From assembly GCA_013361685.1 (NCBI GenBank), contig JABFXP010000881.1, forward strand, positions 1-33,410: a stretch of 33,410 nt of DNA. Reading direction: 5' to 3'. A program made the translations under genes and the position numbers. Each line of letters starts with the position of its first letter. Position 1 is the first letter of the stretch. Of this stretch, positions 1-33,410 are shown in pieces. The DNA is from Catenulispora sp. Its GTDB lineage: Bacteria > Actinomycetota > Actinomycetes > Streptomycetales > Catenulisporaceae. The notes beneath the pieces were generated by a model, which saw nothing but the letters and a program-made list of their open reading frames with translations, had not been told where the DNA came from and did not search any database.

Positions 1-136
1 CGATTCCGATGACCGCGCCCCAGTAGAAGACGTGGTGGTCTCGCACGGGCTTGAACTTGCCGCCGCCGCGCTTGTGGGCGATGAGGGCGAGGGTGACGAC
101 GATGAGGATGCCGCCGGCCCCGAACGTGCCGAGCAT
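1..136 (-). CDS. Small membrane protein, 3' end cut by window edge
   Basis: The frame runs from an ATG at 136 off the left edge, so only about 45 residues are visible. It opens with MLGTFGAGG and then a hydrophobic stretch (ILIVVTLALIA). A basic Gly/Lys loop follows, then the start of a second hydrophobic run (VFYWGAVIGI), which suggests a two-pass membrane protein. A GGGAG ribosome site lies just upstream. It follows the 240-aa membrane protein by 17 bases and is probably cotranscribed with it. Clusters like this occur in actinobacterial plasmids and integrative elements as spread (Spd) proteins. That role is an inference from context, not from a recognised domain. Confidence 0.6.
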   Translation of the reverse strand, partial: MLGTFGAGGILIVVTLALIAHKRGGGKFKPVRDHHVFYWGAVIGI

Positions 137-153
137 GGTGGTGAACTCCCTGG

Positions 154-876
154 TCAGTGATGGGTGGTGAGGGCGAACAGCGGGGTGAGGTCGAGGACGG
201 CGAACAGGGCGGACGCCAGGGGGACGCGGGCCAGGCACAGGTAGAGAACGGCGGGGCCGCGGACCTGGGTGACTCGGACGTGGCCGCCGCCGCGGAGCTT
301 GTGGTCGAGCAGCCAGCTGAGGATGACGGCGCCGACACCGACGGGCAGGGGCACGTGGGTGAGGACTTGGGGCAGGTGCATGAGGTAGCCGGCCGCAGCG
401 GACGCGGCGGTGAGGATGCACCAGCGGCGGAACCGCTTGCGGCGCTCGGCGTCGACCTGGTGCCAGAGGGCTGAGGCCTTCTGGCGTCGGGTGATGGCTT
501 CGCGGCGGTGGCGGGCCTTACGCTCGTCCTCAGACTCGCCCTTGGCCTTGTACGCGGCCTCGCGTTCTTCCCTCAGGCGTTCCGCGCGCTCGTCGGGGGT
601 CTCGGTGAGGATCGTGCTGACGCGGTCGCCCAGTCGCTTGGCCATGGCGTCGGCGAACTCGGACACCCAGATGCGGGTGGCGGTGTCGGTCTCCCCCGCA
701 GCCTCGGTGTCGGCGTCGGGTTCGGTCTGTCCGCTGTCGGTCTTCTTGAGGTTGACCGGCTTCGGCTTGGGCTTGCTGGTGCTCGGGCTCCAGGGGCCGT
801 TCTTGCGCCACCACTCGGGTTCGGCGTCGGGCATGCCGGCGGTGGGGGGGATGGTCGGGGGCGGGGGGATGGTCAC
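154..876 (-). CDS. SpdB-like membrane protein, 240 aa
   Basis: The N-terminal half is hydrophilic: Pro-rich, then acidic, then a strongly charged Arg/Glu helix (DERAERLREEREAAYK) likely to be coiled coil. The C-terminal third holds about three hydrophobic segments (WCILTAASAAAGYL, VGVGAVILSWLL, LASALFAVLDLTPLFAL). The start chosen is GTG at 876 because it overlaps the stop of the 33-aa gene upstream (GTGA). The ORF track start at 885 is a GTG three codons earlier. The architecture resembles the SpdB/transfer-associated membrane proteins of Streptomyces plasmids and integrative elements. I do not recognise a named domain, and a role in conjugation or spread would be odd in a phage and is unproven. 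Confidence 0.65.
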   Translation of the reverse strand: MTIPPPPTIPPTAGMPDAEPEWWRKNGPWSPSTSKPKPKPVNLKKTDSGQTEPDADTEAAGETDTATRIWVSEFADAMAKRLGDRVSTILTETPDERAERLREEREAAYKAKGESEDERKARHRREAITRRQKASALWHQVDAERRKRFRRWCILTAASAAAGYLMHLPQVLTHVPLPVGVGAVILSWLLDHKLRGGGHVRVTQVRGPAVLYLCLARVPLASALFAVLDLTPLFALTTHH

Positions 877-974
877 CGGTTCCACCCCCGGCGGACCAGC
901 AGGCGGATGCCGTACCAGGTCATCAGGACCGCGTCTCCCAGGAGTAGGAGGAAGCAGACCAGGTTGCCGATCAT
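873..974 (-). CDS. 33-aa single-pass membrane peptide
   Basis: This short ORF starts at ATG 974 with a GGAG site seven bases upstream. It encodes MIGNLVCFLLLLGDAVLM followed by a Trp/Tyr interface and an Arg-rich tail (RLLVRRGW), a typical single transmembrane helix with a positive-inside end. Its stop overlaps the GTG of the next gene, which supports it as a real translated unit. The longer 72-aa ORF in the track includes an unlikely Pro-rich leader. Function is unknown. It sits inside the membrane-protein cluster. Confidence 0.55.
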   Translation of the reverse strand: MIGNLVCFLLLLGDAVLMTWYGIRLLVRRGWNR

Positions 975-999
975 GTGTTTCTCCAGGTCAGGGTCGGGG

Positions 1000-1173
1000 T
1001 CAGGAGGAGCGCCACCAGGCGCGCGGGGGCGGGTCGGCTTCGACGGCGGTCCGCCGGCGGGTCTTGGCGTCGGTGTTGGCGTGGCCTGCACGGTCTGCGT
1101 CGCGGACGGCTTTGGCGCGGCGCTGTTGGCCGGTGGCGGGGGCGGTGGACGTGAGCTTGGACCAGAGGCCCAT
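1000..1173 (-). CDS. 57-aa basic hypothetical protein
   Basis: Starts MGLWSKLTST at ATG 1173; a second ATG at 1179 is in frame. GGAG sits six bases before the chosen start and directly against the upstream ATG, so 1173 is preferred. The product is rich in Arg, Lys and Ala, has no Cys and no membrane segment, and ends in PRAWWRSS. It lies between DUF2637 and the 33-aa membrane peptide on the same strand and is probably cotranscribed. No family recognised. Bases 1174-1258, between it and the DUF2637 stop, hold no convincing gene. Confidence 0.5.
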   Translation of the reverse strand: MGLWSKLTSTAPATGQQRRAKAVRDADRAGHANTDAKTRRRTAVEADPPPRAWWRSS

Positions 1174-1258
1174 GGTCATCTCCAGGTCGGGATGGCGAGC
1201 TTGGGGGCGTTGAGGGCGCGGGCCGGCGGGGCGGTGCTCGGGCGCGCGGTGGTGTCCT

Positions 1259-2332
1259 TCAGGCGTAGCCGCCGTTGCCGTGGCGGCGCTCGTACTCGGC
1301 GCGCTGCTGCTCGGTCTGGGCCGTGGCCTCGGCGGCCTTCTTCTTGGCCTTGGAGATGCGGTGCCGGATGTAGGCGGTGTCGACAGGGCGGCCGTGCTTC
1401 GCGAGGGCGGTGGCGATGGTCTCGGCGGGGGTGTCGAGGCCGCCGAGGTGGTGGGCCATGGTGGTGATCGCGTCAGCCTTCGAAAGGCCGGTGATCTGCG
1501 GCGCATTCGGTGCGCATTCGCCGCGCATCTTGGCGCCGATGGCGGGCGTCGGGGCGGCCGTGGGCTGCGGGACGCGGTCGAGCTTGACGGTGGGGACGGC
1601 GGCTTCGCTGAGGATGAGCGCGACGTCGAGGGTGGAGACGGTGATGCCGTAGGTGGCGAGCATCTCGGCGAGTTCGGCGTGGCTCTTGTCGGGGTGGCTG
1701 CTGGCGGCGATCTCGACGGCGTCGGCGGGGTCCATGCGGCTGAACTTCTCGCGCATCAGGGCGCGGTGGTCCTTGCGCTCGACGGCTGATGCGGGCGGAT
1801 GCGGCACGGATGCGCCGCTGGTCACGTGGGCAACGGCACGCTCGCGAAGGTTGGTGATGGCCTCATTGCGGGCGAGGGCCCAGCCGAGGGCTCCGTAGGC
1901 GGGGAGGCGCATCGGGGTCTCGCCGCGCTCGTCCCGGGCGACGGCTCGCTCGGAGGCCCAGGCGAGGGCGGAGACGAGGAGAAGGCCGACGGCCGGTGAG
2001 GCGTAGAGGACTTCGGCGGGGCGGCCGCCGCCGGTGAACCGGGCGTGGACGAGGTTGAGGTAGATGCTGATGCCGGCCATGCCGAGGGTGGCGAGGACGG
2101 GGCCGGCGGCGGAGCGGGCGGCCCGGACGGCCTCGGAGGCCATGCGGAGGCACATGTAGGCGACGCCGTCGAAGACGAGGCCGGCGACGACGGCGAGGAG
2201 TGCGGGGACGTCGTAGTGGCGGGCGACGACGTAGAGGGACCAGCCGGCCATGCAGGCGGCGGCGGTGCGGACGAGGGTCATGGCTGCGCCCCAGCCTGTG
2301 GGGCCGGTTGTGGTGGGCGGGGTGGTGGTCAT
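1259..2332 (-). CDS. DUF2637-type membrane protein, 357 aa
   Basis: The N-terminal 130 residues carry about four membrane segments (WGAAMTLVRTAAACMAGWSL, VPALLAVVAGLVFDGVAYM, LATLGMAGISIYLNLVHA, VGLLLVSALAWASE), including the GISIYLNLVHA block typical of DUF2637. The cytoplasmic part has a basic HTH-like region near the C-terminus (TAYIRHRISKAKKKAAE), so the protein may be a membrane-tethered DNA binder. The start chosen is ATG 2332 (MTTTPPTTTG), with CCGGAG upstream. The track start at 2542 would add a Pro/Arg-rich leader and run through a terminator. DUF2637 proteins are common in Streptomyces plasmids, ICEs and phages, and their biochemical role is not established. Confidence 0.75.
   Translation of the reverse strand: MTTTPPTTTGPTGWGAAMTLVRTAAACMAGWSLYVVARHYDVPALLAVVAGLVFDGVAYMCLRMASEAVRAARSAAGPVLATLGMAGISIYLNLVHARFTGGGRPAEVLYASPAVGLLLVSALAWASERAVARDERGETPMRLPAYGALGWALARNEAITNLRERAVAHVTSGASVPHPPASAVERKDHRALMREKFSRMDPADAVEIAASSHPDKSHAELAEMLATYGITVSTLDVALILSEAAVPTVKLDRVPQPTAAPTPAIGAKMRGECAPNAPQITGLSKADAITTMAHHLGGLDTPAETIATALAKHGRPVDTAYIRHRISKAKKKAAEATAQTEQQRAEYERRHGNGGYA
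1502..1528. repeat. GATGCGC-type tandem array 1, inside the DUF2637 gene
   Basis: Three CGCAT cores begin at 1502, 1513 and 1524, exactly 11 bp apart. On the minus strand they read as ATGCGC units ending in ATGCGCCGCAG. The same ending and unit order recur in the array at 3855-3882. Coding constraint alone could produce one such run, so this is supported mainly by its match to the non-coding array. Confidence 0.45.
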
Positions 2333-2370
2333 GGTGGTGTGCTCCGGGGAAGCGGGGCGGGTGGTGGGCG

Positions 2371-2406
2371 GGCTCGGCGGCCGGGAATGGTCACGGCCGC
2401 CGAGCC
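2371..2406 (-). terminator. Intercistronic hairpin upstream of DUF2637
   Basis: A perfect 12-bp inverted repeat (GGCTCGGCGGCC / GGCCGCCGAGCC) with a 12-base loop lies in the 88-base gap between two same-strand genes. There is no clear U-run. It could terminate or attenuate transcription, or protect an mRNA end. Confidence 0.6.
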
Positions 2407-2420
2407 GGGAAGTCGGGCGG

Positions 2421-2957
2421 TTAGAGAAGTTCGGCGGGCGGGCGCACGGTGACCATGTGCGGGGCTGGCCGGGGTGCGGGCAGTTCACGCGGCGGCGCGG
2501 GGGCCAGCTGCCGCCGGCTGTAGTGCACTGCGGGTGCCGCATGCGGCTCGTCGACAGCCTCCAGGCCGGCCGCGGTCACCTCGACGGCCTTGTCGTACGG
2601 GGCGCCGTCGATGTGGACCATGTACTTGTTGCCCCAGTGCCGGGACGGGAGGCCAACGACGGTGCCGACCTGCCCGGTGGAGGTGACGCGCACTCGGGTC
2701 TGGGTGTGATGGACGATCGGCGCCTCACCACGCTCGGCGAAGGCCCGGACGAGGCCGTCCCGGAGCCGCTGCGTGAAGGCGTCGCCCTGTTCGGCGTGCT
2801 CCTGGCAGAGGTTGAGGAGCCTCTCGCGGCTCGTGCCCCGGCTGATCCAGCGGGTCGTGGTGGCGTCGGCAGTGCAGGGGATCATGTCGTCGAGGTCCTC
2901 GCCGCCACCGGGACGGGGCTTGTACGTGAGGGCGACGCTCTCGCAGCGCGGGGTCAC
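2421..2957 (-). CDS. Hypothetical phage protein, up to 178 aa
   Basis: The listed start is GTG 2957 (VTPRCESVAL), with no strong ribosome site. An alternative is ATG 2885 (MIPCTADATT), preceded by GAGGAC. The middle (residues about 95-140) resembles a small beta-barrel: VRVTSTGQVGTVVGLPSRHWGNKYMVHIDG. This recalls KOW/SH3-like folds that bind nucleic acid or protein. The C-terminus is Pro-rich and disordered. It follows the 123-aa gene by 30 bases on the same transcript. No named family is recognised, and the SH3-like reading is an inference from pattern only. Confidence 0.6.
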   Translation of the reverse strand: MTPRCESVALTYKPRPGGGEDLDDMIPCTADATTTRWISRGTSRERLLNLCQEHAEQGDAFTQRLRDGLVRAFAERGEAPIVHHTQTRVRVTSTGQVGTVVGLPSRHWGNKYMVHIDGAPYDKAVEVTAAGLEAVDEPHAAPAVHYSRRQLAPAPPRELPAPRPAPHMVTVRPPAELL

Positions 2958-2987
2958 GGTGTGCAGCGGGGAAGCGGCGAAGTTGGT

Positions 2988-3359
2988 CTATGCGGCCTCC
3001 GTGAACGAGGCCTGCGAGATCAGGCTGGCGGTGGCCTTGTAGGTGCGGAGGCCGGTGATCAGCGCGGGGTCGGTCGGGGAGTAGACGAAGACGTGGATCC
3101 ATCGGCCGGTGGTGCGGTGCCGGACCCAGGCGCGGGGCGCGTCCTGTCCGTTGTGGGCGGCGCGGTAGGCCTTGGCGACGTGCCGGCCGTACCAGGACTG
3201 CTGTCCGTCGGGGAGCTGGATGCCGAAGCGGTCGAGCATGTCGCCGGTGCGGATCGCGCCGTGCAGGTCGCCGTTGAGGGTGGCGTGCCGGATGTCCTCG
3301 CCGAGGCTGCGGACGGTGGTGATGATGCGGCGGATGAGCTTGCGGGCCTTGGCGGTCAT
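2988..3359 (-). CDS. 123-aa hypothetical, first gene of a minus-strand block
   Basis: The start is ATG 3359 (MTAKARKLIRR), with a near-perfect GGGGAGGAA site seven to eight bases upstream. The longer track ORF starting at 3431 would begin upstream of the predicted transcription start. The product is basic at the N-terminus with an amphipathic helix. It has a central WYGRHVAKAYRAAH segment and a C-terminal beta-rich part (RWIHVFVY). No Cys clusters or membrane helices. It is the first gene downstream of the operator-rich promoter at 3403-3461, so its block (leftwards to the window edge) is likely controlled there. Function unknown. Confidence 0.65.
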   Translation of the reverse strand: MTAKARKLIRRIITTVRSLGEDIRHATLNGDLHGAIRTGDMLDRFGIQLPDGQQSWYGRHVAKAYRAAHNGQDAPRAWVRHRTTGRWIHVFVYSPTDPALITGLRTYKATASLISQASFTEAA

Positions 3360-3402
3360 CGAGTTCCTCCCCTTGGGGTGGCGGCTGCTGCCTTCATCAC
3401 CC

Positions 3403-3461
3403 ATACTTGCATCATGAGGTTGCAACGTCAAGATGCATCATTGAGATGCAAGAGGCGCATC
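3403..3461. promoter_or_regulatory. Divergent promoter with repeated GATGCA operator boxes
   Basis: On the minus strand, TTGACG (3431-3426) and AAGTAT (3408-3403) are separated by 17 bases, a good sigma-70-type promoter for the 123-aa gene. The boxes CTTGCATC (3406-3413), GATGCATC (3432-3439, a perfect palindrome), GATGCAAG (3445-3452, inverted to the first) and GGCGCATC (3454-3461) overlap or flank it. The layout suggests cooperative binding by the divergently encoded 95-aa regulator. The plus-strand promoter is weaker; TTGAGA at 3441 is a possible -35. Confidence 0.7.
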
Positions 3462-3497
3462 TATCAGGGCCGCACCCGGCCGTGGCATCATCGGGGC

Positions 3498-3785
3498 ATG
3501 ACCAGCACCGAGAGAGCGCAGCAGGCAGCGCGCGACCAGCTCGCCGAACTCAGTGCTGCCTACACCGAAGCCGAAGCCAAACTCGACGCCGCCCGCGAGG
3601 CGCTCAACGACGGCATCGTCGCCGTACTCAAGGCCCGCACCCTCGGGCCGTCAGAGGTGACGCGCATCGTCCCGTACGAGCGGCAGCACGTCGGCCGGAT
3701 CGCCAAGGCCGGCGGCGTCCCGCCACTGCGCGAGCGCACCGTCGTCAGCGCCAAGACCACTGCCCCCGAGCCGCCTTCGGCTTGA
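3498..3785 (+). CDS. 95-aa helix-turn-helix regulator, antisense to the early operon
   Basis: ATG 3498 begins MTSTERAQQA. Residues about 8-42 form a charged coiled coil (YTEAEAKLDAAREALNDG), probably for dimerisation. Residues about 50-75 (LGPSEVTRIVPYERQHVGRIA) look like a compact HTH in which the YERQH helix would be the recognition helix. The C-terminus is disordered. The ribosome site is weak. It stands alone on the plus strand, divergent from the 123-aa gene across an operator-rich gap, and ends at a strong terminator. It is probably a repressor of the minus-strand promoter and of itself. Similar short HTH genes are common in Streptomyces mobile elements, but no named family is assigned. 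Confidence 0.75.
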   Translation: MTSTERAQQAARDQLAELSAAYTEAEAKLDAAREALNDGIVAVLKARTLGPSEVTRIVPYERQHVGRIAKAGGVPPLRERTVVSAKTTAPEPPSA

Positions 3786-3882
3786 CGCATCGCCACGCAT
3801 CACGGCCCCACCCGACCTTCCGGGTGGGGCCGTTGCTATGCCGTTGACCTGCGGCGCATCCGCCGCGCATCCCAGCGCATCC
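3785..3882. repeat. GATGCGC-type tandem array 2
   Basis: Two ACGCATC units (3785-3791, 3795-3801) lie 10 bp apart at the 3' end of the 95-aa regulator gene. Three CGCATCC units follow (3855-3861, 3866-3872, 3876-3882), 11 and 10 bp apart. The array is split by a terminator hairpin. Helical spacing and tandem orientation suggest protein binding. The unit matches boxes in the promoter at 3403-3461 and the array at 1502-1528. Confidence 0.6.
3803..3832 (+). terminator. Terminator of the 95-aa regulator gene
   Basis: A perfect 12-bp inverted repeat (CGGCCCCACCCG / CGGGTGGGGCCG) with a 6-base loop, 17 bases past the stop and followed by TTGCTATG. It separates the plus-strand gene from the converging minus-strand gene ending at 3911 and may act in both directions. 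Confidence 0.8.
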
Positions 3883-3910
3883 GCTGGTTGGCCCGGCGAT
3901 CGTTGGCAGC

Positions 3911-4549
3911 TCAGGCCGCGGCCAGTTCGGCGAGGGTGCGTTCGGCACGGTCGTTGTACTCGTCCTGGCTGCGGACGGCCTGGCAGTCCTCGTTGCTGCA
4001 CTCGCGCATCCCGTCCGGGCGGACGGTGACGGTGAGGTGCTGGCAGGTGGGGCAGACCTGCCGGCGCTGGACGGTGGACGCTATGGGCATGCCGGTGGCG
4101 CGGTTGAGGTGGCCGTGGAGCCGGCCGATCTCGTCGGCCATGTCCCGGGCGTACGCGCGGCCAGCGGCGAACTCGAGGTGGAACAGCAGCAGCTTCACGG
4201 CGACGGAGACGGTGCGCTCCCAGTCGTGGCCAGCCGGGCGGACCCAGGCGGTCCAGTCGTTGGCGGCCTGCCGGTCCTCGAGGACAGTCCGGGCCCAGGT
4301 GACGAGCAGGTCGAGGCCGGGGGTCTGGTCCTGGTCGCCGTGCTGGTCGTGGACGGTGTCGGTGGCGGTGGGGCCGACGAGGGAGAGCACGTCGACCCGG
4401 CAGGGGAGGGGGGCGGTGCGGGTGGCGCCGGAGACGCGGGCCCCACGCCGGCCGGAGCCGGGTTGGAGGGCGAGGTGGGCGAGGGTGATGAGCTCGGGGA
4501 GCTGGCCGAGCTGGGTGCGGAGGCGGTCGACGATCGGGGCGGGAAGCAT
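3911..4549 (-). CDS. 212-aa protein with C-terminal zinc-ribbon-like Cys pairs
   Basis: The start is ATG 4549 (MLPAPIVDRL), with AGGAGA upstream; the track ORF extends into an upstream gene. The body is helical, with a conserved-looking DWTAWVRPAGHDWERTVSV segment. Two Cys pairs near the C-terminus (CPTC, then CSNEDC about 20 residues later) would form a zinc ribbon. Proteins of this layout recur in actinophage early regions as hypothetical proteins, and zinc and nucleic-acid binding are inferred. It is the last gene of the block that begins at 7188. Confidence 0.65.
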   Translation of the reverse strand: MLPAPIVDRLRTQLGQLPELITLAHLALQPGSGRRGARVSGATRTAPLPCRVDVLSLVGPTATDTVHDQHGDQDQTPGLDLLVTWARTVLEDRQAANDWTAWVRPAGHDWERTVSVAVKLLLFHLEFAAGRAYARDMADEIGRLHGHLNRATGMPIASTVQRRQVCPTCQHLTVTVRPDGMRECSNEDCQAVRSQDEYNDRAERTLAELAAA

Positions 4550-4584
4550 CACGGTCTCCTGGTGCGCTGTTCGGGGCGGGCTGT

Positions 4585-4731
4585 TCAGCGGGTGGGCTGG
4601 TAGTCGGCGAGGTCGCTGATGACGTTGTGGATGGGGCGGGGCGGCGGGAGGGGTTCCCACTGGTCGGGGTCGAGGTCGTCGAGCAGGGTCTGCTCCTCCC
4701 AGCCGTCCCACTCGTCGTCGGGGCAGGTCAC
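4585..4731 (-). CDS. 48-aa acidic small protein
   Basis: GTG 4731 overlaps the TGA of the upstream 170-aa gene (GTGA), which argues for translational coupling. The product is strongly acidic and Trp-containing (CPDDEWDGWEEQTLLDDLDPDQWE), with a Pro-rich middle and no membrane segment. Its charge pattern resembles DNA-mimic or inhibitor peptides seen in phage early regions, but that is only an analogy. The 78-aa track ORF includes out-of-context upstream sequence. Confidence 0.55.
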   Translation of the reverse strand: MTCPDDEWDGWEEQTLLDDLDPDQWEPLPPPRPIHNVISDLADYQPTR

Positions 4732-5240
4732 GGTCGGTCCTCGGGCGCCCCGTCGAGGGCGCGGATGGTGGGGCAGGGCCACCAGGTGGCGTATTCGTCG
4801 GGGGTGCCGCAGGTGCTGCACGCCAGGCCGACCCGTTCCTCTCGGCGCCTGTAGTCGACGCCGTCGACGGGCTGGTGCAGCTCCCGGACGGCGGCGATGC
4901 GGGTCTCGGCCTGCTCGGCGCGGGTCAGCGCGGCGTGGGCCATTGCGCCGAGGTCGTCACAGCCTCGTTTGGCTGCGGCAAGGATGCGGTCGGCGCGCGC
5001 GGCCTGGCGGCGGGCTTCGAGGATCGTGGACTGGTGGGCGGCCCAGGTGTACGTGTACTTCGCGATGGCTGTGACCGCCGTGCCGTGCCAGAGGTCCGCC
5101 TCCTGACGGGCACTGTCGCGTTCCTCGATCAGCTCGGCGACGCGGCGCCGGAGCTTGCCGAGCTCGTCCTCGGCGGCGCGCACCTCGGCGGCCGCCCGGT
5201 CGCGCTGCTTGATGAGGTCTTGGGTGTAGGCGCTGGTCAT
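4728..5240 (-). CDS. 170-aa coiled-coil protein
   Basis: ATG 5240 (MTSAYTQDLIKQ) has CAGGAG upstream and overlaps the stop of the LuxR-type gene (ATGA). Residues about 8-50 are a long charged coiled coil (AEDELGKLRRRVAELIEERDSARQ is the core). A Trp/Tyr-containing segment and a second helix follow. Near the C-terminus, CSTCGTPDEYATWWPC gives three Cys and paired Trp. No enzyme motif is visible. It is likely a structural or regulatory early protein of unknown function. Confidence 0.65.
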   Translation of the reverse strand: MTSAYTQDLIKQRDRAAAEVRAAEDELGKLRRRVAELIEERDSARQEADLWHGTAVTAIAKYTYTWAAHQSTILEARRQAARADRILAAAKRGCDDLGAMAHAALTRAEQAETRIAAVRELHQPVDGVDYRRREERVGLACSTCGTPDEYATWWPCPTIRALDGAPEDRP

Positions 5241-5542
5241 GCTGCACTCCTGGGTTGGCCGAGGATGGTGTGGAGCTGCCGGACGAGGGCTTGTGCCGCG
5301 GCGAGCCGGTCGGTGCCGTTGGCAAGGCCGAGTTGGCCGGTGCGGTAGGCGAGGACGACGGTGTGGGTGCGGTCGCGGGCGCCGAGCTTGTTCCGGGCGC
5401 TGGTGACGCGGTGGAGCACGGCCTCGCGGCCGATGTGGAGGCGCTTGGCGATCTGGTTGGTGGTGTAGCCCTCGGCGGCGAGTTCGAGGACGGCGATCTC
5501 GGCGGCGGTCAGGGGCGCTCCGGGCGGTCCGATACGGCTCAT
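5237..5542 (-). CDS. Solo LuxR-type (GerE-like) helix-turn-helix protein, 101 aa
   Basis: The start is ATG 5542 (MSRIGPPG), overlapping the upstream stop (ATGA), with GGGAG eight bases away. Residues about 10-65 are a GerE/LuxR C-terminal HTH: LTAAEIAVLELAAEGYTTNQ, then IAKRLHIGREAV and HRVTSARNKLGARDRT. There is no receiver or autoinducer domain, so it is a stand-alone DNA-binding unit. The remaining 30 residues are a short helix that may dimerise. Phage-borne solo LuxR-type proteins are known in actinophages, and targets cannot be told from sequence. Confidence 0.8.
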   Translation of the reverse strand: MSRIGPPGAPLTAAEIAVLELAAEGYTTNQIAKRLHIGREAVLHRVTSARNKLGARDRTHTVVLAYRTGQLGLANGTDRLAAAQALVRQLHTILGQPRSAA

Positions 5543-5826
5543 CTCTGGCGCTCCCATTGCTGTTCGAGCCGGGCGATCTGCTGGTTGACGTAGTGGTCGG
5601 TGATGGGCGGCGGGACGTAGATGCGGACGTGTGCGCTGGCGGGGTGGTGGGTGATGCGGTGGAGCCACCAGAGGCCGAGGAGGGCGGCGGGCCCGCAGGT
5701 GGCGAGGACGGTCCAGGCGGTCATGGCGCGTCTCCGGGGTGTGGGCGGATGGAGTGCGAGGAGTGCTGCCCCGAGGCCGGCGCCGTAGAGGGCGCCGGCC
5801 ACGGCGAGCCAGGGGCTGACGGTCAC
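5539..5826 (-). CDS. 95-aa two-pass membrane protein
   Basis: GTG 5826 overlaps the stop of the 64-aa gene upstream (GTGA). Two hydrophobic helices (WLAVAGALYGAGLGAALLAL and AWTVLATCGPAALLGLWWL) are separated by an Arg-rich loop, and a soluble tail ends ARLEQQWERQR. It is coupled to the LuxR-type gene by an ATGA overlap. Function unknown. A membrane protein encoded just before a solo regulator could be coincidental. Confidence 0.6.
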   Translation of the reverse strand: MTVSPWLAVAGALYGAGLGAALLALHPPTPRRRAMTAWTVLATCGPAALLGLWWLHRITHHPASAHVRIYVPPPITDHYVNQQIARLEQQWERQR

Positions 5827-6017
5827 GCGCCGTCCTGGCCGAGCACCGCGCGGGCCATGTCGAGGGCGTACGGGTCGTGTTCGCCTTCGCTGTCGCCGTC
5901 GGCGGCGTCGTCGAGCCATGCGGCGAGCGGCCCGCGGAGGGCGATGTCGATGCGGTGGTCGCCTTCGCGGATGCGCTGGGCTGCGGCGGCGAGCAGGTCG
6001 GCGGGCTGGTCGGGCAC
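5823..6017 (-). CDS. 64-aa acidic hypothetical protein
   Basis: GTG 6017 has a GAGGAG site eight bases upstream. The product (MPDQPADLLAAAAQRIREGD, then an acidic DDAADGDSEGEHD stretch) is a short helical acidic protein. It starts the coupled trio with the two-pass membrane protein and the LuxR-type HTH. No family recognised. Confidence 0.55.
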   Translation of the reverse strand: MPDQPADLLAAAAQRIREGDHRIDIALRGPLAAWLDDAADGDSEGEHDPYALDMARAVLGQDGA

Positions 6018-6039
6018 GGTGTGCTCCTCGGGGGTTGGG

Positions 6040-6061
6040 GCCGCCCGCGGTCACGGGCGGC
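6040..6061 (-). terminator. Intercistronic hairpin
   Basis: GCCGCCCG / CGGGCGGC, 8-bp arms with a 6-base loop, in the 60-base gap between two minus-strand genes. No U-run, so it may be an attenuator or processing site rather than a full terminator. Confidence 0.5.
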
Positions 6062-6077
6062 GTTGACGGGCGGCGGG

Positions 6078-6410
6078 TCAGCTGGTCGTGGCGCGGGCGG
6101 CGTCGTCGAGGGCGGTGGCGGCGTGCCGGAGGGTGTCGAGATCGAGGCGACGCCCGGCGGCGACCTTGTCGGCGGTGGAGCGGAGGAGGGTGGCGGCGGC
6201 CTGGGCGGCAATGCGGAGCCGGTCGATCTCGGCGTCGCGGCGGTCGAGTTCGGGCTGGACGACAGCCATTACGCCTGCTTCGCGCAGCACGGCGTTGCGG
6301 TAGGAGTCGATGGCGCGACGGAGGCGCGCTTCCTTGTCCGTAGCGGATCGCTCCCTGGCGATGGCGACAATTCGCTCTTCCGCTTCGATCCGGTCGAAGG
6401 TCGAAGTCAA
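6078..6410 (-). CDS. 110-aa coiled-coil hypothetical protein
   Basis: The likely start is TTG 6410 (encoding LTSTFDRIEAEE), because GGAGGA lies five bases upstream and no ATG or GTG is placed better. The protein is helical and charged (DRIEAEERIVAIARERSATD, then RRDAEIDRLRIAAQAAATLL) and probably forms a coiled coil. No Cys or membrane segments. It follows a strong hairpin after the 240-aa Cys-rich gene. Function unknown. Confidence 0.6.
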   Translation of the reverse strand: MTSTFDRIEAEERIVAIARERSATDKEARLRRAIDSYRNAVLREAGVMAVVQPELDRRDAEIDRLRIAAQAAATLLRSTADKVAAGRRLDLDTLRHAATALDDAARATTS

Positions 6411-6429
6411 AGCGTCCTCCAGGTGTGGC

Positions 6430-6457
6430 GGGGCGGCCGGTGGGTGCCGGCCGCCCC
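6430..6457 (-). terminator. Intercistronic hairpin after the Cys-rich protein gene
   Basis: A perfect 11-bp inverted repeat (GGGGCGGCCGG / CCGGCCGCCCC) with a 6-base loop lies between the stop at 6466 and the TTG at 6410. It likely reduces read-through. Confidence 0.6.
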
Positions 6458-6465
6458 GGGGGTGG

Positions 6466-7188
6466 TCAGTGACCCTTCCGGCCGGTCCAGTGGCACCAGT
6501 GGCAACCGGAGCCCTCGCAGTCGGTGCAGGCCGGCGCGTCGTCCGCGTTGCACGTGCGGCAGTGGTCGGCCGGCTCGCCGTTGTGGTCGTTGCACATGCG
6601 GCCCCACGTGATGTCGTCCTCCTCCTCGGCGTCCTCCGCAGCGGCGTTAGCCGCGTCCACCGCGCACCCGTCCCCGCTGTAGAAGCACCCCTCGGCGTTG
6701 AACGCTCCGTACTCCACGTGGCCGGGGGCACGGAACCCGTCCTCGCACGCCTTGATGGGGTCGCCGGTGACGTCCGGGCGCGGGGCGTTCCCGTGGCGGC
6801 AGGTGGCCGGCGCGGGCGCCTCCACGGGGACGATCTGCTCAGCCAGTGCGGCGGCCTGCTTCTGCTCGCGGTCGGCCTTGTCCAGCTCGGGGAAGGCGCG
6901 GCGCACGTGCTCTTCGGCCAGTGCGAGCCGCCGAACGGTCTCGTCGTAGCTGAACTGGTCTGCCCATCCGTCGATGTAGTCCACGCCGCGGCGCTCCATC
7001 TCGGTGCGCACGGTGTCGCGGATCTGGCGGGTGTTGAGGCCGGTCATGAGCTCGACGAGGCGGTCGAGGTCGTCGACGTGGCGGAGGGCGGAGGCGAGGT
7101 AGGTGGCGAGGTTGCCGATGCTGACGCGGAAGGTGACGCGCATGTCGATGCGGTAGGTGCCGTCCTGGCTCATGGTGGCGGTGGGCAT
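6466..7188 (-). CDS. 240-aa protein with Cys-rich zinc-finger C-terminus
   Basis: The start is ATG 7188 (MPTATMSQDG), with CTGGAGGAACAG upstream. The N-terminal 80 residues are beta then helical (TYRIDMRVTFRVSIGNLATY). The middle is helical, and the last 100 residues hold about ten Cys and several His. These include a C-terminal series CRTCNADDAPACTDC, then CHWCHW, resembling a DnaJ-type or rubredoxin-like zinc knuckle. It is the first gene under the promoter at 7224-7252 and so heads the block running to 3911. Function unknown; zinc binding is inferred. Confidence 0.65.
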   Translation of the reverse strand: MPTATMSQDGTYRIDMRVTFRVSIGNLATYLASALRHVDDLDRLVELMTGLNTRQIRDTVRTEMERRGVDYIDGWADQFSYDETVRRLALAEEHVRRAFPELDKADREQKQAAALAEQIVPVEAPAPATCRHGNAPRPDVTGDPIKACEDGFRAPGHVEYGAFNAEGCFYSGDGCAVDAANAAAEDAEEEDDITWGRMCNDHNGEPADHCRTCNADDAPACTDCEGSGCHWCHWTGRKGH

Positions 7189-7205
7189 CTGTTCCTCCAG
7201 TTCAC

Positions 7206-7258
7206 GGGTGGTTGACCACCCATAGATAACCACACTCTGGACAGGTGGTCAACCACCC
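7206..7258. promoter_or_regulatory. Divergent promoter with two 16-bp palindromic operators
   Basis: GGGTGGTTGACCACCC (7206-7221) and AGGTGGTCAACCACCC (7243-7258) are near-perfect palindromes whose centres lie 37 bp apart. On the minus strand, TTGACC (7252-7247) and TTATCT (7229-7224), 17 bases apart, form a strong promoter. Its -35 sits inside the right palindrome. The plus-strand TTGACC (7212-7217) sits in the left one. A regulator bound to both would control both directions. Confidence 0.8.
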
Positions 7259-7273
7259 TGCGATGATCTGGGC

Positions 7274-7462
7274 ATGGCCAACATGCACAAGCACCCCGTC
7301 CGAGGACTCCGCGGCATCGAACAGCAGCTCTGGGACAACTTCGAGAAGTCCGCCCAGGCCGTCGGCTCCGACCGGTCCGCCCTGCTCCGGCGGTTCATGG
7401 AGTGGCACACCGGCCAGCCCGACGCTGAGCTGCCCAAGCGCCCCGAGCCCTCCAAGGGCTGA
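7274..7462 (+). CDS. 62-aa ribbon-helix-helix-like repressor
   Basis: ATG 7274 gives MANMHKHPVRGL; a second Met follows at codon 4. The N-terminal strand plus helices (RGIEQQLWDNFEKSAQ, then DRSALLRRFMEWH) fit the ribbon-helix-helix fold of small repressors. The conserved DRSALLRRF helix is followed by a Pro-rich tail. The ribosome site is poor. It stands alone on the plus strand, 16 bases from paired palindromic operators that cover the opposing promoter, so it is probably an autoregulated repressor of the 7188-to-3911 block. Confidence 0.75.
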   Translation: MANMHKHPVRGLRGIEQQLWDNFEKSAQAVGSDRSALLRRFMEWHTGQPDAELPKRPEPSKG

Positions 7463-7624
7463 CGCGTCCCGTCCTGCAGCCGCCGGCCAGTGCCGCGCGG
7501 CGTTTCGTGCTGCCCGCGTCCGGGGCGGTCGGCCGAGGTCTGCTGACGCATCGTCGCCCTCCGTGGCGTAACGGACCCGTCTGGGGGCCTGTGGGCGTTC
7601 GGGTGGCACTCGGGGTGCGTGGGG

Positions 7625-7665
7625 CCGTGCGCGGCCGGTGGTGGTCCGGTCCTGGCCGCGCACGG
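7625..7665. terminator. Bidirectional hairpin between converging genes
   Basis: CCGTGCGCGGCC / GGCCGCGCACGG, 12-bp arms, 17-base loop. It lies between the plus-strand 62-aa repressor and the minus-strand Ead-like gene ending at 7671. The 160 bases before it hold no gene I can support. Confidence 0.6.
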
Positions 7666-7670
7666 GGCCG

Positions 7671-8357
7671 TCAGGTAGCGGGGTGGCCGTCGAGTGCGGC
7701 GCGGATGGCAGCGACCCACTCGGGGACGGGGAGCGGGTTCTCCCACCGGGTGGCCTGCTTCTCGGCGGCGTCGCACACCGCGTGGGCGGCGATGTAGCCG
7801 CGCGTCAGCTCGGCCATCTCTTCGGCGATGGTGGGCTCGACGCCGACGTAGAGGGCGCGCTCGGCCTCCAGCTCCCGGACCCGGGCGCGTGCCTCGTCGC
7901 GCTGCTGGGTGGCCTTGGCGAGCGCAGGCCGGATTTCGGGGGCGACGTCGCGGGCGATCAGGCTGGGGGTCCGCTCGTCTTCCCAGTCCCAGCCGGGCCC
8001 GTGCAGGGCTTCGGTGATGGCCTCCTCGACGTCGATGTCGGTGTCGATGTCGTCGCGGTGCAGGGCACGGATGGCGTTGTCGCGGCAGTGGGTCATCTCG
8101 GCGAGCTGACCTTCCAGCCGGCGGACCCGGGCGACGAGCTGCTCGACGTCGGTTCGGGCGGCGGCCACAAAGGTGGCGTTGCGATCGCCGTGGTCGGGGA
8201 GGTCGACGTTGCAGGTCTCGCCGACCCAAGGGGCGTGCAGGGTGTGCATGTCGGGGTCACCGGCGTAGATCTCTGACCCGTCGGCATACCACGGCCCGGG
8301 GGTGGCAGCGTTGAGCCGGGCCTGGATGGCGTCGAGGTCGAGGGGCGCGTCGGTCAT
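7671..8357 (-). CDS. Ead/Ea22-like phage protein, 228 aa
   Basis: ATG 8357 (MTDAPLDLDAIQARL) has CAGGAGGCC upstream. The opening RLNAATPGPWYADGSEI and the DRNATFVAAARTDVEQLVAR block about 40 residues later are the signature of the Ead/Ea22-like proteins found widely in actinobacterial phages and prophages. A long coiled coil follows (about 75-95 and 145-165). The C-terminus ends EWVAAIRAALDGH. In lambda-type phages ea22 lies in the early b region, and its role is not well defined. Here it is the last gene of the replication-to-early block. Confidence 0.75.
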   Translation of the reverse strand: MTDAPLDLDAIQARLNAATPGPWYADGSEIYAGDPDMHTLHAPWVGETCNVDLPDHGDRNATFVAAARTDVEQLVARVRRLEGQLAEMTHCRDNAIRALHRDDIDTDIDVEEAITEALHGPGWDWEDERTPSLIARDVAPEIRPALAKATQQRDEARARVRELEAERALYVGVEPTIAEEMAELTRGYIAAHAVCDAAEKQATRWENPLPVPEWVAAIRAALDGHPAT

Positions 8358-8360
8358 GAC

Positions 8361-8678
8361 TCAGGCCTCCTGGGCGGCGCGGAAGGCGGTGATGTTGCTG
8401 GGGTGGATGGGGCCGTCGAGGTAGACGCCGATGTCGCCGACGATGCCGTACGGGTCGTGGCTGGCGTCGATGCGCTGGAGGACCTGCTGGATGAGCCACA
8501 GGCGGGCGCGGGCGTCCTCGGTGGTGCCGGCGGGCGTGATCTGCCAGCCTTCCCGGGACAGGGCGTTGAGGACCTGGCCGAGGATGTACGCCGGGTTGTC
8601 GTCGACGAGGGTGGCCTTGTCGAGGGCGGTCCGCAGGGTGGCGATGGCGGCGGGCGGCGCGGGCCGGGTCTGGCTCAT
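8361..8678 (-). CDS. 105-aa hypothetical protein
   Basis: ATG 8678 (MSQTRPAPPA) has GAGGAGAACACC upstream and overlaps the upstream stop (ATGA). It is helical, with a regular LDKATLVDDNPAYILGQVLN segment and a later WLIQQVLQRIDASHD segment. No Cys and no membrane helix. It sits in a run of coupled small genes before the Ead-like gene. The track frame continues upstream but is cut by the overlapping genes. Function unknown. Confidence 0.6.
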   Translation of the reverse strand: MSQTRPAPPAAIATLRTALDKATLVDDNPAYILGQVLNALSREGWQITPAGTTEDARARLWLIQQVLQRIDASHDPYGIVGDIGVYLDGPIHPSNITAFRAAQEA

Positions 8679-8869
8679 CGGGTGTTCTCCTCGGTGGTGT
8701 TGAGGCGGTGTGCGAGGTCGGCGGCCTGCCCGGGGGTGATCAGGTACGTGGCGGCCTGACCGGTTGTGAGGTCGCGGATGGTGATCTCGTGGCTGAGGGT
8801 GCCGTGGCTGCCAGCGGTGTGGGCCGAGGCCTGCTCCCAGGCGGCAAGCGCGGCGGTCAGGTTGCTCAT
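8675..8869 (-). CDS. 64-aa hypothetical protein
   Basis: ATG 8869 (MSNLTAALAAWEQA) has CGAGGAGACCC upstream. Both ends overlap neighbours by ATGA. The middle carries GTLSHEITIRDLTTGQAATY, predicted beta, then a short helix. The overlapping organisation supports translation. No family recognised. Confidence 0.6.
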   Translation of the reverse strand: MSNLTAALAAWEQASAHTAGSHGTLSHEITIRDLTTGQAATYLITPGQAADLAHRLNTTEENTR

Positions 8870-9522
8870 CGGGTCTCCTCGGCGTGCTGGTTGGCGAGTT
8901 CGAGCAGAACGTCTGGGGAAGCACCGGTAGTGAGAGCGCGGTCGACTGTCCAACCCCGGCGAAGACGGTGAACGACCGTGTTGGGCTTGAGACCCAGCAA
9001 CTCGGCCCAGTCAGTGACGACCAGGGTTCGCCCTCGCCATGTGATGGCGTGGTTCGTGCGCTTGTTGCGCTGCTGCTCGGCGCGGGTTGCCCATCGGCAG
9101 TTCTCTGGCGAGTAGGGACCGTCAACGTCCGTCCGGTCGAGCTCCAGCTCGGGTGAGAAGGTTTGGCCCATGTCGGCCGCGAAGTTCTCGTAGGAGCGCC
9201 ACTGGTCGCAGACCGTTATGCCGCGTCCCCCGTAGTTGTGGTACTCGGAGTTCTTGGGGTTGCCGGTCCGCGAGAGCATCGCCCGCCAGCGGTGGTACAG
9301 CGGGGACCTGGACTCTCCGTGGGTTGTGTTGGCAGCGGCGGTAGCACAGGAGGAGCACGCCCTGGTCCTGCCCTGGGTGAGCGTCGACCCGCGTACCTGG
9401 ACACGTCGGCCGCAGTCGCAGCGGCAGTTCCATATCCAGGCCTTGGACCTGTCCTGGTGGGATCGTTCGGCTACGGTCAGCTTTCCGAACCGCTGCCCGA
9501 TCAGCTCAAGACGTGCTGGCAT
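8866..9522 (-). CDS. HNH/AP2-type homing-endonuclease-like protein, 218 aa
   Basis: The N-terminus has a strand GQRFGKLTVAE and then a Cys cluster (CRCDCG, later CSSC) that likely binds zinc. The core shows the motifs of a free-standing phage endonuclease family: SPLYHRWRAML, YHNYGGRGITVCDQW, and LDRTDVDGPYSPENCRWAT followed by EQQRNKR. The C-terminal 60 residues look like a small HTH (WAELLGLKPNTVVHRLRRGW). This order of Cys box, HNH-like core and DNA-reading HTH fits a selfish or DNA-processing nuclease. It overlaps the upstream DUF4326 gene by 17 bases. The exact catalytic residues are not certain from sequence alone. Confidence 0.65.
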   Translation of the reverse strand: MPARLELIGQRFGKLTVAERSHQDRSKAWIWNCRCDCGRRVQVRGSTLTQGRTRACSSCATAAANTTHGESRSPLYHRWRAMLSRTGNPKNSEYHNYGGRGITVCDQWRSYENFAADMGQTFSPELELDRTDVDGPYSPENCRWATRAEQQRNKRTNHAITWRGRTLVVTDWAELLGLKPNTVVHRLRRGWTVDRALTTGASPDVLLELANQHAEETR

Positions 9523-9976
9523 CGATCTCTCCGATCGGCTCGCGGCAGACTTCGAGAAGCACGTCGGCGTGGCAGGGCTGGCCGAGCGCGCACCGGCAGA
9601 CGAGGTCGCGGCCGGCCAACTCGCGGCGGGCGTCGACGACGGTGAGGTGGGGACTGCAGTGCTGCCACAGGCGGACGCTGCTGGTCGGAGCGGTCAGCGC
9701 GGCGCGGTACAAGTCGACGCTCTCCTGCCGGGTGAGGTACCGGATGGCGTGAGGGGTGACCCGGCCGTCGGGGTGCAAGTACGGGTGAGTGCGGCCGGCG
9801 GAGCTGATGCGGGTCTCCAACTCCCACTCGGAGCCATCGAGGGCGGGGACGCGGGCGAGGGCGTGGCGGGTGCGCCAGCTCCAGGGGTTGGCCCAGCGGC
9901 TGCCGGGGCCGACGTAGATGGCACCCTCGGGGGCGCGCCAGCCGCGGACGGGCGGGCGGTGGAGTCGGGCGGTCAC
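9506..9976 (-). CDS. DUF4326 protein, 156 aa
   Basis: The opening VRGWRAPEGAIYVGPGSRW with NPWSW and the closing ELAGRDLVCRCALGQPCHAD plus VLLEV are the hallmarks of DUF4326. The conserved Cys/His cluster (CRC, then PCHAD) suggests metal binding. The start is the GTG at 9976, with GGAG in GAGGAGACCACC. It lies downstream of the helicase loader and the small zinc protein. DUF4326 genes are frequent in phages and plasmids, and the function is not established to my knowledge. Confidence 0.8.
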   Translation of the reverse strand: MTARLHRPPVRGWRAPEGAIYVGPGSRWANPWSWRTRHALARVPALDGSEWELETRISSAGRTHPYLHPDGRVTPHAIRYLTRQESVDLYRAALTAPTSSVRLWQHCSPHLTVVDARRELAGRDLVCRCALGQPCHADVLLEVCREPIGEIDASTS

Positions 9977-9986
9977 GGTGGTCTCC

Positions 9987-10184
9987 TCAGGCGGCGGGGC
10001 GGGTGGTCTGGTGGACGAGCCAGGCGTCGAGGCGACTGCCGTGGCTTCCGGCCGAGAGACGGCGGCCGGTGGGGGTGTGGCAGGTTGTGCCGGCCTTGGC
10101 GCGGCAGGTGGGGACGGGGCAGGGGATGGCCCACTCGGGCGGCCGCTCGCGGTGGCGGAGGCCGGCAGGCATCGGGGCGCCCAT
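9987..10184 (-). CDS. 65-aa Cys/His zinc-finger-like protein
   Basis: ATG 10184 overlaps the stop of the helicase loader (TGATG). The sequence has the spacing CPVPTCRAKAGTTCHTPTG then a GSH-R segment, a C-x4-C-x5-G-x2-C-H arrangement. It recurs in many actinobacterial small proteins and C-terminal tails and probably binds zinc. The 395-aa track ORF is a shadow that merely ends in this gene. Coupling to the loader suggests an accessory role in replication or DNA handling. Confidence 0.65.
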   Translation of the reverse strand: MGAPMPAGLRHRERPPEWAIPCPVPTCRAKAGTTCHTPTGRRLSAGSHGSRLDAWLVHQTTRPAA

Positions 10185-10933
10185 CACGCGGCCCGGTGGC
10201 GGCGGCGGTCGTAGCCGGCCATGACGACGACGTCGGTCATCTCGGTGAGGCGGCTGACGATCCGGTCGCCAAGGACGATGTCGAGCCCGGGGCCGAGGAC
10301 CGCGCCGGTCTTCGGGTGGCGGGGCGCCTCGGTGGGGTAGTTCGAGGTGAAGATCGTCGGGCGGCAGGCGTTGTAACGCTCGTTGATCAGCCGGTAGGTG
10401 ATCTCCTCGACCCACTCGGAGGCCTTGGCGGAGCCGAGGTCGTCCAGCAGGAGGAGCGGGATGCGGGCGAGCCGGTTGAGGCCGGTCTCGGTGCCCGCGT
10501 CGGAGCCGCCGGGGCGGAGCCGGCCGTACATGTCGGCGGCGGTGGTGGCGATGATCTCGTACCGGGCTGGCCCGGCTTCGGCGATCATCCGCAGGGCGGC
10601 CCATGCCTGGTGGGTCTTGCCGGTGCCGGTGGTGCCGGTGAGAAGAAGGGACCGGGCCTCGGCCGGGTTGGCGGCGGCCTGCTCGGCCCAGGCGGCGACT
10701 GCGGGGTCGGTGACGATGCGGGCGTTGGCGTACCGGTTCGGGACGGCGTTGCCCCAGCGGGCGAGGGCGAACTCGGCGCGGGCGCGGTGGTGGTACTCGG
10801 GGTGGCCGGGCTGGTCGGGGCTGGGGGCGTCGTCGACGGTGCCGCGGTCGGGAAGGTCGAGGCCGCGGGCTTCGAGTCGGGCCTGGAGGGCGGCCATGGC
10901 GGCGGCGGGGTTCATGCGCTGGGGCTCGGGCAT
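10184..10933 (-). CDS. DnaC/IstB-like AAA+ helicase loader, 249 aa
   Basis: Walker A is GTTGTGKT (about residue 99), Walker B is LLLLDDLG, and the sensor motif reads IFTSNYPTEA. A C-terminal DRIVSRLTEMTDVV block supplies the usual arginine finger. The first 90 residues are variable, as expected for the part that contacts the helicase or initiator. Its role would be to load the host replicative helicase (DnaB) at the phage origin. The ATG at 10933 overlaps the stop of the replication initiator gene, which is the classic initiator-loader pair (as O-P or DnaD-DnaI). Confidence 0.9.
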   Translation of the reverse strand: MPEPQRMNPAAAMAALQARLEARGLDLPDRGTVDDAPSPDQPGHPEYHHRARAEFALARWGNAVPNRYANARIVTDPAVAAWAEQAAANPAEARSLLLTGTTGTGKTHQAWAALRMIAEAGPARYEIIATTAADMYGRLRPGGSDAGTETGLNRLARIPLLLLDDLGSAKASEWVEEITYRLINERYNACRPTIFTSNYPTEAPRHPKTGAVLGPGLDIVLGDRIVSRLTEMTDVVVMAGYDRRRHRAA

Positions 10934-11814
10934 CAGGAGGTCCAGCCGTTCTTGTACACGGACGGGTCGGGATTGGTGTAGGGCTGCCAGTCGCTGCCGG
11001 ACACGGCACGGAGCGGAGGCCGCTGGCCAACAGCGGTATCGGGCTCGTCGTCGTAGCAGCCCTTGTTGAGCCAGGTCGCCGGGTGCTTGGTGTACTGCGG
11101 GTCCTCGTTGGCGCGCTCGCGGGCGTAGGCGGTGGCGGCGTTGACGAGGTGCTGCGGATCGGCGCCGCGCTCAATGGCGGCGCACCACGCCTTCTTTGCT
11201 TCCTCGCGGGCCTTCTTCTTCGGGTAGACGAGCCAGAAGGCGCCGAACGCTTCGAGGTGGTGGTCGACCTTCGGCTTGGCTGGGGAAGGGGTAGCCGGGG
11301 CTCGGCCTTCGCTGCGGGAAGAGTCTTTATCTGTTGAGGGGTCTGAGGGGTATGAGGAGAAGGGGGTAGCCCCGGCTCCTTCTGAGTGAGCCGTGGCTCC
11401 TTCTGAATGAGCCCCTGCTCCCCCTTGCGGGCCTGAAGGGGTAGCCGTGGCTCCTTCTAGGGGTAGCCCCTGCTCCCCCTTGGCCCCGGAAGGGGTAGCC
11501 ACCGCTACCCCTTCGAAGGGCGGAACGAGGAACGTCATCCGAACACCGGGCACTGCGTACAGCGCTCGCCCGTCCTTGCCCTTGCCGATCGGGATTCGGA
11601 ACTCCCAGCCGGCCACGGCGAGCCGCTTGAGCGCGTTCCGCACGACGCTGGTGTCCTTCGCCCCGGTCCACCGGGCCAAGTCCTCCAGGGCGGCCCAGGA
11701 CTTGCGGGTCTCCTCGTTGGCGTCGTCCGCGATCTCCAGGGCCACGGCGCGCTGAAGCCCGGTCACCTGCGGGCCCAGGGCCTCCCGCAGTTGGCGTCGC
11801 AGCTCGTAGCCCAC
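10933..11814 (-). CDS. Phage replication initiator, winged-helix plus DnaD-like, 293 aa
   Basis: GTG 11814 (encoding MGYELRRQL) has GAAGAAGGA upstream. Residues 1-95 are a winged-helix domain (SWAALEDLARWTGAKDTSVV, then NALKRLAVAGWEF). Residues about 100-175 are a low-complexity Gly/Ala/Ser/Glu linker encoded by imperfect 21/33-bp repeats. The C-terminal part (FGAFWLVYPKKKAREEAKKA, then TKHPATWLNKGCYDD) is the common C-terminal module of phage replication proteins. It is paired with the downstream DnaC-like loader. By analogy with lambda O, the linker DNA is a candidate origin. A hairpin separates it from the clamp gene upstream. Confidence 0.8.
   Translation of the reverse strand: MGYELRRQLREALGPQVTGLQRAVALEIADDANEETRKSWAALEDLARWTGAKDTSVVRNALKRLAVAGWEFRIPIGKGKDGRALYAVPGVRMTFLVPPFEGVAVATPSGAKGEQGLPLEGATATPSGPQGGAGAHSEGATAHSEGAGATPFSSYPSDPSTDKDSSRSEGRAPATPSPAKPKVDHHLEAFGAFWLVYPKKKAREEAKKAWCAAIERGADPQHLVNAATAYARERANEDPQYTKHPATWLNKGCYDDEPDTAVGQRPPLRAVSGSDWQPYTNPDPSVYKNGWTS
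11374..11514. repeat. 21/33-bp repeat array in initiator gene, candidate replication origin
   Basis: Units starting GGCTCCTTCTGAGTGAGCC recur at 11374 and 11395 (21 bp each). A 33-bp unit at 11416, a 21-bp unit at 11449 and a 33-bp unit at 11471 follow. A perfect 11-bp inverted repeat (GAAGGGGTAGC / GCTACCCCTTC, 4-base loop) closes the array at 11489-11514. The relatively AT-richer stretch GAGTCTTTATCTGTTGAG (about 11320-11337) lies on the other side. The pattern is seen directly; origin function is inferred from the lambda O precedent. Confidence 0.55.
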
Positions 11815-11850
11815 GTGGTCCTTCTTCCAGTAGTGCGGTCGGGGTTGGTG

Positions 11851-11885
11851 GCCTGGGGCGGGGGCGGTGACACCCCGCCCCAGGC
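11851..11885 (-). terminator. Hairpin between sliding clamp and initiator genes
   Basis: A perfect 13-bp inverted repeat (GCCTGGGGCGGGG / CCCCGCCCCAGGC) with a 9-base loop, 14 bases past the clamp stop. It is probably a terminator or attenuator that partly insulates the initiator-loader unit from the coupled operon. Confidence 0.75.
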
Positions 11886-11898
11886 AGTCAGGCGGGCG

Positions 11899-12930
11899 TC
11901 AGCCCTGGGCGTTGGCCTGCTCGGCCGTCGCCTCGGCGCGCTTCCGGCGGCCTTCGATGTAGGTGTCGATCCAGGCCTGCGGGTCGTGTCCGAGCTGCTC
12001 GGCCTCGTCGAAGGCGGTCTCTGCGAAGTCACCGCCGTCCAGCTCGTCCGCGATGTCGGCGAGCGCGAGTTCGGTGGTGCGCGGGTCGATGACCCGCAGG
12101 ACCTGCAACAGCCGGTGCGCGATCCAGGCGTGCGACCCGGCCCGGCTGTGGGCGCCCATGGCGGCGTAGTCCGTACCGCCGATCACGTCGTACAGCTCCT
12201 GGGATGAGATGAGTACCTGCTTGAGGAGGTCTTCGGTCATCGTCGGCCCGTTGTCGTTCTCGGCCGACAGCGGCAGGTCAACGCCCGGTTCGACGGCGAA
12301 GCCGAGTGAGCCAGCCCATTCGGTGGTGAGGGCGGCCCTGGAGGGTGCCTCCCCGTGAACCTGCCGGATCGGCATCTGCATGCCGAGGAAGTCGGGGCCG
12401 GCCACGACGAACGGCGCCTCCGCCGAGGCCTGGGTGATCTGCAGGTGACGGCCGGCCTTCGCCCAGCGGTTCAGGTACTGCGTGTCGAGGCCGGAGATGT
12501 CGACCGTCTCGGCAGCGGGCTCCAGGTGCTTGTTGAACAGGGCCCGCCAGGGGGCGTGGGCGCCGCCCATGGTCGGCAGGACGATGCGGCCCATGTTGCT
12601 GACCGCAGTCATCTGCCCGGGGGTGACGGCCAGTTCGATGGTGTCGCGGTGGCTGTGCGCTTCGGCCCACGACTGCAGGTAGGTGACGTGCATGGCGCCG
12701 ACGGTGGCCGTCCACTCGTCGTCGCAGGACCGCAGGCGGCGGCGGGCGACAGCGAGGGTGTACCGGTCGGTGGTCACGGCGTGGAGGTAGGTGCCGTCGT
12801 TGTCGAAGTGGACGCTCGACAGGATCGGGGTGCTGCTCTGCGGCTTGGCCATGTGCGGCATGACCTGGTCGAGGGCCTCGGCGAGCTGGTGAGCGGGGAG
12901 GCTGGTCGTGGTGATGGCCACGGTGGTCAC
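11899..12930 (-). CDS. DNA polymerase III beta-subunit-like sliding clamp, 343 aa
   Basis: GTG 12930 follows a CAGGAG site and overlaps the upstream 49-aa gene. The N-terminal third shows a clear DnaN pattern: SSTPILSSVHFDNDGTYLHA, then VTTDRYTLAVAR. The rest is more divergent, with beta-alpha segments and the GRIVLPTMGG and GPDFLGMQMP blocks. The C-terminal extension is charged. At 343 aa it is slightly shorter than bacterial beta clamps. It would encircle DNA and tether polymerase or other partners at phage forks, or compete with the host clamp. It ends the long coupled operon and is followed by a strong hairpin. Confidence 0.75.
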   Translation of the reverse strand: MTTVAITTTSLPAHQLAEALDQVMPHMAKPQSSTPILSSVHFDNDGTYLHAVTTDRYTLAVARRRLRSCDDEWTATVGAMHVTYLQSWAEAHSHRDTIELAVTPGQMTAVSNMGRIVLPTMGGAHAPWRALFNKHLEPAAETVDISGLDTQYLNRWAKAGRHLQITQASAEAPFVVAGPDFLGMQMPIRQVHGEAPSRAALTTEWAGSLGFAVEPGVDLPLSAENDNGPTMTEDLLKQVLISSQELYDVIGGTDYAAMGAHSRAGSHAWIAHRLLQVLRVIDPRTTELALADIADELDGGDFAETAFDEAEQLGHDPQAWIDTYIEGRRKRAEATAEQANAQG

Positions 12931-13076
12931 GGCTTCTCCTGAGGGTCTGGTGGTTCGGGGTGTCCGGCCTGCGCGGCCGGGGTGTGGGCGGGGCAGCGCC
13001 AGTGGCCGGCCGGGTAGCGGCGGCTTGGCTGCCCGCAGTACCGCTGGTCTGCAGGCAGCCACTGGTCGCAGGTCAC
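12927..13076 (-). CDS. 49-aa Cys/His small protein (missed by ORF track)
   Basis: GTG 13076 overlaps the upstream stop (GTGA) and its own stop overlaps the clamp start. The product reads VTCDQWLPADQRYCG, then RRYPAGHWRCPAHTPAA, a C-x10-C-x12-C-x2-H pattern consistent with a zinc site. Similar short proteins accompany Streptomyces phage and ICE replication genes. It is too short for the ORF track, but coupling on both sides and intact Cys/His spacing support it. Function unknown. Confidence 0.65.
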   Translation of the reverse strand: MTCDQWLPADQRYCGQPSRRYPAGHWRCPAHTPAAQAGHPEPPDPQEKP

Positions 13077-13255
13077 GCCAGCTGGTCGAGGCCGAGGGCC
13101 GCGAGCAGCAGCTGCTCGTCTGCTGCGTCCCAGGCCCGACCGGCGATGTACCGGCGAGCCGCGGCGACGGTGCTCTCCGGCAGCGGTGGAGCCGTCAGGG
13201 TCACGCTGTACGCCTCCGCGCGTTCTGCCGGGTCCTTACGCTCGAGCGAGGTCAC
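13073..13255 (-). CDS. 60-aa hypothetical protein
   Basis: GTG 13255 overlaps the WhiB-like gene's stop (GTGA), and its stop overlaps the next gene. The product (VTSLERKDPAERAEA, then STVAAARRYIAGRAWDAADE) is helical and ends LLLAALGLDQLA. The 110-aa track ORF adds unlikely Gly/Arg-rich sequence. No family recognised. Confidence 0.6.
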   Translation of the reverse strand: MTSLERKDPAERAEAYSVTLTAPPLPESTVAAARRYIAGRAWDAADEQLLLAALGLDQLA

Positions 13256-13536
13256 GCCGCCACCGGCTTTCGGGCCCGCACGACCGGGTCCATGGCCGCA
13301 CGCTCCTCGGGGGTCAGAGCCGCGAAGACTCCGAAGCGCATCTCCGCTGGCGTGCCGGTCTCTCGCTCCAGAACCTCGGTCCTGCACTTGCGCTGCACCG
13401 GGCACTGCCGACAGCTGGCCTTGGCGGCCTCGATCGCGCGCCGCTTCGCCGACGTCGGACGAACCTCCTCCGGGAACCAGCTGTCGAGGTCACCGCCGCA
13501 TGCCGCATGCTGGCGCCAGTCGAGCGTGTCGCTCAT
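13252..13536 (-). CDS. WhiB-like Fe-S protein, 94 aa
   Basis: ATG 13536 overlaps the upstream stop (ATGA). Four Cys match the WhiB [4Fe-4S] arrangement: the AAC near residue 12, then CRQCPVQRKC about 30 residues later. WFPEE also matches the family. The C-terminal turn reads FGVFAALTPEERAAMDP, where classical WhiB proteins have GVWGG followed by a similar TPEER stretch. WhiB proteins bind DNA together with the primary sigma factor. A phage copy could redirect host transcription, as described for the mycobacteriophage TM4 WhiB homologue. It sits in the middle of the coupled operon. Confidence 0.85.
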   Translation of the reverse strand: MSDTLDWRQHAACGGDLDSWFPEEVRPTSAKRRAIEAAKASCRQCPVQRKCRTEVLERETGTPAEMRFGVFAALTPEERAAMDPVVRARKPVAA

Positions 13537-13976
13537 GCTGCCGCCTCTTGGTTGACCCAGCGGCCGACCGTGCGCTCGTTCACGCCGAGGTCCCGGGCGA
13601 TGTCGCCCTGGAACTCGCCGAGCTGGTGGTAGCGGATCCGGGCCTTCGCCTTCAGCTCGTCCTTGAACCAGCCGACCAAGGGGGACGCCAACCGCGGCAT
13701 GACCGCGATCTGCCGCAGCGTCTTGTCTGTGGTCGGCGCCGGGATGGGACGCTCGTGCTCGTCCCAGGTCAGGTAGCCGAGCACATCGGCGACCGTCCGG
13801 TCCGGGTCGACCAGGCCCGCGAGGACGACGATCATCAGGTCGCGCTCCCAGGCGTCCAACTGCGCGAGGACGTGGGTGATCTCGCGGGGGCCGCCTTCGC
13901 CACGGACGATGCATGCCAGGCCGGCTGCGATTGGCAGCAGACGCTCGGCGGCGTCTCCGCGCTGTTCGGGGCTCAT
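13533..13976 (-). CDS. 147-aa protein with C-terminal helix-turn-helix
   Basis: ATG 13976 has GGAGGTGACC upstream and overlaps the exonuclease stop (ATGA). The N-terminal half is helical (LLPIAAGLACIVRGEGG is one segment). The last 45 residues (KARIRYHQLGEFQGDIARDL, then GVNERTVGRWVNQEA) form an HTH similar to those of sigma or transposase-type small regulators. It could regulate early genes alongside WhiB, which it immediately precedes. No family name assigned. Confidence 0.65.
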   Translation of the reverse strand: MSPEQRGDAAERLLPIAAGLACIVRGEGGPREITHVLAQLDAWERDLMIVVLAGLVDPDRTVADVLGYLTWDEHERPIPAPTTDKTLRQIAVMPRLASPLVGWFKDELKAKARIRYHQLGEFQGDIARDLGVNERTVGRWVNQEAAA

Positions 13977-14731
13977 CGGGTCACCTCCTGTCGGGGGATG
14001 AGCGGCCAGTGGCCGTGGACGCTGGTGGCGTCGCGGCCCTGCCGGGTCAGGTACTGCCGCAGACCGTCCGCCTGCTCGGCAGCCCACACCTGCTGGCGCT
14101 TGTGCAGCTCGACGGGCTCCAGCTCGGCGATGGCCGGGTAGCGCTCGGCGATCTCGTACGCCACCTTCACGGCGGCGAGGGCGTCAGCCGCAGCCTCGTG
14201 CGCGCCGTCAAGGGTGACCCCGTAGTGCTCGCACAGCGCGCCGAGGTTCCGCCTGCCGCGCCGGTACCGGTCGACCTGCCGGTCCAGGACCAGCGGATCC
14301 ACCACGACCGGCTCCAGCCCGGCGAGCTCGGCGAGCGTCCGGTGCCCATGGCGCCGCAACTCCCGATCCAGCATGGTGAAGTCGTACGGCGCGTTCATGG
14401 CCACGATCGGCGTGCCCTCACGGACGTGATCGGCCAGAGCGATCGCGATCTCCAGCACCACCCGGGCCGCAGGCCGGCCCATCTGGCGGGCCCGCTCCGT
14501 CGTGATGCCGTGCACCGCAGCGGCGCCCTCGGGGATCTCCACCCCCGGGTCGGCGACCCACCCGAACCGGGTCGGAGCCATCCAGCGGATCGCGTTGTCC
14601 TCGCGGTACTTCCACCGCTGCGGACCCACCCGCAGCACGGCGGCGGTCACGATCCGGTCCTCCCGCGGATTGACACCAGTAGATTCGACGTCGAAGCCGA
14701 CCAGCGGCCGGTAGTGCCACGGGCGGCTCAC
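13973..14731 (-). CDS. DnaQ-like DEDDh 3'-5' exonuclease, 252 aa
   Basis: The likely start is GTG 14731 (encoding VSRPWHYRPLVGFDVESTGV), overlapping the upstream stop. Exo I is GFDVESTG (Asp and Glu), Exo II is APYDFTMLDREL, and Exo III is GAHEAAADALA (His and Asp). HGITTERARQMG is also typical of the family. The C-terminus carries a helical tail. It is related to the epsilon/RNase T group and would degrade ssDNA or trim ends in phage recombination or proofreading. The neighbours are the annealing-type protein and the HTH gene. Confidence 0.85.
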   Translation of the reverse strand: MSRPWHYRPLVGFDVESTGVNPREDRIVTAAVLRVGPQRWKYREDNAIRWMAPTRFGWVADPGVEIPEGAAAVHGITTERARQMGRPAARVVLEIAIALADHVREGTPIVAMNAPYDFTMLDRELRRHGHRTLAELAGLEPVVVDPLVLDRQVDRYRRGRRNLGALCEHYGVTLDGAHEAAADALAAVKVAYEIAERYPAIAELEPVELHKRQQVWAAEQADGLRQYLTRQGRDATSVHGHWPLIPRQEVTR

Positions 14732-15600
14732 TCGGCACCCCCGGGCTGCGCGACCTGCGGCCACGCGGCCTGCTCGGCGGGGACGTCGGCCACCTCGGCG
14801 GCGGGCGGAGAGGGGATCTCGGTGACGGTCACCCGCTCGACCGGGAACTCCTCATCGATGGTGACCTCGCCACGCTGCACCGACTTGTACGTCACCCCGA
14901 GCTGCGCGACGTCGAACTCCGTCCACTTCCCGCTTGCTCGACCGAGCTTGGCCTCGATCCGGTCGACGGTCACCCCCATGCCCTCGAACATCCGGACCGC
15001 GTCAGCGATGCGCTGCGGCAGCGGCTTGCCGCCACCACTGGTGATGGTCCGGGTACAGATGTCCTTGGCCTCCTCGACGAACCAGGCCGGCAGGACGGAG
15101 AAGATCGCCTCACGTAGGCGCCGGGCGCCGTTGTTGGCGTTGTTCTCGTAGATGTCGCGGAGGTCGACGAGCTTCTTCGGGCCACCCTTTACGTCCCGCT
15201 TGTGGGGGACGATGAACACCTGCGACGACCGGGCGTTGGTCTGGACGTCCCACGCGAAGGCCTGCATCTCCGACTCGCCGAACTCGTCGTCACGGCGGAG
15301 CTCGGCGAGGCCGTACTGGATGTTGCCCCAGCAGCGGGCCAGCTCGCGGGCCAGGTGCACGGACGGCCCGGAGACCGTGGACCCGCCACGGGAGTACCGG
15401 AAGAACGCCCGCTCGGCGAGGCCCTTCTGCTGGCACGACTGGCGCATCTCGGCGACCGCCGCCTGCACGTTCCTCGGGCACTGCTGGGCGACGACGATCG
15501 CGGCCTGGACCTCGGCGACCGCGCGGGACTGCTCCACCGCGGTGCCCTGCCCGATCCGGGCCGGCGCCTGCGGCATGAACTGCTCGACGGGGTTACTCAC
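14728..15600 (-). CDS. Putative ssDNA-annealing recombination protein, 290 aa
   Basis: GTG 15600 overlaps the RecE-like stop (GTGA). Conserved-looking blocks include QQKGLAERAFFRYSRGGSTV, then GPSVHLARELARCWGNIQYG, and RDIYENNANNGARRLREAIF followed by VLPAWFVEEAKD. I do not see the usual RecT, ERF or Rad52 motifs. Its length, charge distribution and position immediately downstream of a RecE-like nuclease suggest the annealing partner of a two-component recombination system. The C-terminal 70 residues are acidic and Pro-rich, as in many ssDNA-binding proteins. The family assignment is an inference. Confidence 0.55.
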   Translation of the reverse strand: MSNPVEQFMPQAPARIGQGTAVEQSRAVAEVQAAIVVAQQCPRNVQAAVAEMRQSCQQKGLAERAFFRYSRGGSTVSGPSVHLARELARCWGNIQYGLAELRRDDEFGESEMQAFAWDVQTNARSSQVFIVPHKRDVKGGPKKLVDLRDIYENNANNGARRLREAIFSVLPAWFVEEAKDICTRTITSGGGKPLPQRIADAVRMFEGMGVTVDRIEAKLGRASGKWTEFDVAQLGVTYKSVQRGEVTIDEEFPVERVTVTEIPSPPAAEVADVPAEQAAWPQVAQPGGAE

Positions 15601-16484
15601 TGCTGGTTCTCCTGCTTCTCGGCCCAGGCGGGCAGGGAGACGATCTCGACGCGGTCGGAGTAGCCGGGCCACTGCCCGGAGGCGGTGCACGCCTGATAGA
15701 TCGAGAGGGCCTCGCGGTTGCGGCGTCGGCCGGCCCGGATTGCGACCGGGTCGAGCTGCACCACGTGGATCAGGTACGGGGCGGTCTTCTCCTGGAACAC
15801 GAAGACCATGACGACGTCCTCAACCCCGAGCACCGCCCGGATCCCGTCCACGTACCACGGGTCCTGCTGGTAGTAGCCGTGGTCGTACACCGCCCGCTCA
15901 ATCGACCTCGGGTCCGCCGACGCGCAGGTCTTGTAGTCCGGGACGATCAGCCGGCCACCCGTCGGATACGGCAGCCAGTCCGGGCGGCACCGCCGCCACA
16001 CCCCCGTGGCCTGATCCACCCAGAACAGGGACTGCTCGGGCATTCCCGAGCCGGGGGCGAACAGGCGGGACGCCACAGGGTGCTGGCGGATCGCGGCCGC
16101 CATGGCGTGGACCTGGTCCCACTCGGCGGGCCGCAGCGGGATCGCGCCCCGCTCACGGACGTCGGCGACCTCGGCCTTTACGGCGCTGGTCCGCCACTCG
16201 TCCGCGTCGATCCGCACCAGCTCCGGGCCCGCCCCGAGCACCACCATGTGCGCGGCCGAACCGAAGTCGAACACCCGCCGCGGCTTCTGGCCGTGGGTGC
16301 GCTCGTGCTGGAACAGCGCCGGACACGACGGGGCCAGCAGCCGGCGGGCGCCGGTCGAGGAGAGAGAGCCGCCCGGGACCGGGTCCGCGTGGTACTGCGC
16401 GTTGCTCATCTCGTACACGCCGGGCCGGTCGACGATGGGCCCGGCGGCCGGGGCGAAATGCCCCGGCAGCTCGGTGATGGTCAT
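15597..16484 (-). CDS. RecE/DUF3799-type PD-(D/E)XK exonuclease, 295 aa
   Basis: ATG 16484 (MTITELPGHF). Family blocks run GVYEMSNAQYHADPVPGGSL, then GARRLLAPSCPALFQHE, FDFGSAAHMVVLGAG, HPVASRLFAPGSG and GMPEQSLFW. The catalytic PD-(D/E)XK core is the IVPDYKTC region (Asp...Lys). The later YHQ-type block reads YDHGYYQQDPWYVDGI. This group includes E. coli RecE and mycobacteriophage Che9c gp60. It resects dsDNA ends 5' to 3' for strand annealing. The downstream gene would be its partner. Confidence 0.85.
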   Translation of the reverse strand: MTITELPGHFAPAAGPIVDRPGVYEMSNAQYHADPVPGGSLSSTGARRLLAPSCPALFQHERTHGQKPRRVFDFGSAAHMVVLGAGPELVRIDADEWRTSAVKAEVADVRERGAIPLRPAEWDQVHAMAAAIRQHPVASRLFAPGSGMPEQSLFWVDQATGVWRRCRPDWLPYPTGGRLIVPDYKTCASADPRSIERAVYDHGYYQQDPWYVDGIRAVLGVEDVVMVFVFQEKTAPYLIHVVQLDPVAIRAGRRRNREALSIYQACTASGQWPGYSDRVEIVSLPAWAEKQENQQ

Positions 16485-16819
16485 CGCTTCGCCACCGCCC
16501 CGGCGTCGAGCATCGCGATCTCCTCGGCCGTGTAGCCGAGCGCGTTGTCGAGCTGCGAGTTCAGCGACCGGATGGTGGTCCGCTGCTGGTCGACCAGCGC
16601 CCGCAGACGAGACAGCTCGTCGTGCTGGCCTCGGTGCGCGGCCCGGATGGCCTTGGCGGCACCCTGGTGCGCGGTCTCAGCGGCGACGGCTCGGGCGGCG
16701 AGGCGCCCGTTCGCGCGGCCCTGCTCGGCCAGCTCCTGCTTCAGGTCGGCGATCTGGTCGCGCAGGCGAGTCATCGCGGCGGCCGTATCGGCCTGCGCGC
16801 GGCGAGAGATCCACGGCAT
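16481..16819 (-). CDS. 112-aa coiled-coil hypothetical protein
   Basis: ATG 16819 overlaps the upstream stop (TAATG). Residues 14-40 (MTRLRDQIADLKQELAEQGR) and 80-95 (LVDQQRTTIRSLNSQL) are coiled coil. The tail YTAEEIAMLDAGA is short. Function unknown. It is coupled to RecE by ATGA. Confidence 0.6.
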   Translation of the reverse strand: MPWISRRAQADTAAAMTRLRDQIADLKQELAEQGRANGRLAARAVAAETAHQGAAKAIRAAHRGQHDELSRLRALVDQQRTTIRSLNSQLDNALGYTAEEIAMLDAGAVAKR

Positions 16820-17025
16820 TAGACGCTCTCCTTCTCGTAGCTGCCGTCGTGGGCGTTTTGCACGTGCCTGTGCAGCTCGGCCTCGGCCGATCCGTCGTCG
16901 ACGTGCCAGACGCTGGTGGTCCAGTCGCACACCGGGCAGACCCGGGAGACCTTGGCACTCGGCTCGTTCACCGGCCGACCCCCACCGAAGTCGGGCTCGT
17001 CGCACCGGCACTTGGGCGAGGTCAC
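16819..17025 (-). CDS. 68-aa C2H2-like zinc-finger protein
   Basis: GTG 17025 overlaps the upstream stop. Cys/His residues are CRC near the N-terminus, then CPVCDWTT, and HRHVQNAH about 20 residues later. C-x2-C...H-x5-H is a classical zinc-finger spacing, and the preceding VSRVCPVCDW resembles nucleic-acid-binding fingers. The larger ORF in the track is a shadow extension. Zinc binding is inferred. Confidence 0.6.
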   Translation of the reverse strand: MTSPKCRCDEPDFGGGRPVNEPSAKVSRVCPVCDWTTSVWHVDDGSAEAELHRHVQNAHDGSYEKESV

Positions 17026-17174
17026 TGGCCGTCCTCCTCGGTGTGGAACGTCGCGTACGGGAAGTGCTCCACGTCGGCCGCCCGGACCGAGCGGACCCGG
17101 CGCCGAGCCGACCAGTCGAACCAGCCCAACAGGGCGAACCCGACGACCGAGACCGCGATCACGAGGGCGAGCAT
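17022..17174 (-). CDS. 50-aa single-pass membrane protein (missed by ORF track)
   Basis: ATG 17174 has GGGGAGGTGGC upstream and overlaps the previous stop (TGATG). MLALVIAVSVVGFALLGWF is one transmembrane helix. A basic stretch (ARRRVRSVR) and an acidic tail (TEEDGQ) follow. It is translationally coupled on both sides. Function unknown. Confidence 0.6.
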   Translation of the reverse strand: MLALVIAVSVVGFALLGWFDWSARRRVRSVRAADVEHFPYATFHTEEDGQ

Positions 17175-17554
17175 CACGCCACCTCCCCGTGCTGGTGCGG
17201 GAACGCGATGACCTCGGGCGCCTGGGCCGCCTCACGCCGGGCCGACATCGTCAACGCCGCCGCCGCGAGCAACCCGTCCGACAGTCGGTAGGCGTCCACG
17301 TGCGTCAACTCGACCTCGGCCTCGTCCATCTCCAGGTCCGCCTCGACGTCCTCGACCGCCGCGTCCCACGCCGGCCCGCCCTCGTCGACCACCGCCGCCA
17401 GGGCGTCCAGCGCGTCAATCACCCGCTGCCGGTCCTCGCCCCACGCCTCGGCCAGCGTCCGGAGCGTCCCGTACCGGACCTCACGGGCCCGCAGCAGCAC
17501 GCTCATCCACATCGGATCGATGCGGGCGTGCAACATCCCGTCCTGGGCGCTCAC
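17174..17554 (-). CDS. 126-aa acidic helical hypothetical protein
   Basis: GTG 17554 overlaps the upstream stop. The protein has helical segments (VLLRAREVRYGTLRTLAEAW, then DRQRVIDALDALAAVV) and an acidic middle (DVEADLEMDEAEVEL). No Cys cluster, no membrane helix. The 211-aa ORF in the track runs out of context upstream. No family recognised. Confidence 0.55.
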   Translation of the reverse strand: MSAQDGMLHARIDPMWMSVLLRAREVRYGTLRTLAEAWGEDRQRVIDALDALAAVVDEGGPAWDAAVEDVEADLEMDEAEVELTHVDAYRLSDGLLAAAALTMSARREAAQAPEVIAFPHQHGEVA

Positions 17555-17874
17555 CGGGCCCCTCCCGACGCGATCGGGACGTGCTTGTGGAACGGATAGC
17601 CGCAGCCACACGGGCACAAAACCGCACCCCGCAGAACCGCCACGACCCACTCCGCAGCCGCCTGCACCGACTCGACGTGCCGGGACACCGTCCCAACCAC
17701 CGCGTCTGCCGTGCCGTCCGCGTGCTCCGTCACCACGCCCGCTTGCACATCGGCAGGCGTCACCAGGGCCCAGAAGCGGCCGCACCCGTTCACGCCCGAC
17801 GACGCCCACAACCGCTCGCCGTCAACGATGATGTCCGCAACCCCGGTGACCGAGGTCAGATCCCTCGTGATCAC
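17551..17874 (-). CDS. 107-aa hypothetical protein with C-terminal Cys site
   Basis: GTG 17874 overlaps the upstream stop. The N-terminal 60 residues are beta-rich (ADIIVDGERLWASSGVNGCG). A helix and a C-terminal LCPCGCGYPFHKH motif follow, possibly a metal site. The overlap arrangement supports the gene. Function unknown. Confidence 0.55.
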   Translation of the reverse strand: MITRDLTSVTGVADIIVDGERLWASSGVNGCGRFWALVTPADVQAGVVTEHADGTADAVVGTVSRHVESVQAAAEWVVAVLRGAVLCPCGCGYPFHKHVPIASGGAR

Positions 17875-18311
17875 GCCGCCACCTCCAGCCGGGCCGCCGC
17901 AGCGGCCTCACGGTCCTCAATCGCCCACAGGCGCGACATCCACGGGCACATCGCCCGCACCAAAGCCGTCCGCGGCAACCGGTCGAACTCGCCGCTCACC
18001 GCGGTCAACTCCACCCGCACTCCCGGCAACTGCTGCAGCTCAGGCAGCTTCACGAACCAGGCCAGGCCGCCACAGTCCCGCGAGGCCACGTCCCCCGACG
18101 CCCGGCCCGCCAGGTCGTACCAGGCCGACAACGCGGTCACGTCCGCGACCTCCAGCGACACCACCCGGCCATCCGGCGACACGTCCACCGACTCGACCCC
18201 GGCGTCCAGCCGCCGAGCCACCAGCCCGAACACCGCCGAGCGCACCTCGGCCACGTCCACCGACACGGCCGGCAGCCACTGCAACGGCGACACATCCACC
18301 AGCGCGTTCAC
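17871..18311 (-). CDS. 146-aa hypothetical protein
   Basis: The start is placed at GTG 18311 (VNALVDVSPLQW) because it overlaps the stop of the 57-aa gene. The track start at 18371 would sit inside that gene. The first 95 residues are beta-rich with repeated Val-Asp-Val stretches (SVDVSPDGRVVSLEVADVTA). It ends with a helical segment (MCPWMSRLWAIEDREAAAAA). No family recognised. Confidence 0.55.
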   Translation of the reverse strand: MNALVDVSPLQWLPAVSVDVAEVRSAVFGLVARRLDAGVESVDVSPDGRVVSLEVADVTALSAWYDLAGRASGDVASRDCGGLAWFVKLPELQQLPGVRVELTAVSGEFDRLPRTALVRAMCPWMSRLWAIEDREAAAAARLEVAA

Positions 18312-18481
18312 CGGGCACCGCCCGTCCGCGCCGAGTACTCGGCGACCAAGGCCTCCGTCGCCGACGACCACACCGGCAACTCCGCGTCGGACACCGGCCC
18401 CTCGACCACCAGCACCTCAACCGGCACCACCACTTCGGCGCTCAGCGAGTCCATCAGCACGTTCAGCTCGGTCTCGCTCAC
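18308..18481 (-). CDS. 57-aa acidic hypothetical protein (missed by ORF track)
   Basis: GTG 18481 overlaps the antirepressor stop (GTGA), and the TGA at 18308 overlaps the next start. The product is acidic and Val-rich: VSETELNVLMDSLSAEVVVP, then VEVLVVEGPVSDAEL, ending EYSARTGGAR. No domain recognised. The reading frame is open and coupled on both sides, which is the main evidence for it. Confidence 0.55.
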   Translation of the reverse strand: MSETELNVLMDSLSAEVVVPVEVLVVEGPVSDAELPVWSSATEALVAEYSARTGGAR

Positions 18482-19251
18482 GCCGCACCACCCATCTCGT
18501 CACGCTCGGCCTGACGCCGGGCGATCCGCCGCTGGATCAGGTCCACGCCCGCCGGCCGCACGTGCAGCGTGTAGTGGGAGCACAGGCCGATCGACCGGTG
18601 CTCAACCACGTGCTCCGCCGACCGGAAGTGCCGCTCGTGCCCGGCGTAGAAGTCCCACTGCATCGACCCGCAGTCCGACGGCCGCGCGAAGATCAGCCGC
18701 TCCGCGATCAGGAACTGCCGCAGATCCTGCTGCCGCCAGCCCAGCAGCTTCGCGACCTCCCGGATCAGCCGGTCACCCGACCCCACCGACAGGTACGTGT
18801 CGTGCGCGGCCGCCTTCGGCTCCAGCTCGGCAACCCGGGCCTCCGCCGCGTCCGCCCGGTCCGCCTCCGCGATCACCAGCGCCGCCAACTCACGGGGCGA
18901 CGGCAGGGCCGGCACGGGCTGTGCCGCCGAGTACGAGCCCGTACGGCGGATCGAGGGGATCACCTCGTGCGTGATCCAGCGCTTGAACGCCTTCGCCTCG
19001 GGGACCCGGCTGCCGAGGACGGCGGAGTAGAGGCCGGGCTCGCTAATGACGGCGAGGTTCTGGGTGCCGCCAGGGGTACGCACCGGGTGCGTACCCTTCT
19101 CGTCCTCGTCCAGACGGCGCGTCATGTCGGACGCCATCCGGTAACCGAGGATGTCGGCGACATCAGCAGCGACGAACCAGAGGTCGTCGTCGATCATCGC
19201 GACCCGGACCGGGGTATCGGTCTCCGGGAAGCGGTAGGGCATGATGGACAC
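18478..19251 (-). CDS. BRO-N/KilAC-type phage antirepressor, 257 aa
   Basis: The N-terminal 110 residues are a BRO-N domain: VRVAMIDDDLWFVAADVADI, then LGYRMASDMTRRLDEDEKG and AVISEPGLYSAVLGSRVPEA, ending FKRWITHEVIPSIRRTGSY. The C-terminal half is a KilAC-like DNA-binding domain (GDRLIREVAKLLGWRQQDLR). The start is GTG 19251 or ATG 19242; GGAGAG and AGGTGG lie upstream. Antirepressors of this kind inactivate or override the lysogeny repressor. It opens the coupled early operon just after the Cro-like and excisionase-like genes. Confidence 0.85.
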   Translation of the reverse strand: MSIMPYRFPETDTPVRVAMIDDDLWFVAADVADILGYRMASDMTRRLDEDEKGTHPVRTPGGTQNLAVISEPGLYSAVLGSRVPEAKAFKRWITHEVIPSIRRTGSYSAAQPVPALPSPRELAALVIAEADRADAAEARVAELEPKAAAHDTYLSVGSGDRLIREVAKLLGWRQQDLRQFLIAERLIFARPSDCGSMQWDFYAGHERHFRSAEHVVEHRSIGLCSHYTLHVRPAGVDLIQRRIARRQAERDEMGGAA

Positions 19252-19351
19252 AGGTCCACCTCTCCTTCTTGCTGTGCTGTGTGTTGGTGGTGGGCCGAGG
19301 GCTCTCAGCCGGCGGCTACCGGGTGGGGGCCCGACCCATGTCGGGGAAGGC

Positions 19352-19633
19352 TCAGGCAGCGGCGGTGCGACGCCCCGAGATGCGGGGCTGCGGCGGCCGC
19401 AGGAGCGGGTTCAGGTCAGGGTTGGACCTGGAGTCGGAGGCCTCGCAGCCGTCGAGGTACTCCTGGATCGCCGTCTCGCGGTAGATGACCTTGCCGGCGT
19501 GCTTGAAGCTCGCGGGGCCGCGGCGCTGAAGGCGCCACTTACGCAGGGTGGACGGCTTCACACCCAGCCGCCCGGCGGCCTGGTTCAGCCACAAGTAGCC
19601 CTGTGGGGGCGGCAGCGTATCCGGGGCAGGCAT
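19352..19633 (-). CDS. MerR-type helix-turn-helix, excisionase-like, 93 aa
   Basis: ATG 19633 has GAGGAG four bases upstream. YLWLNQAAGRLGVKPSTLRK with WRLQRRGP and KVIYRETAIQEYLDG is a helix-turn-helix_17/excisionase motif. Such proteins in phages act as excisionase or as small early regulators. It follows the Cro-like gene by a one-base gap. Gene order (Cro, Xis-like, antirepressor) suggests that excision is tied to the lytic switch, but excisionase function is unproven. Confidence 0.75.
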   Translation of the reverse strand: MPAPDTLPPPQGYLWLNQAAGRLGVKPSTLRKWRLQRRGPASFKHAGKVIYRETAIQEYLDGCEASDSRSNPDLNPLLRPPQPRISGRRTAAA

Positions 19634-19634
19634 G

Positions 19635-19916
19635 TCACTCCTCGTCTAGACCACTGGTAGACACTTCGGTCGAATCTGTAGACGGCGAACTCGCGAAAAC
19701 GGCGGCGTGCGTACAACCAAGTGCCTCCGTTATGCGTCGCGCCTTCGAGGTCGCCGTCCCCTTTTGGCGGCCAGCCAGAAGGTGGCCGATCGTCGCTGGG
19801 GCACAGCCGGCGGCCTCGGCGAGACTCCGTATCGTGTACGGCTCGCCGCGACCTGGGTGGTCCATGATCCACCTGAGGGTGTCGGGTGCGTGAAGCCGTG
19901 ATCGATCGGTCAACAT
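19635..19916 (-). CDS. Cro-like XRE-family regulator, 93 aa
   Basis: The start is ATG 19916 (MLTDRSRLHAPDTL), downstream of the predicted transcription start near 19949. The track start at 19967 would lie inside the promoter. The HTH is GEPYTIRSLAEAAGCAPATI with GHLLAGRQKGTATSKARRI, a Cro/C1-type fold. It is divergent from the larger repressor and is the first gene of the lytic-side transcript. It likely represses the lysogenic promoter. Confidence 0.8.
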   Translation of the reverse strand: MLTDRSRLHAPDTLRWIMDHPGRGEPYTIRSLAEAAGCAPATIGHLLAGRQKGTATSKARRITEALGCTHAAVFASSPSTDSTEVSTSGLDEE

Positions 19917-19937
19917 CGTCTCCAGAGTGCGACTTTC

Positions 19938-20089
19938 CGTCTCTGTCTTGAGACCAGCATGGCACATTCAGAGACGCTGCGTCTACAGGTTGGGACGGCG
20001 TGATGTGGCTTAATCGCTGGTGTGCCCACGTCAGTGCTGTGGCTGTATAGCCGATGTGTCTCTACACTTCGACGGTGTAGCGTCTCTGA
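19938..20089. promoter_or_regulatory. Immunity operator region with CAGAGACG boxes and divergent promoters
   Basis: The octamer CAGAGACG occurs at 19969-19976 and inverted (CGTCTCTG) at 19938-19945 and 20081-20088. The last and first form an 11-bp inverted repeat TCAGAGACGCT/AGCGTCTCTGA. A variant TGTCTCTA lies at 20057-20064. The minus promoter is TAGACG (19985-19980), 18 bases, CATGCT (19961-19956), with a box in its spacer. A plus promoter with TATAGC at 20046-20051 is plausible. This fits a repressor/Cro switch. Confidence 0.7.
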
Positions 20090-20142
20090 GCTGCGACGAT
20101 CTCGATCCAGGGATCGGCAGTGCTTATACAGGTGAGGTAGTC

Positions 20143-20553
20143 GTGACCGAAGAAGTTCCCCGCGCCACAAGTGGACCTGGTCGGCTCACGGAGATGGTGT
20201 TGGAGGCGAATCGCCGGGGGCTCTCTTACATGGACATGGCGAAAAGGTCCGTCGGGCCGACCGGCGAGAAGGGGATGTCCAAGCCGTGGTTCCAGAAGCT
20301 AGCCACCGGGAAGGTGGCGACAGCGCCAAGCGGCCCGGAGCTTGAAGCGGTCGCCCGTGGAATCGGGTCGCCAGTGAGACTCGTCAAGGAAGCGGCGGCC
20401 CAGCAGTGGCTGGAGTTCGAGTCGTTTGAACTGTCAGGCTATGACGATGACATGAGGCACATCATTGTCCGCGCGGCAGCCATGGACCCGCGCGAGCGCC
20501 GCAGGTTGCGGGTCATGCTCGATGCCGCCGAGGAGGCCGACAGGACTGGGTGA
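20143..20553 (+). CDS. XRE-family lysogeny (immunity) repressor, 136 aa
   Basis: The start is GTG 20143 (VTEEVPRATS), with GGTGAGG upstream. The track start at 20020 would begin upstream of the operators and uses Cys-rich noncoding sequence. An HTH-like region (LTEMVLEANRRGLSYMDMAK, then SKPWFQKLATGKVATAPSGP, ELEAVARGIG) resembles the Streptomyces XRE repressors in which the HTH is interrupted by a GEKG loop. The C-terminus is helical and charged. It is divergent from the Cro-like gene and upstream of the integrase, the standard place of a lysogeny repressor. Confidence 0.75.
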   Translation: MTEEVPRATSGPGRLTEMVLEANRRGLSYMDMAKRSVGPTGEKGMSKPWFQKLATGKVATAPSGPELEAVARGIGSPVRLVKEAAAQQWLEFESFELSGYDDDMRHIIVRAAAMDPRERRRLRVMLDAAEEADRTG

Positions 20554-20712
20554 TCCAGGGGGAGGCTGACGCTCAGTGCAGCACATGACAGTCCATTTGT
20601 TGACTTTTCGTATTGGTCTTGCCGGGCAAGGCAGATCGTTATTAGCGTTCGCATCTCTGCACATGATGTGCGCTGTGTCACACACGGTGCACGATGCACG
20701 ATGGAGCAGCGC

Positions 20713-21222
20713 GTGATCACGGTGGAGTACATCCTCGACGACGTCCCCAGCGTTCGCCTAAAGGAGGACCGGGGACGCATCACTTACAGAGCAGGGCGCA
20801 CCCTCACCGTGCCCCAAATCATCGCAGGCCTCAACGCGCGGGTGGCCGAGCTCCTGGCCAAGGGGCACTGGTTCCAGGAATGGAAGGGCGACATCGTTGC
20901 CGCACCCCGACCCGCCGGCGGCCGTCGACAGGTCGCTGCCGGGCCTCCCCGGCTGGCGATCGAGTACCGGCTGGACTACATGCCGAACGACGACGTCGAT
21001 ATCACAGAGGACCGTGGACGGATCGTCATCACGGTCGGACAGCACCTTGAGCCGCCGGAGCTGATGCGCGCGCTGAGTGCCGCCGCCGCCGCAATAGTCG
21101 CAGGTGGTCGCTGGTACCAGGAGTGGCACGGCGAGGTAGTCGCGTCCGATCGCCTTCGCTATGTCCCAACACAGCGGGTGACGGGGCAGGATGAAACCCA
21201 GGCGGAGAGCGACGCCGCCTAA
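20713..21222 (+). CDS. Internally duplicated 169-aa protein between repressor and integrase
   Basis: GTG 20713 is preferred because GGAG lies six bases upstream. ATG 20701 is the alternative and has no site. The protein is a tandem duplication: residues 3-63 (VEYILDDVPSV, EDRGRITYRAGRTL, GHWFQEWKGDIVA) repeat at about 81-145 (IEYRLDYMPNDDV, EDRGRIVITVGQHL, GRWYQEWHGEVVA). The halves are joined by a Pro/Arg-rich linker. Predicted beta-alpha pattern, no Cys, no membrane segment. It is cotranscribed with the repressor or integrase. I recognise no family. Confidence 0.7.
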   Translation: MITVEYILDDVPSVRLKEDRGRITYRAGRTLTVPQIIAGLNARVAELLAKGHWFQEWKGDIVAAPRPAGGRRQVAAGPPRLAIEYRLDYMPNDDVDITEDRGRIVITVGQHLEPPELMRALSAAAAAIVAGGRWYQEWHGEVVASDRLRYVPTQRVTGQDETQAESDAA

Positions 21223-21253
21223 CCACCCGTAGAACCAAACCGTGGGGAGCACC

Positions 21254-22480
21254 ATGCCTGGCTACATCGAAGACCGGTGGATGACCAAGCGCCCCGACCC
21301 CGTGACAGGCCAGAAGAAGCGCACCGAGCGCTACGGCAAGGGCAAGCGCTACCGCGTCTGCGGTATCCCCGGCGTCAAGGACGAGTCGTTCACCACCCTT
21401 GCCGATGCCAAGACTTGGCTGGCCACCGCACAGACCGACAGTCGCCGCGGCAGCTACATCGACCCGCGGATGGGTCAGATGACCCTTCGGATCTACATCG
21501 AGACCATCTGGTGGCCCGCCCGCCACGACCCGCTCACCACCGGCGGCCCGATGAAGTCCAAGATCTGGAACCACATCCTGCCCCACCTCGGCGAACTGCC
21601 CCTCGCCAGCATCGACTCCGAGCACCTTCGAGCGTGGCTCGCCACCCTCCGCCGCAAGGGCACCCTCAGCGAGTCGACCATCGAGGTCATCTGGACACAC
21701 CTCACCTCGATCCTGAAGACCGCCGTCGGCAAGCGGATCGCCAGGAACCCGTGCACCGAGATGGCCGACGAGCGCCCCTCGGGCAGTGGCAAGAGCAAGG
21801 CCCGCGCCTGGTCCAGGGAAGAAGTTGTCGGCCTACGGGAGGCGCTGCCCGACTGGTACAAGGTGTGCATCGACCTCGGGGTGAGTGCTGGCCTTCGCCA
21901 AGGTGAGGCCTTCGGGCTCAGCGCTGACGACATCGACGAGCAGCGTGACGTGATCCTCGTGCGCAGGCAGCTGCAGTGGGACTCCTCCAAGCCGTACTTC
22001 AAGCTGCCCAAGGGAGACAAGGAGCGGGAGATCCCGTTGTCGGCCGGCCTGCGCGATGCGATCCTCGCGCACAAGCGGCTGCGGGCGCCGACCGTGCACA
22101 CCCTGCCATGGCGGGGCCCCGGAAACGGGCAACGTCCGACGGCCACCGTGCCGCTCCTGGTCACCACCTGGTTCCGCAACCCGATTCATCACAGCCGTTT
22201 CAACCGGAACGCGTGGAAGCCGGCGTTGCACGCGATCGGTCTGATCTCCGCGCAGGACGAGGCGAACGATTCGTGGGAGCCGTCGCGCGAGCTGATGTTC
22301 CACCGCAACCGCCATACCTACGCGAGCGTCCAGTTGCGAGCTGGTGAGGACGTCGTCTCACTGTCACACTGGATGGGCCACTCCTCGCCCGACATCACGT
22401 TCAAGACGTACGCTCACTTCATGCCGGAGCGTGGGCGGCGCGGTCGGACGGCAGTCGACGCGTGGCTGAGCGGCCAATAG
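21254..22480 (+). CDS. int: Tyrosine-family site-specific integrase, 408 aa
   Basis: The start is ATG 21254 (MPGYIEDRWMTKR), with GGGGAG five bases upstream; the track GTG at 21242 is less likely. The N-terminus carries an arm-binding-type region and a SAM-like core-binding domain (TLSESTIEVIWTHLTSILKT). The catalytic domain has the first Arg in SAGLRQGEAFGLS, then HRNRHTYASVQ (His, Arg, His), HWMGHSS and the tyrosine in TYAHF. It lies immediately beside the probable attP at 22489-22901, with the transcript running toward it. Confidence 0.95.
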   Translation: MPGYIEDRWMTKRPDPVTGQKKRTERYGKGKRYRVCGIPGVKDESFTTLADAKTWLATAQTDSRRGSYIDPRMGQMTLRIYIETIWWPARHDPLTTGGPMKSKIWNHILPHLGELPLASIDSEHLRAWLATLRRKGTLSESTIEVIWTHLTSILKTAVGKRIARNPCTEMADERPSGSGKSKARAWSREEVVGLREALPDWYKVCIDLGVSAGLRQGEAFGLSADDIDEQRDVILVRRQLQWDSSKPYFKLPKGDKEREIPLSAGLRDAILAHKRLRAPTVHTLPWRGPGNGQRPTATVPLLVTTWFRNPIHHSRFNRNAWKPALHAIGLISAQDEANDSWEPSRELMFHRNRHTYASVQLRAGEDVVSLSHWMGHSSPDITFKTYAHFMPERGRRGRTAVDAWLSGQ

Positions 22481-22518
22481 AAGTGGATCTCTACGCACAC
22501 TCTACGGCGAGCGGCTGA

Positions 22519-22580
22519 GAGCAAAACAGAGCGGCCCGGTCTAGACCTCTTTGGTCAGGCTGGGCCGCTCTCGTTTGCTC
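22519..22580. terminator. Long hairpin terminator downstream of integrase
   Basis: A 19-bp inverted repeat (GAGCAAAACAGAGCGGCCC against GGGCCGCTCTCGTTTGCTC, two mismatches) with a 24-base loop that contains the palindrome GGTCTAGACC. It lies 39 bases past the integrase stop and probably terminates in both directions. Confidence 0.8.
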
Positions 22581-22613
22581 CGCCATTGCGGAGCGATTCG
22601 GCAACGTTGCAGG

Positions 22614-22736
22614 TCAGGCGCTCGCGGTGTAGTCGTAGAACCCGCGGCCGGACTTGCGGCCCAGCAGGCCGGCGTCGACCATCCGGGACAGCAGCGGCGG
22701 AGCGGCGTACAGCGGCTCCTTGTACTCGTCGTACAT
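22614..22736 (-). pseudogene. 3' fragment of a host 3-hydroxybutyryl-CoA dehydrogenase gene (att core)
   Basis: The frame ending at 22614 reads [16 protein letters not shown], then [20 protein letters not shown]. This matches the last 35 to 40 residues of bacterial 3-hydroxybutyryl-CoA dehydrogenases. No start or upstream domain is present. Fragments like this are usually the phage-carried copy of the attB target, which restores the host gene after integration. The homology limit on the 5' side (near 22736-22745) is estimated from the protein pattern. Confidence 0.7.
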
Positions 22737-22895
22737 AAGGCCCCGGTGGATGGACTTCCTGGTCGAGCGTGGCGACGGAGGGCCCATAGGACGCAGTGCC
22801 CTGCGACCTGCAGTGATGCTTTGCGATCCATTGAGATTTAGCGGCACCGTTTTGAGATGCGCCTGTCTCTACCGCTGCTCTACCGGGGCAAGACT

Positions 22896-23168
22896 CTACG
22901 GATTCTCCCCAGGATCTGGCAGTCGCTCGACCGTTGTTCCGGGGGAGTAGGGCCAGCCGTAGCGCTGGGCCGCGTGTTCTCGGTCTCGCTCCAGTCGAAG
23001 CACGCAGGCCTGGCACGCCTGGATGGTCAGTCGGCCGGCCGCTCGGGGCAGGGCGCCGACGGTCGCTGTGCGGGTGTCGCGTCGGCCGCACTTGAAGCAG
23101 GTGCCCGCGGTCCACGTGTACGCGGCCAGTACAACGTCCTCCGACGTTGCCTCGTCACCCTCCACCAC
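22896..23168 (-). CDS. 90-aa zinc-ribbon-like hypothetical protein
   Basis: The start is GTG 23168 or 23165, with AGGAGG five to eight bases upstream; the track ATG at 23231 adds an unlikely leader. CFKCG about residue 22 and CQACV about 30 residues later form a zinc ribbon. The middle is RTATVGALPRAAGRLTIQAC. The gene ends inside an arm-type box of attP. It is divergent from the GntR gene across a palindrome. Function unknown. Confidence 0.6.
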   Translation of the reverse strand: MVEGDEATSEDVVLAAYTWTAGTCFKCGRRDTRTATVGALPRAAGRLTIQACQACVLRLERDREHAAQRYGWPYSPGTTVERLPDPGENP

Positions 23169-23255
23169 GTAATCCTCCTGGCGTTGTGTTCGAATGCCTG
23201 TTCGGCATCTGCTGGCATCGGCACTGATCATCCGCTCAGTTCGTGCGCCTGTCCA

Positions 23256-23275
23256 GATCTGCGTTAACGCAGATC
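23256..23275. promoter_or_regulatory. Perfect 20-bp palindrome, probable GntR operator
   Basis: GATCTGCGTTAACGCAGATC is a perfect 20-bp palindrome in the gap between the divergent zinc-ribbon gene (start 23168) and the GntR gene (start 23337). Its symmetry and place suggest the operator of the neighbouring GntR regulator. Confidence 0.65.
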
Positions 23276-23336
23276 AGAAGCCATCTCTACGGTGTTGCCC
23301 AATGCCTCGCACGCCGTAGCCAAGGACCGCCCGCCC

Positions 23337-23951
23337 ATGCAGCCCGCGCCGTACCAGCGCGTAGCCGCCGAGATCCGACGCCGGATCGCCGTCGGCGTAT
23401 GGCTACCCGGGGATCAACTACCCTCTCAAGCGGCGTTAGCCACCGATCTTCACGTCAGCATCGCCGAAGCCCGCCGCGGGATGGCTCTGCTCCGAAAGGC
23501 CGGAGAACTCGAGGGCCGGCCACGTACGCGCCTCTTCGTGGCGCATCCTCCTGCTGTGCGCACACTCCTCGACCCCGATCGAGACTGGCCATACCGCGGC
23601 GGTGACGGAGCAACCGGCAGCTGCCGAGCCGACACCGACCTCGCCCAGCGGCTACGCGTACCAGTCGGCACACGCCTCCGGTGGCGCCGAGACGAATGCC
23701 TCGACCCAGACTCCCGGCCCAGCCACCTCGTCACTACCTGGTGGAGAGGAGCCCGCGCCCAGACCTGGACGCGATGCGACGCCGAAGCCCAGCTCCACCA
23801 GCTGACCGCCGACGAAGCCGAACACCTCGGCCTACCCCAAGGCGTCCCGGCCTGGCTGATCCAGCGAACCCGACTGGCCGCATCCGGGAACCCCGTCGAG
23901 ACGGCCGACATGGTCCTGCCGGCAGACCGCTGGCGCGTACGCCTGCGCTAA
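23337..23951 (+). CDS. GntR-family (UTRA-type) transcriptional regulator, 204 aa
   Basis: The start is ATG 23337 (MQPAPYQRVAAEI); AAGGA lies somewhat distant upstream. The first 75 residues are a winged HTH with GntR hallmarks: YQRVAAEIRRRIAVGVWLPG, then DQLPSQAALATDLHVSIAEA, RRGMALLRKAGEL. The remainder (VPVGTRLRWRRDECLDPDSR, then PQGVPAWLIQRTRLAAS) is UTRA-like and would bind a small ligand. It is divergent from a small minus-strand gene across a 20-bp palindrome, and a strong hairpin follows. Likely a moron or former host gene. Confidence 0.85.
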   Translation: MQPAPYQRVAAEIRRRIAVGVWLPGDQLPSQAALATDLHVSIAEARRGMALLRKAGELEGRPRTRLFVAHPPAVRTLLDPDRDWPYRGGDGATGSCRADTDLAQRLRVPVGTRLRWRRDECLDPDSRPSHLVTTWWRGARAQTWTRCDAEAQLHQLTADEAEHLGLPQGVPAWLIQRTRLAASGNPVETADMVLPADRWRVRLR

Positions 23952-23953
23952 GA

Positions 23954-23987
23954 CCTGGCCGACCGTACCGCCGTACGGCCGGCCAGG
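23954..23987. terminator. Bidirectional terminator between converging genes
   Basis: CCTGGCCGACCGTAC / GTACGGCCGGCCAGG pairs over 15 bp with one mismatch and a 4-base loop. It lies 2 bases past the GntR stop and 7 bases from the stop of the converging 55-aa gene. Confidence 0.85.
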
Positions 23988-23994
23988 GGACGCG

Positions 23995-24162
23995 CTACTC
24001 GCTCAGGATCGGCTCCATGAGGAACCCGATCCGGGCCGGCACAGGCTCACCGTCAGCCCGGAGGACCGGCCGACCGAGCGCCGGCTCCGGATCGAGGTTC
24101 ACCTGCTGCTGCCGGTACCACTCGACGACGTCCGCGTAGCGCGGGTTGATGTACTCACTCAT
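23995..24162 (-). CDS. 55-aa hypothetical protein (missed by ORF track)
   Basis: ATG 24162 has AAGGAGGCGCC upstream, an excellent ribosome site. The product starts MSEYINPRYADVVEWYRQQQ and ends GFLMEPILSE. It is acidic and compact with no Cys. It converges on the GntR gene across the terminator. No family recognised; it is too short for the track but well supported by the ribosome site. Confidence 0.65.
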   Translation of the reverse strand: MSEYINPRYADVVEWYRQQQVNLDPEPALGRPVLRADGEPVPARIGFLMEPILSE

Positions 24163-24204
24163 GGGGGCGCCTCCTTGTCGGCTGTCCGGCAGCGTACGCG
24201 CTCG

Positions 24205-24684
24205 TTAGACGGACGGCTTGTTGCAGGGCTTCTCCGGCTTCGGCATGGGCCGGATCGTGCAGGAGGGCGCGTGCTGGCAGTTCGCCGCCACGGACACGAT
24301 GGAGTCGTCGGTGGGCGGGCGCCACAGTTCCGGGTCAACCTTGAACCCAGCGGCCCGGATGGCGTCCTGAGTCTGCTCCAGGATGTCCGGGTCGAAGTTC
24401 TCCGGGTCGAAGCCAGGGCTGTGGTGAACGAACGCGCCCTCCCGCGCGCACAGTTCGGCGTAGGCCTCGGTGTGGACGATGAAGGCGTGCCAGCCCTCGT
24501 CCACAGTCCGGGACGGCGCCATGGCCAGACGGGGGGTTCGGGCGCCGGTGACGACAAACGCGATCGCCTCGGTGACGATGCGCTCCGCCATGTTGACCGC
24601 CATGCCCGCGTTGTTGTCGAGCACGGTGGACACGACGGAGTCGAACGTCGCCTCGCTCACGAGCGACCTCGGTGTACTGGACAT
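24205..24684 (-). CDS. Glycine-rich-domain-like (GRDP-type) hypothetical protein, 159 aa
   Basis: ATG 24684 (MSSTPRSLVSEATF) has GAGGAGCACC upstream. The block VDEGWHAFIVHTEAYAELCA followed by GAFVHHSPGFDPE resembles the VDxxWHxHI and FVHH signatures of glycine-rich domain-containing proteins and a bacterial family of similar proteins. His residues in both blocks may bind metal. The C-terminus is CQHAPSCTIRPMPKPEK. Such genes occur in Streptomyces, including near mobile elements. Function unknown; the family call is by pattern only. Confidence 0.55.
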   Translation of the reverse strand: MSSTPRSLVSEATFDSVVSTVLDNNAGMAVNMAERIVTEAIAFVVTGARTPRLAMAPSRTVDEGWHAFIVHTEAYAELCAREGAFVHHSPGFDPENFDPDILEQTQDAIRAAGFKVDPELWRPPTDDSIVSVAANCQHAPSCTIRPMPKPEKPCNKPSV

Positions 24685-24772
24685 GCTGGTGCTCCTCTCG
24701 GTGGTATGCGAGTGGTGCGGCCTCCCAGACCTGGTGTCGTCGTCAGGCCCAGGAGGAGACAAAGGGGTGGCG

Positions 24773-24946
24773 TCAGAACGGCTCGTCGTCCTGGTCGCCG
24801 TCCGGGTCGGGGCAGTGTTCGACGATCGCGATGTGTGCGGTCAGGTCCTCCACCCATGGGCCGTAAGTCCATGCCCCGCAGAATCGACACTGGCCGAGCT
24901 CGACCCGCCCGCCGGCTTGGACCGACGGCCCGGCGTCGGCGCTCAT
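24773..24946 (-). CDS. 57-aa zinc-finger-like small protein
   Basis: ATG 24946 overlaps the upstream gene (ATGA). The sequence LGQCRFCGAWTYGPWVEDLT with a later HIAIVEHC offers Cys and His ligands. It ends in an acidic DGDQDDEPF tail. The 169-aa track ORF is a shadow that ends in this gene. Function unknown. Confidence 0.55.
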   Translation of the reverse strand: MSADAGPSVQAGGRVELGQCRFCGAWTYGPWVEDLTAHIAIVEHCPDPDGDQDDEPF

Positions 24947-25164
24947 CTGGTGCCGCCGGGCAGGTGTCGGGCACAGGAACAGTCGCCGTGGCCACAGAGG
25001 CATGTCAGTACACGAACGCGGGCCTCGTTCCAAATGCCGCCGGGGCACCCGTGATGAGCGCCGAGCTGGCACTCCGGCGAGACATACCGGCCGGCCTGGC
25101 TGACATCGAGCTTGATCACGATGCTGTCCGGCGGAGGCGGCCAGGACGCCACGACGGCAGTCAC
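24943..25164 (-). CDS. 73-aa Cys-rich small protein
   Basis: GTG 25164 overlaps the upstream stop (GTGA). It has SPECQLGAHHGCPGGIWNEA followed by CLCGHGDCSCARH. These are eight Cys/His ligands that could form one or two zinc sites. Streptomyces genomes carry many such short proteins. It is coupled to both neighbours in a three-gene unit. Confidence 0.6.
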   Translation of the reverse strand: MTAVVASWPPPPDSIVIKLDVSQAGRYVSPECQLGAHHGCPGGIWNEARVRVLTCLCGHGDCSCARHLPGGTR

Positions 25165-25373
25165 GACTCGCCTTCCAAGCACTTGCGGTGGGCCGCCACA
25201 GCCCAGCCGAGCGGGGCGGCTCCCGGTTGGGTCTCCATCGGATAGTGGCCGGCGGGAACCAGCTCGCCATCCTCGCCTCCACAGCAGATGCACGCCTTGG
25301 CCTGGAGCTGAGCTCGTGTTGGCTGCTGATGCGTCGTCACGGGCACAGCATCGGCGTCCACCTGGTCCGCCAC
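25161..25373 (-). CDS. 70-aa Cys-containing hypothetical protein
   Basis: The core AKACICCGGEDGELVPAGHY followed by GWAVAAHRKCLEG has a C-x-C-C...H...C pattern consistent with a zinc site. The start is uncertain: GTG 25373 (close to a possible -10 TACTCA, so possibly leaderless) or GTG 25340. The track GTG at 25406 lies inside the XRE operator boxes. It is divergent from the XRE-TPR gene and heads the three-gene unit ending at 24773. Confidence 0.55.
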   Translation of the reverse strand: MADQVDADAVPVTTHQQPTRAQLQAKACICCGGEDGELVPAGHYPMETQPGAAPLGWAVAAHRKCLEGES

Positions 25374-25376
25374 TAG

Positions 25377-25421
25377 GGCCACGGTGAGTACCCACCGTGG
25401 CGCCACCGTGGCCGGTACCCT
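25377..25421. promoter_or_regulatory. Triple CACCGTGG operator and promoter of the XRE-Nudix unit
   Basis: CCACGGTG (25379-25386) is the inverse of CACCGTGG at 25393-25400 and 25404-25411; the latter two are 11 bp apart. GGCCACGGTG/CACCGTGGCC forms a perfect 10-bp inverted repeat. A likely -10, TACCCT, follows at 25416-25421. A regulator bound here would occlude both the plus promoter and the divergent one. Confidence 0.65.
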
Positions 25422-25448
25422 CGTGCCACCATCGACCCGGGAGGCCCG

Positions 25449-26708
25449 ATGCCCACACCGGAACCGCTCCCCGCCAGCCTGCTCGCCGACCCCGCGTTCG
25501 TGAGCGCGTGCGCACAGCGCGAGATCGGAGCGGTCTTCCAGCTCGCCCGTGCCCGGGCGGGTGTCGGTCCCGCCCAGATCGCCCGGCGTACCGGGTTATC
25601 GACCAGCCGCGTCACCGAGATCATGACCGGTGGCCGGACGGTCTCCAGCATGGACGTGATCGAGCGGATCGCCGAGGGCCTGCGCATCCCCGGGCGCATG
25701 CTCGGCCTCGCCGACCGGCCGTGGGAGCAGGCAGCCGAGCCCGCCGCCTACCGGCCGGCGGCCGTACCCGAGACCTGGGAAGTCCTGGACATGCTGTCCC
25801 GCTCCACCGCCAGCGACGCAGCCCTCAGCCACCTGGAGGCAGCCGTAGCCACCGTGGCGTTCCGCTATCCCTCGACCGCGCCGGCCGAGTCCGTGCCCAC
25901 CCTGCAGCGGCAGCTGGTCGGCGTACACGAGATGCTCGGCCGCCCCCAGGCTCTCGCTGCCCGGCGCCGCGGTGTGCGGATACTGGCCGCCGTTTCCGGC
26001 CTGCTGGGCCTCGCACACCACGATCTCGGAGACCGAGGCCGCAGCGACGCCCACTTCCACCTCGGCGCCATTGCGGCCAGCGAGGGCGAGGCGGACGACC
26101 TGACCGCGTGGCTCCTCACCATGCAGAGCATCGTCGAGTACACCGCGGGGCGCCGCGACACCGCGACCGTTCTTCTCCAGCAGGCCGCCGCACACGCTGA
26201 GACCGCGGCGCCCCGGCGGCGCGCATGGGTCACCGCTAACCTTGCCCGGGCCCTCGCTGCGGGCGGCGACCGGGCCGAGGCCCTGGCCGCGCTCGACCAG
26301 GCCGCCCATCAGCTCGACCTAGCAGACGAGCCGCTGGGAGGCCTCGACTTCTTCACCGCCCCACGGCTCGACGGCCTCGCCGGTGAGGCATACGCGCACC
26401 TCGGCGAGCACGATGCGGCTGGCAGCCTGTTGGAGACCGCCATCAGCCGTAGGGCTGCTGTCGACGTCAAGGGCCGCGCGGTCCTCACCCTCGACCTGGC
26501 GGAGGTACGGCTCGCCCAAGGCTCCCTCGATGCGGCCTGCGCGCTCGCGCACGAGGCGCTCGACGTCGCCGACGGAAGCGTCGTCCAGCCGATCGTTCTC
26601 CGCGCGCGGGCGTTCCAGGACTCCCTCGCGCCGTGGGCGACCGAGAGGCCCGTACGAGAGCTGGCCGCACGCGTGAGAGAGTCGAGAGCGCAGCTGGTCC
26701 ACGCGTGA
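25449..26708 (+). CDS. XRE-family regulator with TPR-like sensor domain, 419 aa
   Basis: ATG 25449 has GGGAGG upstream. Residues about 28-75 are an XRE HTH (QLARARAGVGPAQIARRTGL, then STSRVTEIMTGGRTVSSMDV). The remaining 330 residues are helix pairs in TPR fashion (ARALAAGGDRAEALAALDQA is one). This architecture is common in Streptomyces regulators whose TPR part responds to a peptide or partner. It is cotranscribed with the Nudix hydrolase 14 bases downstream and lies behind triple operator boxes, suggesting autoregulation. Phage moron or host-derived cargo. Confidence 0.85.
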   Translation: MPTPEPLPASLLADPAFVSACAQREIGAVFQLARARAGVGPAQIARRTGLSTSRVTEIMTGGRTVSSMDVIERIAEGLRIPGRMLGLADRPWEQAAEPAAYRPAAVPETWEVLDMLSRSTASDAALSHLEAAVATVAFRYPSTAPAESVPTLQRQLVGVHEMLGRPQALAARRRGVRILAAVSGLLGLAHHDLGDRGRSDAHFHLGAIAASEGEADDLTAWLLTMQSIVEYTAGRRDTATVLLQQAAAHAETAAPRRRAWVTANLARALAAGGDRAEALAALDQAAHQLDLADEPLGGLDFFTAPRLDGLAGEAYAHLGEHDAAGSLLETAISRRAAVDVKGRAVLTLDLAEVRLAQGSLDAACALAHEALDVADGSVVQPIVLRARAFQDSLAPWATERPVRELAARVRESRAQLVHA

Positions 26709-26722
26709 GGAGGCCGGACGAC

Positions 26723-27268
26723 ATGGAGTGGCAGACGTACGGACGTCGGCAGGTCTACGGCAGCCCGTGGGTCGAGGTGTGGCTGGAGGACGTCGAAGTG
26801 CCCGGGCTCGGCCGGATTGACCACCACGTCGTCCGCTACCCCAAGAAGTCGACCACCGCCGTCGTGACCAACGAGCGAGGGGAGTACCTCCTCCTGTACC
26901 GGCATCGGTTCATCACCGGCCGCTGGGGCTGGGAGGTCCCGGCCGGCTGGGCCGAGCCCGGCGAGGACCCCGCGGCGGCGATCGCTCGGGAGGTCGAGGA
27001 GGAGACTGGCTGGCGGCCCGGCCGCGTGGAACTGCTGACCGAGTACGACGCCATGGCCGGCATCTCGAACGCCCACTTCCGTGCCTACCATGTGACCGGC
27101 TGTACCCGCGTGGGCGAGCCGGAGGACATCTCCGAGGCGACCCGGGTCGAGTGGCTGACGGAGGCCGAGGTGGTCAAGCTTCTGACGAGCGGCGAGGTCG
27201 CGGACGGCCCGTCGCATGCCGCGCTCTCCTACTACCTCGGCCCGCACCGCCTGAGCCACCACGCCTGA
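26723..27268 (+). CDS. Nudix hydrolase, ADP-ribose-pyrophosphatase type, 181 aa
   Basis: The start is ATG 26723 (MEWQTYGRRQV), with GAGGAGG upstream. The Nudix box is intact: G-x5-E-x7-REVEEETGW, in the block AGWAEPGEDPAAAIAREVEE. Preceding strands (VVRYPKKSTTAVVTNERGEY and LLYRHRFITGRWGWEVPAG) match the ADP-ribose or nucleoside-diphosphate-sugar subgroup. The substrate cannot be fixed from sequence. It forms a two-gene operon with the XRE-TPR gene. Confidence 0.9.
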   Translation: MEWQTYGRRQVYGSPWVEVWLEDVEVPGLGRIDHHVVRYPKKSTTAVVTNERGEYLLLYRHRFITGRWGWEVPAGWAEPGEDPAAAIAREVEEETGWRPGRVELLTEYDAMAGISNAHFRAYHVTGCTRVGEPEDISEATRVEWLTEAEVVKLLTSGEVADGPSHAALSYYLGPHRLSHHA

Positions 27269-27303
27269 CTGCCCTGTCCGAGGCTGGTCGTACGATTGGC
27301 GGC

Positions 27304-27567
27304 ATGCCCAAGCCTCTGCCGCTCCCGGATGACCTGCTGCCCCTCCACGCCGCCGCGGTCGAGGCCGACCGGGCGATGACAGCGACCCGGGAGGCGGGCG
27401 GCGACGTGGACGCAGCCCGGGACGCGTACGTCGCTGCGGCCCTGGCCCTGCGCGCACACCCCATCTGGGAGGAAGCCCGGGGCGCTGCCTGCTACGCGCA
27501 GACCTGGCAGGCCAGCCTCGACGCCGCCAAAGCCCACCTCGACGACGAGGAGCAGGCAGCGGCCTGA
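27304..27567 (+). CDS. 87-aa hypothetical protein, probably leaderless
   Basis: ATG 27304 (MPKPLPLPDDLLPLH) has no ribosome site, but TACGAT at 27291-27296 is an ideal -10, placing the transcript start at or near the ATG. The track ORF starting at 27151 extends into the Nudix gene in another frame. The product is helical and Ala-rich (DAARDAYVAAALALRAHPIW) and acidic at the end. Function unknown. Confidence 0.6.
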   Translation: MPKPLPLPDDLLPLHAAAVEADRAMTATREAGGDVDAARDAYVAAALALRAHPIWEEARGAACYAQTWQASLDAAKAHLDDEEQAAA

Positions 27568-27661
27568 CCCGTTTGGTCACAGCTCGGCCAAACCACCCCC
27601 AAACGGCACGCCCACGCCGATACGGTCCCCCCACCACCCGCACCACGTCCCAGGGGGGACC

Positions 27662-28204
27662 ATGCGCCGCACTACCCTCACCCTCCTCACCACCGGCCTC
27701 CTCGCCGCAACCGCCGCCTGCTCCAGCACCACCACGGACAGGCCGGCCGCCCCAACCCCGACCCTCACGGCCGCAGCGCCGGCCGCAGGCACAGCGGCCG
27801 CAACCGGGACCCCGAAGGCCGCCCCGCCCGCCGCCGCTCAGGACGCCGCAGCCATCGCCGCGAAGATCAAGAAGGCGGTCCCGACCGTCAAGAGCACCAC
27901 GAACATCACCGCCGCCGACGACCCCAACAAGCTCCTCGGCCGGCCACACCAGTACACGAGCGCGACCGTCATCACCGACAGCCGCATCGAAGACGCCAAC
28001 GCGAAAGGCGCCGACCGTGGCGCAACCGTCGAGGTCTTCGCCACCGCCGAGGACGCGAAGGCCCGCGCCGCCTACATCGAGGCCATCGGCAAGGCCCAGC
28101 CGATCTTCGCCGAGTACGACTTCGTCCACGGCACGGTGCTGGTGCGCGTCGCCAAGGCGCTGACCCCGGACCAGGCCGCCGAGTACGACAAGGCCGCTGG
28201 CTGA
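27662..28204 (+). CDS. Secreted lipoprotein, 180 aa
   Basis: ATG 27662 has GGGGGGACC upstream. The N-terminus is a lipoprotein signal: MRRTTLTLLTTGLLAATAAC, with a lipobox ending in TAAC and the lipidated Cys at residue 20. A Thr/Ala/Pro-rich linker of about 45 residues follows, then a folded domain (AAAIAAKIKKAVPTVKSTTN, VEVFATAEDAKARAAYIEAI). It would be anchored on the outer face of the membrane. It lies directly before the lysis cassette on the opposite strand, a usual place for lysogenic-conversion genes such as superinfection-exclusion lipoproteins. Function is inferred only from context. Confidence 0.75.
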   Translation: MRRTTLTLLTTGLLAATAACSSTTTDRPAAPTPTLTAAAPAAGTAAATGTPKAAPPAAAQDAAAIAAKIKKAVPTVKSTTNITAADDPNKLLGRPHQYTSATVITDSRIEDANAKGADRGATVEVFATAEDAKARAAYIEAIGKAQPIFAEYDFVHGTVLVRVAKALTPDQAAEYDKAAG

Positions 28205-28216
28205 CGGCACGACGAA

Positions 28217-28251
28217 GCGCCCCCGCCCGGCACGAGGCCGAGCGGGGGCGC
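28217..28251. terminator. Bidirectional terminator between lipoprotein and lysis genes
   Basis: Perfect 10-bp arms GCGCCCCCGC / GCGGGGGCGC with a 15-base loop, 13 bases past the lipoprotein stop and 7 bases before the stop of the converging 87-aa lysis gene. Confidence 0.85.
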
Positions 28252-28257
28252 GGTGGT

Positions 28258-28521
28258 TCAGTGGATGAGCGGGGCCACGGAGGCAAGGACGGCGATGATG
28301 GCGCCGATCGCCGAGATCGTCGGCAACGGCCACCTGTTCGCCTCCAGGTGGCGGAGCCGGGCCTCGTGGTCGGCGAGTCTGGAGTCGGCGTCCTTCCGGT
28401 CACCCGCGAGAGCGTCCAGCTTCGACTCCAGGCGGATCAAGCCCTCGCCGATCCTCCTCACCTCCTCGTACATCTGCGCGGGCGAGACCACGACGCCCAG
28501 GTCCGGCGGCGGGGGGCTCAC
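28258..28521 (-). CDS. 87-aa membrane protein with coiled coil, lysis cassette
   Basis: GTG 28521 overlaps the holin stop (GTGA). The first 55 residues form a coiled coil (MYEEVRRIGEGLIRLESKLD, then KDADSRLADHEARLRHLE). The last 25 residues are one membrane helix (ISAIGAIIAVLASVAPLI). This layout is seen in second lysis-cassette membrane proteins (holin, antiholin or a DUF2746-like group). It is the last gene before the terminator. Confidence 0.7.
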   Translation of the reverse strand: MSPPPPDLGVVVSPAQMYEEVRRIGEGLIRLESKLDALAGDRKDADSRLADHEARLRHLEANRWPLPTISAIGAIIAVLASVAPLIH

Positions 28522-28799
28522 TCACGGCTCCCGGCCGGCGGGTCCACCGGCGGCAGCACGGTCGGGGCCGGCGGCTCCGGCGCCTGCGGCCGGGCCATCT
28601 GGAGCCACGACGGCATCCACGCGTCGACCTGCGGCAGAGCCATCACCCGAGTGATCGCCGCAGCAACCGCAAGGACACCGCCCACGCCCGGCAGCGTGTC
28701 CGGCACGCCAGCGGTGTGAACGAGCAGCGGCAGGTTGGCGGCCAGCGACAGCCCGACGGCGAGGGCAGTCCGGGCGGTGCGGCGGGTGGAGTCAGACAT
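28518..28799 (-). CDS. Holin, 93 aa
   Basis: ATG 28799 overlaps the endolysin stop (TGATG). Two membrane segments (ARTALAVGLSLAANLPLLV and LPGVGGVLAVAAAITRVMAL) are joined by a short VHTAGVPDT turn. The C-terminus is Pro-rich and hydrophilic. Size, topology and position directly after the endolysin fit a class II holin. It would release or activate the endolysin by membrane permeabilisation. Confidence 0.75.
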   Translation of the reverse strand: MSDSTRRTARTALAVGLSLAANLPLLVHTAGVPDTLPGVGGVLAVAAAITRVMALPQVDAWMPSWLQMARPQAPEPPAPTVLPPVDPPAGSRE

Positions 28800-30331
28800 C
28801 AGGAGGCCGCCTTCGTGGACGTGGTGAGGTGGACAGTGACGTTGGAGATCGCCTGCTCGATCCGGGCCACGAGCGCGTCGACATCGACCTGACCGCCCGC
28901 CGCGATCTGCTGGGCCAGCGCGGTGATTGCCGCCGACTGGGCGGCCACCTGCGCGGTCAGCGCCGCGATCTGGCTGTCAGCCTGTTTGGCGCCGTTCAGC
29001 ACCTCGCCGACGGTCGGCCGGTAGCCGTCGGGCAGCACCGCGTAGTCCGGCATCGGAGCGGACAGCAGCAGGGTGGGCAGATCGGCGCGTAGCTGGGCAA
29101 TCTGACTGTCAGCCGTCTTCGCACCGTTCAGCAGCTCCGCCACGTTCGGAACGTAGCCATCTGGCAGGGCCGCGAGCGGGACCGGCGCGGACAGCAGTTC
29201 GTCGGGGGTCACATCGTTCTCCTCAGGTCTCGGGGCTCCGGCCTGCACCCACGCGTACAGGGGATCGCCGGGGCAGTCGGTGCTGTAGCCGTCGCGGTGG
29301 CCGCGGATCTCCGGGCCGGCGGTGGCGTTGTGCTGGTAGTCCTCGATGGCGTCCCGCAGGCCGTTGAGCTGGGCGTTCGTCGGCGTGGTGGAGCCGGTCG
29401 AGCCGAGGAGCGCACAAATCGCGTAGTGCTGGGCGTTGAGGGTCTGGTCACCGTTCGCCCCGGACCGCACACCGTGGCCGCGGCCCTCGAACCGGTAGCC
29501 GTGCTCGCACACCAGCTCGTTGTAGGCGATGTCCATCCAGTGCTGCACGGGGTCGGCCATGTGGGCGGCCTGGACCTTGCGGACGTACGCCGCGCACGTG
29601 GAGTGGTCGCCGAAGGTGTACGGCTCGCCCAAGTAGTGGATCTTCACGCCGAGGGCGCCCGTCATCGGGGTGTACGCGCCCGTCGGGGCCGCCGCACCCC
29701 ACTGAGCTCTCGTCACGCGGGCCGGAGCCGTCCACGAAGCAGCGGGGGACGACGCAGGGGCGGCCACGGGCGCCGCCGCACCGGCCCAGGCCCGCAGGTC
29801 ATCCAAGCTGCCGTTGTACACGTCGCTGTCCAGCGGGCTGTCCGTCCACTGGTGGAACTTCCACGCCGCCTTGACCCGAGGCGAGCCAGCAGTCAGATAG
29901 TCCGCGATCCACAGGAAATCCCCCGCGTTATCGTCGGTCCGGTGCCACCAATCCGCACTCGTGTACAGCCCGACCCGGTTGTTCGGGTATCTGGCCTTCA
30001 CGGCGGCGAGCCAGGTGTTCTTCGCCGCTGTCGCCGCGCTGTCGGAGACCGGCTGCCCGTACGGCTCGAAGTCGAGCACCAGCAGCTCGCCAGCCGGAAC
30101 GCTGCCGACCACCTGACAGAAGTGGTCGATCTCGCCCTGGACCGGGTTCTCGCAGTGGATGAAGTGGTAGTGGCCGAGCACGATGCCGCGGCGCCGGGCT
30201 TCGGCGACCTTGGCCGCATAGCCGGCCTGCCCCGTCCGGGCGCCCTCGGTCGCCTTCACGATCACGAACTCGGCGTCGCCGGGTATCGAAGACTGGTAGT
30301 CGGAGACGTCGTAGCCGCGCGCGAGCGCCAT
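28799..30331 (-). CDS. Bifunctional endolysin: GH25 muramidase plus amidase_2/PGRP, 510 aa
   Basis: The GH25 domain (about residues 1-190) shows GYDVSDYQSS, FVIVKATEG, GHYHFIH and the catalytic LVLDFEPYGQ, then FLWIADYL and KFHQWTD. The amidase_2/PGRP domain (about 200-370) has VTRAQWGAAAPTGA, the first zinc His in KIHYLGEP, and the GPEIRGHRDGYSTDCPGDP block supplying the second His and Cys. The C-terminal 130 residues contain a duplicated LLSAP-PDGY-P-V-E-LLNGAK-ADSQIA motif and a final coiled coil. It would cleave both glycan and peptide parts of peptidoglycan. Neighbours are a small membrane protein and the holin. Confidence 0.92.
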   Translation of the reverse strand: MALARGYDVSDYQSSIPGDAEFVIVKATEGARTGQAGYAAKVAEARRRGIVLGHYHFIHCENPVQGEIDHFCQVVGSVPAGELLVLDFEPYGQPVSDSAATAAKNTWLAAVKARYPNNRVGLYTSADWWHRTDDNAGDFLWIADYLTAGSPRVKAAWKFHQWTDSPLDSDVYNGSLDDLRAWAGAAAPVAAPASSPAASWTAPARVTRAQWGAAAPTGAYTPMTGALGVKIHYLGEPYTFGDHSTCAAYVRKVQAAHMADPVQHWMDIAYNELVCEHGYRFEGRGHGVRSGANGDQTLNAQHYAICALLGSTGSTTPTNAQLNGLRDAIEDYQHNATAGPEIRGHRDGYSTDCPGDPLYAWVQAGAPRPEENDVTPDELLSAPVPLAALPDGYVPNVAELLNGAKTADSQIAQLRADLPTLLLSAPMPDYAVLPDGYRPTVGEVLNGAKQADSQIAALTAQVAAQSAAITALAQQIAAGGQVDVDALVARIEQAISNVTVHLTTSTKAAS

Positions 30332-30483
30332 CAGGACTCCTCTCCCTTGCCGACAGCCTCATGGATACGCCGCAGGTGCCGACGGACCAGCAGGTGATGG
30401 GTGACGAACGTAGGCGTCGCCCAGATCACGGACGCCACCAGGTTGGGCCAGACCTGAGACCAGGCAGCCAGAAGCCAGGCCAT
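30331..30483 (-). CDS. 50-aa membrane protein upstream of endolysin
   Basis: ATG 30483 overlaps the stop of the HNH-like gene (TGATG), and its stop overlaps the endolysin start. MAWLLAAWSQVWPNLVASVI with WATPTFVTHHLLV is one membrane segment, followed by a basic RRHLRRIHEAVGKG tail. The 132-aa track ORF is a shadow that ends in it. It could be a holin, spanin-like or lysis-timing partner. Gram-positive phages lack an outer membrane, so a spanin is unlikely. Confidence 0.6.
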   Translation of the reverse strand: MAWLLAAWSQVWPNLVASVIWATPTFVTHHLLVRRHLRRIHEAVGKGEES

Positions 30484-30923
30484 CAGCTGATCAGCCCTCG
30501 GACGTAGACCGACGCCTCGAAGTCCGAGGCGCTGGCAGTGTGGACGCCACCGTGGCCGCGGTGGTGCTTGGCGCAGTACCAGACCAGATTGGCGGCGGAC
30601 TCGACCCAGGCGCCGACCTCGTCCGGATTGCTGATACCCGGGTAGTCGGCCTCCAGAACAGCGAGGTCGACGCCGTTCTGCAGGCTGAACTCGACGTGCG
30701 CGTGATGCAGTTCCAGACCGCCGTCGCACTCGGAGGTGTCGCCGCGGCGCCGCTCCGCGAAGTGGCAGACCGCGGTGTCCTTGGTGGCCTTCCGGAAGTG
30801 CTCGAAGTCCCGGTAGTGCGGGTCGCCCTCACGAGGCGGGTGTGCCGGGTAGTGGACGGTGTAGTGGTGAGTGGCGGCCTGGTCGTGGGCGGCGACCACG
30901 GGATGCTGGTGAGACGCGCTCAC
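30483..30923 (-). CDS. HNH-like nuclease domain protein, 146 aa
   Basis: GTG 30923 (VSASHQHPVV) has GGAGG five bases upstream; the ATG at 30938 is an alternative. The C-terminal half carries LELHHAHVEFSLQNGVDLAV, then SAANLVWYCAKHHRGHGGVH, which resembles the HH...N...HH core of HNH nucleases. CHFAERRRGDTSECDGG just before it supplies Cys. It lies just before the lysis cassette, where such genes are common in actinophages. Confidence 0.7.
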   Translation of the reverse strand: MSASHQHPVVAAHDQAATHHYTVHYPAHPPREGDPHYRDFEHFRKATKDTAVCHFAERRRGDTSECDGGLELHHAHVEFSLQNGVDLAVLEADYPGISNPDEVGAWVESAANLVWYCAKHHRGHGGVHTASASDFEASVYVRGLIS

Positions 30924-30944
30924 GATGCCTCCGGGCATGAGAAA

Positions 30945-30964
30945 GCCCCGGCGCGAGCCGGGGC
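30945..30964 (-). terminator. Terminator of the tail-side transcript
   Basis: GCCCCGGC / GCCGGGGC with a 4-base loop. On the minus strand the hairpin is followed by TTTCTC, the best T-run in the window. It lies 11 bases past the stop of the 149-aa gene and separates the tail genes from the HNH-lysis unit. Confidence 0.8.
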
Positions 30965-30975
30965 ATGGGGTGAGG

Positions 30976-31425
30976 TCAGGAGAGGACAGCGGGTCCAGCC
31001 GCCGACGTCGAGGGCTGGACCGTCCCGGCCGGGGCCGCGGGCTGCGTAGGCACGACCCACCCGGACGGGAGCTGCGTAACCGGTTGCGGCGCCGGCGGGG
31101 ACGGCAGCGGCTCAGGCGTACAGCCGCACGCGGCCGGCACCTTGAGAGGGTCAGGCACGCACGTCGCGGCGTGGACCCGCGCGGCCAGGTCGAGACTGAG
31201 CACGTGCGTCGCACACCCGAACACCGCCACGGTGCACGTCTCCGCGGTCGGCAATGGGCCGAACACCGGCGCGGGCTGGTCAGCGCTGGCGAGATCGGTG
31301 ATCCGCTGACGCATCTGCTGCTCTTCAGCGATCGCGGCAGACAGCTCATCCGGCGTCGGCCGGCGCCGCCACTGCGCGACCACCGGGGCGTGGCAACCGA
31401 CACTGAAACAGGAACTCGTGGTCAC
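30976..31425 (-). CDS. 149-aa Cys-containing, Pro-rich hypothetical protein
   Basis: GTG 31425 (encoding MTTSSCFSVGC) has a near-ideal AGGAGG upstream, and the stop of the previous gene overlaps that site. The N-terminal part has a helix (TPDELSAAIAEEQQMRQRIT) and paired Cys (CTVAVFGCATH). The C-terminal 50 residues are Pro/Ala-rich (PLPSPPAPQPVTQLPSGWVV). It is likely a virion-associated or late protein, by context. No family recognised. Confidence 0.6.
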   Translation of the reverse strand: MTTSSCFSVGCHAPVVAQWRRRPTPDELSAAIAEEQQMRQRITDLASADQPAPVFGPLPTAETCTVAVFGCATHVLSLDLAARVHAATCVPDPLKVPAACGCTPEPLPSPPAPQPVTQLPSGWVVPTQPAAPAGTVQPSTSAAGPAVLS

Positions 31426-31435
31426 AGGCGTCCTC

Positions 31436-31963
31436 CTAGGCGTGCAGCCACAGCACGGTCATGCCGGTCTGGGAAGGGATCGTGCTCAGCGAGCCGCCGG
31501 AGGTCTGGTACGTGTACGCCTCGACGTAGTCCCCAGCGCTCAACAGGACAAGGGCCGTGACCTGGACCGCACCGTTGTTGGCCGTCGTCGGCGCCAACCC
31601 GACGCCCTGGCCCAGGGCCAGCGTTCCTCCGCCGTTCTTGTGCAGCTCGATCAGTCGGTTGCCACTCGCGTTCGCCGCGTAGCCGACCTGTCCGATCACC
31701 AGGTAGTAGCCGCCGACCTGAGCCGTGTACCGGGTGTTGTTGGTGATGCTGCTGTGGCCGCCGTAAGAGTCGACCACCGACGAGTCCATCGTGATGGCGG
31801 TCAGACTGGTGTTGGCGATGGACTGCGCGGCGGACTGGTAGCCGGCGTACAACGGCGGCGTGAGGAGGTAGGTGATCCCGTTGTAGACGTTGGCGTTCCA
31901 CAACGCCGAGGTCACGTAGTTGCCGGGGATCTCGGACGCGAGCGTGGGGATAGCGAGGCTCAT
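31436..31963 (-). CDS. Minor tail/C1q-like virion-surface protein, 175 aa
   Basis: ATG 31963 has GAGAGGAGG upstream. The opening NVYNGITYLLTPPLYAGYQS is a block I recognise from actinophage tail-region proteins. The remainder is beta-rich (YTAQVGGYYLVIGQVGYAAN, then NRLIELHKNGGGTLALGQ, GAVQVTALVLLSAGDYVEAY), fitting a C1q/TNF-like jelly roll. Likely a receptor-binding or capsid/tail decoration protein. It is cotranscribed with the large tail protein upstream and the Cys-containing protein downstream. Confidence 0.7.
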   Translation of the reverse strand: MSLAIPTLASEIPGNYVTSALWNANVYNGITYLLTPPLYAGYQSAAQSIANTSLTAITMDSSVVDSYGGHSSITNNTRYTAQVGGYYLVIGQVGYAANASGNRLIELHKNGGGTLALGQGVGLAPTTANNGAVQVTALVLLSAGDYVEAYTYQTSGGSLSTIPSQTGMTVLWLHA

Positions 31964-31987
31964 GAGCCTCCTCTCAAGATCTCGTGA

Positions 31988-33410
31988 TCAGTAGGAGAAC
32001 GCCACGGAATCGAACCGGGCACTGGAGTCCCAGGTGGCCGCAGATGTGGCGCCACTGGGAAGGGGCTCGCAGACCGTGTCGCCCGCCGCATGGGACTTCG
32101 TGGTGGCTGCGGTCAGGGTGAGGACAGCCGTCGACCAACCGGACGTGGTGGCGGACACGCTCTGAACGGTGACGGTCTCCTGGTTGGCCGTCCCAAGCCC
32201 GAGCACGAGCTGCTGTCCCTGCCCGATCTGAGCCGCCGCAGGGTTGGTGTTGTCCGCGCCAGCGTTGATGGTGACCGTCGTGACGCCCGCCGCCGGGGAG
32301 TTGGCCAGCGTGGTGTGGAACGAGGCGAAAAGCCCGTAGGGGGTCAGGTCTGCCGGGCTGCACTGCAGGGTGAGATAGGCGTCGCCGTTGTCGCCGAACT
32401 CCCAGCTGATGGACTCGACGAAGCACTCGATCTGAATCGGGCTCGCCGGTGACGGTGGCCGCCGCATGACCCGCACCCGGGTACCGAGTTCGAGGGCGAG
32501 ACAAGTGCCCCAGACAGCCGGGTTCGCACTGACATGGATCTTGAGCGCCGCGACCCGTACGGCAGGCTGCTTGTACCGGCTCGTCAGGTAGTTCGCAGCG
32601 TCCTGGCACTCCTGCGCGCTGCTGGAGTTGATGGTACGGGTCAGTGACCTGGGGAAGTAGGCGGTCTGGGAGGTGGTGTCCGACCCGGTGAAGACCTGAC
32701 CGCTACTCGCCTGCGTGATCTGGACGACGTTGGCCAGTCGGGTCGGGTCGTAATCCAGTTGGCAATCCTCGTAAGGGACTTCCCCGAGGTCGGCCCGTTC
32801 ACCGAAGACGACGGACGGCACCAAGGCGTTGTAGCGGGCGCTTCGAGCCCGGAACGTCAGTGTCGCGTCGGCCGCGAAAAACTGCTCGCCGTTCTCTGTA
32901 TCGGTGACCGATTGCAAGGCGGTCATCACGTCCTGGCCCGCGACGGCCGCAGGGCCCATGCTCCGGGTCAACCCGGACTGGATCGCGGTCGGGCCGGTGT
33001 AGCCTGCCCAGCCGAGGATCCGCTTGTAGCGGGCATCCGAGGAGTCACCGGCGAACGCGTTCTTCCACGCCGTGTACACCGCGGTGATGTCGGCCCCGGC
33101 GAACAGGAACGGCCACTCGGCTACGTAGCTGATGTCCCCCGCGTATCCCCAGAGCGTTTCATTCCCGTACACGGGATCGACCCAGCCACCGACGCTGTCG
33201 AACTGGAGTCCGCTTGGCGTGAACGAGGTTGGAACGGAGAAGAAGTAGGCGATCTGTGCCCCGTCCTGGGAGACCATGACCTGGTTGAGGGCCTGGGAGT
33301 AGCCGAACAGCAACAAGTGCCAGTTCCCGTCCGCACAGTTCGTGGCACCCCCGGCTTGGTAGACGGTGCCGGCACCCGACGGGCCACTGAGGTAGAGGCC
33401 AGGCTGGCCG
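31988..33410 (-). CDS. Large minor tail protein with LamG-like domain, 5' end beyond window
   Basis: The frame is open to the right edge; the TTG start at 33316 in the ORF track is only the first in-window candidate. Beyond it the sequence continues LYLSGPSGAGTVYQAGG and ADGNWHLLLFGYS, where DGNWH resembles the LamG/concanavalin signature. The body has beta-rich tail-like blocks (VPYEDCQLDYDPTRLANVVQ, then SSAQECQDAANYLTSRYKQP, SPIQIECFVESISWEFGDNG). The last 110 residues form a Thr/Ala-rich beta region (GVTTVTINAGADNTNPAAAQ) that may bind sugars. Probably a tail-tip or adhesion protein. Confidence 0.7.
   Translation of the reverse strand, partial: GQPGLYLSGPSGAGTVYQAGGATNCADGNWHLLLFGYSQALNQVMVSQDGAQIAYFFSVPTSFTPSGLQFDSVGGWVDPVYGNETLWGYAGDISYVAEWPFLFAGADITAVYTAWKNAFAGDSSDARYKRILGWAGYTGPTAIQSGLTRSMGPAAVAGQDVMTALQSVTDTENGEQFFAADATLTFRARSARYNALVPSVVFGERADLGEVPYEDCQLDYDPTRLANVVQITQASSGQVFTGSDTTSQTAYFPRSLTRTINSSSAQECQDAANYLTSRYKQPAVRVAALKIHVSANPAVWGTCLALELGTRVRVMRRPPSPASPIQIECFVESISWEFGDNGDAYLTLQCSPADLTPYGLFASFHTTLANSPAAGVTTVTINAGADNTNPAAAQIGQGQQLVLGLGTANQETVTVQSVSATTSGWSTAVLTLTAATTKSHAAGDTVCEPLPSGATSAATWDSSARFDSVAFSY

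Follow-up and report, generated by a model that had tools for sequence, protein, structure and literature searches.

The replication block of the prophage

The window, that is, the whole stretch of 33,410 nucleotides that was analysed, is part of a 9.5-Mb actinobacterial assembly (contig C74) and holds a prophage, in which a PHROG profile search of ten proteins detected an integrase, an antirepressor and an exonuclease besides replication genes (Table 1). The product of the initiator gene matched the replication initiation protein phrog_270 (E=7.3e-27, residues 16-269), phrog_10293 over residues 185-257 and, more weakly, the O-like phrog_391 (E=1.3e-4); its sole Pfam match was PF13730 HTH_36 (E=0.0018, a score under its cut-off). 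AlphaFold2 predicted a disordered linker (residues 103-176) between two folded domains, the N-terminal one (residues 1-100) consisting of helices plus wing strands with pLDDT values mostly about 90. The protein sequence of the linker is repetitive and rich in Gly, Ala, Ser and Thr. A sequence search of solved structures with the initiator gave no matches, and in a fold search the winged-helix matches were weak, none of them at E<0.001; among these were 4pql, 4pt7 and 5kbj (E 0.6-2), which we take to be Rep/initiator winged-helix structures, those of plasmid RepA.

The helicase loader gene overlaps the stop of the initiator gene. The clamp-like protein encoded on the other side of the initiator gene was matched weakly by both PF02767 (E=0.0015) and the processivity factor phrog_947, and by TIGR00663 with a score (E=0.0015) far under the cut-off of that profile. 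Its best PHROG match is labelled as a RusA-like resolvase, a label that looks wrong. A perfect 13-bp inverted repeat, GCCTGGGGCGGGG/CCCCGCCCCAGGC (11851-11885 of the window), lies between the clamp-like gene and the initiator gene and resembles a terminator hairpin.

Table 1. Features of the prophage replication block and of the candidate origin (window coordinates).
Feature	Coordinates	Strand	Details
DnaC/IstB-like AAA+ helicase loader	10184-10933	-	phrog_50 E=2.8e-34; PF01695 E=3.3e-13
Replication initiator gene	10933-11814	-	293 aa; GTG start at 11814
C-terminal helical domain, presumed partner domain	11065-11256	-	residues 187-250; AlphaFold2 pLDDT mostly about 90
Outlying seventh site	11288-11307	-	GGCCGAGCCCCGGCTACCCC; far side of AT-richer tract
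AT-richer, C-skewed tract, candidate DNA unwinding element	11303-11362	-	3' of array on coding strand
Iteron 6	11363-11382	-	GAAGGAGCCGGGGCTACCCC
Iteron 5	11384-11403	-	GAAGGAGCCACGGCTCACTC
Iteron 4	11405-11424	-	GGGGGAGCAGGGGCTCATTC
Iteron 3	11438-11457	-	GAAGGAGCCACGGCTACCCC
Iteron 2	11460-11479	-	GGGGGAGCAGGGGCTACCCC; out of frame relative to other iterons
Iteron 1	11492-11511	-	GGGGTAGCGGTGGCTACCCC; core of perfect 11-bp inverted repeat
N-terminal winged-helix-like DNA-binding domain	11515-11814	-	residues 1-100; PF13730 HTH_36 and AlphaFold2
Divergent sliding-clamp-like protein, same replication block	11899-13062	-	weak profile matches
Integrase	21242-22480		PHROG match

Organization of the iteron array

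The coding strand of the linker DNA carries six clustered imperfect palindromes of about 20 bp and one outlier, for which the site consensus derived from relatives is GGGGTAGCC-AC-GGCTACCCC (9+2+9). The seven sites lie at gene offsets 303, 335, 357, 390, 411, 432 and 507, so that palindromes follow each other at 32, 22, 33, 21 and 21 bp, with 75 bp to the outlier. A sequence-only reading of this DNA had placed here an ordered array of 21, 21, 33, 21 and 33-bp units that ends in a perfect 11-bp inverted repeat and adjoins an AT-richer stretch. The array proved to be the top-scoring tandem repeat in the window (score 159; the runner-up, scoring 80, represents this array at a different period, and the next repeat scores 65), and the inverted repeat GAAGGGGTAGC/GCTACCCCTTC was found at 11489-11499/11504-11514. 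The 33/21/21 part of the unit series was retained, but the 33/21 at one end had to be corrected to 32/22.

The same reading had held that both protein frame and helical phase are kept. Since two identical 18-bp copies (11410-11427 and 11465-11482) stand 55 bp apart, iteron 2 is read in a different frame, and this out-of-frame second unit was retained in most close homologues, namely in most of the 20 class A genes examined (class A being genes with the same kind of N-domain as the window initiator). The protein frame is therefore not kept, which points to selection on the DNA. Helical phasing at about 21, 22, 32 and 33 bp does suit the array of the window and those of its close relatives; as a rule for the whole family it was rejected, because the wider family often shows spacings of 17-18, 24 and 30 bp as well.

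Repeats exceed chance and are conserved at synonymous sites

Plain counts of 14-mers or palindromes had little power in GC-rich coding DNA, several homologues not being significant, and for this reason a weighted score was adopted and compared with synonymous-codon shuffles in which protein and codon usage were held fixed. The palindromic-family score of the window gene was 16 against a shuffle mean of 7.9 and was reached by none of 60 shuffles; 17 homologues likewise exceeded their synonymous shuffles (0/60 each). By the cruder 14-mer count, the value observed for the window gene was reached in 1 of 100 shuffles. Using palindrome and direct-repeat tests, z values of at least 4 were obtained for 83 of 118 initiator genes versus none of 77 neighbouring control genes. 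After merging at 90% DNA identity, significant repeats (z>=4) were present in 59 of 89 non-redundant relatives, a clustered census that we prefer to an earlier one in which some contigs were counted twice; the other 30, mostly distant, were under the threshold. The named actinophage relatives Daredevil, Lilmac1015, CheeseTouch and ReT1v-1 had no significant palindromic array.

Alignment of homologous initiator genes had been proposed in the sequence-only reading as a check, and in this comparison the repeats were kept, with unusual conservation at synonymous sites. The mean entropy of four-fold degenerate third positions in class A was lower in the array (0.53) than in the N-domain (1.22; p=1.5e-8). 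Pairwise differences in class A averaged 0.23 in the array and 0.51 in the N-domain, the array being the less divergent region in 245 of the 249 pairs compared, a set of non-independent comparisons. In four homologues (L037, L052, L058 and L063), one site was present in all three reading frames. A search of the 9.5-Mb assembly for the iteron with at most one mismatch gave 5 matches, every one inside the array, while the reversed control gave 26. At this stringency no second site cluster was found in the host assembly, which may lack part of the element.

Two further genes of the comparison had peculiar frames. In Streptomyces tuirus (L062, 5001-5830) the initiator frame breaks within the array and the remainder lies in another frame, as a result of sequencing error, decay of the gene or repeat slippage. 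Arthrobacter phage RedFox gp46 (L077, 2501-3280) has three AACGGGGTGCCACGCT-like repeats spaced by 22 bp in three different reading frames; in the palindrome test these were not significant.

An AT-richer tract on one side of the array

The AT-richer stretch next to the array, described from the sequence alone, includes the GC minimum of the initiator gene (52% GC at 11320-11369), and a GC content as low as that of 11303-11362 occurred in 2% of synonymous shuffles of the window gene. Among relatives, the 60 bp located 3' of the arrays had a GC content of 0.523 versus 0.647 for the whole gene and were lower in 79 of 81 cases, a set that includes near-duplicate genes, so that its p-value is not literal. 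The 5' side of the arrays was not lowered (0.662). GC3 on the 3' side was 0.454 versus 0.718 in synonymous shuffles, with 71 of 83 genes at the 5% level. The AT-richness is thus found on the 3' side only and goes beyond what the amino acids explain.

The sequence AAAGACTCTTC or close variants of it occur just 3' of the array in L052, L058, L063, L045 and L009 and, on the coding strand, in the window (11303-11362). The genes with this element differ in their N-domain and have the same C-domain, and the version in L052 is the near-palindromic GAAGAAGACTCTTCTTC; the shared sequence may be a piece of the unwinding element or a joint left by recombination. In the AT-rich tracts of L102, L124, L143 and L148, GAACC-type motifs (e.g., GAACCATCA) recur about 11-17 bp apart, and these tracts (60 bp 3' of the arrays) are A/C-rich on the coding strand. 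GC skew was dropped as an origin marker for lack of specificity; the sign change falls near 13 kb and not at 11.3 kb, and gene content is a confounder of the skew.

Iterons accompany the N-terminal domain across initiators

The C-domain of the window type was found joined to other N-domains, and each of these had a repeat of its own. These repeats, identified by eye and by the palindrome search, were GTCACGGAC..GTCCGTGAC, GGTCCGGA..TCCGGACC, GGACGT-GG-ACGTCC, GGTCCCC..GGGGACC, GACGTACC..GGTACGTC and GGGTCCGG..CCGGACCC. In L015 and L017-L020, the window-type N-domain and iterons are combined with another C-domain, and a short gene comes next; the short gene after L015-L020 gave no Pfam match to a loader. 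L022 and L061 combine the same N-domain and iterons with a following DnaB-like helicase gene (Pfam-confirmed in L022, called by eye in L061) and have no separate loader. Streptomyces phage TurkishDelight gp71 has a class B N-domain and similar repeats of borderline score (2/60 shuffles), and its match ends before the C-domain. These comparisons indicated that the repeats follow the N-terminal DNA-binding domain, not the C-terminal domain.

Differences in the recognition helix were also compared with the iterons. In L009, VVRT replaces VVRN in the helix, and AACC/GGTT replaces AGCC/GGCT in nearly all iterons. L179 has VVRT too, with a mixed array that did not reach significance, and L013, with VVRD, shows a partial iteron change only. 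The link between recognition helix and iterons, resting mainly on L009, is suggestive only. A broader proposal, for which we consider the chances to be about even, is that in actinophage initiators a winged-helix domain together with the palindromic iterons that belong to it would form a swappable cassette across C-domains and helicase-loading systems, changes in the recognition helix being matched in the iterons (VVRN with AGCC/GGCT; VVRT, in L009, with AACC/GGTT). Of the points raised by the analysis, this cassette pairing across actinophages is of greatest interest.

A candidate origin inside the initiator gene

The sequence-only reading had interpreted the array as a lambda-style origin, and the comparison supports it through synonymous conservation, the presence of sites in several reading frames, their restriction to the array, the one-sided AT tract and the tracking of the N-domain. 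On this sequence evidence, the linker DNA inside the prophage initiator gene very probably constitutes a lambda-like phage replication origin. We infer iteron binding, tract opening, loader recruitment and origin activity as follows: the N-terminal winged-helix-like domain would bind the six clustered palindromic iterons, probably as dimers, and the resulting complex would strain and open the AT-richer tract. The C-terminal helical domain, tethered by the disordered, iteron-encoded linker, would recruit the neighbouring AAA+ loader, which in turn would load the replicative helicase onto the strand that has been opened.

Three other explanations were weighed. Palindromic winged-helix sites are typical of regulators, and an array bound inside the gene could block transcription, so the array might be an operator through which N-domain binding regulates the replication operon and does not start replication. 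The array may have an added regulatory role; as the explanation of the array, an operator has a slim chance of being right, since the sites lie within the gene and not at its promoter, no copies were found elsewhere in the assembly, and an origin is a better fit to the 4-7 copies, the one-sided AT-rich tract and the match to replication-initiation families. Centromeres, too, can be repeated palindromes, and domains are clearly exchanged at the array region, as would be expected if the array were a parS-like partition site or a recombination or module joint and not an origin. We regard this as even less probable: given the integrase, plasmid-like partition is not expected of the element, no partition gene was detected among the ten proteins scanned, and a joint alone leaves the N-domain-specific sites and the AT-rich tract unexplained.

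The least probable explanation is that the repeats are a feature of the protein, a flexible low-complexity linker that grew by slippage and whose DNA has no role. The predicted disorder and the repetitive composition of the linker agree with it, and duplication could account for some copies, but the same DNA is retained in different reading frames, synonymous sites are unusually conserved and the repeats surpass synonymous shuffles.

The origin reading would provide concrete candidates in many actinophages, a large group for which the literature found gives no description of origins; a search of the open-access literature gave no prior description of such actinophage arrays, which does not prove their absence from it. 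It would also offer naturally paired protein domains and DNA sites with which origin choice by initiators can be studied, and a practical sequence test for origins hidden in genes, namely sites in several reading frames together with unusual synonymous conservation.

Comparison with known systems

Among actinophage initiators, an origin near or within the initiator's own gene has been suggested for RepA-like mycobacteriophage prophages, upstream of or within repA, with no repeats identified (PMC7157519). The layout of candidate sites in the centre of the own initiator gene is shared with RepA_N plasmids such as pSK41 and pPR9. In pSK41, a winged-helix N-domain binds boxes located centrally in its rep gene; in the pSK41/pPR9 type the protein can dispense with the segment that the origin encodes, and a chimeric pPR9 rep with the N-domain exchanged for a pfam13730 HTH still replicates (PMC5703833). 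The C-domain is different, and a Pfam search of the initiator gave no match to RepA_N (PF06970) up to E=1.

In the Bacillus phage SPP1, the oriL repeats, to which the initiator binds, lie inside initiator gene 38, with an AT-rich unwinding element and the gp39 loader adjoining (PMC6316719). Repeats in the initiator gene, an AT-rich element and a loader next to the initiator are thus common to both systems. They differ in that the repeats of SPP1 are direct and that it has oriR as another origin elsewhere, while the prophage has palindromes in a single site cluster in the assembly.

In lambdoid origins, the middle of gene O contains an AT-rich tract and 4-6 iterons, which are imperfect inverted repeats with a length of about 19 bp (PMC7466680). 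The locus in the window resembles them in the position of the iterons between the N-terminal DNA-binding and C-terminal domains, in their palindromic form (20-bp units here), in the adjoining AT-rich tract, and in the order of initiator gene and loader gene. It differs in having six plus one GC-rich iterons as opposed to the four of lambda, and a loader that is AAA+ DnaC/IstB-like and not of the lambda P family; Phage_rep_O had no Pfam match in the initiator, whose likeness to O was limited to the weak phrog_391 match. Judged by these comparisons, the locus is outside those sequence families and, as a putative origin, is a new instance of the kind that includes lambda O, SPP1 gene 38 and pSK41 rep.
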